From the NCBI RefSeq assembly GCF_963665995.1, contig NZ_OY762512.1, positions 2,170,001 through 2,234,000 of the forward strand: DNA of 64,000 nucleotides, read 5' to 3'. A program made the position numbers and the translations under genes. A model generated the notes under the pieces. The model saw only the letters and a list, made by a program, of their open reading frames with translations, was not told the DNA's origin and did no database searches. Source of the DNA: Pleurocapsa sp. FMAR1 (lineage in GTDB: Bacteria > Cyanobacteriota > Cyanobacteriia > Cyanobacteriales > Xenococcaceae). How positions within the stretch are numbered: position 1 is the first letter of the stretch; the number at the start of each line of letters is the position of its first letter. Positions 1 through 64,000 of this stretch are shown here, one piece after another.

Positions 1-350
1 CCGAATTTACACCACTGTTCGACTTTGCCTTCACAGATAAATGATTGAGCTGCATCCAGGCTTGGCGATCGCTTTTGATGCCCAAACCCATAAGTCCCGA
101 ATTCTTGTTGTCTCAGTTTTAATTCAGGATTACCCTGGCGCAATTTAAAGTTAACTTCGTCACGATTCAAGGCACGTGATGAAAACCTGCCAATTTTATC
201 TACAAAAGTTTTTTGTTGACAGGCATACCAGTCTTTTCTAGTGTCTAACTTTTCTAATAATTTTCCTGGGCATTCAAGTCTAAACCAACGCTGCACAACT
301 GCTGGTGGCACTCCTCTAACAAACCAGCGCACTTCTAAAGTAGTTTCCAT
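1..350 (-). CDS. Conserved cyanobacterial hypothetical protein, 3' part missing at window edge
   Basis: An open frame starts at an ATG at 350 and runs off the left edge, giving about 116 residues. It begins METTLEVRWF and holds repeated alternating segments such as FKLRQGNPELKLRQQ, which look like strands of a beta-barrel. The pattern recalls CYTH-like folds, but this is only an impression. The start is 35 bases upstream of the next gene on the same strand (ending at its own ATG at 918 further right), so the two may be co-transcribed. Function is not known. Confidence 0.6.
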   Translation of the reverse strand, partial: METTLEVRWFVRGVPPAVVQRWFRLECPGKLLEKLDTRKDWYACQQKTFVDKIGRFSSRALNRDEVNFKLRQGNPELKLRQQEFGTYGFGHQKRSPSLDAAQSFICEGKVEQWCKF

Positions 351-384
351 ATTTTTTACCCTGGTCTTAATAAGATAAATTAAA

Positions 385-918
385 TTATCGTCTATCTGCT
401 TCTTCGACTACACCACCTTGACGATCGATGATTTCTCTAGCAAGGCTAACTTCTTCTGTAGTTCCTTTGACCACCACCAAATATTTTTTTCCTTCGCTGC
501 GATCGCCGATATCTAAATTAAATTGAGGAACGCTAGCACCACTTAGCCCAGAAATTAGACTTATTCCTACAGCACCAACTATTGCACCCATTATAGGAGC
601 TAGATAATGGATAGTTTGGAAATTCTCAAACGCTGCTAGCCCAACACCAGAGAAATTAGTCAGAATTAAGCTGATAGACAAACCAATCAAGGCTCCTAAT
701 ACCGCCCCTGTAATCGCACCAGTTTTAAGATTAGCGATCGCCCCTGTATCTTCTATTCTTGTTGGTGGCTGAAAATCTTCCTCTTCTAAAGTAATGTTTT
801 CAGGCTCGATCCCAGCTTCTTCCAACTCAGTTTTTGTGGCGATCGCTGCTTGCTCGATCAAAAACTTTCCCCAGGTAGATTTTAATTGTTCAGATGCTGA
901 TGGCGATTGTTGAGACAT
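385..918 (-). CDS. Conserved membrane protein of unknown function with glycine-rich hydrophobic segments
   Basis: 177 residues. The first 60 or so residues are acidic and hydrophilic. Two glycine/alanine-rich hydrophobic segments follow (about 63-90 and 103-125), with GxxxG-like spacing seen in tightly packed helix pairs. The C-terminal 45 residues (KYLVVVKGTTEEVSLAREII) look like a small alpha/beta domain, as in stress-associated proteins that end in a short ferredoxin-like fold. It probably sits in a membrane with both ends on one side. No catalytic motif is visible. Its stop lies 34 bases before the start of the gene that runs off the left edge, so a two-gene unit is plausible. Confidence 0.65.
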   Translation of the reverse strand: MSQQSPSASEQLKSTWGKFLIEQAAIATKTELEEAGIEPENITLEEEDFQPPTRIEDTGAIANLKTGAITGAVLGALIGLSISLILTNFSGVGLAAFENFQTIHYLAPIMGAIVGAVGISLISGLSGASVPQFNLDIGDRSEGKKYLVVVKGTTEEVSLAREIIDRQGGVVEEADRR

Positions 919-1136
919 ATATTTAATTTATTGTAAGAAATAAAACTTCTGATTTTTGATTTACTCTTATTGCAGAAGAATTATGTTTATCCTTCATCCT
1001 TCTAAAGATAGGTAATTTGGTTTAGGAAATGAAATAAATATTAAGTTAAATAAATTAACAGCAAAATAGTTTTCTAGATAGATTCATCAATTAGATTTTT
1101 AAAGTAATTTGTGCATTTACACTCAACATAATTGCT
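919..1136. other. AT-rich spacer without recognisable gene
   Basis: Non-coding stretch upstream of the membrane protein gene, very AT-rich, with no HIP1 site and no clear hairpin. It probably holds the promoter of the leftward gene at 918. To its right the DNA turns into gene remnants. Confidence 0.4.
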
Positions 1137-1277
1137 ATGTCTAGAACGGCGTATTTTTTATTCAGTCGAATACTATTAAAATTTGAAGCTAATTCCAGTG
1201 ATATCATAAGCGATATTTCTGCTGCTGCATTTACTCCTGATGGTAAGTTATGGATTGGCTCAGATGAAATGAGATGA
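1137..1277 (+). pseudogene. Fragment resembling a DUF3616 protein N-terminal region
   Basis: A 46-codon open frame ends in a TGA at 1275. It contains RILLKF, an acidic spacer, then ISAAAFTPDGKLWIGSDE. The arrangement 'short strand, D-I-S-A, T-P-D-G, L-W-I-G-S-D-E' is what the first blade of DUF3616 proteins looks like from memory of the family. Nothing downstream continues the match, so this is a remnant, not a gene. The identification is by eye and tentative. Confidence 0.4.
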
Positions 1278-1351
1278 CCAAGAAATTTTCGTTGATGTTT
1301 TTCGGCTTTAGTTTTTTAGGCGTTGGTGATTCGTGGCTATCAGCTTTTAGT

Positions 1352-1531
1352 TTAAGAACTATTATTGGAAGACTCTACGGCATTTTTCTTTTTTGAAGCG
1401 TATAGACTTAATAGAGATGCTGCGATCGCACCTACAGCATCCATAATTAGATCGACTATCGTATCGTCAACTGAGTTAATAGTGGCAGTGAGCCATTCAA
1501 ACACTTCCCAAAGCGCGCCAATTGCGATCGC
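1352..1531 (-). pseudogene. C-terminal remnant of a small integral membrane protein
   Basis: Reading leftward from 1531 gives about 59 codons: AIAIGALWEVFEWL, then SVDDTIVDLIMDAVGAIAAS, then a basic tail and a TAA at 1352-1354. 'GALWEVFEW ... DDT..DL.MD..GA' is typical of the last transmembrane pair of YjdF/DUF2238- or VanZ-like membrane proteins. The frame is closed by a stop directly upstream (1532-1534), so the start of the gene is missing. The break coincides with the HIP1 octamer at 1524-1531, where a different gene remnant begins on the other strand. Confidence 0.5.
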
Positions 1532-1812
1532 TTAAGCTTGACGGCACACTTTGCTGCCTTGGCATTCCCGCAGATATGGACTTTAGCCCTGTTATGCTGA
1601 CGATGGGACGAAGACGGCTGGCAAGTTCGGGTGTAGGTGGTACGCTCGAAACGCAGGAGATGCTTGACTTTTGTAGCCAACATAATATCTCAGCAGATGT
1701 TGAAATTATCTCGGCTGCGGATATTGAGTCTGGTTTTGCCAGACTCGACCGAGGAGAGGTGCGCTATCGCTTGGTGATTGATATGTCTACCCTTAATGCG
1801 CCAGCCGATTGA
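1522..1812 (+). pseudogene. C-terminal third of a zinc-dependent alcohol dehydrogenase (CAD/YjgB type)
   Basis: About 96 codons read LKLDGTLCCLGIP, a DFSPVMLTMGRRRL segment, then GTLETQEMLDFCSQHNI, ADVEIISA and YRLVIDM. This is the end of the NAD(P)-binding domain and the closing catalytic segment of cinnamyl-alcohol-dehydrogenase-type MDR enzymes, which are normally about 330-350 residues long. The zinc-binding N-terminal two thirds is absent and no family match is seen upstream of 1522. There is no proper start; the frame opens at a TTG inside the HIP1 site. It is a truncated, non-functional remnant. The intact SDR gene that follows belongs to a different superfamily. Confidence 0.7.
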
Positions 1813-2101
1813 AGATCGTTCGTTTTACTTATTTGACTGACGATCGACCCGCAAACTTTAATACTTGTAGAATTAATAAACATCATCCGCCCAACCGAGA
1901 GTGTATTCTAATCATTAGAAGAATGTGCTTGAGCTTGACGCTCATCCTAGTACAGAGACGATTCCACTACTATACTATCGTCGAGTTTATAACTTATCTT
2001 TTTCTTAGTGATAAAAAATTAAATTTTCAATACACTTTAAGTAGGTTGAATTAATAGCTTAAGTTGGCATTTAATAACCTCGACTAAAAGGAGAAAAAAA
2101 T

Positions 2102-2860
2102 ATGTTTACACTTGAAAATAAAGTGGCTTTAGTCACGGGCGGAACATCGGGAATTGGCAGAGCAACCGCGATCGCCCTTGGTACTGCTGGTGCAAAAGTT
2201 GTTTTCTCAGGCAGACGCAAGGAAGAAGGAGAGGAAACGGCTGCACTAATTCGCGATGCTGGCGCAGAATGTTTATTCGTGCGCTCAGATGTATCGAATG
2301 AATCAGATGTTAAAGCTTTGGTGCAAAAGACAATTGAAGCTTATGGGAAACTTGACTGTGCCTTTAACAATGCAGGCATCGATCCACCCTCAAAATCCCT
2401 GCACGAACAGTCAATCAAGGACTTTGACAAACTGATGTCAATTAATGTGCGGGGACTCTTTTTGAGCATGAAATATGAACTTCAGCAAATGGTGTCTCAA
2501 GGATCGGGGGTCATCGTCAACAATTCCTCGATAGGAGGCTTAATTGGTTTTCCTGGGCTATCTCCCTACATCGCTAGCAAACACGCAGTTATGGGACTAA
2601 CGCGCTCGGCTTCTCTTGACTATGCTAAACAGGGCATTCGGATCAATGCGGTTAACCCTGGCATAATTGCAACTGATATGATTGATCGCCTCGTCGATGA
2701 AACAGGCGGCACGAGTGACGATTTGATATCCTCGATTCCCATGGGGCGCATAGGGCAAGCCGAAGAAATCGCTCAAGCCGTGGTGTTTCTTTGTTCTGAT
2801 GCTGCTAGCTACATTACTGGACAGCCTTTGGTCATCGATGGCGGATTGACGGTGAACTAA
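2102..2860 (+). CDS. Short-chain dehydrogenase/reductase (SDR), classical type
   Basis: 252 residues, the usual length for a classical SDR. It has the NAD(P)-binding TGGTSGIG (residues 12-19), NNAG (89-92), a catalytic serine near 143 and YIASK with Tyr156/Lys160, and it ends in the typical '[15 protein letters not shown]'. The arginine pair after the second strand (GRRK, 37-40) favours NADPH over NADH. A purine-rich ribosome site (AAAAGGAG) lies eight bases before the ATG. The substrate cannot be told from sequence: such enzymes reduce or oxidise alcohols, ketones or ketoacyl groups. It stands alone between gene remnants, with about 290 bases of apparently non-coding DNA before it. Confidence 0.9.
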
Positions 2861-3070
2861 TTAAGGCGATCGCTGGGTAAATGCCCAGAGAATTGAAGTT
2901 TCTGGCGGTACGTTTCTTTAGAATCCTCAATTAGCGATCGCCTCGGCGCTATTAACTAGTAAAATAGAGCCTTATCATGACACATTCACCAACTAGTCGC
3001 TGATGGATTGTCGCTCGCGCTGCAAGCAGTAAGTTAAGTTCTCAATTACAAAAAAAGCTTAGTCAGAAAA

Positions 3071-3103
3071 AATCAGGGCAAGATTTGACTAATCAGGGCA
3101 AGA
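3071..3103. repeat. Two direct copies of a 13-bp motif
   Basis: AATCAGGGCAAGA occurs at 3071-3083 and again at 3091-3103, a 20-bp spacing close to two helical turns. It lies just upstream of a perfect palindrome and of a broken secreted-protein gene. It could be a binding site pair or simply a small duplication. GGGCAAGAAAAG also recurs near 5884. Confidence 0.45.
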
Positions 3104-3118
3104 AAAGAGAAGAAGAAA

Positions 3119-3145
3119 CTATTCAAAAGTAATACTTTTGAATAG
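3119..3145. promoter_or_regulatory. Perfect 13-bp inverted repeat
   Basis: CTATTCAAAAGTA, one central A, then the exact reverse complement. It lies about 97 bases before the likely ATG (3242) of the following gene. The arms are AT-rich and no T-run follows, so an operator is as likely as a terminator. Together with the two direct repeats just upstream it makes the 2861-3241 spacer the most structured part of this region; otherwise that spacer holds only HIP1 sites. Confidence 0.5.
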
Positions 3146-3241
3146 TAGGCAGTGATGAACCACAGCCTTCTTAAACAAACCAATTTGACGGTTTCAGTAA
3201 GACCGTTGAATTTATCCAATCAACTATTTAATTATTTAATC

Positions 3242-3814
3242 ATGAATTTACATAACAAAAGCTCAATTTTTACTGGGGCTATTTTTCTATTTTTAATTAG
3301 CTCTATAAGCCCAGCGATCGCCTTAACTAAAGAACCAGTCCAGTATGTCGCCCAAAGCTGAACTATTGAAGCTACAAGCGCACAACAAAAAACTCTTTAT
3401 CTCAACAATAATCGCGTCTATTACTATAATTTAATTGCCACTCAAAAAGGAACAATCGGTAATGTTACCGTTCCTGTAGGTGCAACTATTGAAGGAAAAT
3501 ATGTTCCAGCAGATGGTGGTTTACGATATGTAGCCACAGCTATAACTTACGGCAAGTATAGTTATCCTATCAATGCTAAATCTCAAACTTTAACAGGTGT
3601 CAAAGATCCTCGCGACACATCAGCGGGTTCGGTAGCTGAGGATGCAGGAATTGGAGCTGCTGGAGGATTGGTACTAGGTGAAATATTTGGTAAGGGAAAT
3701 GTAGGAGAAGCCATTGGGGGTGCTGCTGCGGGTGCTGCGGTAGGCAACCTTACTGCTGATCGCGTTATTGTCGTCAAGCCAGATGACTCAATAGCTTTGT
3801 ATGATTATAATTAA
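3242..3814 (+). pseudogene. Secreted glycine-zipper protein interrupted by one in-frame TGA
   Basis: From ATG 3242 the frame encodes a signal peptide (hydrophobic core FTGAIFLFLISSISPAIA), then VQYVAQS and a TGA at 3359-3361. The same frame continues without another stop for 150 codons to TAA 3812-3814: TLYLNNNRVYYYNLIATQ, VTVPVGATIEGKY, GGLRYVATAITY, DPRDTSAGSVAEDAGIGAAG, a glycine/alanine zipper, then VIVVKPDD. These are recognisable parts of a conserved cyanobacterial periplasmic protein. An upstream in-frame ATG at 3152 exists but lacks a signal-like start. Only one nonsense change separates this from an intact gene of about 190 residues, so decay is recent or the TGA is read through. Confidence 0.7.
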
Positions 3815-3820
3815 TTTCTG

Positions 3821-4060
3821 ATGAACAATACCGACGACTCTTTGGATACATTAGCTATAAATATTGGCGGTAGTGGCATCAAAGCAATGGTGTTAAACGA
3901 GGTAGGGAATTCAATTAGCCGCCTCCCTAGAAGCAGCCTTTCATTACGATCGCCTTTATATCGGTGGTGGTAGAGCTAAAAAGATTAACTTCGATTTACC
4001 AGACAACGTTAAAACTGTACCTAATATAGCAGGAATTTTAGGCGGAATTGCTCTATGGTC
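3821..4060 (+). pseudogene. Polyphosphate glucokinase remnant with large internal deletion
   Basis: From ATG 3821 the frame reads LAINIGGSGIKAMVLNE, the N-terminal phosphate-binding loop of ROK-type polyphosphate glucokinases. After about 30 codons the match jumps, with a change of frame near 3908-3914, to the C-terminal end: LAASLEAAFHYDRLYIGGG, then AKKINFDLPDNVKTV and NIAGILGGIALW. Roughly 170 codons of the usual 230-250 are missing. The C-terminal part stays open and is in the same frame as the rpe gene that starts at 4146, so a read-through fusion is possible. The enzyme, which would phosphorylate glucose from polyphosphate, cannot be active. Confidence 0.7.
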
Positions 4061-4145
4061 AGATGATAATTCTGATTCTCTAGGTAAACATAATAATTGC
4101 TTAGAACTTAAAAATAAAAATACTCATAAACTTCCTATCAAAGAA

Positions 4146-4859
4146 ATGGCATCAAACAACCAGATAATCATTGAACCGTCGATTTTATCGGCTAACTTTG
4201 CCTACTTGGGTAAAGGAGTGACAGAGGCACAAGAGGCAGGGGTAAAGGGAATCCAGATTGATATTATGGACGGACAGTTTGTGCCTAACATTTCTTTTGG
4301 CTGGGATACGGTAGCTGCAATACGTCCTCTGACCGATATGTTTCTCGACGTTCATTTGATGATTGTCCAGCCAGAGCGTTATATAGAAGCTTTTGCTAAA
4401 GCGGGTGCAGATCGCCTTATCGTCCATCAAGAAACCTGCATCCATCTACATCGAGTCTTGTCTTCAATTAAAGAGTTGGACATAGAAGCGGGAGTAACCA
4501 TCAATCCTGGTACTTCAATTGATACGATCTTACCTATATTAGATCTAGTAGATCTAGTGCAAATCATGACCGTAAATCCTGGCTTTGGCGGTCAATCTTT
4601 TATCCATTCACAGTTAGATAGAATTGCCAGCCTCAAGCAGATTATACAGGAACGCAATCTCGATGTGGCGATCGCCGTAGATGGCGGTATTCATTCCGAT
4701 ACTGCACCTTTAGCAGTAGCAGCAGGAGCAACTGTTTTAGTAGCTGGTTCGAGCGTTTATAATTCTAAAGCCTCGGTTAAAGACAACTTAGCCACTCTTT
4801 ATGCAGCTATCGAGAAAGAAACAAAATCGTCAAGATATAGCATTACGCGAAGACATTAG
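4146..4859 (+). CDS. rpe: Ribulose-phosphate 3-epimerase, C-terminus replaced by IS sequence
   Basis: 237 residues forming a complete TIM barrel: EPSILSANF at the start, the metal/substrate motifs IDIMDGQFVPNISFG and DVHLMI, MTVNPGFGGQSF, and VDGGI near the end. It interconverts ribulose-5-phosphate and xylulose-5-phosphate in the pentose-phosphate and Calvin cycles. Family members end about where KETKSS occurs; the last residues here (RYSITRRH) are encoded by the left end of the IS630 element, whose terminus is at 4836. The barrel itself is whole, so activity is likely kept. The sequence departs from the usual cyanobacterial housekeeping form (for example FGWDTVAAIRPLTDMF), so it may be a second copy. 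The neighbour upstream is a dead polyphosphate glucokinase, a sugar-phosphate association. Confidence 0.88.
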   Translation: MASNNQIIIEPSILSANFAYLGKGVTEAQEAGVKGIQIDIMDGQFVPNISFGWDTVAAIRPLTDMFLDVHLMIVQPERYIEAFAKAGADRLIVHQETCIHLHRVLSSIKELDIEAGVTINPGTSIDTILPILDLVDLVQIMTVNPGFGGQSFIHSQLDRIASLKQIIQERNLDVAIAVDGGIHSDTAPLAVAAGATVLVAGSSVYNSKASVKDNLATLYAAIEKETKSSRYSITRRH

Positions 4860-5794
4860 GACATTGCGCGAAAGCAGAATCAACACACTCTCGGATAGTT
4901 TCAAAATCGTAAATTCTTTGTTTCATCCAAGTTTTGAGAACCGACCACCAACGCTCTATTTTGTTTAAATCAGGGGAATACGGGGGCAAATACCAAATTT
5001 CACATCCTGCATGATGAACGATTTCAAGAATGCTTTGTCCTTTGTGAAAGGTTGCATTGTCAATCACGATAATGTCGCCAGACTTCAATTGAGGAAGCAA
5101 ACTTTTTTCTAACCAAGTCTCAAATACTTGACGATTACAACATCCCTCATATGTCAACGGTGCAAAAACTTTTCCTGATTTTAACGCTGCAATCCAACTA
5201 ACCCTGTCTACTCTTCGACCCGATTTTAATCCATAACATCTTGTTCCTTTCGGGCTATATCCGTATGGATAATCGTCTCGATTGTCGAATCCTGCTTCAT
5301 CTACATAGACGATTTTGCTTCGATCTATTTGACCGATACGTTCAAGAAATTGTTGCCTTTTTTCTTCATTTCTCTCTCGATACCCATAAGTTTGTCTTGG
5401 TCAGCGTACATGCGGGCAAGCCCTTTGTCTTGCGCCTGTCGGCGACGCGGGGTCTGACCGCTTTTTTTCTAGTTATGCCCAGCTTTCTTATCGCATCGCT
5501 GACATTTTGCTGAGTTAGATTCTTCCCCCATAATTGAGCTATTCGTTGCTGTGTTTTGTTGTTGTGTTGCAACACAAATTCTTGAAAACGCAGGAGGTTT
5601 TTAATCTTGGGCTTTTTTCCTTTTTGATGAAGAGCGATCGCTTTGAAGTCACCCTGAACTTGTTCTCTTTTGAGCCACAAGTTCAGTGTGTTACGACTGA
5701 TAGCGAACATTCGGCATACATTGACTTTCTTCTCGCCACTTTTTACTGCTTTAATTGCCTTCGCTCGCAAATCGTAACTGTAAGGGGATGCCAT
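4843..5794 (-). pseudogene. IS630 transposase, frame broken by a 67-bp palindromic insert
   Basis: From ATG 5794 the frame runs for 111 codons: a helix-turn-helix (VCRMFAISRNTLNLWLKRE) and a second DNA-binding segment up to LGITRKK. The insert at 5395-5461 then shifts the frame. After it, a single open frame from 5394 to 4843 supplies the DDE catalytic domain: IVYVDEAGFDN, IIVIDNATFHKG and PPYSPDLNKIERWW hold the three acidic residues. Removing 67 bases restores one 294-residue protein, normal for single-frame IS630 enzymes. So the only lesion seen is the repeat insert, and the element probably cannot move by itself. The distal part also has a TTG-initiated open frame from 5157. Confidence 0.85.
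5395..5461. repeat. Nested palindromic element, copy in IS630 transposase
   Basis: Outer arms GGTCAG (5399-5404) and CTGACC (5454-5459) are perfectly complementary. The inside holds the family core (TTGCGCCTGTCGGCGACG followed by CGGGGT) and a smaller hairpin GGGCAAGCCC. On the minus strand the insert is flanked by AAAGC on one side and AAGA on the other, as in the toxin copy at 37.1 kb. It is 67 bases long, so it shifts the reading frame of the transposase. Confidence 0.8.
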
Positions 5795-5862
5795 TAATCC
5801 TATTCTCTTTCGTTTCTTGATTTATTCAGTATAGCGTCCTAACCTTATAACGTATTGCTATA

Positions 5863-6325
5863 ATTGCAATTTTAGACAATTTTGGGCAAGAAAAGCGAAG
5901 AAATCTTATAGTGTTTCACTACGAGAAAGGCGAGTTTGCACTTAGAAAACCCTTACCTCAAAAGTTGAAAACTGCTGTAAGTAACGTGAGTTCGGGTTAA
6001 CAAGATTAATTTGGGGTAGCTATTAGCTTTTGAAAGATTGTTCAATCCTCTAAATTGAAGTCGAGAGAGGGTGACGGCTAGTCGCCATCTCTAATCGACT
6101 TGTTGAAAATTTTATTGAGGAAAACTGTATCTAGGCGCAAGAGTAAGGACTTGTCCGCAACTACGCGCCCGAACTCGAAGGGCTAATAGCTAAAAATAGT
6201 ATTACTAACTGTTTCATACCTCAAATTACCAACGCCAGTTATTTGTCACTTGTTTATGATACTAAAAACAAAATACTCTTGACCGCCTTCAACCTTATTA
6301 TGCCATTTATGCCATAATATTACAA
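5863..6325. other. Intergenic region with two hairpins, no gene
   Basis: Between the IS element and the GH13 gene. Around 6062-6090 there is an imperfect hairpin (AGAGAGGGTGAC ... GTCGCCATCTCT), and at 6134-6169 a repeat of the nested-palindrome family. Short motifs GCTATTAGCTTTTGA and GGCTAATAGCTAAAA recur here and near 33.74 kb and 59.1 kb. No coding frame is convincing. The right part should contain the terminator of the GH13 gene, but no clean T-run hairpin was found. Confidence 0.45.
6134..6169. repeat. Small palindrome containing the GGACTTGTCC sub-hairpin
   Basis: Outer arms GGCGC and GCGCC enclose an inner hairpin GGAC-TT-GTCC followed by GCA. The same inner hairpin (as GGACAAGTCC on the other strand) lies inside the toxin insert at 37.07 kb, and a compensated version (GGGC/GCCC) lies inside the IS630 insert. 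It is a likely solo copy of that sub-module. Confidence 0.6.
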
Positions 6326-7969
6326 TTAGCCTACAAATACCTTTGCTTCAAATTCGCCTATATCAATCGTTAATTTTCCTTCTTTTGCTTCGACATCATA
6401 GTTGTTTGTCCATTCATGCCAAGTACCTGATTGGGGAAAATGGTCGATAGTATAATCTTCTAAAAAATCATCCGAAAAATTGATAATAATTACCACGCGA
6501 GAGCCTTGATCATTCCAGCGAGTGTATGCCAAGACTTTACTCTCAGGATCTTCATAGAAAAAGTTAATATTATCAGTACGCAAAGCATGATTTTCTTTCC
6601 TCAAAGCAATTAAGCCTTGATAATAGTCAAGCAAATTTTTATTGAGGTCATTTTTTAGTAAAGTCCAATCAATTTTGATTTCTTGTTCTGGGTTGTATTC
6701 CCCAAACTCATTACCCATCCAAACCAGAGGTACGCCTACAGCAGTCATTAATAAGACTGCGCCTAACTTGGCTCTTTTAAAAGCTGCTTTGTCGGAGATT
6801 TTGCGATCGCCTAACTCTGCTAGAGTATACTGATGATCGTGACAGGCTATATAGTTAATTACGGTAGTCGTTCCCCCATAACCCTGTTGTCGGCAGTCAA
6901 TCACTTGTTTGAAACCTTCTAGGTCAAGCTCATCACCGCAGATATGTTTTAAAGCCTGTTGATAAAAGCTTTCATGCCAACACGCATCCATGGGCTTGCC
7001 GTATCCTACTAAGTCGGGATTTTCAGGGATGTATTCGGCAGTGTTAAAAAATGGCTTTTGACCGACTGCCTGTCTGGCTTGTTCGGCTATCCAGGACAAA
7101 AAATCAAAGTTGCCAATCTGCTTAGAAGCATCAAAACGAATACCGTCGATATGATATTCCTCAATCCAAAATCTGACTATATCACCCACAAATTGCCATG
7201 CAGGTTTGAGATCTAAATTTTTGTCGTACTTGTCGTAGTCAAATTCTGGACCCCAGCTATTATCAGGATCGGACGGTTCACGACTGTACCAGTAATCGAA
7301 GTTTATTTTGGTTAAGGGTGCTTCGGTATCAGAATGGTTAAAAATACAGTCCATTAAGATGCGCATACCTCGGTTGTGACATTCATCAATCAGACGCTTT
7401 AAATCTGCGGTTGAACCGTAACTAGACTCAACAGCAAAATAGTGACGAGGATTATAGCCCCAGCTATTGTCTCCTGGAAATTCTTGTGTGGGCATCAGTT
7501 CAACTGCATTGATGCCTAGTTCGCTCAGATAGTCTAGTTTATCAATAACGTCTTTAAATGTACCGCGCTTTTTTCCTTCTCCTTCGCCACCTGAAAAGCC
7601 CCCGACATACAGTTCGTAGATAACCAACTCTTCGTTACTGGGTAAAGGCTTGTCGTCGTGTTGCCAAGCGTAGCTATCAACAATCTTTTTGCCGTCTTTA
7701 ATTTGAATGACGCTGTTTTGACTCTCATCGTCAATATTTGTAGCGTAAGGATCGTTAACGTCAACCCATTCATCAGCTTCTAAAAAATGAGATTGAGACT
7801 GGACGCGAAATTTATACTGGTAAACTCCATCTTCTAACTCAACTTTTGCCCGAAAATAACCTTGTTTATTTTTCTGCATGGATATCTCAGACCAGTCAGA
7901 AAAACAACCTTTTAAGGCTGCACTATTGTTATAAGGAGCAAATAACTTGAATTCAATCGAGTTAGCCAT
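6326..7969 (-). CDS. GH13 alpha-amylase-family glycoside hydrolase or branching-type enzyme
   Basis: 547 residues. Residues 1-90 resemble a CBM48-like beta-sandwich (FKLFAPYNNSAALKGCFSDW, YQYKFRV). From about 118 comes the GH13 barrel: MDCIFNHSD (region I), IDGIRFDAS with nucleophile Asp280, FNTAEYIPE with acid/base Glu312, and ACHDHQ with Asp378. The C-terminal 70 residues form the usual closing beta domain. All three catalytic residues are present, so it should act on alpha-1,4-glucan. The CBM48 domain and the region II/III wording resemble GlgB/trehalohydrolase-like enzymes more than secreted amylases, and there is no signal peptide, so intracellular glycogen or maltooligosaccharide is the likely substrate. 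It is short for a true branching enzyme, so the exact reaction is open. It is separated from the secDF group by about 140 bases. Confidence 0.85.
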   Translation of the reverse strand: MANSIEFKLFAPYNNSAALKGCFSDWSEISMQKNKQGYFRAKVELEDGVYQYKFRVQSQSHFLEADEWVDVNDPYATNIDDESQNSVIQIKDGKKIVDSYAWQHDDKPLPSNEELVIYELYVGGFSGGEGEGKKRGTFKDVIDKLDYLSELGINAVELMPTQEFPGDNSWGYNPRHYFAVESSYGSTADLKRLIDECHNRGMRILMDCIFNHSDTEAPLTKINFDYWYSREPSDPDNSWGPEFDYDKYDKNLDLKPAWQFVGDIVRFWIEEYHIDGIRFDASKQIGNFDFLSWIAEQARQAVGQKPFFNTAEYIPENPDLVGYGKPMDACWHESFYQQALKHICGDELDLEGFKQVIDCRQQGYGGTTTVINYIACHDHQYTLAELGDRKISDKAAFKRAKLGAVLLMTAVGVPLVWMGNEFGEYNPEQEIKIDWTLLKNDLNKNLLDYYQGLIALRKENHALRTDNINFFYEDPESKVLAYTRWNDQGSRVVIIINFSDDFLEDYTIDHFPQSGTWHEWTNNYDVEAKEGKLTIDIGEFEAKVFVG

Positions 7970-8107
7970 TTTGGTTCTTCAATATTTGAAATTGTTTCTG
8001 CCATATTACAGAGGTCAATTCAATTATTTGTCTGTCTAGAGAGATAAATTACTGCTTATATTTAATTTTTTATTTTAAATAAACAATCTAACTAGATGGG
8101 GTTTATA

Positions 8108-8482
8108 TCAAGAATTAATCCATTTCCAAAGAGGGTGTTTTTTACCACTTGCCAAAATTTTCTCTACTCGTTTTTCCAGTTGGCGTTTTTCGCTCTTTGG
8201 CAAACCCCAAATAAGATTGCGACTTTGCCAGACTAAGACAGATATAGTAACTGCGACGCAAAAAGCCAGACAGACAGTAGGCAAGAAATTAAAATGAAGC
8301 CCATAATATACTGCTGCCCAAGTAAAGTAATCAAGCCATAGGGCAATTTCTGCTTTTAAGTTCCAAAGAGCATAAAGTCCAAAAGTAAGCCAGCTAAACA
8401 AGACAAATAGCCAGCGACCATAGACGGTTAACTGATGTAGTCTTAATACCTTCTGCTGAAAATCAGATTGAAATTTGCTCAC
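8108..8482 (-). CDS. Small two-helix membrane protein downstream of secF
   Basis: 124 residues with a GTG start at 8482. Two hydrophobic stretches are visible (WLFVLFSWLTFGLYALW and FLPTVCLAFCVAVTISVLVW); the C-terminus is basic (LPKSEKRQLEKRVEKI). The gene begins 45 bases after the secF stop on the same strand, so it is likely the third gene of a secD-secF transcript. Function is unknown; similar small proteins follow secF in other cyanobacteria as far as I recall, but this is weakly held. Confidence 0.7.
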   Translation of the reverse strand: MSKFQSDFQQKVLRLHQLTVYGRWLFVLFSWLTFGLYALWNLKAEIALWLDYFTWAAVYYGLHFNFLPTVCLAFCVAVTISVLVWQSRNLIWGLPKSEKRQLEKRVEKILASGKKHPLWKWINS

Positions 8483-8527
8483 TTTGCTTTACTCAGATGC
8501 AGAATGTTTTGCTCACCATGACTATTT

Positions 8528-9481
8528 TTATTCTGATATAGGCAAATCAGATCCCGCCACCGTATTTTTTCTTTTGTTTCTCCACCAAGCAAGGAGAGTA
8601 CTGGCAATAAAAATACTAGAGTATGCACCCAAAATAAAGCCGATAATTAAGGCTAAAGCAAAGAATTTTAAAGTTTGTCCCCCAAAAAAGAAGATGCCTA
8701 ATAGAGGTAATAAAGTCGTCAGAGTGGTATTGATAGAACGTCCCAAAGTCTGGCTAACGGCATTGTCAACAATTTCATTAATCGATAGTTCTGGAGTGTC
8801 TGCTAGGTTTTCGCGAATGCGATCGTAAATGACGACCGTATCATTAACCGAAAAACCAATGATGGTTAAAAGGGATACCAGGAATAGGCTATCTACTTCT
8901 AAGCCCATTACTAAGCCTAAGAATGAGAAAAAACCTGATGTAATTAAAACATCATGGAATAAAGCAGCGATCGCAAATAAGGCATAGTCTAACTGAAAGC
9001 GAATGCTCAAATAGACAATGATGCCAAAAAATGCCACCAACAAAGCTAGTATTCCTGAAACAAAGAGTTCTTCACCAATAGTTGGTCCGACTGAATCTAT
9101 TTGTACGGTATTACTATCGAACTTGCCAATAGCCTTACTCAAAGCATCCAGTAGCTTAGTCCGCTGTTCGCCATCAATATTTTCTGTCCGTACCGAGAGT
9201 ATCTGCTGCTCATCTCCCAATAGCTGAATACTGCTGTTGCCCAATTGCTGACTATCCAAAACTTCTCGCACCTGAGCCGTATCTATAGGCTGATTGCAGT
9301 TGCCTGCTACCGAGCAATCTTTAGCGATTTGGATGCGAGTACCGCCGATAAAATCAAGACCTGGACGTAGAGGGGCATTTAAAATGGTAAAGGAGATAAT
9401 CATCATGACAATACTGGCAACCATAGCTGTTCCAGAGATTGCCCACCATAAGCCTCGCCTTTTAGTAACGCTAAATTTCAT
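8528..9481 (-). CDS. secF: Protein-export membrane protein SecF
   Basis: 317 residues. It starts with a transmembrane helix ([20 protein letters not shown]) followed by [10 protein letters not shown], the conserved SecF motif, then a short periplasmic domain and five more helices with [16 protein letters not shown] and the closing [18 protein letters not shown]. It pairs with SecD next to SecYEG and uses the proton gradient to pull translocating proteins to the far side of the membrane. In cyanobacteria it can act in plasma and thylakoid membranes. It follows secD by 80 bases; that spacer carries a palindromic repeat, unlike the tight spacing usual for this pair. Confidence 0.95.
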
Positions 9482-9508
9482 TTTTCAATTCATTGATAAT
9501 TGATAATT

Positions 9509-9557
9509 GCGAGACAGTCCGTTGCGCGGGTTCCCCGCGTTGAAGGAACTGTCGAGG
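9509..9557. repeat. 49-bp palindromic module between secD and secF (module A, short form)
   Basis: On the minus strand the sequence runs from CCTCGACAGTTCC through CGCGGGGAACCCGCG to GGACTGTCTCGC. Both the centre (CGCGGG/CCCGCG) and the flanks (GACAGT-C/G-ACTGTC) are self-complementary. The same module, with an extra nested hairpin of about 45 bases in its centre, is found inside the polyketide synthase gene at 15502-15595. Here it sits in a transcribed spacer and should form a hairpin in the secD-secF mRNA. Confidence 0.75.
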
Positions 9558-9561
9558 TTGT

Positions 9562-10986
9562 TCATTGATTACTGGTTGCTGATTTTAAATTGGGGCAGAA
9601 TAATTCTGGCTTTTTTCTGACTTTGGGTAAACTTAAAACTACCAACAGCATCAAGGTACGACTACAGGTAACGGCAGTAAACATACTTACCACTACGCCA
9701 ACAAGCAGGGTAACGGCAAAACCTTTAACCAAACCAGAACCAAGCCAGAGTAAAGCCAAACAGGCGATCGCTGTTGTGACGTTACTATCTAAAATACTTG
9801 AAAATGCCCGAAAAAATCCCGACTCTACGGAGCGATAAAGAGTTTTACCCGCCCGCAATTCTTCTCTGGTGCGCTCAAAAATCAGCACATTAGCATCTAC
9901 CGCCATGCCGATACTGAGAATAAATCCAGCTATTCCTGGTAAAGTCAGGGTCACTCCCACCAAAGCATAACAAGCCATAGTCAACAAGGCGTAAACAATC
10001 AAGGCAACATCAGCAATTACCCCAGGTAGACGATAATAAACCACCATAAAGACCAATACTAAAACCAAACCCACACAGCCAGCAATAATACTACGGCGCA
10101 CGCTGTCTTGTCCTAAAGTTGCCCCAACGGTTCGGTTTTCGACGATGGCAATGGGGAAGGGTAGAGAACCACCTTTTATTTGAATTGCTAGGTCTTTGGC
10201 ACTGTCTATATTAAAGTTGCCAGTAATAACCGCTCGACCTCCAGCAATACCTGTATCAGCAAACTCTGGTCCCACAACGGGAGAACTAAGTAACTGATCG
10301 TCAAGGAAAATACCAATACTACGACCAGTACCTGCAAGGTTTTTGGTTAACTCAGCAAACTTTTTCCCCCCAGCGTCATTAAAACTAATTGCTACTTCCC
10401 AACGTTTTCCTGTTGAATCTGGTTGAGGACGGGCATCGGTCAGGTCTGTTCCTGTCAGACTAACGGATGCAAATAAACCATCGATCGCCTGATTAGATTT
10501 CTGGAGTGATTCTTGAATTTTTGCCAGCTTTTCTCGATCGCCTGTTTGCAAATCACCTTGGCTTAAGATAGTCTGCTGTGCCAAAAGCTGTTGTCTTACC
10601 TGAGATTCGGCAGCTAACTGACCTTCTGTTCCTTGCTTTTGCTCTTTAAACTCTAGTTTAGCCGTTCCTTTCAAACGTCTTTCTGCTTCTTCGGGTTGAC
10701 TTTCCCCTGGTAGCTGAATCAATATTTTGTTTTCGCCAATTGTTTGCACCGTGGTTTCGGAGACTCCAAACTCATTAATCCTATTTTGAAGCACGCTTTT
10801 AACTGCTTCAATATCACTTGAGGTAGGCTTGACATCAGGCTTTTCTTTAGTTGGATTTACCTGAATGGTTAACTGCGCTCCACCTCTTAGGTCAAGTCCT
10901 AACTGGGGGGGAATGGTAGTTAAAATTGCGATCGCTGCTGCGACCAATGCCAAAATTAAAATAATATAGGCTCTTTGTTTCTGCAT
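9562..10986 (-). CDS. secD: Protein translocase subunit SecD
   Basis: 474 residues. It has an N-terminal membrane helix, LGLDLRGGAQL (conserved D1 motif), a large periplasmic P1 domain from about 40 to 280, then the second conserved block (AVDANVLIFERTREELR) and GSGLVKGFAVTLLVGVVVSMFTA in the membrane bundle. It works with SecF as a heterodimer on SecYEG. The P1 insertion at 120-170, rich in Gln, is longer than in proteobacterial SecD, as is normal for cyanobacteria. It is the first gene of the leftward unit secD-secF-small membrane protein and is transcribed away from the polyketide synthase gene. Confidence 0.95.
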   Translation of the reverse strand: MQKQRAYIILILALVAAAIAILTTIPPQLGLDLRGGAQLTIQVNPTKEKPDVKPTSSDIEAVKSVLQNRINEFGVSETTVQTIGENKILIQLPGESQPEEAERRLKGTAKLEFKEQKQGTEGQLAAESQVRQQLLAQQTILSQGDLQTGDREKLAKIQESLQKSNQAIDGLFASVSLTGTDLTDARPQPDSTGKRWEVAISFNDAGGKKFAELTKNLAGTGRSIGIFLDDQLLSSPVVGPEFADTGIAGGRAVITGNFNIDSAKDLAIQIKGGSLPFPIAIVENRTVGATLGQDSVRRSIIAGCVGLVLVLVFMVVYYRLPGVIADVALIVYALLTMACYALVGVTLTLPGIAGFILSIGMAVDANVLIFERTREELRAGKTLYRSVESGFFRAFSSILDSNVTTAIACLALLWLGSGLVKGFAVTLLVGVVVSMFTAVTCSRTLMLLVVLSLPKVRKKPELFCPNLKSATSNQ

Positions 10987-11413
10987 TTACGATCACCTGC
11001 GGTAGTCTCGAAGAGACAAAAAAGTTTATTTCTCTCTTCAAATAGTATATGCTCTTACAGAACTCGGCTTTCTCGACAAATAAGTTCTGGCGACCGTTTT
11101 TGTAATTTTGCTCAAGTCACAGATTACTCCGCCCTAAACGGACGAACTGCTGTGACCGTTGGTCATTTTTTACACAGAAAGCTAGATTAAAGTTAATTAT
11201 GAGCAGATTATCAAAGATTTAATGCTTTATTAAAGAACTCTAAAAATATTTATAGACGGATCGACTTTATTTCCTTTAATTCAACATTTGCGGATAATTA
11301 CTGTTGACTTTTTTTAGCAATATCTAATTTAATTTTAGCTAGCATATAACACTTTACAGATATGCTAATCTACACTCCAAGTTAATTAGTTTTATACTGA
11401 AGCACCCTCAACT
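10987..11413. other. Divergent promoter region between secD and the polyketide synthase
   Basis: A 427-bp spacer that must hold both promoters. The half nearest the synthase gene is very AT-rich (TTTATTAAAG, TTTAATTCAAC). No Shine-Dalgarno-like purine run precedes the synthase ATG (CACCCTCAACT), which is not rare in cyanobacteria. No hairpin or repeat of the families seen elsewhere was found here. Confidence 0.4.
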
Positions 11414-14400
11414 ATGCAATTAGAACCCATTGCAATTATTGGTATTGGCTGCCGTTTTCCTGGCGCAAAAAATCCTCAAGCCTTTTGGCAAATGATGCGG
11501 GATGGAGTAGATGGGGTATCTGAAGTTCCTGAATCTAGATGGGATGTAGAGTCTTACTACGACCCAGATAAAAGTAAAGCAGGTAAAACGAATACTCGTT
11601 GGGGTGGTTTTCTTGAAGATGTTGACCAATTTGAGCCACAATTTTTTGGTATTGCCCCTAAAGAAGCAGTAACAATGGATCCGCAACAACGTCTATTGTT
11701 AGAAGTCGCTTGGGAAACTTTTGAAGATGCTGGTCAAATTCCCGAAGATCTTAAGGGCAGTAAAACGGGAGTGTTTATCGGCATCGGCACTCACGACTAT
11801 TCGATTATGATGTGGCAACAGCCTGTGAGTGAACCTTACGCTACTACAGGCACAGGTAACTGTATTGCTGCCAATCGTATTTCCTATATTTTTGATTTAA
11901 AAGGACCTAGCTTGGCGGTAGACACTGCTTGCTCTTCTTCTTTGGTTTCTGTCCATTTAGCCTGTCAGAGTATTTGGACAGGTGAATCTGAACTAGCTTT
12001 AGCTGGTGGGGTTAATATGCTGCTGCTACCAACGATTATGGTGGGCTTTAGCAAAGGAGGCTTTATGTCCAGTGATGGACGCTGTAAGAGTTTTGATGCT
12101 AGTGCCGATGGTTATGTTAGGGGAGAAGGGGCAGGTTTGGTCTTGTTAAAACCTTTGTCTCAAGCTCAAGCAGATGGTGACGATATCTATGGGGTAATTC
12201 TTAGTAGCGCGGTAAACCAGGATGGCTTAAGTAACGGCATGGCTGCACCAAATCCTGTGGCGCAAGAGGCAGTTTTACGAGAGGCTTATCAGCGTGTAGG
12301 CATCGACCCTAGTTTAGTAGATTACATTGAAGCTCATGGTACAGGGACAAAAGTAGGAGATCCCATTGAAGCTAATGCTTTGGGGGCAGTTTTTGGCGAA
12401 CATCGTCAACCAGGAAATAACTGTCTGATAGGTTCAGTCAAAACCAATATCGGACATACTGAAACCGCAGCAGGTATTGCAGGAATTATCAAAGTTGCGC
12501 TGGCACTTAAGCATAAACAGATCCCACCCAGCTTACATTTTAATACTCCAAATAGTGCGATCGCTTTTGAAAATTTGAAATTACAGGTAGTTACTCAGCT
12601 AACCCCCTGGGAAAAAAATAAGCCATTAATTGCAGGAGTGAATTCTTTTGGCTTTGGTGGCACAAATGCTCATATTGTTATGGGGGACTATGAGACAAGG
12701 GGACTGGGAAAGGCGATTGGGGGACAAGGCGACTGGGGGACAAGACGACAAGGAGACGAGGAAATAGAGTTATCTTCTTTGAATTTGCTGACTATTTCGG
12801 CTAAGAGTAAATCTGCATTACGGCAGTTGGCACAAAGTTATCAAGATTTTATTCAAGAGACAGAGGTATCTTTAGAGAATATTTGTACAGCAACTCAAAC
12901 CCAAAGAAGCCATTTTAATCATCGTCTTACCTGCATTGCTAAATCAACTCAACAGTTAATCAAACAATTAACAGCTTTTACCTCTAATCGAGAAACAGCA
13001 GGATTGAAAGAAAGTACCGTTAGTAAGGAAGAACAAACATTCGCCCCTACTAAGAAAATCTGTTGGCTATTTACAGGACAAGGATCGCAATATGTAGGCA
13101 TGGGTCAACAACTTTATGACACTCAGTCTATTTTTCGCGAGGCACTAAATAACTGTGCAGAAATCCTTAAACTTTATTTAGACAAACCTTTATTAGAGAT
13201 CATTTACGAATCACAAACCTGTAAGGGCGTTTTGCCAAACGTCCCTACAAAAATTAACCGAACAATTTATACTCAACCCGCTATCTTTTCTGTAGAATAT
13301 GCCTTGGCGCAATTATGGCTTTCTTGGGGTATCAAGCCTGATTATGTCGCAGGGCATAGTATCGGAGAATATGTTGCAGCCTGTGTCGCAGGGGTTTTTA
13401 GTTTGGAAGATGGTCTAAAGCTGGTTGCCACTAGAAGTAGATTGATGGAGGAATTACCTTCATCAGGAGGAATGCTAGCTGTCTTTAGTAATCAAGAAAC
13501 AATAGCTGAATTGATAGCTACTTATGACGAGGTAAATATTGCTGCGATTAACAATAATCAAAATACCGTTATTGCTGGGAAAAACAAAACTCTAACTTTA
13601 ATTGCAGATAAATTAGCTCAAATAAATATCAGCAGCACTCTTTTAAATGTCTCCCATGCCTTTCATTCTCCTTTAATGAAGCCGATGCTGGCTGACTTTA
13701 AGCTGGTAGCAGCAGAAATAACCTACTCTGCGCCAAAAATTCCCTTGGTTTCTAACGCAACTGCACAGTTGGCGGAGATAGAGATTACTAGCCCTGATTA
13801 TTGGGTTAATCATATTATCCAACCAGTTAATTTTGCTGATAGTTTTCAGTTTCTACTACAGCAAGACGTTGATATCTTTTTAGAAATTGGGGCAAAACCA
13901 ATTCTGGCTAGCCTCGGTAAAACAATCTCAACCACAGAAATAGATTCCGATCCTATCTTGCTTCCTAGTCTTTCTGACAAACAAGACGATTGGCAGGTGA
14001 TTCTAAATAGTGTGGCACAGCTATATCACCAAGGAATAAAAATTGATTGGCGGGTATTTAATCAAAGCCATTATAATCGAGGAGTCAAACTGCCTACTTA
14101 TCCTTTTCAACGTCAAAGATACTGGTGGAAGAAAGCAAAGTTTTGGATAGAAGAAAATTCAAATAATCAGCAGCAACCACATCCTTTATTAGGTAATTGC
14201 CTAACTTTGGCTGGCACTTCAGAGAGATACTTTAAGGGACAGATAAATGCTCATAACCCTAAATATTTACAAGATCACTGTTTAGAAAATAAAACAGTAT
14301 TTCCTGCTACGGCTTATATGGAAATGGCATTAGCAGCAGGCAAGTATATATATTCAGATAGAAGCTTTCAGCTAGAGAAGTTTACTATTAAAAAGCCTTT

Positions 14401-17400
14401 GTTATTGACTAATAAACCAACGGAGTTACAAACAGTTGTTAGTAGCTCAGAAAATTGCTGTAATCTTAAGATATTTAGCAAGAATATTCAAGAAAAAGAT
14501 TTTATTTTGCATAGTGAATCTATTATTAAACCTGCGCTCAAAAATACTTTATCTCGGATAAATATAGAAGAAGTTAAATCGCGATCGCAACCTATCTTAG
14601 ACATATCAAACTACTATCAACAATTAAGCAATAAAGGTTTGAACTATGGCGTTAACTTTCAAGGTATAAAACAGTTGTGGAAAGGAAATGATCGGGCTTT
14701 TGCCTATATTGAAATACCAGATAATATAATCGATGATAACTATCAGCTTCATCCTGCTTTATTAGATTCCTGTCTACAAATTATTGGAGCAGCTACAGAG
14801 TCTCAGGGAATTTATTTACCAGTGAGTCTTGAATTATTCAAGGTATACCAAAGCTGTAGTAACAAAGTTTGGGTGCAGGTTAATATTAAGCCGACTGATA
14901 ATAGTCAAATACTAAAAGCGGATTTATTTTTAGCAGATAATACTGGTGATTTAGTTGCCCAGATAACGGACTTGTCATTACAATATCTTAGTTTGCGATC
15001 GCTACAAAAACTAATAGATATACCTGTAGAAGAGCAAGTCAATATTGATGACTGGCTATATAAAATTGACTGGGAAGCTAAAGATTTAAATACCGAATAT
15101 ATTAGTAAAATAGATAATGGCGATCGCTGGTTGATTTTTGCCGATAAAACTGATTTATCTCTGGAATTAACCGATAAATTATCAGGTATTTTGTTAGCAA
15201 AAGATGCTCATTTTAAACGGATAAAAAATAATCAATATACAATTAATCCTAATCAGCCAGAAGATTTTAAGAAACTCTGGCAAGTTATTAAACGTAAAAA
15301 AATTACTAATTTAAAAATCGCCTACTTTAGTAAGGGCAGTTCGCAAATCCATACATATGACCGAGATTGCCAAGGCATTTTTCATTTGATGCAGTCCTTA
15401 GTAAAAGAAAAATTAAACCCCTCTCAACTAGCAATAATTACTGAAAAAACCCAGTTTCAATCAGGTGATAAATCACGCCCGCGTGAATATGCTGCTTACA
15501 CCCTCGACAGTTCCTTCAACGCGACGGGGCTTATAAACTGCCGACGCAGGTTCGGCAGACAGCCCCTTGGAAACCCGCGCAACGGACTGTCTCGCAAAGC
15601 AGCATCGAGAAGCGTTCCCTTGCGCCTGTCGGCGACGCGGGGTCTTCTCTCATTTCCGCCCACCAATAGCTTATCAGGTTCGGTTTGGGGATTAGGTAGA
15701 ACAATTAAACAGGAATATCCCAGCCTTAACTGTAATTTAATTGATTTTGATAATCTAAATCTAGAACAATTATTACCAGAATTATTATTATCAGATAGCG
15801 AGACTCAGGTTGCCTATTACAACCAGCAAAGATACGTTGCCAGACTTGCGCCTCAAGACAATACTTTAAATAATCCTTTTCGTCTGCAACTATCTGACTA
15901 TGGTACTTTAGATAACCTTGCTCTTGCACCCTTGCAGCGTCGCCCTCCCCAACCAGGTGAAATTGAGATTCAAGTAACCGCTAGCGGGGTAAACTTTCGT
16001 GATGTCTTAAATGCCTTGGGGATGTTAAAAGAATACCTGCAAGCAATGGGATTTGCTAACTCTACCCAAGTACCTTTTGGTGGCGAATGTGCAGGGATTG
16101 TAACCGCTATCGGCGAAGGAGTTACAAATTTTCAGCTAGGAGATGAGGTAATTGCTGCCCAAGCGGTAGGCAGTTTGAGTAGTCATGTAACGGTTGATGC
16201 TAGATTTGCGATCGCCAAACCAGATCATTTAGACTATGCTGAGGCTGCTACTATACCCACAAACTTTTTAACCGCATATTACGGCTTGCATTATCTGGCA
16301 AAAATTAAGCCTGGAGACAAGATCCTGATTCATGCTGCTGCGGGTGGAGTAGGGCAAGCTGCGGTACAAATAGCGCAACAAATAGGTGCAGAAGTATACG
16401 CTACTGCTTCAGTGGCTAAATGGGATTTTCTTAAGGCATCAGGAGTTAAATATGTTATGAACTCCCGCACTCTCGATTTTGCTGAGGAAGTAATGCAGCT
16501 TACGGATGGCAAGGGAGTAGATTTAATACTCAATAGTCTTAATGGTGATTTTATTTCTAAGAATCTGGATATTCTCACATCAAAAGGTAGATTTGTAGAA
16601 ATTGGCAAGGTGGGAATATGGGATAAAGCACAGGTAACAGAAAAACGTGCCGATATTAGTTATTTTCCTTTCGATCTACTAGAAGTTTCTGATCGAGATC
16701 CTGAATTAATTGCTACCTTGTTTGCAGAATTGAAACAGCAATTTGTTGAGCGAATATTACAGCCTTTACCCCACAAAATTTTTCCCATACAACAAGCCGA
16801 TGATGCCTTTCGTTACATGGCGCAAGCTAAACATATCGGCAAGGTTGTCATATCCATGCCTGCTAGTAATCAAATAGTAAAACCAGACGGTAGCTATTTA
16901 ATCACGGGGGGTTTTGGTGCATTGGGCTTACAGGTAGCAAACTGGTTAGCGCAAGAAGGGGCAAAGAATTTAATTCTTGTCGGCAGAAGCCAGCCTACAA
17001 AACAGGCTCAACAAGAAATAGATAAGCTAGAACAACAAGGCGTTACCGTAAATGTCATCCAAGCTGATATTACTGATTATGATGCAGTTGCAGATATTTT
17101 TAGTAACGAAAAACCAGAGATTAAAGGGATCATTCATGCAGCAGGAAGTCTCGACGACGGGCTATTAAAAACATTATCCTGGGAGCGTTTTCAAGCAGTT
17201 TTACAGCCAAAAATTACAGGTGCGTGGAATCTACATCTTGCTACCAAAGAACAGTCGCTAGATTGGTTTGTGTGCTTCTCTTCTATTGTTTCGGTGTTTG
17301 GTGCAGCAGGGCAAAGTAACTATGCAGCAGCCAACGCCTTTATGGACAATCTGATGAGCTATCGCCGTAACCTAGGCTTGCCAGGATTAAGCATCAACTG

Positions 17401-19237
17401 GAGTATTTGGGATGAAGTTGGCATGGCAACCGGCTTAACATCTAGACAACAAGAGAAGTTGAGCCAACAAGGATTAAATGCGATCGCACCACAGCAAGGA
17501 CTAAAAGTATTAAAACAATTATTACAGCAACAGGCAACTCAAACAATTGTTTTCCCCGTAGATTGGGATACTTTTTTACGTCAACAGCCAAACAATCCTT
17601 TTTTTGAGAGATTACAACCGCAAACAGAAACTAAACCAGTCTTAACTTCTTCCTTCTTGCAGCAATTAGCCAGCGTACCAAAAGATAAACAACATCATAT
17701 GTTACGGTTACACATCCAAGAGCAAATAGCTAAAGTATTGGGCTTTAGCGATCCTGAAGATATTGATACTCAAGAAAAATTTGCCGATCTTGGTATGGAT
17801 TCGTTGATGGCGGTAGAGTTTAAAAATAGTTTACAAGCCAGTCTTGGTGATGCCGTATCTTTAACCGCAGCCTTCGATTATCCCAACGTCGAACTATTAA
17901 CGAACTATATCGCCCAAAAATTGTCTGTTGGTAATATTTTGCAAAATGTAAATGTAGAGGCGAACGACCGTTCGCCCCTACGGGAAATACCAAACAAAAC
18001 AGCGATATCACCAGTAAAACGAATCCAGATTGATATTAAGCCTGAATACAGTCAATTTAAATCAACTCCAGAATACATTAATCTCAAAAAAGATTTAGAA
18101 CGAGTAGAAAAACTGGGTAATCCTTTCTTTAATCTTCATCAAGGTATTGCCCAAGACACGATCAAAACAGATGGACGTGAGTTAATTAATTACTCTAGCT
18201 ACAACTATATCGGTATGTCTGGAGATCCTGTGGTGATTGAAGCTACTCAAAAAGCGATCGCCGAATACGGAACTTCTGTATCTGCCAGTCGGGTATTATC
18301 AGGTGAGCGTCCCTTACATTTAGAATTAGAGCGAGAAATAGCTGATTTTATTGGCACAGAAAATGCGATCGTTTATGTTGGTGGTCATGCAACCAACGTG
18401 AGTACCATTGGTCATTTGTTTAATGAGAAGGATCTAATTATCTGTGATGCCCTAAGTCACAATAGCATTAGGGAAGGCTGCAACCTATCAGGGGCGACAA
18501 TTATTGATTTTCCTCACAACGATTGTCAGGCTTTAGAGGCAATTTTAGAACGAGAAAGAACTAAATATCAAAAAGTCTTAATTGCTGTTGAGGGTATTTA
18601 TAGTACCGATGGCGATTTAGCACCCGTAGCCGAAATAGTAGAACTTAAGCACCACTATCAAACTTTTTTATTAGTAGATGAAGCTCATTCCATTGGCGTA
18701 TTGGGCTTATCTGGCGGAGGAATCAGAGAACACTTTAACTTGCAACCTACTGACGTAGACTTATGGATGGGTACTCTGAGTAAATCCTTGGCTAGCTGCG
18801 GAGGCTATATTGCTGGTTGTCATGAATTAATTCAATATCTCAAATATACTGCTCCTGGCTTTGTTTTTAGCGTCGGGATGTCCCCCGCCAATACCGCAGC
18901 AGCTTTAGCAGCTATAAGATTACTTAAATCTGAACCAGAAAGAGCAATGAAGTTACAGAGTCGAGCTAAATTTTGTCTCGATCTGGCTAAAAGTAAAGGT
19001 TTTAATACTGGCTATAGTGCCGATTCGCCTATAATTCCTGTCATTGTCGGCGAACCTCATAAGGCAGTAAGTTTATCTCAGCTTTTAGGACAAAAAGGAA
19101 TTAATGTTCAGCCGATGGTATATCCTTCTGTACCCTATAATGCTGCCCGATTACGCTTCTTTATTACCAGTCTGCATTCTGAAACACAAATTCTGGCGAC
19201 GATGAATACTCTAGAAAAAGTAATGTATGCTAAATAA
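11414..19237 (+). CDS. Iterative type I polyketide synthase fused to an alpha-oxoamine synthase (KS-AT-DH-ER-KR-ACP-AOS)
   Basis: 2607 residues in one frame. Domains: KS 1-430 (Cys173 in DTACSSS, His in EAHGTGT and NIGHTE); AT about 550-850 (Ser649 in GHSIGEY; HAFHS suggests malonyl-CoA); DH about 920-1170 (His in LQDHCLENKTVFP, Asp in HPALLDSC); a linker/pseudo-reductase region; ER 1510-1815; KR 1825-2050 (GGFGALG, LDD signature of B-type, SNYAAANAF); ACP with Ser2130 in LGMDSL; and from about 2212 a PLP enzyme of the KBL/SPT/AONS class with DEAHSIG and Lys2457 in TLSKSLA. The highly reducing set implies a saturated acyl chain built iteratively on the ACP. The AOS would then condense it with an amino acid, releasing CO2 and a 2-amino-ketone, as serine palmitoyltransferase does in sphingoid-base synthesis. 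Four small repeats lie in frame in linkers. No loading module, thioesterase or PPTase is present nearby. Confidence 0.92.
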   Translation: MQLEPIAIIGIGCRFPGAKNPQAFWQMMRDGVDGVSEVPESRWDVESYYDPDKSKAGKTNTRWGGFLEDVDQFEPQFFGIAPKEAVTMDPQQRLLLEVAWETFEDAGQIPEDLKGSKTGVFIGIGTHDYSIMMWQQPVSEPYATTGTGNCIAANRISYIFDLKGPSLAVDTACSSSLVSVHLACQSIWTGESELALAGGVNMLLLPTIMVGFSKGGFMSSDGRCKSFDASADGYVRGEGAGLVLLKPLSQAQADGDDIYGVILSSAVNQDGLSNGMAAPNPVAQEAVLREAYQRVGIDPSLVDYIEAHGTGTKVGDPIEANALGAVFGEHRQPGNNCLIGSVKTNIGHTETAAGIAGIIKVALALKHKQIPPSLHFNTPNSAIAFENLKLQVVTQLTPWEKNKPLIAGVNSFGFGGTNAHIVMGDYETRGLGKAIGGQGDWGTRRQGDEEIELSSLNLLTISAKSKSALRQLAQSYQDFIQETEVSLENICTATQTQRSHFNHRLTCIAKSTQQLIKQLTAFTSNRETAGLKESTVSKEEQTFAPTKKICWLFTGQGSQYVGMGQQLYDTQSIFREALNNCAEILKLYLDKPLLEIIYESQTCKGVLPNVPTKINRTIYTQPAIFSVEYALAQLWLSWGIKPDYVAGHSIGEYVAACVAGVFSLEDGLKLVATRSRLMEELPSSGGMLAVFSNQETIAELIATYDEVNIAAINNNQNTVIAGKNKTLTLIADKLAQINISSTLLNVSHAFHSPLMKPMLADFKLVAAEITYSAPKIPLVSNATAQLAEIEITSPDYWVNHIIQPVNFADSFQFLLQQDVDIFLEIGAKPILASLGKTISTTEIDSDPILLPSLSDKQDDWQVILNSVAQLYHQGIKIDWRVFNQSHYNRGVKLPTYPFQRQRYWWKKAKFWIEENSNNQQQPHPLLGNCLTLAGTSERYFKGQINAHNPKYLQDHCLENKTVFPATAYMEMALAAGKYIYSDRSFQLEKFTIKKPLLLTNKPTELQTVVSSSENCCNLKIFSKNIQEKDFILHSESIIKPALKNTLSRINIEEVKSRSQPILDISNYYQQLSNKGLNYGVNFQGIKQLWKGNDRAFAYIEIPDNIIDDNYQLHPALLDSCLQIIGAATESQGIYLPVSLELFKVYQSCSNKVWVQVNIKPTDNSQILKADLFLADNTGDLVAQITDLSLQYLSLRSLQKLIDIPVEEQVNIDDWLYKIDWEAKDLNTEYISKIDNGDRWLIFADKTDLSLELTDKLSGILLAKDAHFKRIKNNQYTINPNQPEDFKKLWQVIKRKKITNLKIAYFSKGSSQIHTYDRDCQGIFHLMQSLVKEKLNPSQLAIITEKTQFQSGDKSRPREYAAYTLDSSFNATGLINCRRRFGRQPLGNPRNGLSRKAASRSVPLRLSATRGLLSFPPTNSLSGSVWGLGRTIKQEYPSLNCNLIDFDNLNLEQLLPELLLSDSETQVAYYNQQRYVARLAPQDNTLNNPFRLQLSDYGTLDNLALAPLQRRPPQPGEIEIQVTASGVNFRDVLNALGMLKEYLQAMGFANSTQVPFGGECAGIVTAIGEGVTNFQLGDEVIAAQAVGSLSSHVTVDARFAIAKPDHLDYAEAATIPTNFLTAYYGLHYLAKIKPGDKILIHAAAGGVGQAAVQIAQQIGAEVYATASVAKWDFLKASGVKYVMNSRTLDFAEEVMQLTDGKGVDLILNSLNGDFISKNLDILTSKGRFVEIGKVGIWDKAQVTEKRADISYFPFDLLEVSDRDPELIATLFAELKQQFVERILQPLPHKIFPIQQADDAFRYMAQAKHIGKVVISMPASNQIVKPDGSYLITGGFGALGLQVANWLAQEGAKNLILVGRSQPTKQAQQEIDKLEQQGVTVNVIQADITDYDAVADIFSNEKPEIKGIIHAAGSLDDGLLKTLSWERFQAVLQPKITGAWNLHLATKEQSLDWFVCFSSIVSVFGAAGQSNYAAANAFMDNLMSYRRNLGLPGLSINWSIWDEVGMATGLTSRQQEKLSQQGLNAIAPQQGLKVLKQLLQQQATQTIVFPVDWDTFLRQQPNNPFFERLQPQTETKPVLTSSFLQQLASVPKDKQHHMLRLHIQEQIAKVLGFSDPEDIDTQEKFADLGMDSLMAVEFKNSLQASLGDAVSLTAAFDYPNVELLTNYIAQKLSVGNILQNVNVEANDRSPLREIPNKTAISPVKRIQIDIKPEYSQFKSTPEYINLKKDLERVEKLGNPFFNLHQGIAQDTIKTDGRELINYSSYNYIGMSGDPVVIEATQKAIAEYGTSVSASRVLSGERPLHLELEREIADFIGTENAIVYVGGHATNVSTIGHLFNEKDLIICDALSHNSIREGCNLSGATIIDFPHNDCQALEAILERERTKYQKVLIAVEGIYSTDGDLAPVAEIVELKHHYQTFLLVDEAHSIGVLGLSGGGIREHFNLQPTDVDLWMGTLSKSLASCGGYIAGCHELIQYLKYTAPGFVFSVGMSPANTAAALAAIRLLKSEPERAMKLQSRAKFCLDLAKSKGFNTGYSADSPIIPVIVGEPHKAVSLSQLLGQKGINVQPMVYPSVPYNAARLRFFITSLHSETQILATMNTLEKVMYAK
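12691..12765. repeat. Degenerate GGGGACAAGGCGACTG repeats inside the KS-AT linker
   Basis: A G-rich, purine-biased run of two to three imperfect units (GACAAGGGGACTGGG, GGGACAAGGCGACTG, GGGACAAGACGAC) codes for a stretch like RGLGKAIGGQGDWGTRRQGD directly after the KS domain end (NAHIVMGDYE). Base composition and residue content differ sharply from the surrounding synthase. It stays in frame and sits in the linker before the AT domain, so it should be tolerated. Confidence 0.6.
13221..13248. repeat. 28-bp palindrome (GTA-GGGCGTTT type) inside the AT region of the synthase
   Basis: GTAAGGGCGTTT, a TGCC loop, then AAACGTCCCTAC: 12-base arms with two G-T-compatible mismatches. It encodes CKGVLPNVPTK between the first AT helix region and TIYTQPAIF. 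It looks like the GTAGGGGCG...CGCCCCTAC class of dispersed cyanobacterial palindromes, here retained in frame. Confidence 0.65.
15502..15649. repeat. Composite nested palindrome in frame inside the synthase (modules A and B)
   Basis: Module A spans 15502-15595. It is the same 49-bp palindrome as at 9509-9557, with a nested hairpin of about 45 bases in its centre (GGGGCT ... CTGCCGA ... TCGGCAG ... AGCCCC). Module B, at 15607-15649, has arms GAGAAG/CTTCTC around CGTTCCCTTGCGCC, TGTC and GGCGACGCGGGGT. The whole low-similarity insert covers about residues 1355-1416 (rich in Arg, Ser, Ala) between recognisable synthase sequence and SVWGLGRTI. It keeps the frame open. Confidence 0.8.
17954..17981. 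repeat. 28-bp near-perfect palindrome in the ACP-AOS linker
   Basis: GTAGAGGCGAACGACCGTTCGCCCCTAC differs from its own reverse complement at only a few positions. It encodes VEANDRSPLR in the linker between the ACP (ending near LTNYIAQKL) and the AOS domain. This is a common dispersed palindrome class in cyanobacterial genomes and again sits in frame at a domain boundary. Confidence 0.75.
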
Positions 19238-19534
19238 TTTCTAAAGCAGCTACGAAGTGAACTATAAAGGCATTGCATATTTTTAATTAACGTGAATTCG
19301 ACGAAACCAACCAAGATCTAGTTTAGGTTTAGTTCAAGGGGTGAAGGTTAGATTAATTAACTACCAGTCTATCGATCCTGCCTTTGACCTTATATTTCAA
19401 ACTTAGAATTTTTGACGTTGATGAATCAAGGCATGATTTTGACTATAAAGCAATTCTATTTGTGTGGTGTTAACCTAGATTAGCGGACAATGCCTATGTC
19501 CTCAAAGGGGAATAATTGACAGTTATCAAATCTA

Positions 19535-21754
19535 ATGGATATTCAGCAAGCAAGGCAATTAGCCCAGGATGAAACTACTACACCAGAGTTACTAATAGAA
19601 CTAGCTAGAAGCGAAGATTATCAAACTCGCAAATATGTTGCTATCAATTCTAATACTCCTATAATAACATTAGAGAAATTAGGAGCAGAATTTCCAGAAG
19701 AAATTACAGACAATCCTATTTTAAATTTGCTTTTATTAGAAAAACCAGATAGTAAATTTGTCAGATTATCTTTGGCTCGTAGTTCCAAAACAGAACTCAA
19801 AACTTTAGAAAATTTGGCTGCATTAGAGGAAGAAGATATTTTGTGTGCAATAGCTTGCAATATCAGTACTCCAATTCATGTTTTGGAAAAGCTAGCTGAT
19901 TGGAAACAAGCTTATACTGAAGATGGAGAAAGGTTTATAACTAAAGTTCCTGCTTATGTCGCTACAAATCCTAATATTCCTCCAGTAATATTAGACAAGT
20001 TAGCCAACCATAATGAAAGCTATGTAAGGCAAGTAGTTGCTGAAAATAAAAATACATTATCAACAACACTAGAAAAACTTGCCCAAAAAAATCCAAAACA
20101 TGTCTTGTTAAAAGTTGGTCAAAATATTAACACACCCGTATCTGCTCTAGAAAGATTAGCAGGAGAAAAAGATCGAGAAATTAGAGATGTTGTCATTGCA
20201 CATTCTCATGTTTCTGACATGGCAATTAAGATAATTGAATTTATGGAGGAAAAGTCAGGAACTTCTGAAGATATTTTAGAAAAACTGTCCACTGATTCTC
20301 GTCTTCATGTTCAACAAATGGTAGCAGAACATCCTTTATGCCCGCCTCAAGTTTTAAAACAGCTATCAGATCATAATGATTATATGATTATCTATAGCGT
20401 TTCTTCTCATCCTAATACTCAAAGTGACATATTAGAAAAACTGACTTTGAAATTAGTAAAATCTGATAAACAAAATAAAAGAATACTAAAAGCAGAACGA
20501 GGAAATGTTAATTATCGAATAATCTATCTAAATCTATTTAATCATCCTCACAATACTATTTTCGCCAAGCTACAAATAATTACTTTAGAACTTTATGAAT
20601 CTATTGAAGAAATTGCTAAATCTAAAAGTACTCCCGATCAAGTTTTAAACGAGTTGGCTAAACAAGTTTTAAATAAAATAGATAAATATCTTAATTCCGA
20701 TAGAGTAAATAAAAAATATGAAGATATAAGTAATCAGAAAGTTTTAACTTCAATACTTAATAATTGTAATACTTCTGCGGAAACTATTAGCAGTGTTTTT
20801 TACAAGATTGATTCCAATATTAAATACAACATTTTTGACTATTTCAAATTGATAGCAGAACATCCAAATACACCAAGTTGGGTTTTAGACAAAATGAGTG
20901 CAGACGAACGTTATAAACGTTCTCATTATCAAATAGCAAGACATCCAAACACAACCCTAATAGTACTGCGTGAATTGTGTAACCACAACAATCAAAGTAT
21001 AAATACTTATCATGGATACTCATTAGTTAGAAATCCAAATACTCCCAGTGATATTCTACTCGATATCATTTCTAAATATGATTGGGGAGTACGAATAGAT
21101 CTCGCAAAATTTAATAATAAAATACCCGATGATATTCTTAAAATTCTGATTGATGACAAACGATTGTATGTTCAATCAGCTTTAGCTACAAATAGCTGTT
21201 TGCCAATTTCCGTTATTGAACGTTTTGCTGAAAGTGAAATTGATATTATTCGAGAAGGAATATCAAAAAATACTAAAACCCCAGACTATATTTTGGATAT
21301 CTTGGCAAATGAGCCAAATATAAATATTCGTCTTAATGTTGCCAAACATCAAAACACTTCAGAAAAAACTTTATTTAAATTAGCAAAATCTACAGACGAA
21401 TCTACTAAAGCTGAATTGAGTAAAAGAGAACCTATAAATCTAAATATTATTAAAATACTTATTAAGGATATTGAAACTAATATTATTGCAGATCGAGATC
21501 ATAGATTTACTATTATGAATCAAATTGCTAAATGCTCTGAAGTTCCAGATTATTTATTAGAAAAAGTTGCTTCATGTATTCTACTCGACTGTATATTTAC
21601 TAGTAGTGGTCTTTTATTTCTAGTAGAAAAATCTCTCGTTTTTAATCAGAATACACCTCTTAGTGTTTTGTACGATATCTCCCAAAATAAACGTGATTAT
21701 AGTGGATATGGAACTATACAAAGACTAGCATTAAGGAATATCAAAGCAAAGTAG
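19535..21754 (+). CDS. Large leucine-rich-variant (LRV)/HEAT-like repeat protein
   Basis: 739 residues built almost wholly of helical repeats of about 22-26 residues with the signature 'NPNxPxxxLxxLAxxxxxxVRxxVA' (for example NPNIPPVILDKLANHNESY, NINTPVSALERLAGEKDRE, HPNTPSWVLDKMSAD). This is the pattern of leucine-rich-repeat-variant proteins, which form superhelical protein-binding surfaces. The N-terminus begins with the same repeat type, with no signal peptide and no enzyme domain, so it is likely a cytoplasmic scaffold or interaction protein. The middle (residues 300-400) is more degenerate. It is about 300 bases after the synthase, on the same strand; the gap shows no repeat or hairpin, and functional linkage is not shown. 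Confidence 0.75.
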   Translation: MDIQQARQLAQDETTTPELLIELARSEDYQTRKYVAINSNTPIITLEKLGAEFPEEITDNPILNLLLLEKPDSKFVRLSLARSSKTELKTLENLAALEEEDILCAIACNISTPIHVLEKLADWKQAYTEDGERFITKVPAYVATNPNIPPVILDKLANHNESYVRQVVAENKNTLSTTLEKLAQKNPKHVLLKVGQNINTPVSALERLAGEKDREIRDVVIAHSHVSDMAIKIIEFMEEKSGTSEDILEKLSTDSRLHVQQMVAEHPLCPPQVLKQLSDHNDYMIIYSVSSHPNTQSDILEKLTLKLVKSDKQNKRILKAERGNVNYRIIYLNLFNHPHNTIFAKLQIITLELYESIEEIAKSKSTPDQVLNELAKQVLNKIDKYLNSDRVNKKYEDISNQKVLTSILNNCNTSAETISSVFYKIDSNIKYNIFDYFKLIAEHPNTPSWVLDKMSADERYKRSHYQIARHPNTTLIVLRELCNHNNQSINTYHGYSLVRNPNTPSDILLDIISKYDWGVRIDLAKFNNKIPDDILKILIDDKRLYVQSALATNSCLPISVIERFAESEIDIIREGISKNTKTPDYILDILANEPNINIRLNVAKHQNTSEKTLFKLAKSTDESTKAELSKREPINLNIIKILIKDIETNIIADRDHRFTIMNQIAKCSEVPDYLLEKVASCILLDCIFTSSGLLFLVEKSLVFNQNTPLSVLYDISQNKRDYSGYGTIQRLALRNIKAK

Positions 21755-22054
21755 CGTTGGTAAATGAGGATATTGTATTGATGTTGATGTGAGTAGATTT
21801 GCGACGCGAAGCCATATCCGAAAATTTATCCTTATGCGAAGCAGGACGCGAATTAGAGCCTAAAGCTTTGTTTACTCTTCCTCCTGCTGTTTTTAAACTT
21901 CGTCTAACTGATGTTTAATTACTAAAATATCTTGTAATATCAAGTGCGGATAATTACTTTAAATAAAGTGTTCCCTAAATCCCTAAATCCCTAAATTAAA
22001 ACATTTAACTGTTCAACCGAACCTGATATAAGTAGTCTTGCAACTGCCTCTTGG
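21755..22054. other. Spacer with possible gene tail and an 8-bp tandem repeat
   Basis: Contains a short open stretch on the plus strand ending in LEPKALFTLPPAVFKLRLTDV and a stop near 21918, which has protein-like composition and may be the tail of a lost gene. It also holds a 3-copy tandem repeat at 21973-21996. No complete gene is present. Confidence 0.4.
21973..21996. repeat. Tandem repeat, unit CCCTAAAT x3
   Basis: Three perfect 8-bp copies. It is related in sequence to the 7-bp TCCCTAA array at 48116. Such short tandem repeats are characteristic of spacers in several cyanobacteria. Confidence 0.8.
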
Positions 22055-22348
22055 TCACAAATAAATGACCTCTGCCAAAATCCTCTTTTCAATCCGAGGC
22101 TTTAAACCGTTTTTATGCACCAAATCTACCTTAACCCCCAAATTGTCGCTGAGATAGTTCTCTAAATTGACAAACTTTAATAAGCTAGGTATCTCAGAAA
22201 ACTCTACCAACAGATCAATATCACTGGTTTCGGTTTGCTCTTGGCGAATGTAAGAGCCAAAAATTCCTAGCTCCCGAATCTTGTAATCTTCCTGCAATAA
22301 GGGCTTATGTTCCACAAGCCATTGCTTAATTTACTCCAGTGTTTTCAT
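22055..22348 (-). pseudogene. MNT-type nucleotidyltransferase (HepT/MNT family) with early stop codon
   Basis: From ATG 22348 the frame reads MKTLE, a TAA at 22331-22333, then IKQWLVEHKPLLQEDYKIRE and on to the catalytic signature LGIFGSYIRQEQTETSDIDLLVEF. That is the GSxxR...SDIDL motif of minimal nucleotidyltransferases, which act as antitoxins (AMP-transferring) to HepT RNases. The stop at codon 6 looks like a Gln codon changed to TAA. Translation could restart at the GTG at 22315, losing 11 residues but keeping the catalytic core, so it may still work. No HepT partner gene is adjacent. Confidence 0.7.
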
Positions 22349-22376
22349 AAGTGAAATATTATCGAATGTATTACAT

Positions 22377-23147
22377 CTATACAATATATGTTCCAGTATC
22401 GGGAGGTACATCTTGCCAACGACCATCTCCCACTGCCCGTACTGCTTCTTTGAGGCTGACATCTCCCGTATAAATAGCTTTGCCAACGATCGCACCTGTA
22501 ACCCCTATAGATTCTAAACCTGATAGACTTAATAAGTCAGTTAAAGAGCTTACTCCACCAGAGGCAATTACAGGAATAGCAATTGATTCGGCTAATTCTC
22601 GCAAAGCGTCCATATTAGGGCCAGATAACGTCCCGTCGCGATGGATATCGGTGTAAATAATTGCTGCTACGCCCTGCCGTGCCATGCGATGAGCTAAATC
22701 TATGGCAGCTACTTCAGAAGTTTCCAGCCAACCTCTAGTGGCTACTTTACCGTTGCGGGCATCGATACCGACGACAATTTGCTCAGGAAATTCTTGACAT
22801 AATTCTGTGACTAGCTCTGGTTTTTCTACGGCTATCGTCCCTAAAATTGCGCGCTGTACCCCTGTATCTAGCAATCTAGAAACTCCTGCGCGATCGCGTA
22901 AACCACCCCCAACCTGTACAGGAATAGATATGGCTTTGGCGATCGCTTCAATTACTTTTAAGTTAACTGACTTTCCTGCTTTTGCCCCGTCCAAGTCTAC
23001 TACATGAAGTCTGGTTGCACCTTCTTTTTCCCACTGGCGCGCTACTTCTACAGGGTTATCGTTAAAGATTGAGGCTTGATTATAATCTCCTTGATAAAGT
23101 CTTACGCACTTACCGTCGAGCAGATCGATCGCAGGGATAACTTCCAT
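22377..23147 (-). CDS. hisA: ProFAR isomerase (histidine biosynthesis)
   Basis: 256 residues, a TIM barrel with the two half-barrel phosphate sites: [20 protein letters not shown] at the start with catalytic Asp8, [15 protein letters not shown] with the second catalytic Asp, and IASGGVSSL and [12 protein letters not shown] at the C-terminal phosphate sites. It converts ProFAR to PRFAR, the fourth step of histidine synthesis. Histidine genes are scattered in cyanobacteria, and here hisA is alone (hisC lies 23 kb away). It has an ATG start 44 bases after the carbonic anhydrase stop on the same strand, so some read-through is possible. Confidence 0.96.
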
Positions 23148-23191
23148 AGTGATTTAGTTTGTTAGTTTGATTAAATACAATACTAAAGATT

Positions 23192-24076
23192 TTAAACGCG
23201 GGTATAAATTTTTTCTGCCCAAAGCTGTACGGACTCAGAAAATAAGGAATGATAGTTTTGCAATTCAATATTGTTCATGCCTAAACGACGTGCTTTGTCG
23301 AATAAAGTGATCAGCGATCGCGTTGCTTGTTTAGCTGCTTTAGAGGTTTGGGGGGTAACTTTTAACAAAGCTTCTAATTCTTTTTTTACGGGGATAATTG
23401 ACTCATTGTTGACAGAGGTTGAAAAAGAACCAACAGTATCCTCTTCTTCTAATAGCTGACCTTCAGGGGGAATGTAGGTATGGGTGCGGGCATCATAAGC
23501 GAGGACATTACCAGTTTCGATGTTATAAATCCAAGCATAAATTTTGAGTCTGCCTTGATGTAGCCTAGATCTGACTATAGGATAGGTTTTGAGATTGTCA
23601 ATTTGGATCAGAACGTTTTCTGCAACCAGCATTTCCAGCAATTCATCTCCCTCATAGTGAGGATAGGTTTCCAGCACCATCCGCCGAGTTGACTCTGCGT
23701 GTCTGAGCCAGTCATACACCAAGGGCATATCTTTTTGGAGTTTATTAAGCTTTAGCAGCCCCTTCATTGCCCCACAGTGGGAGTGTCCACAGATAACTAC
23801 CTGTTCGATACCCAAAGCATGGATGGCATATTCGATTGTTCCTCCTTCTCCGCCATTGGCTGCACCATAAGGAGGAATAATATTGCCTGCATTACGAATA
23901 ACAAATAATTCCCCAATATCAGTATCAGTGATTAAGTTGGGATCTACTCTAGAATCAGAACAAGCAATAAACAAAACTCTGGGTTTTTGACCATGAGAAA
24001 GCTGTTCTAAAAGCTCCTGATGACTACTGACATAGGTTTGTCTGAACTTATCTAGACCGCGAATTAACTTTTTCAC
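23192..24076 (-). CDS. ccaA: Beta-carbonic anhydrase, carboxysomal type
   Basis: 294 residues with a GTG start. Zinc ligands are Cys39 (ACSDSRVDP, with Asp41/Arg43), His98 and Cys101 (CGHSHCGAM), the same numbering as the Synechocystis CcaA. After the catalytic domain (to about 195) there is an extension of about 95 residues that ends IELQNYHSLFSESVQLWAEK, matching the C-terminal tail used by CcaA to bind the carboxysome protein CcmM. It converts bicarbonate to CO2 next to Rubisco. No ccm genes lie nearby. Confidence 0.92.
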   Translation of the reverse strand: MKKLIRGLDKFRQTYVSSHQELLEQLSHGQKPRVLFIACSDSRVDPNLITDTDIGELFVIRNAGNIIPPYGAANGGEGGTIEYAIHALGIEQVVICGHSHCGAMKGLLKLNKLQKDMPLVYDWLRHAESTRRMVLETYPHYEGDELLEMLVAENVLIQIDNLKTYPIVRSRLHQGRLKIYAWIYNIETGNVLAYDARTHTYIPPEGQLLEEEDTVGSFSTSVNNESIIPVKKELEALLKVTPQTSKAAKQATRSLITLFDKARRLGMNNIELQNYHSLFSESVQLWAEKIYTRV

Positions 24077-24228
24077 TCTCTTCTAAACTTTAAAATACGA
24101 CACAATAGTCTCTATTATCTGACAAATCTGGACTCTTTAAAAAACTTATAATTATTATCAACAATGCTGTTAGTGCTAATTCTGCAAAATTAAGTTATCA
24201 ATGAATAGCTTTTTTATAATGATAATTT

Positions 24229-24903
24229 ATGTTTTGCACTGCCGAACAAATTTATAAAATGCTTATTGACAATAAAATTACTGAAAGTGTTGGTAATATT
24301 GAATTTAATTTTTTGAATGTTTCAGTAAATATTCAAGAAAAAAGTGCGATTGGCGATCTTTTTCAAGAATGGTTTGCTAAATGGATGGAAATTCAAGGTA
24401 TTAGATTTAGAACAACTAGCCATACCCAACAATTTCCTAATTTTTTATTGGACTCTGCATCAAACAATAAAAATTTATTGGAAGTTAAGACTTTTGATTA
24501 CAATCGTTCTGCAAATTTTGATGTTGCAAATTTTGAAGCATATTGTCGTTCTATTAGAACTAAAGCATATTTTTTGGATGCCGATTACCTGATTTTTGCT
24601 TATCTTTTGGTAAACGGTCAGTTTAAAATAGAAAGACTTTGGCTAAAAAAAATTTGGCAAATTACTGGTAATTCAAACAAATATCCTGTCAAATGCCAGA
24701 TCAAACAAGAAGTTATTTACAATATCAGACCTATTTCTTGGTATTCCAAAAAAGTCAAATTTCAACCATTTAATAATAGGCTAGAGTTTGTAGAAGCTTT
24801 ACATCGAACTTTGATGCAATATTCTAAAACACAGATAGCAAGTAACGATTGGTTGGATGCGGTATGCCACAATTATTTATCTCATACAGGACAAAGATTG
24901 TAA
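24229..24903 (+). CDS. Type II restriction endonuclease, NgoBV-like
   Basis: 224 residues. A PD-(D/E)xK-type core is visible: a helical entry (IGDLFQEWFAKWMEIQGIRF), FPNFLLDSASNNKNLLEVKTF (acidic residue, then E-V-K), then FEAYCRSIRTKAYFLDADYLIFAY and ERLWLKKIWQITG. The order and the phrases EVK, DADYLIF and YNIRPISWYS are what I recall for the NgoBV/NlaIV family, whose members cut GGNNCC. That specificity is inference. The next gene, in the opposite direction, is a cytosine-5 methyltransferase; their ends overlap by 22 bases, so the two form a compact restriction-modification unit. It is very AT-rich compared with hisA or ccaA, which fits horizontal transfer. Confidence 0.8.
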   Translation: MFCTAEQIYKMLIDNKITESVGNIEFNFLNVSVNIQEKSAIGDLFQEWFAKWMEIQGIRFRTTSHTQQFPNFLLDSASNNKNLLEVKTFDYNRSANFDVANFEAYCRSIRTKAYFLDADYLIFAYLLVNGQFKIERLWLKKIWQITGNSNKYPVKCQIKQEVIYNIRPISWYSKKVKFQPFNNRLEFVEALHRTLMQYSKTQIASNDWLDAVCHNYLSHTGQRL

Positions 24904-26222
24904 CTTTGATTTGGTGTTGTGATTAACTTTTGTATGATTATTCTTTCAATTATTTCTTCTATTACTGGTACAACAACAGTATTACCTAATAGATCGAAAG
25001 CTTTGGTTACAGGTAAATTAATTTGATAATCTTCTGGAAATCCAAATAATCTCAAACCTTCTCTAATAGTTAGCTTTCTAATTCCATTGCCATCTACAAC
25101 AGCTAACTTATTCATATCTGTCGCTACTAGAGTTGGTGCAATTCTATTAGGATCGAGTATTTTACTAATTTCAAAGCTTAATTTACCAACAATAATATTA
25201 TATCCTTTAGGCAAATCTTTACGATATTGACGCTTTCTTATAACTTTACCATTGCTACTAATTGTTTCTACTAAATCTTTAGGGTATTCAAACTTCAAAT
25301 ATCCTTTGTCAACTAAGTCATCTAACATTAATTTCGGGTCGTTTGATTGAAAGAGATTATTAGGATTATAAAAAGTTAATATTTCTTCTAAAGTTAAAGG
25401 CATCCCATCCATCCATTTAATACCTTTTTTTTCTGCCCAAATTTTTCTTCTTCTTTCTTTTAGCAATTGATTTAACAATTCTTTCTGAGGTTTACTAACT
25501 TGACCTTTTAACTCAAGATCCCAGCTATGTATATTGTCATTTCCTCCACGTTTATCCTTGATGGCTTTTCCATAAAGCTTTTCAATTGAGTAATGAGCTA
25601 AAAGTCGTTGAGTTAAATCGGTTTTTAAGATAGGCTTTTCTGTTTCAAAAATTGTTTTTAATAAAACTTGTTTTTGGCTGGTAAACTCTAAAGATATAGG
25701 ATGATTTTTATTTCCTACTATGTAAATTCGTTTTCTATCTTGAGGAATACCAAAGTTTTTAGCATTTAAAACTTTCCAAGTTACATGATAGTCTAATTGC
25801 TTCAATTTACTTAAAATTGTTGCTAAAGTTTTACCTCGGTCGTGTTGAACTAAACCTTCTACATTTTCTAATAAAAAACCAAAGGGTTGCTTGGCTTCTA
25901 GTATCCTTTCTATTTCAAAAAACAAAGTTCCTCTTGTGTCTAAAAAACCTTGTCTTGTTCCTGCTGTGCTAAATGGTTGACAAGGAAATCCAGCTAATAA
26001 AATGTCAAATTCTGGGATTTCTGAAGTCGCTACTTGAGATATGTCACCATGAATCTTATTTTCTAAAAAATTCTCCTGATATGTCGCGATCGCATATTCT
26101 TTAATTTCCGAAGTAAATACACACTTTGCAGAAATTCTCATTTTTTGACAAGCATCTTCTAAACCTTGTCTCATTCCTCCAAGACCAGCAAATAGGTCAA
26201 TAAAACGAACGCAATCAGTCAT
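24882..26222 (-). CDS. DNA (cytosine-5-)-methyltransferase
   Basis: 446 residues with the C5-MTase motifs in order: FIDLFAGLGGMRQGL (motif I), GFPCQPFSTAGTRQGF (IV, catalytic Cys), FLLENVEGL (VI), PQDRKRIYIVG (VIII), and LLGNTVVVPVIEEI (X). Between VIII and X lies a target-recognition region of about 220 residues, rather long, with an RRKIWAEKKGIKWMDG segment. It should protect host DNA from the convergent restriction enzyme; their stop codons overlap (24882-24903), so the two messages are complementary at the 3' ends. Similar AT content to its partner supports joint transfer. Confidence 0.93.
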   Translation of the reverse strand: MTDCVRFIDLFAGLGGMRQGLEDACQKMRISAKCVFTSEIKEYAIATYQENFLENKIHGDISQVATSEIPEFDILLAGFPCQPFSTAGTRQGFLDTRGTLFFEIERILEAKQPFGFLLENVEGLVQHDRGKTLATILSKLKQLDYHVTWKVLNAKNFGIPQDRKRIYIVGNKNHPISLEFTSQKQVLLKTIFETEKPILKTDLTQRLLAHYSIEKLYGKAIKDKRGGNDNIHSWDLELKGQVSKPQKELLNQLLKERRRKIWAEKKGIKWMDGMPLTLEEILTFYNPNNLFQSNDPKLMLDDLVDKGYLKFEYPKDLVETISSNGKVIRKRQYRKDLPKGYNIIVGKLSFEISKILDPNRIAPTLVATDMNKLAVVDGNGIRKLTIREGLRLFGFPEDYQINLPVTKAFDLLGNTVVVPVIEEIIERIIIQKLITTPNQSYNLCPV

Positions 26223-26557
26223 TATTTCTTAGAATTAATCAGGAATATTATGACGGGAAGAAATGCTCTCGGTTGGAGAACATATTCCACTCCCGTGTTG
26301 ACAATGTTAATAGAAGTATTGTTAAAATATCAACTTATTTTCTTAATCTATTTTAGGTTTCAAGTTTAAAAAGGATCGCTTGCTCTTAATCTTACTCTGA
26401 AAGCGATCGCAATTATTTCCTGAATGTCTTATCTTAACTTTACATCAAGCCTTTAAAGAGTTAAAACGACTACTGTAACTAATAGCTATAAGCTTTAATT
26501 CACAAGCTCTAAGCTCATATCTAAATCAAATAAACTTAGCTTTAAATACAATGCCTG
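26223..26557. other. Spacer between methyltransferase and moxR
   Basis: 335 bases holding divergent promoters. One HIP1 site is at 26403-26410 (AGCGATCGCA). Repeated AAGCT/TTAA-rich words (TAGCTATAAGCTTTAATTCACAAGCTCTAAGCTC, interrupted) occur before moxR. No RNA gene or clear hairpin was seen. Confidence 0.35.
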
Positions 26558-27505
26558 ATGCCAAATAATTTCTTGCTTAATAATCTTACTCAGAAAATAG
26601 ATAAGATCGTCGTTGGTCAATCGGATCTAGTCAGGCAATTATTAGTTGCGTTACTCAGTGGTGGTCACGTCATTATTGAAGGCGTACCAGGCACAGGCAA
26701 AACTTTACTAGTCAAGGTATTATCTAGACTTATTGCAGCAGATTTTCGACGTATCCAGCTAACTCCCGATATTCTCCCTTCTGATATCTTGGGGACAAAC
26801 ATTTTTGATCTTAACAGTCGCGATTTTATTCTTAAAAAAGGACCAGTTTTTACGGAAATACTTTTAGCTGACGAAGTTAACCGCACTCCTCCCAAAACCC
26901 AGGCTGCACTACTTGAAGCTATGGAAGAACAACAAATTACCCTAGATGGCGAAACCATGCTCTTACCTCCTTTATTTTGGGTAATAGCGACCCAAAACTC
27001 TCTAGAATTTGAGGGGACATATCCTTTACCAGAGGCGCAGTTAGATCGCTTTCTCTTTAAGCTTCAAGTAAACTATCCCGCCAAAGATGCAGAAAAACAG
27101 ATGTTGCTTAATGCTCAAAAGGGATTTAAAGCCAAGAAATTAGATTTAGATCAAATTCAGGCGATCGCAACTGTAGCAGATATTCTTGAGCTTAGACAAC
27201 AGGTACAAAATATTCAGGTAGAAGATAATATTTTTGACTACTTACTTAATTTAGTTGAACGTACCCGTCAGCATCCCGACTTGGCTATAGGTGCATCCCC
27301 GCGCTCAACCGTGGCTTGGTTAAATGCTTCCAAAGCCAATGCCTGTTTGTCTGGTAAAGATTATGTCACTCCTGATGATGTCAAAGAAGTTGCTGCACCT
27401 TTGTTGCGCCATCGCCTATTGCTCAAACCCGAAGCACAGTTAGATAGTGTGCAGATTGATGAGGTTATTGAATCTATCCTTAAGCAAATATCCGTACCCA
27501 GGTAA
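26558..27505 (+). CDS. MoxR-family AAA+ ATPase
   Basis: 315 residues. Walker A is GVPGTGKT (residues 42-49), Walker B is LLADEVNR, followed by sensor 1 IATQN and the MoxR insert-2 signature EGTYPLPEAQLDRFLFK; sensor 2 is in GASPRSTVAW. MoxR proteins act as chaperones that insert cofactors or remodel partners, usually together with DUF58 and VWA proteins. The DUF58 gene is found at 31582, about 4 kb further on the same strand, with a MazEF module and cphA2/cphB lying in between, which looks like a split moxR-DUF58 operon. ATG 26558 is used because the nearby ATG 26551 meets a stop after five codons. Confidence 0.92.
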   Translation: MPNNFLLNNLTQKIDKIVVGQSDLVRQLLVALLSGGHVIIEGVPGTGKTLLVKVLSRLIAADFRRIQLTPDILPSDILGTNIFDLNSRDFILKKGPVFTEILLADEVNRTPPKTQAALLEAMEEQQITLDGETMLLPPLFWVIATQNSLEFEGTYPLPEAQLDRFLFKLQVNYPAKDAEKQMLLNAQKGFKAKKLDLDQIQAIATVADILELRQQVQNIQVEDNIFDYLLNLVERTRQHPDLAIGASPRSTVAWLNASKANACLSGKDYVTPDDVKEVAAPLLRHRLLLKPEAQLDSVQIDEVIESILKQISVPR

Positions 27506-27566
27506 TTATTACAGTGAAGGCACTTAAAACAGTTAATATCAATTTTCAAAAATAAAACTATTAAAA

Positions 27567-27908
27567 TTAGAATAAAACAGGATAAATCTTAGCCATTACT
27601 ACATTAAATATTGCAACAGGACATTCTTCAATATATGCAGCGTTTCTAGCTATATAATCTAGTGATCTAAATTGTTCGCTTAATATAACCCCTGTGACTT
27701 TCAGGTTAGAAGGGATTTCAACATAGAAAGGATTTGTACGTGTGGTATTACTTATCGGACAAATCACCGCAAATCCTGTTTTTTGGTTGTAAAGAGATTG
27801 ACTAATAACTAAAGCAGGACGACGACCTCTTTGTTCGTGTCCTGCTTGTGGATCTAAATCTATCCAAATAAAATGTTTTTGTTTAGGAGTATAAATCCTT
27901 TCTACCAC
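27567..27908 (-). CDS. mazF: MazF/PemK-type toxin
   Basis: 113 residues with the MazF fold signatures: GDLVDLDPQ-like opening (FIWIDLDPQAGHEQRGRRPALVIS), GFAVICPISNT (Ser/Thr near the active site), and LSEQFRSLDYIAR. It is an mRNA-cleaving endoribonuclease held in check by the upstream antitoxin, whose gene overlaps it by 7 bases. Complete length, no lesion. Family-wide the arginine after GRRPA and the threonine/serine of the PISNT loop serve catalysis, both visible here. Confidence 0.88.
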   Translation of the reverse strand: MVERIYTPKQKHFIWIDLDPQAGHEQRGRRPALVISQSLYNQKTGFAVICPISNTTRTNPFYVEIPSNLKVTGVILSEQFRSLDYIARNAAYIEECPVAIFNVVMAKIYPVLF

Positions 27909-28144
27909 GCTTCAAGTCCTACAGCATGACCCCAATCAACTTCTTTTTCTTGTGTTTCAGGATAGTCATTTAATAGCTCCTCCAAAGTGAAACTAGGCTT
28001 TTTGTCCACTATTTCTAAAACTATTTTTCCTTTTTGGATAGTGAAGTTAACAGTATCATTTGCCTTAACGTCTAGCTCTTCTGCTATATCTTTGGGTAAC
28101 CTTACAGCTAAAGAATTACCCCACTTACCAACTTGTCCAGTCAC
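27902..28144 (-). CDS. mazE: MazE-like antitoxin (AbrB/SpoVT fold)
   Basis: 80 residues: VGKWGNSLAVRLPKDIAEEL is the swapped-hairpin DNA-binding domain of MazE/AbrB proteins, and the acidic C-terminal tail (LEELLNDYPETQEKEVDWG) is the part that wraps MazF. First gene of the pair, directly overlapping mazF. It likely represses its own operon by binding the promoter upstream of 28144. Confidence 0.88.
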   Translation of the reverse strand: MTGQVGKWGNSLAVRLPKDIAEELDVKANDTVNFTIQKGKIVLEIVDKKPSFTLEELLNDYPETQEKEVDWGHAVGLEAW

Positions 28145-28244
28145 AATTTTAAATAGCTCCTGCTAGGATATCCTGAGTATATCCCATGAAATCATAAATA
28201 AGCAATTTATTTATTGAAGTACGGTTGCTACTCTTATCCCTAAT

Positions 28245-30158
28245 TTATTCCAAAATCGTCGCAATTTCTTTCAGGTAAACCTGCTCTAATAATTCTCCTG
28301 ATTCTAATTCATACTGTTCTAACAAACCTCGATGCTTGATACTTATTTGTCGGTCTTGTTTAATAATTACCGTCGAGTCAGGAAAAACATCTCGTGCCAG
28401 CATGGTTTCTACTTCGTCAGGATCGTCCAAAACTACCATATTACTACCGTAATAAAACATCCCTTCTCTATCCAACACTTTTCCATCGTATTCGGCAATT
28501 AACAAATCTAGTCGAGGATTGCGTAACAAATTGCGCACGTTGGTATTGTAGTTAGAGTTAAGCTGCTTTTCTGAACGATTAACAATGATTCCTTCGCGAC
28601 ACACTGCACCAATTGTCCAATCAGGATGAAAAGTCAAAATGCGATCGCTCAATTTCTGTAGCTGTCGTAGGGTAATGCGGTTAAAACTAATAATCGGAAT
28701 CCGAGCATCTTTACCCGAATCAAAAAAGGTGGCTAGGATGCGGGAGGTAACGTCTACTGGTTCACCAACGGCAGGGTTGAGGTGCATATAAACCCCTGGT
28801 GCAGCATTAATTTCAATGATGCCAAAACTGCTTTGTTTCCACGATTGAGCAAGATCGGCTGTAATGATATCAATTCCCATACAGGTAAGGCGGAAATGTT
28901 GGGCAATATCCTGAGCCAAGATAATATTATCGGGATGTACTCTATTAGTGGCATCGATACTAAAGCCACCAGAAGAAAGATTTGCAACCTTGCGTAAATA
29001 GACGGTGCGATCGCTTTCTATCACGCTATCTAAATCTAGTCCCTGTTCTGCTAAATACAGGTGCATCGACTCATCCGTTTGAATTTTACCCATAGGGGAA
29101 GTAGGAGTGTCGCTGCGTTGAGGAGAACGGTTTTCTCGTTCAATTAGTTCTCTTACCGAAGATCGACCATTGCCAACTACTGAGGCTGGTTGACGTTCGA
29201 TCGCTGCCACAAAACGACCATTAACACACAGTAAACGATAATCATGACCTGCAATGCTATTTTCGACGATAATTGCTGCTTTTTCCCCTTCAGGTACGGC
29301 ATCTACCGCTCTTTGGTAGGCGGATTCTAGTTCGGTTTCTTCTTGGATATCGGCAGTTACACCAATGCCTTTATGTCCCGATACAGGCTTGACAGCTACG
29401 GGATAACCCAATTCTGCTGCTGCATCACAGGCTGCTGATAAAGAATAAACTATATCTCCTTTGGGTACAGGAAAACCCAACTCAGCCAAAAATCTTTTGC
29501 AGTCGTCTTTTTGGGTGGAAAAGTCCGAATCTAAATGACTATCGGTATCAAAAGTTGTAGCGACTCCTCTAATCTGTTTTTTGCCATAACCATACTGCAT
29601 CAATCTTTCATCCCAGAGATAAAAACTGGGAATTTCCTTGGCATTTGCCGATCGCAGTAAAGCATATACGGTTGGTCCACCATATACCGAATTACGAAAA
29701 ACTTGCTGTAAATAATCTATTTGGGAGGCAATGGCAAAATCTTCGCCTCTAGCGATCGCCTCAAACCAATCCCAGACCGTATAAATTACTTCTCTAGTAG
29801 TCCGCAGATGTAGTGATTCTATAGCAATTTTGGCTGATTCAGATTGCTGCTGCACACTCCAACCCTGAAGATGCAAATCCATGTCCAGCTTATTTACCAT
29901 CGAAGCGGTGTTGGCAAATAACTCTGCATGGGAAGCATATTCTATTTCTGTTAATCGAGGATAGCGATCGCCCAATACAGCTAGATAGTCTGAAATAGGT
30001 AAAGGGCGATCGTATCCCGTTAAAGCCAATTCAAATACTAACGAGGCTCTATTTAAATAAGGATTTGGTCCTAAATATTCTTGAACGTTGAATAAATCAA
30101 AAACATCGCTATCTCTAGCATTAACGCGAACTGGTTGTTCTATTTGGTCAATTAACAT
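28245..30158 (-). CDS. cphA2: Cyanophycin synthetase 2 (dipeptide-polymerising, CphA2-type)
   Basis: 637 residues from ATG 30158 (an in-frame TTG precedes it). Residues 1-220 correspond to the CphA N-domain (NVQEYLGPNPYLNRASLVFEL), then an ATP-grasp domain (VAVKPVSGHKGIGVTADI, IVENSIAGHDYRLLCVNG, GIIEINAAPGVYMHLNP). The C-terminal part is a short degenerate stretch and has no Mur-ligase P-loop (GTNGKT). Full CphA1 is about 870-900 residues with both ligase sites. This truncated architecture matches CphA2, reported to link beta-Asp-Arg dipeptides into cyanophycin with a single ATP site. Divergently transcribed from cyanophycinase 300 bases away, so polymer making and breaking are encoded side by side. 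Confidence 0.85.
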   Translation of the reverse strand: MLIDQIEQPVRVNARDSDVFDLFNVQEYLGPNPYLNRASLVFELALTGYDRPLPISDYLAVLGDRYPRLTEIEYASHAELFANTASMVNKLDMDLHLQGWSVQQQSESAKIAIESLHLRTTREVIYTVWDWFEAIARGEDFAIASQIDYLQQVFRNSVYGGPTVYALLRSANAKEIPSFYLWDERLMQYGYGKKQIRGVATTFDTDSHLDSDFSTQKDDCKRFLAELGFPVPKGDIVYSLSAACDAAAELGYPVAVKPVSGHKGIGVTADIQEETELESAYQRAVDAVPEGEKAAIIVENSIAGHDYRLLCVNGRFVAAIERQPASVVGNGRSSVRELIERENRSPQRSDTPTSPMGKIQTDESMHLYLAEQGLDLDSVIESDRTVYLRKVANLSSGGFSIDATNRVHPDNIILAQDIAQHFRLTCMGIDIITADLAQSWKQSSFGIIEINAAPGVYMHLNPAVGEPVDVTSRILATFFDSGKDARIPIISFNRITLRQLQKLSDRILTFHPDWTIGAVCREGIIVNRSEKQLNSNYNTNVRNLLRNPRLDLLIAEYDGKVLDREGMFYYGSNMVVLDDPDEVETMLARDVFPDSTVIIKQDRQISIKHRGLLEQYELESGELLEQVYLKEIATILE

Positions 30159-30161
30159 CAA

Positions 30162-30455
30162 ACTTCTTTCACAGCAACACCAAACACGATAGTAAAAAAT
30201 TGGTTTTTTAGCGTCTATCTAGAGATTTATCTTGTTGATTACCTATAGCCGACTATTGTGTTATTTTTTACTTTTTAATGTAGACTAATTAACTTGCGAT
30301 TTGTACTAAAAAGCCTAGGGATCGAGTCTTATTCGCTAATTGCTGCTGGTTATTTATACTGTAGGATATAAAATATATCTTTGGAAGTAGTATAAGTATC
30401 AAGTAAATATGTTTTATTAAAGATAATTGATAGTAGATAAGTACTTAATACAGCT
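30162..30455. promoter_or_regulatory. Shared divergent promoter region of cphA2 and cphB
   Basis: About 295 AT-rich bases between the two starts. A GTA-N8-TAC NtcA-type site was looked for by eye and no convincing one was found, although cyanophycin genes are often nitrogen-regulated. No hairpin or repeat stands out. Confidence 0.35.
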
Positions 30456-31301
30456 ATGGTGGCAATAGAATCGAAAAGCAGCAATAAAAAGAATATGAAC
30501 GCTGTAAAGACTCAAACTGGACAGCTAATAATCATTGGTGGCGGGGAAGACAAAGAAGGCGAATGTAAAATCTTAAGAGAATTTATCCGTCGTGCAGGAG
30601 GCAGAGACTCTCGGATTGCGGTGATGACTGTAGCAACATCTTTACCTGGGGAAGTAGGTAGAGACTACCGAGATTTATTTGAAAAGTTGGGTGCAGACGT
30701 AGTAGATGTTGTTGATACCGAACGCAGAGAAGATGCTAGCTATTCGCGAAATTTAGAAATTATTGAAAGTGCTACTGGAGTGTTCTTTACAGGCGGAGAT
30801 CAGGCTCGGATCACAGAAATACTCAAAGACAGCGAGATTGACAAATTGCTTCATCAAAAGTTTGATCGCGGTTTGATTATTGCAGGTACAAGTGCAGGCG
30901 CAGCGATGATGCCTGATATTATGATCGTCGAAGGCGAAGGCGAAACTAATCCCCGTCTCGATAGTGTTATTTTAGAGCCAGGTATGGGCTTTTTACCCCA
31001 AGTAGCGATCGATCAGCATTTTTCCCAAAGAGGCAGACTGGGTAGATTGGTTTCTGCTTTAATTCAACAGCCAGCAGTGTTGGGTTTTGGTATTGACGAA
31101 GACACGGCGATCGCCGTCAATGGAGATGAAATCGAAGTTATAGGCGAAGGCGCAGTAACTATAGTTGATGTTGCTAACGTTAGTCACACCAACCTCAAAG
31201 AATCTCTAAATGATGAAGCTTTAGCAATTTGTGGTGCCAAGCTGCATATTTTGCCTAATGGTTATCGCTTTAGTCTTAAGCAAAGAGATTGTCTTTGTTA
31301 A
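30456..31301 (+). CDS. cphB: Cyanophycinase
   Basis: 281 residues, peptidase S51 family. The nucleophile is Ser146 in GTSAGA; GGEDKEGECKIL near the N-terminus and FFTGGDQARITEIL precede it, and AIDQHFSQRGRLGRL carries the His. It cuts cyanophycin into beta-Asp-Arg dipeptides, which could be used by the dipeptide polymerase encoded divergently. The first 13 residues are an extension relative to Synechocystis CphB (nucleophile near 132); a second ATG at codon 14 gives the more typical length and could be the true start. Confidence 0.95.
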   Translation: MVAIESKSSNKKNMNAVKTQTGQLIIIGGGEDKEGECKILREFIRRAGGRDSRIAVMTVATSLPGEVGRDYRDLFEKLGADVVDVVDTERREDASYSRNLEIIESATGVFFTGGDQARITEILKDSEIDKLLHQKFDRGLIIAGTSAGAAMMPDIMIVEGEGETNPRLDSVILEPGMGFLPQVAIDQHFSQRGRLGRLVSALIQQPAVLGFGIDEDTAIAVNGDEIEVIGEGAVTIVDVANVSHTNLKESLNDEALAICGAKLHILPNGYRFSLKQRDCLC

Positions 31302-31338
31302 TAGGCAATAGTTAGAGTAGTCTAGGGCAGTTAGACGA

Positions 31339-31364
31339 GAGACCCCGCGCCGACGCGGGGTCTC
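31339..31364. repeat. Perfect 11-bp hairpin GAGACCCCGCG/CGCGGGGTCTC
   Basis: Eleven-base perfect arms around a CCGA loop. The right arm (GACGCGGGGTCT) is the conserved right half of the module B palindromes at 5.4, 15.6 and 37 kb, so this looks like a reduced or rearranged member. It lies 38 bases after cphB and could also end its transcript, although no T-run follows. Confidence 0.7.
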
Positions 31365-31489
31365 GACCCAACGGACTGGCCCCAGAATGCACGAGGGAGA
31401 CAGTAAAAATGTTCAAAAACTTAAGGCTGGGTTAGATTGGTCTGAGGGCATTTCCAAGCGCGATCATGGTGCAGTTTCAGATACAATTT

Positions 31490-31530
31490 ATCGAGCGATA
31501 AGCCTACGGCATGGCTTCGCTACGCATTTT
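31490..31530. repeat. Dispersed repeat fragment AAGCCTACGGCATGGCTTCGCTACGC
   Basis: The words AGCCTACGGCATGGCT and TCGCTACGC recall a common dispersed repeat of cyanobacterial genomes (a GCGTAGCC/GGCTACGC palindrome around GCATGC-like cores). It lies in the spacer before the DUF58 gene. A 63-codon open frame across it has no protein-like features and was not called. Confidence 0.4.
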
Positions 31531-31581
31531 GCTAACTGGTTGCTCTTTATCTTTTGTTCTTCATCCCTCATCCCTTAAATC

Positions 31582-32889
31582 ATGATTCCATCAAGACGAT
31601 GTTATGTACTGCTATCAATAGGTGGTGCAAGTGCTGCGCTACTAGATGTCTTAATCAATCGTCAAGTGAGTTTAAACTTTCTGGGGATTTATGATTTTGC
31701 TTTACTAGTGGCAACCATTGCCGATGCGTCTGGGATTAAGTCTAATGCAGTTGAGGTAGTACGGCAGAAAATAGATCGCCTCTCAGTCGGCAGAGATAAC
31801 CCGATCGAGTTACAGATCCAAGCTAGTAAAAATAAAGCTACTGTTCTGATTCGTGATGCTTTTCCTCAAAAGTTTACGGTTGATAAAGATACTCTAAAAA
31901 TCAACATACCTGCTAATAGCATTAGTGAGCAAACTTATATTATTCATCCTGATAGTCGCGGAGAATATGAGTGGGGAGATATTCATATTCGTCAGTTAGG
32001 AAAGCTTAGTTTAGCTTGGCGAGATTGGAAAGTACCAGCTAAACAAAAAGTAACTATCTATCCTGACCTGATCGGTTTAAAGCAGCTTTCAATTCGCTTG
32101 ACTATCGAAAATAGTGGCACAATGCGTCAGGCGAGAAGACTGGGAAACGGTACAGAATTTGCAGAGTTGAGGGAATATAGTTCAGGGGAAGATATTCGCC
32201 TGATTGATTGGAAAGCTACTGCCCGTCGCGATCGCCCCGTAGTTAGAGTTTTAGAACCAGAACAAGAACAAACTATATTTATACTCCTAGATCGGGGGCG
32301 TTTGATGACTGCCAGGGTAGAGGGTTTAAAACGATTTGACTGGGGTTTAAATGCTACTTTGTCTATGGCTTTGGCAGGGTTAAGCCGTGGAGATAAAGTT
32401 GGCGTGGCAGCATTCGATCGCGATATCGCCACCTGGATCCCCCCAGAAAGGGGAAATCATCATCTCTCTAAACTAGTTGATCGCCTGACACCAATTCAAC
32501 CTGTATTGTTAGAACCAGATTACCTTGGTGCAGTAACTAAAGTCATTACCCAACAAACTCGTCGTGCTTTGGTGGTTGTGATCACAGATATAGTTGATGA
32601 GACAGCATCGAGTGAGTTACTCAGTGCCATGATGCGTTTAACTCCCCGCTATCTGCCTTTCTGTGTAACTCTCCGAGATCCTGTCATCGATCGGCTTGCT
32701 CACTCCCACACAGATAATACTAAGGATACTTATGCCCGTGCAGTGGCTTTAGATTTATTAGCACAGCGTCAACTAGCCTTTACCAAATTAAGACAGCGAG
32801 GCGTATTAGTTTTAGATGCACCATGCGATCGCATTAGCGAAGAATTAGTTGATCGCTATTTGCAGTTAAAAGCTCGCAATTTATTATGA
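31582..32889 (+). CDS. DUF58-domain protein (MoxR partner)
   Basis: 435 residues. An N-terminal hydrophobic stretch (residues 8-50) is followed by a beta-rich middle (RDAFPQKFTVDKDTL, HPDSRGEYEWGDIHIRQLG) and the DUF58 signature RLGNGTEFAELREYSSGEDIRLIDWKATARR at about 182-215. The following part has VWA-like fold elements with ILLDRGRLM and VVVITDI. DUF58 proteins go with MoxR ATPases; the ATPase gene is at 26558 on the same strand. Role unknown beyond that association. A small antitoxin-like gene follows at 56 bases. Confidence 0.85.
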   Translation: MIPSRRCYVLLSIGGASAALLDVLINRQVSLNFLGIYDFALLVATIADASGIKSNAVEVVRQKIDRLSVGRDNPIELQIQASKNKATVLIRDAFPQKFTVDKDTLKINIPANSISEQTYIIHPDSRGEYEWGDIHIRQLGKLSLAWRDWKVPAKQKVTIYPDLIGLKQLSIRLTIENSGTMRQARRLGNGTEFAELREYSSGEDIRLIDWKATARRDRPVVRVLEPEQEQTIFILLDRGRLMTARVEGLKRFDWGLNATLSMALAGLSRGDKVGVAAFDRDIATWIPPERGNHHLSKLVDRLTPIQPVLLEPDYLGAVTKVITQQTRRALVVVITDIVDETASSELLSAMMRLTPRYLPFCVTLRDPVIDRLAHSHTDNTKDTYARAVALDLLAQRQLAFTKLRQRGVLVLDAPCDRISEELVDRYLQLKARNLL

Positions 32890-32944
32890 TTTGGATAAAA
32901 TTGAATCACTCATAACAATCTAAACTTTAAATATTATTCAATTT

Positions 32945-33130
32945 ATGACTATAACTCTAAATCCTACAGTAGAAGAAATTAGAAAAATAATCTTTCAATT
33001 ACCAATACAAGATCAAATATTTCTTAAGGAACAACTGGAAGAAAAATTAGAAACCTTACAAATGATGCAGTTAGCAGAAACTGGTTTTACTGAGTGGAAT
33101 GATCCAGAGGAAGATATTTATAATGAATAA
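32945..33130 (+). CDS. Small antitoxin-like protein preceding a broken MazF-type toxin
   Basis: 61 residues: TVEEIRKIIFQLPIQDQIFLKEQLEEKLETLQMMQLAE, then an acidic tail ETGFTEWNDPEEDIYNE. The helical segment and acidic end are typical of cyanobacterial antitoxins that precede PemK-like toxins. Its stop overlaps the start of the toxin frame (ATG at 33123), as in working pairs. The antitoxin frame is intact while the toxin frame has two stop codons. Confidence 0.65.
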   Translation: MTITLNPTVEEIRKIIFQLPIQDQIFLKEQLEEKLETLQMMQLAETGFTEWNDPEEDIYNE

Positions 33131-33473
33131 CCCTTAACCTGATGAAATCTAGTTAGTTAAATTTCCCTTCAGCGATTTTACTTCGGTAAAAGTAAGACTT
33201 GCATTGATTTTGGCAGTTCATCGAGAAGAAGTTATAATTTTAGGTGTTTTTTCTAAAATTCCTGCTGACGGTTTACGGGATAGTTGGGTATTAGTTGAAG
33301 ATAGTAATCCGAACTTCTCACAAATAGGATTAAAGAAAACATCTCTAATTCGAGCCGATAAAATAGCAACTGTAAGTAAATCAGTATTCAAACAAAAGCT
33401 AGGTTCTTTGTCTGATGAATTACTAGCTCAGGTCAGGAAAGCAGTTCAAGTTTCCCTAAGATTGAATAATTAA
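33123..33473 (+). pseudogene. PemK/MazF-type toxin killed by two nonsense codons
   Basis: Read from ATG 33123, the frame is MNNP, TAA (33135-33137), PDEI, TAG (33150-33152), then LVKFPFSDFTSVKVRLALIL, HREEVIILGVFSKIP, ILVE-like DSWVLVEDSNPNF, TGLKKTSLI-like IGLKKTSLIRADKIATV and a closing helix. Functional relatives read GDIWLVKFPFSDF at the same place, so TAG most likely replaced a Trp codon (TGG). A TTG at 33204 could start an 89-residue fragment but would lack the first strand and active-site loop. No toxin activity is expected. Confidence 0.8.
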
Positions 33474-34114
33474 AATTTGAAAAATGCGATCGCATTGAAA
33501 AAATCAAACAAATATGGTTGCTAGTTCCTCTTTACTGTTGAGCAATATATTTTGCGATCGCTAGTAGAAGAAAGATAAAATTTCTCCTATGAAATAAATA
33601 CCAAACAAGACTAAAAGTGAAGGCCTAAAGCTAAAAGCATCAATACTTTCAACTCTAAATCTTCACTTTAAACTACAGTGTTAGTAACTGCGTCAGGTTT
33701 TCCTTCCATGTCTGCTAATAACAGTTACTTAAAAGCTAATGGCTGATAGCTAAGAGCTAATAGCTGCGAACAGTAATATTTTGAGCAAGGAAGCCCCTAA
33801 AGGGTTCAACAGTTTGCTCGCCCTCGACAACCAAGGGGTACCCCCCGCAGGTACCTCAACGGGGGGAACCCCCGCAACGGTTTTGTCTCGCAACGGGGGA
33901 AACCCCCGCAACGCAACTGTTTCACCGCGTCGCCGTCAGAGGTCAGACCCCCTAAAGGGTTCGACAGTTTGCTTATGCCGGGGAACCCGTCCACCGCAAC
34001 TGTCTCACCGCGTCGTCCGAAGGCGCAAGGGAATGCTGACCTAGCAAGGGCAACAGATGCGGCTAAAGCCTTTCTTGCTATTGTAGCCATTACTTAAAAT
34101 CAGCAACGCCTGAA
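33474..34114. other. Repeat-filled region between a dead toxin gene and fusA
   Basis: 640 bases without a gene. The left part has HIP1 sites at 33486 and 33553 and words of the GCTAATAGCT/AGCTAAGAGC type around 33730-33765. The right part, 33788-34041, is a cluster of GC-rich nested palindromes. Open frames on both strands across the cluster reflect repeat structure only and were not called. Confidence 0.6.
33788..34041. repeat. Cluster of nested palindromic elements (two composite copies)
   Basis: Copy 2 spans 33941-34041 with outer arms GGTCAG/CTGACC, identical to the IS630 copy. It has the family core on the minus strand (CATTCCCTTGCGCC ... GACGACGCGG) but split by an A-type palindrome (TGAGACAGTTGCGG ... 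AAACTGTCGAACCC) before GGGGGT. Copy 1, at about 33788-33940, repeats the same nesting with CCCCTAAAGGG, CAACAGTTTGCTC, GGGGGAACCCCC and GGGGGAAACCCCC hairpins and GCAACTGTTTCACCGCGTCGCC. Position relative to fusA: about 75 bases after its stop. Confidence 0.75.
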
Positions 34115-36199
34115 TTACTTAGCTGCTTGACGTTCTTTTGCCTCGGTAATAACTTCTTCAGCAACATTCTTAGGACATGGTGAGTAATAATTGAATTCCA
34201 TGGAGAATTGTCCACGTCCAGAAGTCATGGTACGCAAATCACCAATGTAGCCAAACATTTCACTCAAAGGTACGTCCGCTTTAATGCGAACACCCATAGG
34301 AGTAGAATTTTGCGACTTAATTATGCCTCGACGACGGTTAAGATCGCCAATCACGTCTCCCATGTGGTCATCAGGAGTAAATACGTCCACGTTCATAATA
34401 GGCTCAAGAATTTGCGGTCCCGCTTTGGGTAAAGTTTGACGATAACCAGATTTGGCTGCAATTTCAAAAGCGATCGCGCTAGAGTCTACAGGGTGGAATG
34501 AACCATCGTTTAGGGTGATTTTTAAATCTACACAGGGAAATCCAGCCAAAACACCTTTTTCTATACTGCTAGCAAAGCCTTTTTCTACTGCTGGCCAAAA
34601 TTCTCTGGGGACGTTACCACCAGTAACTTTAGATTCAAACTCAAAGCCCGAACCAGTTTCACCAGGCTCGATAGTATAGTCAATCTTACCAAACTGACCA
34701 GAACCACCAGACTGTTTCTTGTGAGTATAGCTATCTTGAACGATTTTAGTGATAGATTCTCGGTAAGCAACTTGAGGCTTACCAACTTCAACCTCTACAC
34801 CGTGAGTACGCTTAAGAATATCTACCTTAATGTCTAGGTGAAGTTCACCCATCCCTTTAATAATCACCTCACCACTTTCCTGGTCAGTTTCCACATAGAA
34901 AGAAGGGTCTTCTTGAACCATTTTACCCAATGCCATTCCTAGCTTTTCAGAAGCACCTTTGTTTTTGGGAGTTACGGCGATGGAGATTACGGGGTCAGGG
35001 AAGACCATCGGTTCTAAAGTTGCAGGATCTTTGGGATCGCAAAGGGTGTGTCCAGTTTGAATGTTTTTCAAGCCGACAATGGCAATAATGTCCCCTGCTT
35101 GAGCAGTATCAATTTCTTCGCGAGAGTTCGCGTGCATCTCTACCATCCGTCCTACACGCTCAGTTTTACCTGTGGCTGTATTTAAAACAGATTCACCTTT
35201 ATTTAATGTCCCAGAATAAATTCGAGTAAAGGTTAGCGCGCCATAACGATCATCCATAATTTTGAATGCCAAAGCTCGCAAAGGCTCTTGGGAATCGACA
35301 ATAGCGTATTCACCTGTTTCATTACCTTCTAGGTCAACCTCTGGTTGAGGTTTAACTTCCATGGGGTTTGGTAGATAGTCCACCACCGCATCTAGGATTA
35401 ACTGTACTCCTTTGTTTTTAAAGGAAGAACCACAGTAAGTAGGGAAGAAAGCTAGATCGCGAGTTCCCTTACGGATACAGGCTTTGAGTTCGTCAATAGA
35501 AACTTCTTCCCCTTCTAAATATTTCTCCATCAATTCGTCGTCTTGCTCAATGGCAATTTCGACTAGCTGTTCGCGATAGGTTTCCACATCGTCAACCATA
35601 TCCGCAGGAACATCTTGGATTTCATAATTATCTGGATCTCCAGATTCATCCCAGACCCAAGCTTTGCGAGTTAGTAAATCCACCACTCCTTTAAAGTCAC
35701 TTTCGATGCCGATAGGTAACACCATTACCAAAGGAGTAGCAGCCAGGACTTCTTTTACCTGCTTAACTACACTATAAAAGTCACCACCAGTACGATCTAA
35801 TTTATTGACGTAAATGATTCTGGCTACTTTTGAATCGTTAGCATAACGCCAGTTAGTTTCAGACTGAGGTTCGACCCCACCCGAAGCACAGAACACACCA
35901 ATCCCGCCATCTAAAACTTTGAGAGAACGATAAACCTCGATGGTGAAGTCAACGTGACCAGGAGTGTCAATTATGTTTAGCTGATGCTCTTTCCAAAAAC
36001 AGCTTGTGGCGGCAGACTGAATAGTAATGCCACGTTCTTTTTCCTGATCCATGAAGTCAGTTGTTGCTTCTCCTTCATGCACCTCGCCGATTTTATGGGT
36101 TTTACCAGTAAGCTTAAGGATTCTTTCGGTAGTCGTTGTTTTGCCAGCATCTACATGAGCGAAGATGCCTATGTTCCGATATCGAGTAAGGTCTTTCAT
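34115..36199 (-). CDS. fusA: Elongation factor G
   Basis: 694 residues. GTPase motifs are [15 protein letters not shown] (G1), RGITIQSAA (G2), DTPGHVDF (G3) and [10 protein letters not shown] (G4), and domains II-V follow to the C-terminus ([18 protein letters not shown]). It promotes ribosome translocation. It stands alone, without rpsL, rpsG or tufA, unlike the str-operon fus[21 protein letters not shown] and other segments also differ from typical operon copies, so it is probably the second, divergent EF-G that cyanobacteria often have. Upstream is 690 bases of non-coding DNA. Confidence 0.93.
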
Positions 36200-36892
36200 T
36201 TTTGTCTATATACTTGTTTATTACGAACCTCACATTTGCGGAGTCTACCCAAGGGGTAATCATCGTTTGGATGCTTTTGAATGAGGTAATTGTTTGTTGT
36301 AGATCTAACTACTTAAGGTTTTAATTTCAACCGTCTGAGATAAGGTTACGCAGCCAATCTAATTGCTGATGGCAACGATGCTTATTATAATGCCAATTGT
36401 TAACTAATGATAAGATATATCTCTACTGCGGTAGTGCCAGAAATTACTATAGCTGGCAGGTAATGACCGAACTTTACAGCAAGCATCTTAACTATTTTTT
36501 GTTTTAATAATTGGCATGAAGATAAAGTTTGCTTAGTTCATCAGCCATTGTCGAGATTACCCGATCGCGATCGCGCAAATCAGTGTAGTCAAATAGATTT
36601 TGCTTTGATATTTCAAAAATATTACCTATACCTAATCTGCTGTCTTTGAAGTGACTATTAGGTTTTGCAGGTTATTTAATGCTCAATGGCTGGATTTAGA
36701 TATTCATTGTCCTTTGCTTCTGAGGAGAGAGGCTGTTTTTCAATACTTGATTATTATAACCTGTAGTTTTAGAATTTTGTCATAGGGCGATCGCTTTATC
36801 TGAAAATTAAAAGTGCGATCGCCACAAGTATTTCAGTTTTGTAAAACCCGATCGCATCTTCTCCTCGTTTATTTGATTCTTGGTATATTTAT
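36200..36892. other. Long non-coding region upstream of fusA
   Basis: About 690 bases with no convincing gene. It should hold the fusA promoter and a long leader. HIP1-like sites cluster at 36561-36575 (GATCGCGATCGCGC), and a HIP1-paired repeat is at 36786-36823. No tRNA-like fold or leader hairpin with a T-run was recognised. Confidence 0.45.
36786..36823. repeat. HIP1-paired 38-bp repeat, copy 1
   Basis: GGCGATCGCTTTATCTGAAA, then a short AT-rich centre, AAGT and GCGATCGCC. Two HIP1 octamers face each other as inverted ends. The same 38-bp unit recurs at 37596-37633 and, with a 21-base insertion, at 38176-38234, on either side of the two toxin-antitoxin modules. Confidence 0.7.
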
Positions 36893-37325
36893 TCATTGCT
36901 GTTCAAACTCTGTTAATATTTGTTTAATTTCTTTGGTAGATATATCTTCTCGCTCTGATTTTGAATAGATAGTAATCAAAATTATATTGGTAGTTGTCTT
37001 AATATAGTAAATAACTCTATAGCCACCACTTTTACCTTATCTTGGTGCGCGTTCCTTTGCGCCTAGATGCGGACAAGTCCTTTCTGGCGACGCAGGGTCG
37101 CACCGCTTTCTGAATATCGCTATTTTTAACTCTTAATTTTAGTATTGTGTAATCGATTTGTGCTAGACGATCGCCTAGTAATTCTCCTGCTTCTAATTGT
37201 GTAATAATTGGCTGAATATCTTTACGAATACTACGATACTTTTTTGCTAATGTACGCAAATTACGTTTAAATTTGTCAGTAAATTCAACCTGAATAATTG
37301 GTGATTCATTCTGCATCAATTCCAT
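36893..37325 (-). pseudogene. RelE/YafQ-type toxin broken by a palindromic insert
   Basis: From 37325 the frame reads VEFTDKFKRNLRTLAKKYRS, a LEAGELLGDRLAQIDYTILK segment and KLRVKNSDIQK, a RelE-superfamily toxin. At 37106 a 67-70 base palindromic element begins and the frame ends at a stop near 37032. Beyond the insert the rest of the toxin is open in another frame: GKSGGYRVIYYIKTTTNIIL and ITIYSKSEREDIS, to TGA 36893-36895. Without the insert the protein would be about 120 residues. The toxin should be dead; its antitoxin gene is intact and overlaps by 20 bases. Confidence 0.85.
37037..37106. repeat. Nested palindromic element, copy in the RelE-type toxin
   Basis: Outer arms are GGTGCG (37044-37049) and CGCACC (37099-37104). 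Core halves are CGTTCCTTTGCGCC and GGCGACGCAGGGT. The loop between them carries the sub-hairpin GGACAAGTCC. On the minus strand the flanks are AAAGC and AAGA, as in the IS630 copy; arm-to-arm length is 61 bases in both. Confidence 0.8.
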
Positions 37326-37542
37326 CCCAAAGCTGAGATACAGGTAAGCTATTCCCTGTCATTACGTCATGCCAACCCTGGCGAAAACTCTCTTGCGGGG
37401 ATTCTAATAATTCTTCGTCAATGTCTGCATCTGAAAGTAATACAATAACGCGGACGCGAGTAAATTTATCTACAGTTAAAGGTTCATCTAAAGAAAGTTG
37501 ACCTTTATTATTAACTGTTCCCGTTACTTCAATCGCTTTCAT
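37306..37542 (-). CDS. Antitoxin of a RelE-type module
   Basis: 78 residues: MKAIEVTGTVNNKGQLSLDE and VDKFTRVRVIVLL form the beta-rich start seen in cyanobacterial antitoxins paired with RelE-like toxins; the C-terminus is acidic and ends SQLWDGIDAE. It overlaps the start of the toxin gene by 20 bases. With the toxin broken, it is an orphan antitoxin that may still bind DNA or other toxins. Confidence 0.7.
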   Translation of the reverse strand: MKAIEVTGTVNNKGQLSLDEPLTVDKFTRVRVIVLLSDADIDEELLESPQESFRQGWHDVMTGNSLPVSQLWDGIDAE

Positions 37543-37595
37543 AACTTTTAATATATAAATTGGTATTTATTATTGTAGATTATGTCCAATTTAAA

Positions 37596-37633
37596 GGCGA
37601 TCGCTTGACCTGAAAATCGAAAGTGCGATCGCC
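37596..37633. repeat. HIP1-paired 38-bp repeat, copy 2
   Basis: GGCGATCGCTTGACCTGAAA, ATCGAAAGT, then GCGATCGCC. It lies between the RelE-type antitoxin and the hicA stop, so the two toxin-antitoxin modules are separated by it. Confidence 0.7.
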
Positions 37634-37649
37634 TTGTTGTTAAAACTTA

Positions 37650-37880
37650 CTAACGAGCTTTTTGCAAGAAATCTTCTGGAGTGATGTTTGCTTGTTTTAA
37701 AATAGCTCGCAACGTTCCTTCAGGCATATCTCCTGTATGTTTGGGAATTGTTGTGTACTTATCTGTCTCAGCGTTGAACCAAATTTCATGACTACCCGCA
37801 GCCTGACGGTGAAACTCAAATCCAAATTCTGGCAATACCTTAATAATTTTACGATACTTAAATCCCGACAACCTTCCCAT
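37650..37880 (-). CDS. hicA: HicA mRNA interferase toxin
   Basis: 76 residues with the HicA dsRBD-like fold: KYRKIIKVLPEFGFEFHRQA, then GSHEIWFN with the catalytic His, and TIPKHTGDMPEGTLRAILKQ. It cuts mRNA independent of the ribosome. It follows hicB by only 6 bases in the order hicB-hicA. Complete and without visible lesions. Confidence 0.9.
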   Translation of the reverse strand: MGRLSGFKYRKIIKVLPEFGFEFHRQAAGSHEIWFNAETDKYTTIPKHTGDMPEGTLRAILKQANITPEDFLQKAR

Positions 37881-37886
37881 TAATAT

Positions 37887-38111
37887 TTATTGACCAACCA
37901 CCAAAGGATAATCAAAGCTTTCCGCAACAGGACTCAAGGTTATATTTGCCTGAGATTCAATCAGCTTCTGAGCAACATCACGAGCGATTTCTAGAGTTTC
38001 GGAAATTGTTTTACCTTGGACAACAAGTCCTTGAAGATCATCTGTTGTTGCTAAATAGTAACCTTCTGGCAGTTTCTCGATGTGCAAGTTAATGATTTTT
38101 TCCATTCCCAA
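37887..38111 (-). CDS. hicB: HicB antitoxin
   Basis: 74 residues: EKLPEGYYLATTDDLQGLVV is the partly degraded RNase H-like fold of HicB, and TISETLEIARDVAQKLIES the following helix. No separate DNA-binding domain is present, as in the short HicB class. It is transcribed first, before hicA. Confidence 0.88.
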   Translation of the reverse strand: MGMEKIINLHIEKLPEGYYLATTDDLQGLVVQGKTISETLEIARDVAQKLIESQANITLSPVAESFDYPLVVGQ

Positions 38112-38175
38112 TATTAATCTATTTAATCTGACTCTCCATACTATTTTAAGTCTGAAAGGTTTGATGTAGATAATT

Positions 38176-38234
38176 GCGATCGCTTGACTAGAAAAATCAA
38201 AAGTGCGATGTCTATGGCTAGCTACGCGATCGCC
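38176..38234. repeat. HIP1-paired repeat, copy 3 with internal 21-base insertion
   Basis: GCGATCGCTTGACTAGAAAA, ATCAAAAGTGCGAT, an extra GTCTATGGCTAGCTACGCGAT, then CGCC. The extra segment ends by repeating the GCGAT that precedes it, as a short duplication would. It lies between hicB and the kinase gene. Confidence 0.65.
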
Positions 38235-38282
38235 TTACAGCATTTAGAGTATATGTTACTAAAAACTCTAGAAAGTAAAGTT

Positions 38283-40004
38283 TTAATAATAACTAAGATT
38301 TTCTTTAGCTGCCTCATTTCCAAGTCTAGCAGCCTGTCTAAAATCGCTAATTGCTCTTCGCCTATCTCCTAATTTTACATAAGCTAATCCTCGGTTGTTA
38401 TAAGCGTCATCATAATTGAGGTTGATATGAATAGCTTGAGTATAATCGTCAATTGCTTCTTGATATTCTTCTAAATAGTAGTAAGCTTTGCCTCTATTAT
38501 GGTATACAGATTCATTACTACGCTTAAGAAGAATAACTTGACTATAATCATTGATTGCTTGTCTATATTCTTTTAAGTAATAGTAAATATCTGCTCTTTT
38601 AAAGTAAGATGTAAAGTCGTCAGGATTAAGATAAATAGCTTGAGTATAATCATCAATCGCTTCTTGATATTCATTTAAATTGTGGTGAGCTAGACCTCTA
38701 TCGATATAATCTTTGGCTTGAGTTTCAGCTTTAGTCTGTAAAAAAGATGTTCTTTCTTGGTGAATGTTTATTGCCAATGGTATAGCTGCTATTACAATAA
38801 ACAAAATAATATTTTGTAATTTTCTTTTATGTATTTTGGGCTTATGCGGATTGTCATTTATTGATAAAGATTTTTTTGTATTTTGAGTATTATGAACTTT
38901 CGCAATAGTCTCTTTACGATATTTAGATGGTACTTTAGGTGGAGAAGTTTGTTTGATTTGAGAAGGAATTGTAGCTGTATTAGCAACACCAGGAAAAATA
39001 TCAATATTTAAATTAACAGCGCGATCGCACCAGTAGCATTTACCATAGTGCCGACTATAATGATGGCTATCTACTCGGCTACAAGAGATCAATTGATTAA
39101 CTGCAACCTCTAAACCATTATGCCAATCTAAAGCAGTAGGGCGTAAATGAGGTTTTGTATGTCCTTCGTTGAAGCATTTGAGAAATAGCTGCTTTAATTC
39201 TGGATGAACGACATCAAGAGGAATGGTAGTTTCGCTGGCGCGAATGGGACTATTGTGACCACCATACCAATAGCCTTGTTTGATTAATTCGGTTTGTTCG
39301 GGAGATTCTCCTACTCCTGTCCATTGTCCCGAAAAAGGATGATAGCCAAATAGTAGATAGTGAATTAATACACCCAGGCGAAAGCGATCGCATATTTCGG
39401 TTTGATTGGTGGTGTCAAAGTCTTTGCCTAAAAGTTCTGGTGGGGTAAAGCCTTCTGAACCAACGGTACAGCGATACACTTGATTAGATTGAGGATCTCG
39501 CACCTGAAAAGAATCGGTATCAATTACCGCAGTCATGGCGCGATCGTTTACGAGAATGTTCTCTAGCTTGATATCTCCCAAGACATAACCTTTGGCGTGA
39601 ATCTCTTGAATAATCCAAGCAGTATTTAATGCCGTGACGTGGAGATAATACCAGTTAAAGCCTGGGGCGACTTTTTTACGCAGTCGGGGATTATAAACAC
39701 TAGAAAGCTGTTTACTATCTGCGATCGCTGGCATTAAAAAGCCGAGATATTTGCCATTACTATCTTTAAGTAAATCCGATACCCAAGCGATCGAGACATG
39801 GTTGTGACTCAACATCGGCTCGGCGGGTGGGTTAGCCAGCATTACTTTAAGCTTGGCAATTCTGGCTGGTGTAGGATCGTGATAAATTTTTGCTAAATAG
39901 CCTTCAAGATTAGTTGACCAAACTTGTCCTTCACCACTATCAGCAATCTGCTTGGTTAAAGATACAGGCTGATTATTACTGTGGCGGGTGAGAAGTACTA
40001 TCAT
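38283..40004 (-). CDS. Protein kinase with C-terminal membrane helix and TPR repeats (TerY-P-type triad)
   Basis: 573 residues. Residues 1-310 form a divergent protein-kinase domain: YLAKIYHD (ATP-binding Lys), EIHAKGYVLGDIKLENILV (catalytic-loop Asp), VIDTDSFQV in place of DFG, and TVGSEGFTPPELLG as APE region. Near 325-345 CYWC suggests a small zinc-type knuckle. A transmembrane helix (IILFIVIAAIPLAI) is near 395-410, followed by three to four TPRs (GLAHHNLNEYQEAIDDYTQA and repeats) to the end. Its start overlaps the end of the PP2C gene by 29 bases, and a VWA gene precedes that. This order, VWA-PP2C-kinase, is the TerY-P triad described around tellurite-resistance-type systems. Confidence 0.87.
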   Translation of the reverse strand: MIVLLTRHSNNQPVSLTKQIADSGEGQVWSTNLEGYLAKIYHDPTPARIAKLKVMLANPPAEPMLSHNHVSIAWVSDLLKDSNGKYLGFLMPAIADSKQLSSVYNPRLRKKVAPGFNWYYLHVTALNTAWIIQEIHAKGYVLGDIKLENILVNDRAMTAVIDTDSFQVRDPQSNQVYRCTVGSEGFTPPELLGKDFDTTNQTEICDRFRLGVLIHYLLFGYHPFSGQWTGVGESPEQTELIKQGYWYGGHNSPIRASETTIPLDVVHPELKQLFLKCFNEGHTKPHLRPTALDWHNGLEVAVNQLISCSRVDSHHYSRHYGKCYWCDRAVNLNIDIFPGVANTATIPSQIKQTSPPKVPSKYRKETIAKVHNTQNTKKSLSINDNPHKPKIHKRKLQNIILFIVIAAIPLAINIHQERTSFLQTKAETQAKDYIDRGLAHHNLNEYQEAIDDYTQAIYLNPDDFTSYFKRADIYYYLKEYRQAINDYSQVILLKRSNESVYHNRGKAYYYLEEYQEAIDDYTQAIHINLNYDDAYNNRGLAYVKLGDRRRAISDFRQAARLGNEAAKENLSYY

Positions 40005-40866
40005 ATAAACACAAAAATAAAGTCTTATCGTCGTCGGTACGGGCGTTTAGCCTCTCAGAATTAAGGAAACTCAACAAGTATTCGTCTGACTCTTCCAAGT
40101 TGTCAGTTTCCCGCAGGTATTGTTCTAATGGTTGAAAGAAAGGAGTAAAGGGTGTCCAGTCGCTCATCCGAATTGCTAGCCTTTCTAGTCCATCGGTGGA
40201 AGCACAAATAAATTCTGGCTGTCCAGGCTGCATCACTACCTTCATGTCTTTTAAGGCATTAGTAGAAGTAACAAAAGTAGTCTCGTTGACGTATTCCCCT
40301 TTGTCTGGAGAAAAAAGTAACTGTGGTTCTTGTTCAGGATAACGGACAGTAATAAAACCATCCCCAATCTGCATTGCAGCTATTCCGTCAGGAGTTGCAA
40401 TAACAATCAGCAAAGTACAGGCTAAATCGTCGATAAAGTAATCATCGCTTTGCGCTTGGGTCGATAAAGCAGATACTACTTGCTTGACAATTTTGCTAAA
40501 AAACCGATTGACTTTTTGTTCAGAGTCAGATTGCACAACAGCTATAGCAACCTCATTATCTTTATTATTATTAGTTAATAGGCTCAAAGGCTTCCAAAAA
40601 GGTTTGAATTTCTCTGCTTCGTTGACGCGATCGCCATTATATAACCCTGTAATGTTATAAATATCTTGCTCTGTAATTGTTTTTAGAACCGTATTTACAG
40701 CCAATTGTGCGCCAATATCGCTATATTTAGCACTACCAGCCCCATCTGCTACGACACCGATAATTGCGTCATTAATAATTTTATAATCGCCATGATCCTG
40801 ACAAGGTAGCTGTTGTTTTTCATGACTCGTTCCAGTTGCCGAACGAGCGATCGCTTTCCAGTTCAT
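39976..40866 (-). CDS. PP2C-family serine/threonine phosphatase
   Basis: 296 residues. GTSHEKQQLPCQDHGDY and GVVADGAGSAKYSDIGAQLA hold the first metal-binding acids, DLACTLLIVIATPDGIAAMQIGDG the next, and ICASTDGLERLA and DDKTLFLCLY the last aspartates. All motif positions needed for the two-metal centre are visible. It presumably reverses the action of the adjacent kinase, or acts on the VWA protein. Ten bases after the VWA gene and overlapping the kinase gene: a tight operon. Confidence 0.9.
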   Translation of the reverse strand: MNWKAIARSATGTSHEKQQLPCQDHGDYKIINDAIIGVVADGAGSAKYSDIGAQLAVNTVLKTITEQDIYNITGLYNGDRVNEAEKFKPFWKPLSLLTNNNKDNEVAIAVVQSDSEQKVNRFFSKIVKQVVSALSTQAQSDDYFIDDLACTLLIVIATPDGIAAMQIGDGFITVRYPEQEPQLLFSPDKGEYVNETTFVTSTNALKDMKVVMQPGQPEFICASTDGLERLAIRMSDWTPFTPFFQPLEQYLRETDNLEESDEYLLSFLNSERLNARTDDDKTLFLCLYDSTSHPPQ

Positions 40867-40875
40867 CTTTTACTC

Positions 40876-41535
40876 CTATGTAGTAATTTGACCCCAACAA
40901 ACCGCAGGTAAAGCCACCATCGAACCACCTACCTTACTACCTGAAACTCGTTTCATAGAAGTAGATAACCATTGGAACATCGAGGTAAAATCCAAACCAT
41001 TAAGCAGTACGGGAGGACGATCTGGCAAAGCAATTTGACGCAACTTATTCATATCTGCCCCTGCTACACCGACAGCAAAAAACAACATTCGGCGTTGTGC
41101 TTCCATCTCTCTGATTCTTTGTGCCGCATTTTGCCAACTATCGGTAGGTGCGCCATCAGTGATTAAGAATACCCAAGGGCGATAATATTGAACCCCATTG
41201 TTTTTATAGGTTTCTTTACGCCGTTCCATCAAATCTAAAGCATATTCGATCGCCTCTCCTATAGGAGTAACACCGTCTGCGGTTAGTCTGGGTGGTGTAA
41301 ACTCATCTATAGTGACAAAATCTTGAGTCAAATTGACAGGGCCAAAAGTAACTAAAGCTACTTCTACTCGTAAAGATGCTATTTCGTCTTTATATACATC
41401 TTTTTGAAAAGCTGCTAAACCTGTATTTAAGGCATTTATTGGTTCACCCGACATCGAGCCAGATGTATCGCATAACAAGATTACTGGGCAACGTGGTTCG
41501 GGATTTTCTACAAACTCTGGTAATCCAATCGGCAT
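40876..41535 (-). CDS. TerY-like von Willebrand factor A domain protein
   Basis: 219 residues. The MIDAS metal site is complete: LLCDTSGSMSG, the threonine in DGVTPIGEAIEYAL and the acid in FLITDGAPTD. The length and simple single-domain form match TerY proteins. First gene of the VWA-PP2C-kinase operon, which in other bacteria makes a phosphorylation-controlled, metal-binding stress module. No terC/terD genes are in the window. Confidence 0.88.
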   Translation of the reverse strand: MPIGLPEFVENPEPRCPVILLCDTSGSMSGEPINALNTGLAAFQKDVYKDEIASLRVEVALVTFGPVNLTQDFVTIDEFTPPRLTADGVTPIGEAIEYALDLMERRKETYKNNGVQYYRPWVFLITDGAPTDSWQNAAQRIREMEAQRRMLFFAVGVAGADMNKLRQIALPDRPPVLLNGLDFTSMFQWLSTSMKRVSGSKVGGSMVALPAVCWGQITT

Positions 41536-41804
41536 TGTTCAATTCTCCGTAGTCTAAAATCAAGAATTTTATTAAGGCTGAGATGTTTTGCATTTCTCAT
41601 CACCTATAGTTAGGATGCCCAAACAATTGAGGAAATTTTCAGGTTTTGCAGCTAAAAAATCGTAATTAATCAAGCTTTAAGCACTTTTAATCTAGAAAGC
41701 CCTTGAGAAAACATCTTTTTGTTTATGTAGAATAATCGAAAAGCATAGAGTCTGAAGCTTAAAACACCAATACTTAAAAACTTATAAATCAAATTAATAA
41801 TTAA
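41536..41804. other. Divergent promoter region, VWA operon and PucC-like gene
   Basis: About 270 AT-rich bases serving both directions. No clear palindrome was found. AAGCATAGAGTCTGAAGCTTAAAACACC near 41742 resembles a word near 33620-33640 (AAAGCTAAAAGCATCAATACT), possibly the same degenerate repeat. Confidence 0.3.
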
Positions 41805-43253
41805 ATGACTATTGAAGATATTTCTAAATCTAATACTATTCGTCCCAAGCGTCCGATAGGAATGCTAACCATCTTTCGTCTGGGTTTGTTTAATCTGGGA
41901 TTAGGATTGATGGCGGTATTAACCTTAGCCGTCTTAAATCGGGTGATGATTAGTGAGCTTGGTATTCCAGCAACTATCACAGGCGGAATTTTAGCTACGT
42001 CTTTATTTGTTGCTCCTGCACGAGTATGGTTTGGACAACTCTCAGATAACAAGCCGTTACTAGGCAAACACCGAACTAATTATGTTCTTTTAGGAACTGT
42101 AATTTTTGGTTTGGCAGTATGGATAGCTGTGCAGATAATGTGGCAATTGGGGACTGTGGTAGAAAAGAGTGGCGGTTGGCTTTGGAATACGCAAACTATT
42201 GGCTGGAGTGCTTTATTAGCTTTAATTATGGCTATTTATGGTTTTGGGATTAGCTGTAGCTCAACACCTTTTACTGCATTACTTGTAGACATCACCGAAG
42301 AAGAAAACCGTTCTAAATTAATCGCGGTGGTTTGGTCAATGTTGATGGTAGGTATAGTCATTGGTGGAATTACAGGCAGCATCGTCTTTAAAAAGATTGA
42401 AACAGAAGGAATCGCAGCAGGTAATATTCCTCTAGAAATACTACAGCCACCGATCAATTCTGTCTTTAGTTTCGTTCCCTTTTTGGTTGTGGCGTTAGCT
42501 TTGATTGCCACTTGGAGAGTAGAAAAGAAATATTCACGCTTTACTGGCAATACTGCTACCAACAAAGAAGACAGCATCACTATTGGTAGAGCAATTAAAG
42601 TTTTAACTACCAGCCGTCAAACGGGCATTTTCTTCGCTTTTTTGTCTATTCTGACAATTGGTTTATTTATGCAGGAAGCAATACTTGAACCCTATGGCGG
42701 GGAAGTATTTGGTATGAGTATCGGCGAAACAACTAAATTAAATTCTTTTTGGGGTATAGGAATTTTGCTTGGCTATGGAGTTACAGGGTTTTTTATTGTT
42801 CCGAAACTGGGCAAAAAGCTAACTACTAAAATTGGCTGTATTGGAGTTGCTATCTGTTTTGCTTTGATTATTATGGCAGGCTTTACCCAAGAACCTAAAA
42901 TATTGCAATTGGGGATGGTATTGTTTGGTATTGCTGCGGGAATATCTACCGTAGGTGGTATTAGCTTAATGTTGGATTTAACCGCTGCCAAAACTGCTGG
43001 TACTTTTATTGGTGCTTGGGGATTGGCTCAAGCAATGTCTAGAGGTTTGGCTACTTTTGTTGGTGGGGTTGTTTTAGATCTTGGTAAAAGCCTTTTTGCT
43101 ACGCCTCTTTTAGCTTACAGTTTGGTATTTATGATCCAAGCAGTATTTATGATTTTAGCAATAGTTATTTTGGCAAACGTTAATGTCAACGAATTTAAAG
43201 AAACCACAACCAAAGCTTTATCAACCGCTATGGAAGGTGAGTTAGACGGTTGA
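41805..43253 (+). CDS. PucC/BCD-family (bacterio)chlorophyll delivery MFS protein
   Basis: 482 residues with about 12 hydrophobic segments. RLGLFNLGLGLMAVLTLAVLNRVMI, GILATSLFVAPARVWFGQLSD and GKHRTNYVLLGT near the N-terminus are characteristic of the PucC family of the major facilitator superfamily. These proteins help assemble light-harvesting complexes in purple bacteria; cyanobacterial members are thought to move or scavenge chlorophyll at the thylakoid membrane. Start and end are complete. It stands alone, with chlM 4 kb away in the same direction. Confidence 0.85.
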   Translation: MTIEDISKSNTIRPKRPIGMLTIFRLGLFNLGLGLMAVLTLAVLNRVMISELGIPATITGGILATSLFVAPARVWFGQLSDNKPLLGKHRTNYVLLGTVIFGLAVWIAVQIMWQLGTVVEKSGGWLWNTQTIGWSALLALIMAIYGFGISCSSTPFTALLVDITEEENRSKLIAVVWSMLMVGIVIGGITGSIVFKKIETEGIAAGNIPLEILQPPINSVFSFVPFLVVALALIATWRVEKKYSRFTGNTATNKEDSITIGRAIKVLTTSRQTGIFFAFLSILTIGLFMQEAILEPYGGEVFGMSIGETTKLNSFWGIGILLGYGVTGFFIVPKLGKKLTTKIGCIGVAICFALIIMAGFTQEPKILQLGMVLFGIAAGISTVGGISLMLDLTAAKTAGTFIGAWGLAQAMSRGLATFVGGVVLDLGKSLFATPLLAYSLVFMIQAVFMILAIVILANVNVNEFKETTTKALSTAMEGELDG

Positions 43254-43357
43254 ATCATATTAGAGATAGATGGAATGAAATAGACAGTATCGCTTTTTAA
43301 AGCTGCCAGATATCGCAGTACGTTAATCGGTTAGGACAAAAATTTAATTGCTCGTAA

Positions 43358-43378
43358 GTAAAAAGTAAAAAGTAAAAA
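43358..43378. repeat. Tandem repeat, unit GTAAAAA x3
   Basis: Three perfect 7-bp copies in the spacer after the PucC-like gene. Next to it (43383-43425) is a GC-richer stretch (GGTGTACCCACCGCAGGGAG) that resembles the GGTACCCCCCGCAGGTACC part of the repeat cluster at 33.8 kb. Confidence 0.75.
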
Positions 43379-43450
43379 TTAGCCAAGGTGTACCCACCGC
43401 AGGGAGTGTCCTAACACAGCCTCGTATTGCTATATTTACAAAAATAGCGT

Positions 43451-43831
43451 CTAATCAATAGAAAGTGAAGAACCTACTTGAGATTCCTGCCATATGCTGT
43501 ACAGCAGATATTCGTCACCAAGACCAAGTTTGCAGACAAAGATACCTTCTTCACTATCTTCACTTTGGCTTACCCAAGTGCCAGGCACAATAACTTCTAG
43601 GTATTCTTCATCACAGGGAAATACTTCTATTAGCTGTTTTGCTTCTAGTTTAGCTATGTCTACCAAATAACGGCTATCTATGGGAATTACTAGGCAAGCA
43701 GTACTAGATTCTACAAAAATGTTTATTCCTGCACGTAAACTAACTAGTATTCTATTGGCTTTCCAGGCTTCAATAGATTCTTCTAAATATTCGAGGTAAA
43801 TTCCTTCTTCTAAATAAGTGATCTTTAACAT
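43451..43831 (-). CDS. Cyanobacteria-specific hypothetical protein (alr0857-like)
   Basis: 126 residues, acidic, mostly beta: MLKITYLEEGIYLEYLEESI, RILVSLRAGINIFVESSTA, CLVIP, VPGTWVSQSEDSEEGIFVCKLG, LYSIWQESQ. The pattern matches a conserved cyanobacterial family I know as alr0857-like; no function is known. No membrane segment and no catalytic motif. It has an ATG start at 43831 with the weak purine site GAGATACTC-complement upstream. Confidence 0.6.
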   Translation of the reverse strand: MLKITYLEEGIYLEYLEESIEAWKANRILVSLRAGINIFVESSTACLVIPIDSRYLVDIAKLEAKQLIEVFPCDEEYLEVIVPGTWVSQSEDSEEGIFVCKLGLGDEYLLYSIWQESQVGSSLSID

Positions 43832-44399
43832 GAGATACTCTGCTCCCTCGGTATATATTTTTTATTTAATAATTGATTTAAGTTTTTTTGATATTCATTT
43901 GGTTTAAGTCCATACTTAAATGTTGACTATTTTTGTGGTATTGACATTGACACAAATCACCATTGAATTGTTCATTTTGTTAAAAGCAAATTTGAGCAAT
44001 AAAAATTCCGCCAGCATAAATCTGTTAGCGACCAATGTAAATTTTTGTAAATTTACAGCCTCTTCTAATAGAGCTATTAAGTGCGAATTTACCCCGCTAT
44101 CTAGTTTTAGTTTTAATTGCCAATAATTTTTTTTCAGCGACGATACTTGACATTTTGTCGGCTACAAGCTCTTATATGTTTGGGATTTAAAGAATATGCA
44201 AAGTTCTCTTTTGGCAGCTTAAAAGAGATAATATTAGCGATCGCAACCTAATCTACACAAAGATACGATATATTGACTATATTAAAGATCCGCTCAAAAA
44301 GAGATAAATAACCTTAAATTTCTCGAAAAAGCTTTGCAAACTGGGTTTTTAATACTACACTTATAGTACCGTGTATATCTAGTATCTAGAGGAAAAAAA
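43832..44399. other. Non-coding region before the RHH regulator gene
   Basis: About 570 AT-rich bases. One short open frame (43920-44126, plus strand) has low-complexity content and no ribosome site, so it was not called. A HIP1 site lies at 44239. The right part must hold the promoter of the RHH gene; TATAGTACCGTGTATA at 44361-44376 could be part of it (an imperfect inverted word that might be an operator). Confidence 0.4.
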
Positions 44400-44735
44400 A
44401 TGCGAACCCTAACTCGCACATCTACAACTGAAATGGAAGTTACCAGTATTCGCTTGGAGCGTAGTCTCAAAGACAAGCTGAAAGAATTATCTGGTAATCA
44501 AGGTTATCAAGCTTTAATAAGAGACATTCTTTGGAACTATGTTCATCAAAAATCTGGTGATTATCGTCCTCAGTTTGCTCGTTCCGATATTCGCGCTACT
44601 GTTGAAGCAACTGCCCGCAAAGATGAAAGTTGCGCCCTTACAGGTAAACTAATTCAGGAGAATGAACCGATGCTGCTTGGATTTACTATTTATGGCGATT
44701 TAGTACCACTAAGCGTTAATAGCGTCGCCGAATAG
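44400..44735 (+). CDS. Ribbon-helix-helix (CopG-like) regulator-type protein
   Basis: 111 residues. TTEMEVTSIRLERSLKDKLKELSGNQGYQALIRDILW fits an RHH domain (one strand, two helices), the DNA-binding fold of CopG/Arc/MetJ proteins. The C-terminal half (RKDESCALTGKLIQENEPMLLGFTIYGDLVPLSV) is a small beta domain that looks like a ligand or zinc site, with a single Cys. A purine-rich site (AGAGGAAAAAAA) precedes the ATG directly. This domain pair is conserved in cyanobacteria. It probably controls its own gene or one nearby; target unknown. Confidence 0.75.
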   Translation: MRTLTRTSTTEMEVTSIRLERSLKDKLKELSGNQGYQALIRDILWNYVHQKSGDYRPQFARSDIRATVEATARKDESCALTGKLIQENEPMLLGFTIYGDLVPLSVNSVAE

Positions 44736-44743
44736 AAGTTCTA

Positions 44744-44812
44744 GGGTGGAAGACTAGATTGAGGTTATTTAAACACAGCGTTTAAATCTGCTCGATCTTT
44801 AGTTCTCCACCC
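44744..44812 (+). terminator. Long imperfect hairpin after the RHH gene
   Basis: Arms GGGTGGAAGACTA-GAT-TGAG and CTCGATCTTTAGTTCTCCACCC pair with few mismatches, and the inner part adds an 8-bp perfect stem ATTTAAAC/GTTTAAAT. It begins 8 bases after the stop codon. No T-run follows, so it may protect the 3' end or act as a processing site instead of ending transcription by itself. Confidence 0.6.
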
Positions 44813-44996
44813 AGTTAATGACTTAAAGATTCTAGATATACTTGCATTATATTACCGAGTTATCATTACATTAGAGTTGTAAACAGTAAAAGAAACTAAA
44901 ATAAAAAATATACGAATCTCATAGTAATTTTCGGCAACTGGATAAAATTACTTATTTTACTGATTTACATAAGCACATAAGGAGTTATCAACACAG

Positions 44997-45353
44997 ATGA
45001 CAGAAGCTACTAAAACGATTGAAAGAGGCATTCAATTAACCCCAATTGCCTTTAAGCATATTAAAATGCTGCAAGAGCAACAGGGACGAGAATTGTGTCT
45101 TCGAGTAGGAGTGCGCCAAGGTGGTTGCTCAGGAATGTCTTACATGATGGACTTTGAAGAACCAGATAAGATCCAAGCTGGCGATGAAGTCTTTGATTAT
45201 GACGGATTTAGAATCGTCTGTGATCCAAAGAGCCTTTTGTATTTATACGGTTTGGTTTTAGATTACAGCAACGCCATGATTGGTGGCGGTTTTGAGTTTA
45301 CTAATCCTAATGCTGCTCAAACCTGCGGTTGTGGCAAATCTTTCGGTGTCTAG
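44997..45353 (+). CDS. sufA: A-type Fe-S cluster carrier (SufA/IscA family)
   Basis: 118 residues. Conserved cysteines are in [11 protein letters not shown] and at the C-terminus in QTCGCGKSF, the three-Cys pattern of A-type carriers (C-x60+-CxC). The N-terminal extension [15 protein letters not shown] is common in cyanobacteria. It accepts or hands on Fe-S clusters. Preceded by AAGGAG eight to ten bases before the ATG. A strong terminator follows 30 bases after the stop. Cyanobacterial A-type genes are called either sufA or iscA; the symbol is a choice. Confidence 0.92.
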
Positions 45354-45383
45354 AAATAGACAAGCGAATTAAATAATTTTCTT

Positions 45384-45413
45384 AAGCAGACTGGATATAT
45401 CTAGTCTGCTTTT
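45384..45413 (+). terminator. Rho-independent terminator of the A-type carrier gene
   Basis: AGCAGACT, an inner GATA/TATC pair, then AGTCTGCT followed by TTTT. The 8-bp outer stem is perfect. It stands between the plus-strand carrier gene and the minus-strand hisC stop, so it may serve mainly the first. Confidence 0.85.
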
Positions 45414-45458
45414 AGTTGGCAAATTTTTTGATTAGGTCAGTAAATTAAATTAATGCTT

Positions 45459-46586
45459 TTAATTTATCGCAGCAATTAATCGTTCAAGAGTACGATTGTT
45501 TTCAGCCGAACTACCAATAGTAATGCGTAAACCTCCCCCTGTATGACGAATTAAAGTCCCTTCTGCTTTTAGTTTGCTGGTGATTTGCGCTAAAGCATTT
45601 TCATGCTTGTCAGAAATATTTTGAAGACGGAGATACAAAAAGTTAGCGTTGCTTTGCCAGACTTGCAGTTTGCTTTCATCTTCAAGAATTGACCAGACTC
45701 GTTCTCTTTCTTTGATGGTTTCTGTCACTAAAGGTAATAGTAATTGCCTGTGCTGCAAGGCTACCTTGGCTGCTGTTTGAGAGAAGCTAGGCAGATTATA
45801 GGGCAAGCGCACCTTCTCTAATACTTGAATTAAATCAGGATTGGCGATCGCATATCCTACACGATGGGCAGCTAACCTAAAGGCTTTGGAAAAGGTGCGT
45901 AACACAATCCAGTTATGACGCTTAGTCAATTCAGAAACTACAGATGTCTGACTAAATTCAAAATAGGCTTCATCTATAACTACTAAGATATTCTCTGGTA
46001 GACTTCTCAACCAATCTAGTTCTCTGGCAACCAAGGCGTTACCAGTAGGAGAATTAGGATGCACCATAAAAACTACCCGTATTGGTGGGCGAGCGCTGTC
46101 GGCGATCGCCTGCTGCGCCATTTCTAGATCTAAAGCAAAATCTGATTCTTGTCTAGAAATGCTGACAACCCGAACACCCAAAGTTTTAGCCATGATTCCA
46201 TACATAGAAAAGGTAGGAGTTGCTACCAAAATCGCTCCTTCGCCGCCTAAACAAGTAGCGATTAACAATGAGCGAATAAGTTCATCAGAACCATTGCCTA
46301 TAGAAATATTAGCGGTAGTCAGATCTTGAGTAAGGTTAGCCGACTCGGTTGCATATTCGGCGATCGCTTTTTTTAATTCTTCATGGCTGCCCTCTGGGTA
46401 GCGATTAGCCTCTATCTCCTGTTGATATGCCCAAGCCAACTTAGACTTGATTTGGTCTGGTAAATCTAAAGGACTTTCATTAGTATCCAGGCGATCTATA
46501 GATGCAGGAGTTTCGCCTCCTGGATGGGGTGTGTAGGCAGCTAACCTTAGTAGGTCAGATCGGATAAAAGAATGGCGATCGCTCAT
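45459..46586 (-). CDS. hisC: Histidinol-phosphate aminotransferase
   Basis: 375 residues, fold type I PLP enzyme. [16 protein letters not shown] at the start, [30 protein letters not shown] and [20 protein letters not shown], which carries the PLP-binding Lys. It ends with [16 protein letters not shown], binding the phosphate. It converts histidinol phosphate and 2-oxoglutarate to imidazole acetol phosphate and glutamate or the reverse. Possibly one of two paralogs, but no second copy is in the window. Confidence 0.93.
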
Positions 46587-46720
46587 GATGTTTTAGAGAC
46601 TTTGGGGCGATGTAGATTATAAAATATCTAGCCTTAGTTTATTTAAAGCACAACAAATATTTAACCTACAAACAAGACGCTTTTGCCTATTTATTGTTTT
46701 TACAGAAGAAAGCTTTTGAC

Positions 46721-46735
46721 CAGGGCTTCGCCCTG
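46721..46735. terminator. Short perfect hairpin CAGGGC-TTC-GCCCTG downstream of nblA
   Basis: A 6-bp GC-rich stem with a three-base loop, 28 bases after the nblA stop (minus strand). No T-run, so it could equally be a small dispersed repeat. It is the only stable fold between nblA and hisC. Confidence 0.5.
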
Positions 46736-46763
46736 CTTGAGCCCCGTCTTTAATTGGTTGCTT

Positions 46764-46961
46764 TCAAATTAATTGGCTAACAATCTTTTTATTTTGTATA
46801 CGGAATAGTTCTTGGTAGTAGTTCTCTTTAAACAGTGTGTGCTTATGAAATTTAATTAATAGTTCTTTTGTTTCTTCATAAGATAGATTTTGGATCTTGT
46901 TCGCAAAAACTTCGTGGGTAAATTCTTGTTCTAAAGACAACTGATTTGACTCAAGGTTCAT
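46764..46961 (-). CDS. nblA: NblA-like phycobilisome degradation protein
   Basis: 65 residues from ATG 46961, chosen because AGGAG lies eight bases upstream; a longer frame from 47003 adds a hydrophobic stretch foreign to the family. QLSLEQEFTHEVFANKIQNL and YEETKELLIKFHKHTLFKEN, then YQELFRIQ, follow the NblA pattern (LSLEQEFKL...F...LS.EEA...L..L...M..KEN.Y). NblA binds phycobiliproteins and brings Clp protease to them during nitrogen or sulphur starvation. The C-terminal tail NKKIVSQLI is longer than usual. It is transcribed divergently from chlM, about 300 bases away, placing pigment breakdown next to pigment synthesis. Confidence 0.85.
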   Translation of the reverse strand: MNLESNQLSLEQEFTHEVFANKIQNLSYEETKELLIKFHKHTLFKENYYQELFRIQNKKIVSQLI

Positions 46962-47263
46962 CGTATAAGCTCCTGGTGATGAGAGATAGAAAAGTAAAAA
47001 CAAATATAAAACTAAGAATAATAAGTACTTTACAAAGCGAGGAGAAGATTTATTGTCTGTTTAAAGCATTAGCAAATCAATACCGCCAAAAATCATGCTG
47101 TTTATCTTAAGACCTTCTTAAAGAGATATTAAACCATGATTTTCGGCTATATAGAAATTTTTAACTTATGTTTGCATTTAGTAACAGTCTCCTAAAAATT
47201 CGCTGTTTGAGAAGAGATAAGCAAGATACAATACTGAGTCTGGGGTAATATTTAAATCAATTT

Positions 47264-47974
47264 ATGAAGACAGCAGATAAACAAAACGATAAAGCCATTG
47301 TCAAAGATTATTTCAATCAGACGGGATTTGATCGCTGGCGTAGAATCTACGGCAAAACAGAAGATGTTAACAAGGTTCAAAAAAAGATCCGCCAAGGACA
47401 TCAGCAAACTATTGATACTGTCCTTGGCTGGCTAGAAGATGATAATAATTTAGCTAATATTTCAATTTGTGATGCGGGGTGTGGTGTCGGTAGCCTGAGT
47501 ATTCCCTTGGCAAAAGCTGGTGCAACTGTTTCTGCTAGCGATATCTCTGAAAAAATGGTAGGAGAAGCCCAAGAAAAGGCAAAGTTGGAGTTGAGCGATT
47601 CTAGTAAGGTTGATTTTACAGTCTCAGATCTAGAAACTTTGACTGGTAATTATCATACTGTTATCTGTTTAGATGTTTTAATTCACTATCCTACGGTCGA
47701 TGCTGCCAAAATGATTGCTCATTTGGCATCTTTGGCAGAGTCTCGTTTAATTCTTAGCTTTGCCCCTAAAACTTGTTTCTTGTATGTGTTAAAGAAAATT
47801 GGGGAGTTCTTTCCAGGACCTTCCAAAACTACTAGAGCTTATCAACATAAAGAATCAGAAATTATTGCTATTTTACAAGACAACGGTTTTGTAGTTAAGC
47901 GCGCGGGAATGACTAGCGTTAGCTTTTACTACTCTCGCATCTTAGAAGCAGTTAAAGTAAGAGATAAAGGATGA
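47264..47974 (+). CDS. chlM: Magnesium protoporphyrin IX methyltransferase
   Basis: 236 residues. DYFNQTGFDRWRRIYG near the N-terminus and ISICDAGCGVGSLSIPLA (SAM motif I) are diagnostic; VICLDVLIHYP (motif II), LILSFAPKT and FFPGPSKTTRAYQHKE follow. It methylates the C13 propionate of Mg-protoporphyrin IX with SAM, a committed step of chlorophyll synthesis, at the membrane surface. Complete length. After the stop come heptamer-type repeats (AGGGATAAGG). Confidence 0.94.
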   Translation: MKTADKQNDKAIVKDYFNQTGFDRWRRIYGKTEDVNKVQKKIRQGHQQTIDTVLGWLEDDNNLANISICDAGCGVGSLSIPLAKAGATVSASDISEKMVGEAQEKAKLELSDSSKVDFTVSDLETLTGNYHTVICLDVLIHYPTVDAAKMIAHLASLAESRLILSFAPKTCFLYVLKKIGEFFPGPSKTTRAYQHKESEIIAILQDNGFVVKRAGMTSVSFYYSRILEAVKVRDKG

Positions 47975-48115
47975 GGAATAAGGGATAAGGAAAGTAGCAA
48001 TTTAGTTGGATTAAGTGCTACTTTTCTCAAATATTTGATTTAAATACTAGATTTTTAGTTTAAACCGCGACTATATAGAAAACAGTAGGTTTTTACCAAC
48101 AACTTATCTTCCTAG

Positions 48116-48162
48116 TCCCTAATCCCTAATCCCTAATCCCTAATCCCTAATCCCTAATCCCT
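48116..48162. repeat. Heptanucleotide tandem repeat TCCCTAA x6.5
   Basis: Six perfect copies of TCCCTAA plus a partial copy. The heptamer STRR type is typical for cyanobacterial spacers. The run sits between converging genes (chlM and a methyltransferase). Inverted-sense relatives (AAGGGATAAGG) lie at 47980-47990, so the transcript could fold. Confidence 0.9.
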
Positions 48163-48206
48163 CGAACAGTTGACCTAAGAACTATGGCTTTCAAACTGGA
48201 TGCGGT

Positions 48207-48938
48207 TTATTTTGCTAATCCAGTCAGGAAAGTAGATACATCCATCATTTTGATTTTAAAAATTTCAAGTGGATTAAAATGGCTTTTGAGTTCTAAATTA
48301 CTATATTTGCCTGTTAGATCTATAAAAGAAAATGATTCAACTTCGTTTTTTTCAATTAAAAACTGTGAATAAGGTAAAGCATATATTTTAGCCCCTACAG
48401 CTTCGGCAAAATATACGGCAAAAGGAAAAATTAGAGTCGGTTCATAATTGGGAGTGTGCTGCCAAATTGATTGGCTAAAGTCATCTCCTCCTATCCAGCC
48501 TCCAACGCGAACTTTTTCAAATAAACGAATTAAATCAATCGTAATTCCTTTGAGGGTATGATCGCCATCGATATAGGCAAAGTCAAGGGTATTATTGGGA
48601 ATTTTCTCAATTACCTCTGTTGTTTTGCCACGTAAGATTTCTGTTTTATTAGCTGCAAAATTAGTTTTTTCCTTTGTTTCTAAAAGAAATTTTTCAAAAG
48701 TATTGTTATTTTTGTTTGCTGGTTTACTCCAGTCCTCTAGGTGTCGCCAAGGATCGATCATAAAATATTTTTCGATTGAATCGCACTTTTTGAGCAGTTG
48801 ATAAGCGAAATCACCTTTATAGACTCCCACTTCTGCCATACTTTTGACCTCGTAAGAGTCTACCAGACGAATCCATAGATCGAATCTAGAGTCGGATTTT
48901 TCTACACATTGTTTAACAATCTGTTTTGGGGTATTCAT
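48207..48938 (-). CDS. Class I SAM-dependent methyltransferase (TylF/family 24 type)
   Basis: 243 residues. SMAEVGVYKGDFAYQLLKKC is the SAM-binding motif I, YFMIDPWRH the next acidic position, TLDFAYIDGDHTLKGITIDL carries the metal-binding DGDH typical of macrocin-O-methyltransferase-like and CmcI-like enzymes, and VGGWIGGDDF follows. Such enzymes methylate sugar or small-molecule hydroxyls. Substrate unknown. No sugar gene cluster is adjacent. Confidence 0.82.
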   Translation of the reverse strand: MNTPKQIVKQCVEKSDSRFDLWIRLVDSYEVKSMAEVGVYKGDFAYQLLKKCDSIEKYFMIDPWRHLEDWSKPANKNNNTFEKFLLETKEKTNFAANKTEILRGKTTEVIEKIPNNTLDFAYIDGDHTLKGITIDLIRLFEKVRVGGWIGGDDFSQSIWQHTPNYEPTLIFPFAVYFAEAVGAKIYALPYSQFLIEKNEVESFSFIDLTGKYSNLELKSHFNPLEIFKIKMMDVSTFLTGLAK

Positions 48939-49069
48939 TAATTCTTCTAATGCAGCTTTCGTTTACTATATGACAATAGAAGTTAATATTTTGTTAAAGC
49001 GTGGTCTATTTCAAATATTTTTATATTTCTAAATTTTATTGAAGATTGATTTTAGCAATATATTTTTAA

Positions 49070-51529
49070 ATGAATAATCTAAATAAGTTTATTCAAACAG
49101 AAACATTAGGAAATAAAGGAGAGGCGGGAGAGAAGTTAGTTTGGGATAGTCTTAAAAGAGCTTTTGAATTGCGAAGCTGTATTGCTTATTGGCGTTACCC
49201 TATTTTTTGTCAGGCTAGCAAGTTTCGGAAAGAGCCTGATATTTTAATTGCTGATTATAAGCTGGGTTTAATTGTTGTTGAAGTTAAAGCGATTAGGATT
49301 GAGCAGTTAGTTAATATTCAAGGTCATCGTTGGGAGTATCTAAATTTTTATACTAAATTTGGAAATCCGTATCAACAGGCAGAAAACCAATTATTTGCTT
49401 TATTAGAGTATAGCGATCGCGAACCTTTATTGAGACAAAAAATTACCGCAAGAGCAATTGTCGCCTTACCTTATATTAATAAAAGGCAATGGCGAGAAAA
49501 AGGTTTTGATAAACTGCCTAATTCTCCCCCAATTTTGTTTTCAGAACATCTTGCCTCATCACAATCAATTATAGAATTAATTAGCAATATAAATCCCCTT
49601 GTTGCAGGCGATAGTTTAACCTCTACTCAATGGGAATTGTTGTTAGCAGTTTTGGGTGGCACACCGATTTACACCCCAGCCTGTGAACGTTTGCCTTGTT
49701 CTCCTCAAAGCCGTCGGCAAATTTTACAACAGGTGCGATCGCGTCTGAATCAGTTAGATTTGCAACAGGAAAAGATTGCCAAACAAATTCCGACAGGAAT
49801 GCAAAGAATTAGAGGAATTGCTGGTTCGGGAAAGACTGTTTTACTCTGTCAAAAATCAGCTTTGATGACCGTTAAACATCCAGAGTGGCAGATTGCCTTA
49901 GTCTTTTTTTCGCGAAGTTTGTATGAGTCTATTACTGGACAGGTTAATAAATGGATACGGCATTTTACTCAAGAGCAATTAAGTTACGATCCAGAAAAAT
50001 CTAATTTAAAAATACTTCATGCCTGGGGAAGCAAACAACAGCCTGGTTTTTATAGCACTGTCTGCAAAGCTACAGGTACTTTACCCCTCGCAGTGCCTTT
50101 CACTAGTAGTAAAAAACCTAATGAAGCATTGGCAGAAGCTTGTATACAGTTATTAGAAAACAAAACTATTCCCCAGCTATTTGATGCGGTTTTAATTGAT
50201 GAAGGACAGGATTTAATTGTTAATAATTGGAAATATCAAAATAAACAACCTTTTTATTGGCTGGCATATCAGTCTTTGCGTCCCGTTAATCCAATTTATC
50301 CTCAGCAACGACGACTGATTTGGGCTTATGATGAACTACAAAGCTTGGATAGTCTGAATATTCCTGAACCTGTAGAATTGTTTGGTGAACAATTAGGGCA
50401 TTTAGTGACGGGACAATATAATCAGCAAATAAATAAAACGGAAATAATCTCCCGCTGTTATCGTACACCCCAACAGATCATAATTATCGCTCATGCGATC
50501 GCTATGGGATTATTAAGAAAAAAAGGTATACTAACAGGCTCTAGTTGTGCAGAGGAATGGCAAGCATTAGGATATCGGGTAACTGGTGATTGGCAACTAG
50601 GAAACACCATTACTCTGCAAAGGGAACATAATTCACCTAATATTATTAATGAGCTATGGCAAGGAGAAATGATCGGTTTTGATAGCTTTTCTTCTCGTCA
50701 ACAAGAATTAACTACCTTAGCTGATAAAATTAAACATAATATAACTCAGGATAATTTACAGCCAGATCGAGAAATTTTAATTATAGTTTTGGGTAATTCT
50801 TATGCTGTTTCTTCATTGGTAAAGCAAACCGCAATCTTTTTAATTAACCAGGGAATAAATATCTATCTACCTACTCAAAGCACAGTTAACCGTTTAGATA
50901 CTCCCGCCGAACAACGTAATGCAAATCAATTTTGGCATTCAGGGGCGGTTACTATTTCTACCATTCATCGTGCCAAAGGACAAGAAGCGGATTTTGTCTA
51001 TTTAATTGGTTTAGATCGGATTGCTCAAGATGAAGCTAATATATTTCTGCGTAACCAATTATTTGTGGCTTTGACTCGTACTAAAGCCTGGGTAAATATC
51101 AGCGGTATCGGCAATTATTCCCTTTATCAAGAATTACGGCAATTAATTAAGCGTAAAAACAAAATAACCTTCACTGTAAAAAGTTTACCTCAAAGAGAAT
51201 TAAGAATAAGCGATCGCGCTAATTTAATACAGGGATACGCATTAGGTAGAACTAATTTTCGCTATGCCAATTTACACAAGGCAGATTTATCTCACCTCAG
51301 TTTAGTTAACGTCAATCTAATCGAAGCAGACTTAAGTTACGCCAACTTAGCAGGTACGAACCTGACTAATGCCAAATTAATTGCAGCGGATTTAAGCAAC
51401 GCTAATTTAACCAATGCTAACTTAACCAATGCTAAACTAATCGGTGCCAATTTACTTAATACCAATCTCAACAATACCCAGTTAGATAACGTCAATCTAA
51501 CCAACACAATATTAGAAACTGAAGGATAA
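49070..51529 (+). CDS. NERD nuclease-type domain fused to SF1 helicase and pentapeptide repeats
   Basis: 819 residues. Residues 1-130 form a NERD domain (GEAGEKLVWDSLKRAF, EPDILIADYKLGLIVVEVKAI, where E-V-K is the PD-(D/E)xK-like site). From about 240 comes a UvrD/Rep-like helicase: GIAGSGKTVLL (Walker A, about 250-260), VLIDEGQDL (Walker B, about 375), TISTIHRAKGQEADFVYL (motif V, about 632) and LFVALTRTKAWVNISG (VI, about 668). The last 90 residues, from 728, are pentapeptide repeats, A(N/D)Lxx type (ADLSYANLAGTNLTNAKLIA), that fold into a right-handed beta-helix. NERD-helicase fusions occur in cyanobacteria; the pentapeptide tail may mimic or bind DNA. A role in DNA repair or defence is inference. 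A membrane protein gene follows 72 bases downstream. Confidence 0.88.
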   Translation: MNNLNKFIQTETLGNKGEAGEKLVWDSLKRAFELRSCIAYWRYPIFCQASKFRKEPDILIADYKLGLIVVEVKAIRIEQLVNIQGHRWEYLNFYTKFGNPYQQAENQLFALLEYSDREPLLRQKITARAIVALPYINKRQWREKGFDKLPNSPPILFSEHLASSQSIIELISNINPLVAGDSLTSTQWELLLAVLGGTPIYTPACERLPCSPQSRRQILQQVRSRLNQLDLQQEKIAKQIPTGMQRIRGIAGSGKTVLLCQKSALMTVKHPEWQIALVFFSRSLYESITGQVNKWIRHFTQEQLSYDPEKSNLKILHAWGSKQQPGFYSTVCKATGTLPLAVPFTSSKKPNEALAEACIQLLENKTIPQLFDAVLIDEGQDLIVNNWKYQNKQPFYWLAYQSLRPVNPIYPQQRRLIWAYDELQSLDSLNIPEPVELFGEQLGHLVTGQYNQQINKTEIISRCYRTPQQIIIIAHAIAMGLLRKKGILTGSSCAEEWQALGYRVTGDWQLGNTITLQREHNSPNIINELWQGEMIGFDSFSSRQQELTTLADKIKHNITQDNLQPDREILIIVLGNSYAVSSLVKQTAIFLINQGINIYLPTQSTVNRLDTPAEQRNANQFWHSGAVTISTIHRAKGQEADFVYLIGLDRIAQDEANIFLRNQLFVALTRTKAWVNISGIGNYSLYQELRQLIKRKNKITFTVKSLPQRELRISDRANLIQGYALGRTNFRYANLHKADLSHLSLVNVNLIEADLSYANLAGTNLTNAKLIAADLSNANLTNANLTNAKLIGANLLNTNLNNTQLDNVNLTNTILETEG

Positions 51530-51601
51530 ACAGTAAATTCTTAATGATAAATGGGAACAATAACTTGAGACTGTAGTTTTTAAGTTTTTAGATAAACCAT
51601 C

Positions 51602-52933
51602 ATGAGGAATTTGCAAAATATCAGCTTAGTTGCCGTTTCAATTTTAGGTTTAACCACCATAGAACTTCCTAATGCTGATGCCTTAACTTCTAATAATATG
51701 CTTAAGCTTTTACCTTCGGTACAAAGCGCCAAAAATACTGTAGAGTTAGCACAAAAACCAGCAACTTCAACTGATGAAAGTTCTCCTCAAACAGAAGATG
51801 AGATGGTTGATGCTTTACAAAAGAGACAGGAAAAACTGGAAAACTTTAATAAACTTCAGGACTTACAGGAAAAAGATAATTCTGAGAATTTATCTAGTAA
51901 TGAATCTTTAGAATTATCACAGCCTTTAGCATTCAAGTTACTAACGATTGGTTTACCAGCAGCTCTTTTAGTCATACTAGTAAGCATTCCTATAGTCAAA
52001 GGAATTACTGGAGTATTTAAAAGTAATATAGGAGAAAAGTTTGGTAAGCCTAAAGTTCCTGAAGGTTCAGTTATATTGCACAATCGCGCTTTCAAAGAAA
52101 TTACTGTTACTGGTAATAATGCCGAAAAAATTAATGATGAAAAATTTGGTAATGAAGAGTTTAAACAATTGATTATGTTTAATATCAATGTTGCCAAAAA
52201 AACTGAAGGTTATCCAGAACTATACAACAGCGTTGAATTATTAAAAGCTGCAATTATTGCTCAAAAAAGCTTTCTTAAATTAGAGTCAACAGAATTACGT
52301 TATCGTAGCCGTAAACAGCAAGAATTTTATAAGTACGTTGCTGACAATTTAGCAGAAAATGTTGATAAAGAAGCTTTTGCTCAACAGGTCAAAAACAAAC
52401 AGGCAGAAGTTCTTCCTTTGATTAATACCGAGGAAGGAAGAGAGGCAATAGATGCTTACGCTAAAGAAATTGATGTTCTGAGTCGGTATAGTTTAGGTTT
52501 GAAACTTTTATCATTATTCAAAAAGTATGAATTACAAGATTTTTCAACACTTAAGAGAGTTTCTGATGTAGTTGAAAGCCTTCAAGCAAGAGAACTATTA
52601 TCACCTCAAGATCTAATTTCCTCAGTTTTAGAAAACTATGAATCTTTTGATAAACTCGCACCAATTTTAGGCATTACTGAAGCTAAGAATACTGCCAAGG
52701 CATACGCCATAATTTTGCAAATACTTGGACTGATGAATCGACACGGAAAATCTTATATTCAGTTTGAGCAATTAGTTGAACTGCTGAAAAAGTGGGAGAA
52801 ACCCTACAAACATATTGCTATGGTACGCCAAGAATATACATCAAACCAATATCAAATACCTCAAGAATTTAAAGAAGATATACCTGGAATAAATGTTTAT
52901 CAAAAATATGCTAAATATCTACCCGATCTTTAA
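51602..52933 (+). CDS. Exported or membrane-anchored hypothetical protein
   Basis: 443 residues. The N-terminus has a signal-like hydrophobic core (ISLVAVSILGLTTIELPNADA), a charged region with coiled-coil character to about 105, a transmembrane segment (LLTIGLPAALLVILVSIPIV) near 115-135, then a helical cytoplasmic or periplasmic domain of about 300 residues without known motifs. No catalytic pattern was recognised. It starts 72 bases after the NERD-helicase stop on the same strand, so the two may be co-expressed. Similar proteins in other cyanobacteria cannot be named from sequence alone. Confidence 0.7.
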   Translation: MRNLQNISLVAVSILGLTTIELPNADALTSNNMLKLLPSVQSAKNTVELAQKPATSTDESSPQTEDEMVDALQKRQEKLENFNKLQDLQEKDNSENLSSNESLELSQPLAFKLLTIGLPAALLVILVSIPIVKGITGVFKSNIGEKFGKPKVPEGSVILHNRAFKEITVTGNNAEKINDEKFGNEEFKQLIMFNINVAKKTEGYPELYNSVELLKAAIIAQKSFLKLESTELRYRSRKQQEFYKYVADNLAENVDKEAFAQQVKNKQAEVLPLINTEEGREAIDAYAKEIDVLSRYSLGLKLLSLFKKYELQDFSTLKRVSDVVESLQARELLSPQDLISSVLENYESFDKLAPILGITEAKNTAKAYAIILQILGLMNRHGKSYIQFEQLVELLKKWEKPYKHIAMVRQEYTSNQYQIPQEFKEDIPGINVYQKYAKYLPDL

Positions 52934-53109
52934 ATTTTTAAGACTTTGTTAAGATACCTTTACTGATTGCAAACAATGAGCGATCGCTTTACCACTTTAT
53001 AATGCAAACCTGTGGAGGCGACAAGCAAGCCGAAATGCAGGCGAAGTAACGTTGACTTTCATTCTATCGTCAAAAATAAGAATTATATAGCAAGTAAAAT
53101 ATTTTCATC

Positions 53110-53490
53110 TCATTTTTTTGACTGATAGTCGCGACAGTTTTTTGCCTCGTCAGTTAATACTTTGTCGGGATACAAAGCGCATTTGAGATAATTATTATTG
53201 TTATAGTAATAGCATTTAGGGCAGGCTATTTTAGAGTTGTCTTCGATGAATTTTAATTGATTATTGCTGGCTTTTTGAAACCCTATTTTAAATAAAAATC
53301 TTGTAGTTAAAAGCAAAAAGGCAATTAAGAATAAAATAGGTATATTGTCTACTTTAGTATTACTAAATTGCTTTTTCAATGGTTGGTTGATGCTAGGAGA
53401 TAACTGTACAAAATTTTCATCAGCATCAATCTGCTGAAAATAAAGGTCGCTATTTTTATTGGAAGTAATATTTTTGCTGTTTAAATACAT
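53110..53490 (-). CDS. Small membrane protein with a four-cysteine C-terminal motif (DUF6464-like)
   Basis: 126 residues. One transmembrane helix (IPILFLIAFLLLTTRFLF) near 52-70. The C-terminal part has CPKCYYYNNNNYLKCALYP and C-x-DYQ, four cysteines that could bind zinc or an Fe-S cluster. The pattern resembles a cyanobacterial family (DUF6464) with 'YLxCAVxP ... C.DY' at the end. The N-terminal 50 residues are low-complexity. Function unknown. Confidence 0.65.
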   Translation of the reverse strand: MYLNSKNITSNKNSDLYFQQIDADENFVQLSPSINQPLKKQFSNTKVDNIPILFLIAFLLLTTRFLFKIGFQKASNNQLKFIEDNSKIACPKCYYYNNNNYLKCALYPDKVLTDEAKNCRDYQSKK

Positions 53491-53512
53491 CGCTAAAATC
53501 TCTAATTGTTAC

Positions 53513-53788
53513 TTACAGCGAAGCAATACTTTTTCGCTCAGCAGCCCGTTGGAGTAAGTTTCGCACCTCTGCATTAGTCGTTTGTAAAAAATTTTCATAC
53601 CAAAGTCCGACAGAATTAAATGGTCTGGGAGCTTGCGTACACATAATCTTATTTACTTCAAGTTGAAACTCATGGCAGATTTTGGGAGCGGCTACTGGTA
53701 CGGCAACAGCCAGCATTGTCGCACCAGTGGCAATGCCGTCATCGACTAAAATTACGGTGCGATCGCGCAACAGCTTATTGATAATTTA
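53513..53788 (-). pseudogene. Phosphoribosyltransferase remnant
   Basis: The frame opens after a stop near 53786 (IINKLLRDRT), then VILVDDGIATGATM, the PRPP-binding loop of type I phosphoribosyltransferases, followed at once by AVAVPVAAPKICHEF, a jump that lacks about 16 residues found between the two segments in complete relatives. The end (PFNSVGLWYENFLQTTNAEVRNLL) is well preserved. The N-terminal 120 or so residues are missing. With a truncated start and a deletion next to the active loop it cannot be functional. Confidence 0.75.
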
Positions 53789-53869
53789 ATCGTAGTAAAA
53801 TAGATATTTGTCTGACTCCAACTAAGGTTAGAGAAATGTTTCAATAGCTACGAACTACGAACAGTATTG

Positions 53870-54045
53870 CCAATAATCATATTTGCCTTGAACATTTTCT
53901 TGCCAAATCAATGGCTGAACTATTTCCTGATAACTGGATTTATATTCATAGTCCTGAATTTAAAATAGGCAGAATTCAAAACTTCAAAAACTGGAGTAAA
54001 GCAACGGTTAGCGATTTAATTGCTTTGATGAACCGTTTGCATTGA
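53870..54045 (+). pseudogene. Fragment of an FAD-dependent oxidoreductase
   Basis: An open stretch reads ICLEHFLAKSMAELFPDNWI, then YIHSPEFKIGRIQNFKNWS, then an unrelated tail to TGA 54043-54045. The segment matches my memory of a cyanobacterial NAD(P)/FAD-dependent amine-oxidase-like family, where a 'FPDNWIYIHSPEVKVGRIQNF' block precedes the C-terminal FAD contacts. Only about 40 codons are kept. It joins the adjacent phosphoribosyltransferase remnant as evidence of a degraded region (53.5-54.1 kb). Confidence 0.5.
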
Positions 54046-54148
54046 TAATTAATTGCAGGTAACAATACTTAGTTCAAATAACAGCGATGAGTTTGATGGC
54101 TTTTGTTGACCAGGCGCGATCGCTTTTAAAAGGAGAATAGGTTAAATA

Positions 54149-55210
54149 ATGTTGGATACACAATCGGTTTTAGAAGTATTACGTCCCGTACAAGACCCTG
54201 AGCTACAAAAAAGTCTTGTGGAGCTTAATATGATTCGTAATGTGTCGGTAGACGGCGGAAAAGTCAGCTTTACTTTGGTGCTGACCACTCCCTCTTGTCC
54301 TCTACGAGAATTTATTGTCGAAGATTGTCAAACTGCGGTCAAAACTCTTCCAGATGTAGAAACCGTAGACGTTGAAGTTACCGCAGAAACCCCCCAGCAA
54401 AAATCGCTTCCCGATCGCACTTCTGTCCCAGGTATTAAGAATATTATTGCTATTTCTAGTGGTAAAGGTGGTGTAGGTAAAAGCTCGGTGGCAGCTAATG
54501 TAGCGGTTGCCCTGGCTGCCCAAGGCTCTAAAGTTGGTTTGTTAGATGCAGACATCTATGGCCCTAATGCCCCCAATATGTTTGGCTTATCTGATGCCAA
54601 AATCGCCGTCAAACAGGGCATCAATGGCGAAATACTCGAACCAGCATTTAATCATGGGGTTAAGTTAGTTTCTATGGCGTTTCTAATTGACCCAGATCAG
54701 CCCGTAATTTGGCGGGGTCCTATGCTTAACGGAATCATTCGTCAGTTTCTTTATCAGGTAGAGTGGGGCGAACTTGACTACTTAATTGTGGATATGCCCC
54801 CTGGTACAGGAGATGCTCAATTAACTATGGCTCAAGCCGTACCTATGGCGGGGGCAGTAATTGTTACTACTCCTCAAACTGTATCGTTAATTGATGCCCG
54901 TCGTGGTTTAAAAATGTTCCAGCAGCTAGGAGTAAACCTACTGGGAATTGTAGAGAACATGAGCTACTTTATTCCCCCAGATATGCCTGATAAGAGTTAC
55001 GATCTGTTTGGTTCAGGAGGTGGCGAAAGAACGGCGAAAGAACTCGATATTCCTTTGCTTGGCTGTGTTCCTTTAGAAATTGCCTTGAGAGAAGGAGGCG
55101 ATAACGGAACGCCTATTGTAGTTGCCGATCCAGATTGCGCTTCTGCAAAAGCTCTAGTTGCGATCGCTGAACAAATTGCTGCCAAAGTGTCTATTGCCGC
55201 TTTTGCCTAA
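54149..55210 (+). CDS. mrp: Mrp/ApbC/NBP35-family Fe-S carrier ATPase
   Basis: 353 residues. The N-terminal DUF59/MIP18 domain (1-80: LEVLRPVQDPELQKSLVELN, TTPSCPL) is followed by a deviant Walker A ISSGKGGVGKSS (about 102-113), DADIYGPNAPNMF, YLIVDMPPGTGDAQL and ENMSYFIPPD. It carries Fe-S clusters to apoproteins; in cyanobacterial members the CxxC seen in many relatives after NMSYF is replaced (IPPDMPDKSYD), as here. A purine-rich AAAGGAGA lies upstream of the ATG. Confidence 0.93.
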   Translation: MLDTQSVLEVLRPVQDPELQKSLVELNMIRNVSVDGGKVSFTLVLTTPSCPLREFIVEDCQTAVKTLPDVETVDVEVTAETPQQKSLPDRTSVPGIKNIIAISSGKGGVGKSSVAANVAVALAAQGSKVGLLDADIYGPNAPNMFGLSDAKIAVKQGINGEILEPAFNHGVKLVSMAFLIDPDQPVIWRGPMLNGIIRQFLYQVEWGELDYLIVDMPPGTGDAQLTMAQAVPMAGAVIVTTPQTVSLIDARRGLKMFQQLGVNLLGIVENMSYFIPPDMPDKSYDLFGSGGGERTAKELDIPLLGCVPLEIALREGGDNGTPIVVADPDCASAKALVAIAEQIAAKVSIAAFA

Positions 55211-55528
55211 GTTGTCAACTAAGCTTTTAATTGACAAGTAAGGAAAGTTAATAACTGATGTTACTTGTCTTTTCTGTTGGTAAATAGATTCAGGTTGGCT
55301 TTACCGTCGTCGTGGGTTTAAAGCCTTCTCACGTCAGAGGACTTTTTTAGTTTTTAGTTTTTAGTTTCAACTAGATACCTGCTTGGGCTTGGCAATCTAA
55401 CTTTTTTTGCGCTATACTCAAAGATCAACTAATAACTTTAAATTACCTACCATTCTACGACGGTGAGCAGTAAATCAAACTTGCAATGGTAGTGTGTATT
55501 AAGAATAATTTATTTAATATATTAATTT
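55211..55528. other. Spacer after mrp with a heptamer tandem repeat
   Basis: About 320 bases. It holds three tandem copies of TTTTTAG at 55344-55364. AGGTTGGCTTTACCGTCGTC to its left is not part of any recognised family. The right half must carry the promoter of the small gene at 55529. Confidence 0.45.
55344..55364. repeat. Tandem repeat, unit TTTTTAG x3
   Basis: Three perfect 7-bp copies; same repeat type as at 43358 and 62747. Confidence 0.8.
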
Positions 55529-55936
55529 ATGTCTCAGCTAGAACGGCTCATTATGATGGCAGAAGACGAGCTAACAGAATATAGTAGTGATGCTCGAAAA
55601 ATAGAAAAGCTACGGCGCAAAATCGGCTTATCTGTACCGCCAGCAGAACAAAAAGAGGTCAAAGCAGCATTATTAGAAAAAATGCCTAAAGGCTTTTTTG
55701 GTAAGTTGATTGAAGAACAGCGTCAAACAGTAGCTTTACCTTTTTGGGGAATTGCTGGATTGGGATTACTATTTGGAATTTCTTTGCGTCAGCCAGTGGA
55801 TTTTCTCGCTCCTGCTATTGGTATTCCTCTTGCTTTCAATATTCAAAAACGGGGTTGGCAATTACAGGCAAAACGCATTTTGCTTAAAACCTTAGAAGAG
55901 ATTGAAGAACGAAGCAAACAACCAATCAAAGATTAA
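55529..55936 (+). CDS. Small membrane protein, cyanobacterial, unknown function
   Basis: 135 residues. A charged helical start (LERLIMMAEDELTEYSSDAR, KIEKLRRKIGLSVPPAEQKE), then two short hydrophobic segments (VALPFWGIAGLGLLFGISL and FLAPAIGIPLAFNI) that form a hairpin in the membrane, and a basic helical tail (RILLKTLEEIEERSKQ). No enzyme motif. It is separate from mrp by 318 bases. Confidence 0.7.
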   Translation: MSQLERLIMMAEDELTEYSSDARKIEKLRRKIGLSVPPAEQKEVKAALLEKMPKGFFGKLIEEQRQTVALPFWGIAGLGLLFGISLRQPVDFLAPAIGIPLAFNIQKRGWQLQAKRILLKTLEEIEERSKQPIKD

Positions 55937-55967
55937 ATAATACTGCTGTAAGTTAAATCATCAACGG

Positions 55968-56303
55968 CTAAGACTGACATATATCTTCCCTAATTTGAAG
56001 TTGATTAATTTCTGGTTGTTTCTCAACACAAAAATCTTTAATTTCTTCGCTTAATTCTTCTAGCTCTTTACTGACTTCTACTATTTCCTTATTTACCTCT
56101 TTAGCTTTACTGATATCTATTTCTTCTGTTATGTCGTTTAATCTCTCTTTAGAGATATCAATGCACTTACTATCAAGGCGAACATAGGTTTCATAAGGGC
56201 AGCCGTTTTCGGCTGTAACATATTGTTTAACAAACAAAGGTAGACACAAGGCTATTAAAGGTAAGGTAATTTTAAGATTATGAACCCGTTCTTTTTTAGC
56301 CAT
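55968..56303 (-). CDS. Single-pass protein with coiled-coil exported part
   Basis: 111 residues. A basic start and hydrophobic core (LKITLPLIALCLPLFVKQY) act as signal anchor. The rest is acidic with heptad-like spacing (EEIDISKAKEVNKEIVEVSK, ELEELSEEIKDFC) and four cysteines. It converges with the small membrane protein gene. Function unknown; a coiled-coil interaction partner in the periplasm is possible. Confidence 0.6.
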   Translation of the reverse strand: MAKKERVHNLKITLPLIALCLPLFVKQYVTAENGCPYETYVRLDSKCIDISKERLNDITEEIDISKAKEVNKEIVEVSKELEELSEEIKDFCVEKQPEINQLQIREDICQS

Positions 56304-56625
56304 ACCATCAACCCTAGCTGAATATTATATTTGTCTTCCTTTACAACTGTGGTTGATTTTGAGCCATTTTTGCTTGATTTGGATCACAATAAAATGTGAT
56401 AGTTGTTATTTATTGCTTGATGCTTAACTCAATTGATTAATATTGTAGTATAGTATGCTATTTATGTAAAAATGGGCTGAGTTTTCGGGGAATTAAAGAG
56501 CTTTCTCTGCCCAAAAATGCCCCAAACAAAAGGCGATCGCGCCAGCAAAATAGACTTCCAAGCAAGAGAATCACTATTACCCAAACGGTGTTGAGGTAAT
56601 ATAAAGGCGATATAAAGAGTAAAAG
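56304..56625. other. Spacer with HIP1 site, no gene
   Basis: About 320 bases between two leftward genes. Contains one HIP1 site at 56535-56542. The right part (GGCGATATAAAGAGTAAAAG) should include the end of the DUF4335 transcript; no T-run hairpin was found. Confidence 0.4.
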
Positions 56626-57888
56626 CTATTCAGCAAAAGTTTTTACTCCATCCTCAGGATCTAATAGTAGACGAATTACTGATTTTTGAGATTTAGTAAT
56701 AGGAGAAATAAATGATTCTCCTTTCACAGGAATATTAGTTTGACTTAAGTATAATTCTGAAGCTTTGCCCAAAGGAACTACTCGTTTGATTGAGCCATTA
56801 GGGTTAAGATATAAACGATATTCAAGACTTTGTTTTAGATCTTTGGGAGGTTGCCATTTATCTTGAAAATAGACTTTAATTTCTTGTAATTGAGCAGATT
56901 GAGATGAGTTTTGATCGACTAAACCTAAATCTTCAGGCGATTCTGAGGGTAAATTGTTAACTTTTGCGGACTTAGATTCATTGGATTCAACTGAATTAAT
57001 TTCGGTTTTCGGCTGGGGATTAAGTCTGGCTATTTTCTGCTCTTTAGTTTCGGCAGGAGTTACAGTATTTAAGCGCGATCGCTCGCCTACTCGATCTAGT
57101 GGATAGTCAGCAGGATCGGGGATATTCGGTTTGGGTTTGGGGGTATCTACTGCTGGGGGAGGTGGTAGTTTTTTGGTCGATGTAAGTGGTTCATTCGATT
57201 TTAGTTTGGCAGTTGCTTTTCTATCTATCTTTGGTATTTTAGGAGGTACAATTTCATTGAATCGAGGAGTCTTTTCGATATTTTGAGAATCTGATTTGGA
57301 GTCGGTGGCAACATTTTGAGAATCTGGAGATTTTAAGAAGATACCAGTAATCCCCACCGCAGCTATAGTTGCAGCAGCTATAGTACCCCAGAGAGGAATT
57401 GTTTTGTTAAGTTGAGTTTGTTTTAGTTCGGGTAAGGCTACAAATTGGGTTGTGTATGCTTCTAAAGCAGTGACTAAATCAAATAACTGCACTGTGCTTA
57501 GTTGAATATTGTCCGCAGCAGCGTCATGAGTTAGATTAGCCAAAAATAATTGATGAGCAACTAATCCTTTGGATTTTAAACAAGGATAATTATTATTTAA
57601 TTTATGGTCTATTTTTAAATCTACGTTTGATTTAGTTGCAGGATTTAGACTAGCGTGTAAAAATTCTTGAACATATCTATCAACTGCTATTTTCAACTGT
57701 TCTAAGTCTGATTGACCGCCTTTAATTTTGACCTGCTTGCTAGTAGGTAATCGTGGATCATCAAAGCTCAATTGAAATTGAAGTTTTTTAAGCATTTCTT
57801 GATTTGCCCAGCGAGATAAAGGAGGTTTATTGCCTTTTATTTCTAAAGTGCAGGTAGGAGGTGTAAAACGATGAAATGTAATAGACAT
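56626..57888 (-). CDS. DUF4335-domain protein
   Basis: 420 residues. The N-terminal 180 residues (ITFHRFTPPTCTLEIKGN, QLSFDDPRLP, LSTVQLFDLVTALEAYTTQF) are the DUF4335 domain found in cyanobacteria. A transmembrane helix (LWGTIAAATIAAVGITGIFL) near 168-187 follows, then a Pro/Lys/Ser-rich linker to about 310 and a C-terminal domain (QEIKVYFQDKWQPPKDLKQS, LEYRLYLNPNGSIKRVVPLG) like the closing domain of TonB-like or periplasmic binding parts. Directly after the DUF3038 gene (6 bases), a pairing conserved in cyanobacteria. Role unknown. Confidence 0.85.
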   Translation of the reverse strand: MSITFHRFTPPTCTLEIKGNKPPLSRWANQEMLKKLQFQLSFDDPRLPTSKQVKIKGGQSDLEQLKIAVDRYVQEFLHASLNPATKSNVDLKIDHKLNNNYPCLKSKGLVAHQLFLANLTHDAAADNIQLSTVQLFDLVTALEAYTTQFVALPELKQTQLNKTIPLWGTIAAATIAAVGITGIFLKSPDSQNVATDSKSDSQNIEKTPRFNEIVPPKIPKIDRKATAKLKSNEPLTSTKKLPPPPAVDTPKPKPNIPDPADYPLDRVGERSRLNTVTPAETKEQKIARLNPQPKTEINSVESNESKSAKVNNLPSESPEDLGLVDQNSSQSAQLQEIKVYFQDKWQPPKDLKQSLEYRLYLNPNGSIKRVVPLGKASELYLSQTNIPVKGESFISPITKSQKSVIRLLLDPEDGVKTFAE

Positions 57889-57894
57889 GATAGA

Positions 57895-58500
57895 TTATTG
57901 ATTTTTATCAGGCACTAAAGTTGCATCAAAAATTGCAACCCAAAGTAAACAATGACCATTATTACTACTATAAAATAACAAGCTTATTAATAGCTTCCAG
58001 GCTAATTCTGACAAAGATTCTATCGACAATGTATCAGAATCATTAATTCTTTCGTGATAGTAATTAATAAATTTATCCAAGTATTTTTCTAGCAAAGCAG
58101 TCTGACGAGGTGTTTTATTTTGTTCTGCTGTTTGTTCTAACAAGCTAACGGCACGACGAAGCAATTCTTGATGTTGATTTGCTAAATAACAAATAATTAA
58201 TACCAAAGAGCGTGCTTCTTCTACATCTAGTTTTTTTCTTTTCCCAGTACTTTTACGCAGAGGATTTGATGCTCTTAATCGCCATAAAGTTAAACGCTCG
58301 CCGACAATAGATTCTAAGTTTAAATCTTTAGCAGCCTCGATAATAGCTTCAGAGCTAATATTGGCGATCGCTTCTAAAGCTAATATTGCTAAATCTAAAT
58401 AAGATTTTATATTTTCTAGTCGATCATCACCAATCAATTTTGGCGTAGCTAAGTCTTGCCATCTTGATGAATCAGCAGTGTTTTTAGTAGTGGATGGCAT
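57895..58500 (-). CDS. DUF3038-domain protein
   Basis: 201 residues, mainly helical: LDLAILALEAIANISSEAII, NLESIVGERLTLWRLRASNP, EEARSLVLIICYLANQHQEL. It matches DUF3038, a cyanobacterial family nearly always found before DUF4335. Six bases separate the two genes, which form an operon. No catalytic residues or membrane segment are evident. Confidence 0.85.
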   Translation of the reverse strand: MPSTTKNTADSSRWQDLATPKLIGDDRLENIKSYLDLAILALEAIANISSEAIIEAAKDLNLESIVGERLTLWRLRASNPLRKSTGKRKKLDVEEARSLVLIICYLANQHQELLRRAVSLLEQTAEQNKTPRQTALLEKYLDKFINYYHERINDSDTLSIESLSELAWKLLISLLFYSSNNGHCLLWVAIFDATLVPDKNQ

Positions 58501-58804
58501 AAGCCGTCAAGCATTCAATTTATTTGTTAAGGTTGATGGGAAGATAGGAAAATGGGGAGCTAATTTAACCATTTGCTTTCTAACTAAATAATAGGCAATT
58601 TCAATGCAGATTAGCTTAATCACTAAAAGTAGGCAGAAAAATTGAAAACTCAAATCAAATTGATTTAGAAATAAAAATTCATAAATATTAGCTACGATGT
58701 AGTTTATAAAAACTTTATTAGTATTTAACGATTATTACTGTTTTCTCAAACAGATTGTAACCTGCATAATTAACTTTATATAAGAATAAATTTTTTAATT
58801 AAAA
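58501..58804. other. AT-rich spacer before the first copy of a small membrane gene
   Basis: About 300 AT-rich bases with divergent promoters. The right part from 58755 (TTGTAACCTGCATAATTAA) is the start of the 980-bp unit that is duplicated from 59735 onward. Confidence 0.45.
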
Positions 58805-59041
58805 ATGACTCTGTACTTATCTGGTGCTGTTGCATACTGTATTTTCCTAATCTATAAGATGTTTAGCGAGCGAGAATGTTCCAAAACAGAAGGAATATCT
58901 TGGATTGTGATTACAATCGCTTCTTTATTATGGGTAATTGTCATTCCGATATCAATTATCGAAATCCAGAGCAAAACTAAAGTAAAAGCTCAATCAAGCA
59001 TACAGACAAAACAAATAAACTCTGGTTTAGAGATACATTAG
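58805..59041 (+). CDS. Small membrane protein, duplicated, copy 1
   Basis: 78 residues: LSGAVAYCIFLIYKMFSERE, then SWIVITIASLLWVIVIPISI, two hydrophobic segments separated by a charged loop, and a Lys/Gln-rich tail. Copy 2 (59785-59985) differs at few places but ends 12 residues earlier. No known family. The gene runs toward the tilS remnant. Confidence 0.6.
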   Translation: MTLYLSGAVAYCIFLIYKMFSERECSKTEGISWIVITIASLLWVIVIPISIIEIQSKTKVKAQSSIQTKQINSGLEIH

Positions 59042-59100
59042 TTGACAAGTTGAGATACTAAGGTGTTTGTCATCGGTTTAAAGCTCTTAGCTTTTGGCTC

Positions 59101-59732
59101 TTAGCTTTCAAGAGGTCTATTAAACACAATCCATTCCCCCAAGACTTGGGCGATCGCTCCTCCCGGTAAACTAGAGGTACAGCTTTTATTAGGTGCGGAT
59201 ATTAGCTGCACTACTGCTTCTATTTGGGCAAAATTTGGCTGTTTGGAGATTATATAGCCGCACCAAGTTAAATTAGCGGTGCGACCCCCTAAAGGGTGAA
59301 ACAGTTTGCTCAACGGGTCACAGACCTGCAACGCAACTGTTTCACCGCGTCGCCGACAGAGCGGGTGGAAACGGCTCCGTCCAGGAGCCTGTCTTGAGAC
59401 AGTTGTTCATGGGGGAAACCCCCAAGACCACACTGTCTCGCTGTTCCACACCCGAAGTTCAAGGGAACGCTCGAATCAGAGTAACGAGTAACGAGTTTTA
59501 AGAAATGTCTATCACGTTTACACGTAATGCTATAAGTTCAGAATAGGACGCGTCAAAATAATCTCTGGTGTCAAAGGACGTTGCCAGCTTAATGCACCCA
59601 AGCCATCTGCTCCAGCACCACGAATTAGGTTGTATAAAAATGTTTCGGCGCGATCGCTTTAAGTATGTCCTGTAACAACATACTTAAATCCTTTTTCTTC
59701 GGCAATTTCTACTAAAGTCTGATAACGCCACT
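59101..59732 (-). pseudogene. Truncated copy of tilS from a tandem duplication
   Basis: 59101-59256 encodes the same C-terminal residues as intact tilS (KQPNFAQIEAVVQLISAPNK, GGAIAQVLGEWIVFNRPLES). 59531-59732 matches the middle of tilS (GVKGRCQLNAPKPSAPAPRI on the reverse reading, then the KSDRAETF region, here with a TTTAAG/TTAA change creating a stop). The stretch between holds a GC-rich palindromic block in place of about 320 bases of tilS, and the N-terminal half including SGGxDS is absent. It is a non-functional duplicate. Confidence 0.85.
59278..59475. repeat. Composite palindromic block inside the tilS remnant
   Basis: It begins GGTGCGACCCCCTAAAGGG, the left end also seen in the toxin copy, and on the minus strand shows the module B core TGTCGGCGACGCGG split from GGGGGT by an A-type palindrome (TGAAACAGTTGCG ... 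CAAACTGTTTCACC), exactly the split site used in the 34.0 kb copy. A further hairpin set (GGAGCC/GGCTCC, GGGGGAAACCCCC, ACTGTCTC) follows, then AAGGGAACGCTCGAATC. The right outer arm is not a perfect partner of the left. Just outside, at 59259-59267, CCGCACCAAG looks like a stray right end of another copy. Confidence 0.7.
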
Positions 59733-59784
59733 TTTTGTAACCTGCATAATTAATTTTATACAAGAATAAATTTTTTGATTAAAA

Positions 59785-59985
59785 ATGACTCTATACTTAT
59801 CTGGTGCTGTTGCATACTGTATTTTCATAATCTATAAGATGTTTAGCGAGCGAGAATGTTCCAAAATAGAAGGAATATCTTGGATTGTGATTACAATCGC
59901 TTTCTTATTCTGGGTAATTGTCATTCCAATCTCAATTATCGAAATCCAGAGCAAAACTAAAGTAAAAGCTCAATCAAACATATAA
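59785..59985 (+). CDS. Small membrane protein, duplicated, copy 2
   Basis: 66 residues, nearly the same as copy 1 at 58805 (changes such as FIIYKMFSEREC and AFLFWVIVIPIS), ending after VKAQSNI because of a different stop. Both copies keep an open frame, and the few substitutions seen are mostly conservative, so both may still be under selection. Confidence 0.55.
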   Translation: MTLYLSGAVAYCIFIIYKMFSERECSKIEGISWIVITIAFLFWVIVIPISIIEIQSKTKVKAQSNI

Positions 59986-60043
59986 ACGAAAGTGATAAGT
60001 TAAGACACTACGCTGTTTGTCATCGGTTTAAAGCTTTTAGCTC

Positions 60044-61024
60044 TTAGCTTTCAAGAGGTCTATTAAACACAATCCATTCCCCCAAGACTTGGGCGATCGC
60101 TCCTCCTGGTAAGCTAGAGGTACGGCTTTTATTAGGTGCGGATATTAGCTGTACTACTGCTTCTATTTGGGCAAAATTTGGCTGTTTGGAGATTATAGAA
60201 GGCAAAAATTGACGAATTGCTCGACGTTGAATTGCAATGGGTGCAGAGCGCAAACCTAGGCGATTTAATTGATTATCTTTTTTTACTTCCTGTAATAGTT
60301 TCTGGGCTTCAGCTTCTAAGTATTCTACATCTGCTCGTAATAATTCTGCGGTTTGTGCCAAAGAGTTTTCCACCTGGGGATTAAAATTGGCTTGCAGGTA
60401 AGGAATTAACTCGCCACGAATGCGATTACGGGCATATTTATTATTTTCGTTAACCACATCAAACCAGATAGGTAAGTCAAATTGCTGACAAAATTCTAGA
60501 GTTTGGCGACGATATAAGTTCAAAATGGGACGCACCAAGATTATCTCTGGTGTCAAAGGACGTTGCCAGCTTAATGCACCTAAGCCATCTGCCCCTGCAC
60601 CACGAATCAGGTTATATAAAAATGTTTCGGCGCGATCGCTTTTTGTATGTCCTGTAACAACATACTTAAATCCTTTTTCTTCGGCAATTTCTACTAAAGC
60701 CTGATAACGCCACTTTCTAGCAGCAGCTTCGGTTTCTTGAAGAAGATTAGCAATTTTTAGATAAAAGGGTAACTGCCAAATATGAGCTACCTCCCTTACT
60801 CTTTGGGCAATTCCTGCGTCTGTTGACCATTGATGATCGCAGTGAGCGATCGCTAATTGCCAATCCCATTTTGAGCATAGATCTAGCAACAGCTTACCTA
60901 AACATAATGAATCTTGACCTCCTGATACAGCAATTAGAATTTTGGCTTTTTTGGGCAAAAGAGATCGTTTTCGCAGAGTTTTATGTACTTTTGTCTGAAT
61001 TTGAGTCCAATTTGCTTGAGGCAT
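60044..61024 (-). CDS. tilS: tRNA(Ile)-lysidine synthetase
   Basis: 326 residues. AKILIAVSGGQDSLCLGKLL holds the PP-loop SGGxDS; HCDHQWSTDA, VTGHTKSDRAETFLYNLIRG and RNRIRGELIPYL are the remaining substrate and ATP contacts. The enzyme adds lysine to C34 of tRNA-Ile(CAU) so that it reads AUA; it is essential in nearly all bacteria. The C-terminal 60 residues (PSIISKQPNFAQIEAVVQLI) are present in full. The last half was duplicated upstream of copy 1, but this copy is complete. Confidence 0.95.
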   Translation of the reverse strand: MPQANWTQIQTKVHKTLRKRSLLPKKAKILIAVSGGQDSLCLGKLLLDLCSKWDWQLAIAHCDHQWSTDAGIAQRVREVAHIWQLPFYLKIANLLQETEAAARKWRYQALVEIAEEKGFKYVVTGHTKSDRAETFLYNLIRGAGADGLGALSWQRPLTPEIILVRPILNLYRRQTLEFCQQFDLPIWFDVVNENNKYARNRIRGELIPYLQANFNPQVENSLAQTAELLRADVEYLEAEAQKLLQEVKKDNQLNRLGLRSAPIAIQRRAIRQFLPSIISKQPNFAQIEAVVQLISAPNKSRTSSLPGGAIAQVLGEWIVFNRPLES

Positions 61025-61451
61025 ATTGTAATAACATATAGAAATTGGCGATGGAATTAATTATTATCAATTTAGTTTCAAACTTTAAAAAACTAATTGT
61101 GATTAAATTCTCAACTTATCATCTCGAAATTGATTAAGCTTCTTTTCAAGCAGTAGAATCAATAAGTTAAATAAGGTTATTAGGCAAAAATAACCTTATT
61201 TGAGCGATTTCTGGTACTTTTACCTATTTATCTTTTAATTAACTTAGGTCATGTTCATTAAATTTGTAATCTATAAATAACTAATTGCTGTGCGAAAGGC
61301 AGCCTAATAAAGGAATAAAGATTAAGTAAAGTAATTTGCATTTGAAAAAATCATAGGTAATTATTATATATAAGTAATAACTAGTACCAATAAATACTGA
61401 TAAAAACTTGGTTCAGAGTAAAGTTCTTTTGTAAGTTCAAAATATTTGATT
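61025..61451. promoter_or_regulatory. Divergent promoter region of tilS and the receiver gene
   Basis: About 430 AT-rich bases between diverging genes. A perfect 12-bp inverted repeat lies at 61170-61200. Since no gene ends here, this repeat is more likely regulatory than a terminator. Confidence 0.5.
61170..61200. promoter_or_regulatory. Perfect 12-bp inverted repeat between diverging genes
   Basis: AATAAGGTTATT, loop AGGCAAA, AATAACCTTATT. It lies about 145 bases upstream of tilS and 250 bases upstream of the receiver gene, so it may be an operator for either one or form a leader hairpin. Confidence 0.55.
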
Positions 61452-62534
61452 ATGATTCGTATATTACTGGTTGATGACCAAAAAACGGTTATAGAAGCCC
61501 TAAAAATCTCTTTAGAACCTGAGCAGGATTTACAAATTGTGGGAACTGCTGATAATGGTATTTCTGCTATTGAACAAGTTGAAGCACTGCAACCCGATAT
61601 TGTGGTCATGAATATGGAGATGCCTATCTTAGATGGGGCTAGTGCTACCAAAAGAATCACAAGTCAATTTGTGAACACTAAAGTTTTGATACTTACTTCC
61701 TATGACAGTGATGAATATATTACTAAATCATTGGCGATGGGAGCTAGAGGTTACCTATTAAAAAATACAGACTCACAAGACATTGCTGGAGCTATTCGCA
61801 ATGTTCACAAAGGCTATACACAGATATCTCCTGGACTGCTAGAAAAGCTATTAGTGTATACAGATTCAGGAATAATACTGAGTAAGCTAAAAAATCCTGT
61901 AACCGCCCCTCAACAGGGAGGCATTTCCACTCGACAAGTTATGGGTAAATCACAAAAAACTGCTTCTACTTTGCAGCTTGCTTATCGTCAGCAACAAAAA
62001 GAAATTGTTAAATTGCGGCAAAGTCTGAACGAAAATCAACAGGAATTACCAAAAATCAGGCGAAACCTTGCTAACAATAGTAAATCAGTCTGGATGATTG
62101 CGATATTGGGACTACTTTCAATAGCAGCAATTAGTTTATTTTTGCTTAAGCTTTACAATAAGACAAACACTATTCAAGCCAAAGCTGAAAGTATTCAAAT
62201 TAATATTATTCCTATGGAAAGAGTTGGTTTATATGGAGAATTTAGTCTTAGTGGTCTTGCTGAAAGAGTAGCAAAATCCTATAAGAATGATTCATCACTG
62301 GCTGATATTTCTACTGTTTATGTAGCACAAGAGGATGACGCTATCGTTTTAAAAGGGAAAATTCCTAATGCTGCGCTGCTTAGCAAAATGGAAAATCTTG
62401 CCAAGCAAGTTCCTGGAGTAAATAAAGTTTATACTAGTCAAGTTTCAATCCAACAAGTCTCAGGCGAAAATGTTCTGGGTTCCCAGGCAATGGATTTTTT
62501 GCTTGAATCAACAATCTCAATTAAAAATGAATAA
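61452..62534 (+). CDS. Membrane-anchored receiver-like protein with C-terminal BON-like domain
   Basis: 360 residues from ATG 61452 (a TTG two codons earlier is less likely). Residues 1-120 form a REC domain: ILLVDDQKTVIEALKISL with the acid pair, a VLILTSYDSDEY segment and GYLLKN with the conserved Lys. The phosphoacceptor position reads VVMNMEMPILDG: Asn54 replaces Asp, so ordinary phosphorylation is not expected. There is no DNA-binding domain. A coiled-coil (180-205), a transmembrane helix (MIAILGLLSIAAISLFLLKL, about 215-235) and a domain resembling BON (ISTVYVAQEDDAIVLKGKIP, VPGVNKVYTSQVSI) follow. It may sense a state in the cytoplasm and act across the membrane. Confidence 0.85.
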   Translation: MIRILLVDDQKTVIEALKISLEPEQDLQIVGTADNGISAIEQVEALQPDIVVMNMEMPILDGASATKRITSQFVNTKVLILTSYDSDEYITKSLAMGARGYLLKNTDSQDIAGAIRNVHKGYTQISPGLLEKLLVYTDSGIILSKLKNPVTAPQQGGISTRQVMGKSQKTASTLQLAYRQQQKEIVKLRQSLNENQQELPKIRRNLANNSKSVWMIAILGLLSIAAISLFLLKLYNKTNTIQAKAESIQINIIPMERVGLYGEFSLSGLAERVAKSYKNDSSLADISTVYVAQEDDAIVLKGKIPNAALLSKMENLAKQVPGVNKVYTSQVSIQQVSGENVLGSQAMDFLLESTISIKNE

Positions 62535-62746
62535 TGATTGAGGAATTAAAATCTCAAAATCGCGATCGCGTGAGGGCGCGCAAGCCGTTGCAGACTCAGG
62601 CATCCCTTAAGAACTTATCGATTAATTAAGAAATAGCATCTATAAATTATTATTATTGTGGGCAATAAGTCTTAGGTAAAACGACAAAAAAACGTATTTA
62701 TTTTGCCCACCCTAAGAGAAAGCGATCGCACTGAACAAGACAAACT

Positions 62747-62767
62747 TTAATTGTTAATTGTTAATTG
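62747..62767. repeat. Tandem repeat, unit TTAATTG x3
   Basis: Three perfect 7-bp copies in the spacer after the receiver gene, followed by related words (ATAACTGATAATTG). The same kind of AATTGATAATTGATAATTG run occurs in the secD-secF spacer near 9488. Confidence 0.75.
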
Positions 62768-62782
62768 ATAACTGATAATTGT

Positions 62783-63979
62783 TTAAGCGATACTACCTCG
62801 CTTACGAGCTTCTTTATAAGATGTTCCCACGTTGCGTAAACCTGCTTTAATTAACTGTTGCTCTAAGAGTCCAAAAAAGCGAGCGCGATCGCCTCCCCGA
62901 ACTACCGCTTGATTATGTGCCTCTGCAAGGGCAACGGGATAACCATAGCCTTTATGTACCTGAGCCAGTACAATACTCAAAGAGCGATCGAATAAATCCT
63001 TGTCTTCTACTACCCAAGCAGGGACTTCAATCCGAGCTATTTCTGTTCCTACGTTGACATAGCAAAAATAAACCCGTTGAGCATCTTCATAAAGATCGAG
63101 AATACGTAAGTTACTGCGGTATAAAGGACTTCTTTGCCCTGGTAGTAGCTGACTACTCCAAAAAGTTGAATCACGCAAAGAGTCAATTTTCTGACAGGGA
63201 TAGTTATTGACTAAATCACCACAGTTAACTACACAGTTGGGGTGTTCATGCTCACAGGTTTGTAAACGCAAAAAGTTTAGTCCTTCTGTACTGCGGGAGG
63301 CACTTACATAACCCACCATCGGAATTTTGGTGGCTCTTAGTCGTTCACAAGCAGCCAAAATTGGCGGTAATATTTTATCCCGCGCTTCAACAGGCAAACC
63401 ATCTAAAAACCAGTAAATTAACGATCCATCTACCAAAGCCAGATTAGGAGTATCATAATGTTCTCCTGGGGGAAGCACCCAGTTACAGGCTATATCCGCC
63501 AAAATTTCTGCCTCGGAAACTGTACGCCGATAACCCATCCATTCTTCTAGACGAATACCCCATTGTCTAGAAACATATAAATCTTCAGTCTTATAAAATA
63601 CTTCTGGTACGCTATCTAATACAGGATGTAGACTCTGCCCATAGTGGATCATAATCTGACCAATATTAATTAAGTAGCAATAGGCAATTTCGTGGTGGGA
63701 AGGGGAAATTTGAGAACCATCTGTCGCAAAAACGCTATGGCTATAGGGAGCTATAGGAATATCAAAACACCGATCTAAAGGTTCGATGGGTGTGGCAGCA
63801 GCAAATAAAAGGCGATCGCGAAAATCAGCTTGAGTTGCAATTAATTTTGCTTGGGTACTAGCTGCTTGCTGCTGTAGCTTTTTAGCCAGTTCTAAACGTT
63901 CGCCAGAGGCGATCGCCTCTTTGTGCATATGTTGACTAATACCTGGAATTTGTCCCGCTATTTTCGATAGATCTAGCAT
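62783..63979 (-). CDS. nurA: NurA-domain nuclease-like protein
   Basis: 398 residues. VFATDGSQISPSHHEIAYCY and ALVDGSLIYWFLDG carry the aspartates of the two NurA metal sites; VGYVSASRSTEGLNFLRL and HKGYGYPVALAEAHNQAVV belong to the conserved core. NurA is a 5'-3' nuclease that in archaea works with the HerA helicase in double-strand-break processing. Here no herA gene is in view; the right edge of the window is 21 bases away. The N-terminal helix pair (residues 1-60) is typical for the cyanobacterial form. Confidence 0.85.
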   Translation of the reverse strand: MLDLSKIAGQIPGISQHMHKEAIASGERLELAKKLQQQAASTQAKLIATQADFRDRLLFAAATPIEPLDRCFDIPIAPYSHSVFATDGSQISPSHHEIAYCYLINIGQIMIHYGQSLHPVLDSVPEVFYKTEDLYVSRQWGIRLEEWMGYRRTVSEAEILADIACNWVLPPGEHYDTPNLALVDGSLIYWFLDGLPVEARDKILPPILAACERLRATKIPMVGYVSASRSTEGLNFLRLQTCEHEHPNCVVNCGDLVNNYPCQKIDSLRDSTFWSSQLLPGQRSPLYRSNLRILDLYEDAQRVYFCYVNVGTEIARIEVPAWVVEDKDLFDRSLSIVLAQVHKGYGYPVALAEAHNQAVVRGGDRARFFGLLEQQLIKAGLRNVGTSYKEARKRGSIA

Positions 63980-64000
63980 TTTATGATGATGAGTTGTTAG

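What the first reader, a model, noticed from the sequence alone, without database searches (positions are those of the whole stretch)
5395..5461. A palindromic element whose outer stems covary between copies
Five places share a core (on the appropriate strand CGTTCCC-like, TTGCGCC, GGCGACGCGG, GGGT) but have different outer 6-bp arms that remain complementary: GGTCAG/CTGACC (5.4 kb, 34.0 kb), GGTGCG/CGCACC (37.1 kb, left arm also at 59.3 kb), GAGAAG/CTTCTC (15.6 kb). The inner sub-hairpin also covaries (GGGC/GCCC against GGAC/GTCC). Compensated changes mean the fold itself, in DNA or RNA, is what is kept, as in REP-type or RNA-structure-dependent elements. Flanks AAAGC and AAGA around two independent inserts hint at a target preference. 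I do not recognise the family by name.
Basis: partly seen in the sequence, partly recalled or inferred. Interest (0 to 1): 0.85.

Follow-up and report, generated by a model that had tools for sequence, protein, structure and literature searches.

The report
A 51-letter self-nesting mobile DNA hairpin
A roughly 51-letter DNA hairpin has been copied to dozens of separate places in a cyanobacterial chromosome, including inside genes, and in related cyanobacteria inside its own copies, with its two arms changing together so that the hairpin is kept; it resembles known tiny mobile repeats but could not be placed in any family tested here.

Summary
The window lies in a 5.43-Mb cyanobacterial genome. 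A covariance model finds 141 matches there (E<=1; at least 21 hitchhike in two insertion sequences), 2-16 in each of twelve congeners at E<=1e-6, and an exact pattern hits Okeania, Hydrocoleum, Spirulina, Xenococcus, Pleurocapsa and Crocosphaera records. The unit is a precise 51-nt insert (69 nt with a nested hairpin), T|NTCTT-GGTNNG-core-CNNACC-GCT, shown by empty sites, without target duplication, mostly after CT.

Arm covariation holds without fitting. In a gapless alignment of 85 unique copies, four of six arm pairs are among the twelve top-scoring column pairs. Of 40 paired ends in the genome, 39 have complementary free letters (random pairing 0.37), 14 of 15 even at 67-773 nt. Copies sit in frame in P450, CobN, a chorismate-binding enzyme and TnpB genes.

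Best explanation: a non-autonomous mobile palindrome whose folded strand is the substrate of a CT/CA-cutting nuclease like those of IS200/IS605 or REP systems. The enzyme is unidentified and REP membership fails. It works like REPs, cyanobacterial SDRs and Rickettsia palindromic elements. Rated a new variant of a known kind.

The parts
5394..5462 (+). 69-nt copy (long form): arms GGTCAG 5399-5404 and CTGACC 5454-5459, inside an IS630-family transposase gene read on the minus strand; one of 17 identical copies in the genome
   Evidence: homologous empty site in congener G008 (L281)
5408..5428 (+). nested ~20-nt hairpin module (GGGC AA GCCC)
15607..15649 (+). core with arms GAGAAG/CTTCTC, part of a larger composite inside a polyketide synthase ORF (11414-19237)
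33938..34046 (-). copy with GCTA...TCT ends and arms GGTCAG 34036-34041 / CTGACC 33941-33946, holding another hairpin module
37039..37107 (+). 69-nt copy with arms GGTGCG 37044-37049 / CGCACC 37099-37104 and a nested hairpin module (GGAC AA GTCC) at about 37065-37085
59275..59475 (-). composite with a right end GGGTCGCACCGCT (59275-59287) and a left part TTCGAGCGTTCCC; its arms do not match
43311..43356 (-). empty paralogue of the insertion site of copy L089 (no element in the window here)

Best explanation
A non-autonomous mobile DNA palindrome. SHOWN: the unit is a 51-nt insert (69 nt with a nested hairpin). It enters without target duplication, mainly after CT in pyrimidine-rich DNA, has conserved ends (NTCTT- and -GCT) and a conserved core, and has outer arms that differ between copies but stay complementary. 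It inserts at TTCCCT^ of its own copies and into genes in frame. INFERRED: the folded single strand is recognised and moved in trans by a cut-and-rejoin enzyme acting at CT/CA, of the HUH/Y1 type of IS200/IS605 or TnpA-REP. Only well-paired copies are good substrates, which keeps the arms complementary while their letters drift. Some copies then spread by riding inside insertion sequences. The enzyme is not identified.
For: Exact empty sites: two in a P450 gene against G004/G005, one in a TnpB gene against G010/G006/G001, one against a paralogue in the window, one in IS630 against G008. Flank profile of 82 flank-distinct copies out of 110: T at -1 in 83%, C at -2 in 62%. Free arm letters complementary in 50 of 54 matches in named genomes. 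Top covarying columns in 85 gapless unique 51-mers are 10-44 and 9-45, with 8-46 fifth and 7-47 twelfth. 39 of 40 paired ends complementary, 14 of 15 at 67-773 nt. Self-insertion at TTCCCT^ at 14 places. TnpA-REP enzymes cut at CT, one also at CA (PMC8266576, passages).
Against: No enzyme is linked: of 7 Y1 genes in G000, two have a copy within 1.5 kb, one of these inside the neighbouring tnpB, and five have none in the stretch scanned. Y1 genes are also present in genomes without a match (G016, G041), and one G000 Y1 gene seems to have its own different palindromes (by eye). The unpaired TCTT does not fit the published guide rule for CT. No orientation bias along the chromosome (111 of 141 matches used; 84 of 300 permutations as extreme). 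The drawn inner stem hardly varies in the standard sense, and its one variable pair, 24-31, ranks third mostly through non-standard letters. A recurrent subfamily (CTCGCG...CGCTCG) has mismatched arms yet lies in different flanks.
Confidence: 0.55

Rival explanations
1. Mobility through an RNA intermediate: a hairpin RNA is reverse-transcribed and inserted. Recalled as the proposal made for the Nostoc SDR elements.
For: Structure kept and no target duplication; the idea exists for similar cyanobacterial repeats (recalled, paper not held).
Against: No G.T pair among the 255 cells of the three variable arm pairs 8-46, 9-45 and 10-44, although G.U would be tolerated in RNA (few events). Copies lie in genes in both orientations. 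No Rfam match in the window.
Confidence: 0.15
2. The arms match because of replication template switching that perfects palindromes, not because the fold is needed; the core moves by some other route.
For: Arm changes are nearly always complete on both sides, without wobble intermediates.
Against: Arms 67-773 nt apart with nested modules between them still match in 14 of 15 cases, a long reach for template switching; ends and core are conserved too.
Confidence: 0.2
3. Ordinary hitchhiking: the copies spread only as passengers of insertion sequences.
For: 17 identical copies in IS630 and four in an ISL3-like gene; repeated identical scores in G173 and G200 suggest the same there.
Against: 82 flank-distinct sites among 110 end-to-end copies, exact empty sites and self-nesting.
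Confidence: 0.03

Closest known systems
Small dispersed repeats (SDR) of Nostoc punctiforme (Elhai et al. 2008, doi 10.1101/gr.074336.107; not held, content recalled)
   Same: Very small, mobile, compensated structure, found in heptamer repeats and nested in copies of themselves, in cyanobacteria (recalled)
   Different: SDRs are recalled as 21-27 nt; this is 51 nt. Sequence identity could not be tested
REP elements with TnpA-REP (RAYT); GTAG repeats
   Same: Short imperfect hairpins; TnpA-REP cuts at CT, one also at CA (PMC8266576, passages); GTAG repeats exist in cyanobacteria (PMC3733652, passages)
   Different: No GTAG tetranucleotide beside the hairpin, no REPtron arrangement, found in coding sequence, single-hairpin unit
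Rickettsia palindromic elements (RPE)
   Same: Palindromes inserted in frame in unrelated genes (PMC10969869, passages)
   Different: RPEs are about 150 bp; different organisms; length here is 51
MITEs such as Nezha of cyanobacteria
   Same: Non-autonomous, inverted repeats, many copies
   Different: No target duplication, no parent transposon with the same ends found, far shorter

Membership tests
REP (TnpA-REP system) | conserved GTAG-type tetranucleotide 5' of the hairpin | tested here: not met
   5' tag is NTCTT in 82 flank-distinct copies, 3' tag GCT or GCA
REP (TnpA-REP system) | tnpA-REP gene flanked by cognate repeats | tested here: not met
   7 Y1 genes in G000, none flanked on both sides by copies in the stretches scanned
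REP (TnpA-REP system) | cutting at CT or CA dinucleotides | tested here: inconclusive
   junctions mostly CT, some CA, from sequence only
IS200/IS605-derived element | insertion without target duplication | tested here: met
IS200/IS605-derived element | two different subterminal hairpins, left and right | tested here: not met
   one hairpin spans the 51-nt unit
SDR (Nostoc) | length 21-27 nt (recalled) | tested here: not met
   51 nt in 98 of 110 end-to-end copies
SDR (Nostoc) | compensated secondary structure and self-nesting (recalled) | tested here: met
SDR (Nostoc) | sequence of a named SDR family | not testable with these tools
   paper not held
Rickettsia palindromic element | in-frame insertion in genes | tested here: met
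   20 of 94 copies with distinct 12-nt left flanks lie in an open frame of at least 150 codons, some perhaps spurious; gene families named for four ORFs holding five inserts
Rickettsia palindromic element | about 150 bp, Rickettsia families | tested here: not met
   51 nt, cyanobacteria
MITE | target site duplication | tested here: not met
MITE | parent transposon with the same ends | tested here: inconclusive
   end pairs up to 1,500 nt apart found genome-wide; the eight longer interiors printed are nested hairpin modules; longer parents were not sought genome-wide
Rfam families | match above gathering score | tested here: not met
   0 matches in the window

The most novel reading that the evidence does not exclude
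A new class of single-hairpin mobile DNA in cyanobacteria that moves as a folded strand between CT/CA dinucleotides, with one arm re-templated from the other at each cycle. This would explain the complete two-sided arm changes, and the building of Russian-doll palindromes up to about 770 nt whose outermost arms still match. It would be moved by an enzyme not yet linked to any repeat.
Probability: 0.2. Interest if true: 0.85.

Novelty: new variant of a known kind. Interest (0 to 1): 0.64.

Why it matters
It is a very small mobile unit for which exact ends, empty sites, target and structure can all be read from sequence, so the question of how such tiny repeats move becomes testable with a 51-nt substrate. 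It also adds 17-residue segments to metabolic proteins in frame, and shows arms kept complementary across long nested inserts.

Tried and rejected
RAYT as mobiliser by linkage: PF01797 searched in 8 genomes, copies sought beside the genes and a tree built. Two of 7 G000 genes have a copy within 1.5 kb, one of them inside a neighbouring tnpB; no REP-like arrangement. Autonomous element with the same ends: sought in held sequence and by pairing ends within 1,500 nt genome-wide; the eight longer interiors printed are nested hairpins. Orientation along the chromosome: no bias (origin unknown, so weak). Rfam: none in the window. Plasmids: one record, Chondrocystis sp. NIES-4102, at the coordinates of the G008 copy, so G008 is probably that strain. 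Phages: three weak partial matches in Arthrobacter phages, taken as chance. Viral contigs: 0. IS110-type CT-core recombination was considered from general knowledge and set aside, because the target needs only about two bases and the C^A cases do not fit. Literature: eight searches and no description of this element in what they listed; most subscription papers are not held. The reading of two IS1-type sites (L194, L225) as 50-nt inserts at C^A rests on a protein motif that I recalled (one search supports only an IS1/IS1595-type zinc domain for L194), and the link between C on the left and A on the right was seen by eye in few copies.

Full report
Setting. The window is G000:C1:2170001-2234000 of a 5,429,540-base single contig; the window is 38% G+C. 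The congener G008 has its copy at the same coordinates as plasmid AP018282.1 of Chondrocystis sp. NIES-4102, so the organism is probably a relative of that cyanobacterium (inference).

Copies. The 73-nt stretch at 5.4 kb has 41 matches in the genome, 17 of them identical. Their flanks are homologous and belong to an IS630-family transposase gene, so they are hitchhikers. A covariance model from 21 copies finds 141 matches at E<=1 (150 of 1,559 candidates were scored, so a lower bound). At E<=1e-6 there are 98 in G000 and 2-16 in each of twelve congeners; 14 of 20 genomes searched, G000 included, have a match. In a sample of the class 12 of 291 genomes, G000 included, have one, with stricter filters. 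An exact pattern with free arm letters hit 53 stretches of named genomes: Okeania, Hydrocoleum, Spirulina sp. CCY15215, ESFC-1, Xenococcus, Pleurocapsa, Xenococcaceae MAGs and a Crocosphaera MAG.

Anatomy. From 145 own and 97 other distinct rows, 110 run from end to end with enough flank; the other rows were dropped. Lengths are 51 (98), 69 (6), 52 (5) and 54 (1); 82 have distinct flanks. The consensus is N-TCTT-GGTNNG-CRTTCCCTTGCG-loop-CGCGGGGT-CNNACC-GCT. Empty sites fix the ends. The P450 gene at L095 has two inserts; a homologue in G004 lacks both and one in G005 lacks the one compared. The TnpB gene at L093 is empty in G010, G006 and G001. L089 has an uninterrupted paralogue in the window. 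A heptamer array and GTAGGGGCG palindromes agree. The IS630 homologue of G008 is empty too. Nothing is duplicated at the target; a T shared by both ends leaves the cut ambiguous by one base. T precedes the insert in 83% and C stands before it in 62%; the right flank is T-rich.

Covariation. Three tests do not depend on fitting to the structure. (a) In one search's matches the arm letters were free: 50 of 54 are complementary; three of the four misses are nested copies in which a truncated inner copy lies in an outer one. (b) The 51-mers align without gaps. Among 85 unique ones, the column pairs with the highest corrected covariation are 10-44 and 9-45, with 8-46 fifth and 7-47 twelfth, all of the outer stem. 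Pair 24-31 of the inner stem ranks third, but mostly through non-standard letters, so the inner stem as drawn is not supported there. The tree of the copies was not modelled. (c) Left and right ends sought separately in the genome gave 53 and 76 places. Of 40 left ends with a right end within 1,500 nt, 39 have complementary letters, against 0.37 by random pairing; 13 left ends have no partner. Of the 15 spaced 67-773 nt, 14 match. These include the four ISL3-like copies, so not all are independent. The eight longer interiors printed are chains of other hairpin modules. In a wider count 55 of 75 own-genome cores have arms of at least 6 bp, with 15 distinct arms; 20 do not, including a recurrent CTCGCG...CGCTCG subfamily. 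The count on the model alignment agrees, but used copies chosen by pattern and its inner helix never varies. The three variable arm pairs show 245 standard Watson-Crick cells, 10 mismatches and no G.T in 255. Folding of single copies is only moderately better than shuffles (z -2.3 to -1.6 for three plain copies, -2.8 for one reverse strand, -6.0 for a composite), and the 5.4-kb long form is not better at all (z 0.0).

Nesting and genes. In frame they sit in a cytochrome P450 (twice), CobN, a chorismate-binding enzyme, an IVP-type protein and TnpB of G000, and in a 149-aa ISL3-like fragment (below the curated cut-offs for the full family). Absence in a homologue was shown only for P450 and TnpB; in CobN and the chorismate-binding enzyme the element lies inside another palindrome. 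Over all copies, 20 of 94 with distinct 12-nt left flanks lie in an open frame of at least 150 codons, some perhaps spurious. A stricter own-genome count gave 5 of 33, with the chorismate-enzyme site merged away because it shares its left flank with CobN. The 15.6-kb copy is part of a composite in a polyketide synthase.

Mechanism. No target duplication, a CT or CA junction, conserved unpaired ends and a kept hairpin point to an enzyme that cuts and rejoins a folded strand. TnpA-REP proteins do this at CT, one also at CA (PMC8266576, passages). But the REP tag is absent, the guide rule does not fit, Y1 genes are not flanked by copies and one has palindromes of its own (by eye). So the type of enzyme is an inference at moderate confidence. 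An RNA route and arm-to-arm template switching remain open.

Unexplained. Three IS630 lineages whose flanks are 62-79% identical carry the same 73 nt unchanged at the same site. Three separate insertions at one site, conversion limited to the insert, or strong constraint would each be surprising.

Literature. Seen as passages only: PMC8266576, PMC3733652, PMC3116915, PMC4390886, PMC10969869. Elhai et al. 2008 was not seen; what is said of it is recalled.

Noticed in passing
5394-5462; L001, L003, L013: Three IS630 lineages with 62-79% identical flanks carry an identical 73-nt stretch at the same site, within an A-run between two transposase frames.
   Followed up: partly
IS630 copies, e.g. L280, L287, L290: 13 of the 22 own-genome matches to the IS630 fragment carry a TAG stop in the second transposase frame, 11 of them full-length at 98-99% identity, as if moved in trans.
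   Followed up: no
L249 (G000:C1:2336473-2336817): A solitary Y1 transposase gene with palindromes of its own (CATGAAATTAATTTCATGG, AGTCGGTTTAAACCGACT) on both sides, possibly a REP system of this genome.
   Followed up: no
9.5, 15.5, 33.8-34.1, 59.3-59.5 kb: G+C-rich islands made of a second hairpin module (CAGT..CGTTG...CTG) with varying arms such as GACAGT/ACTGTC and GCAGT/ACTGC.
   Followed up: partly
31.33-31.37 kb: A near-perfect palindrome GAGACCCCGCG...CGCGGGGTCTC built from the right half of the element core facing itself.
   Followed up: no
TGCGGNNAANNCCTT places in G000: Several of these hairpin modules come in pairs 1,182 nt apart, as if carried twice by another repeated element.
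   Followed up: no
L095, L202: The P450 genes of G000 and of the congener G003 carry an element at the same codon but with different inner loops.
   Followed up: no
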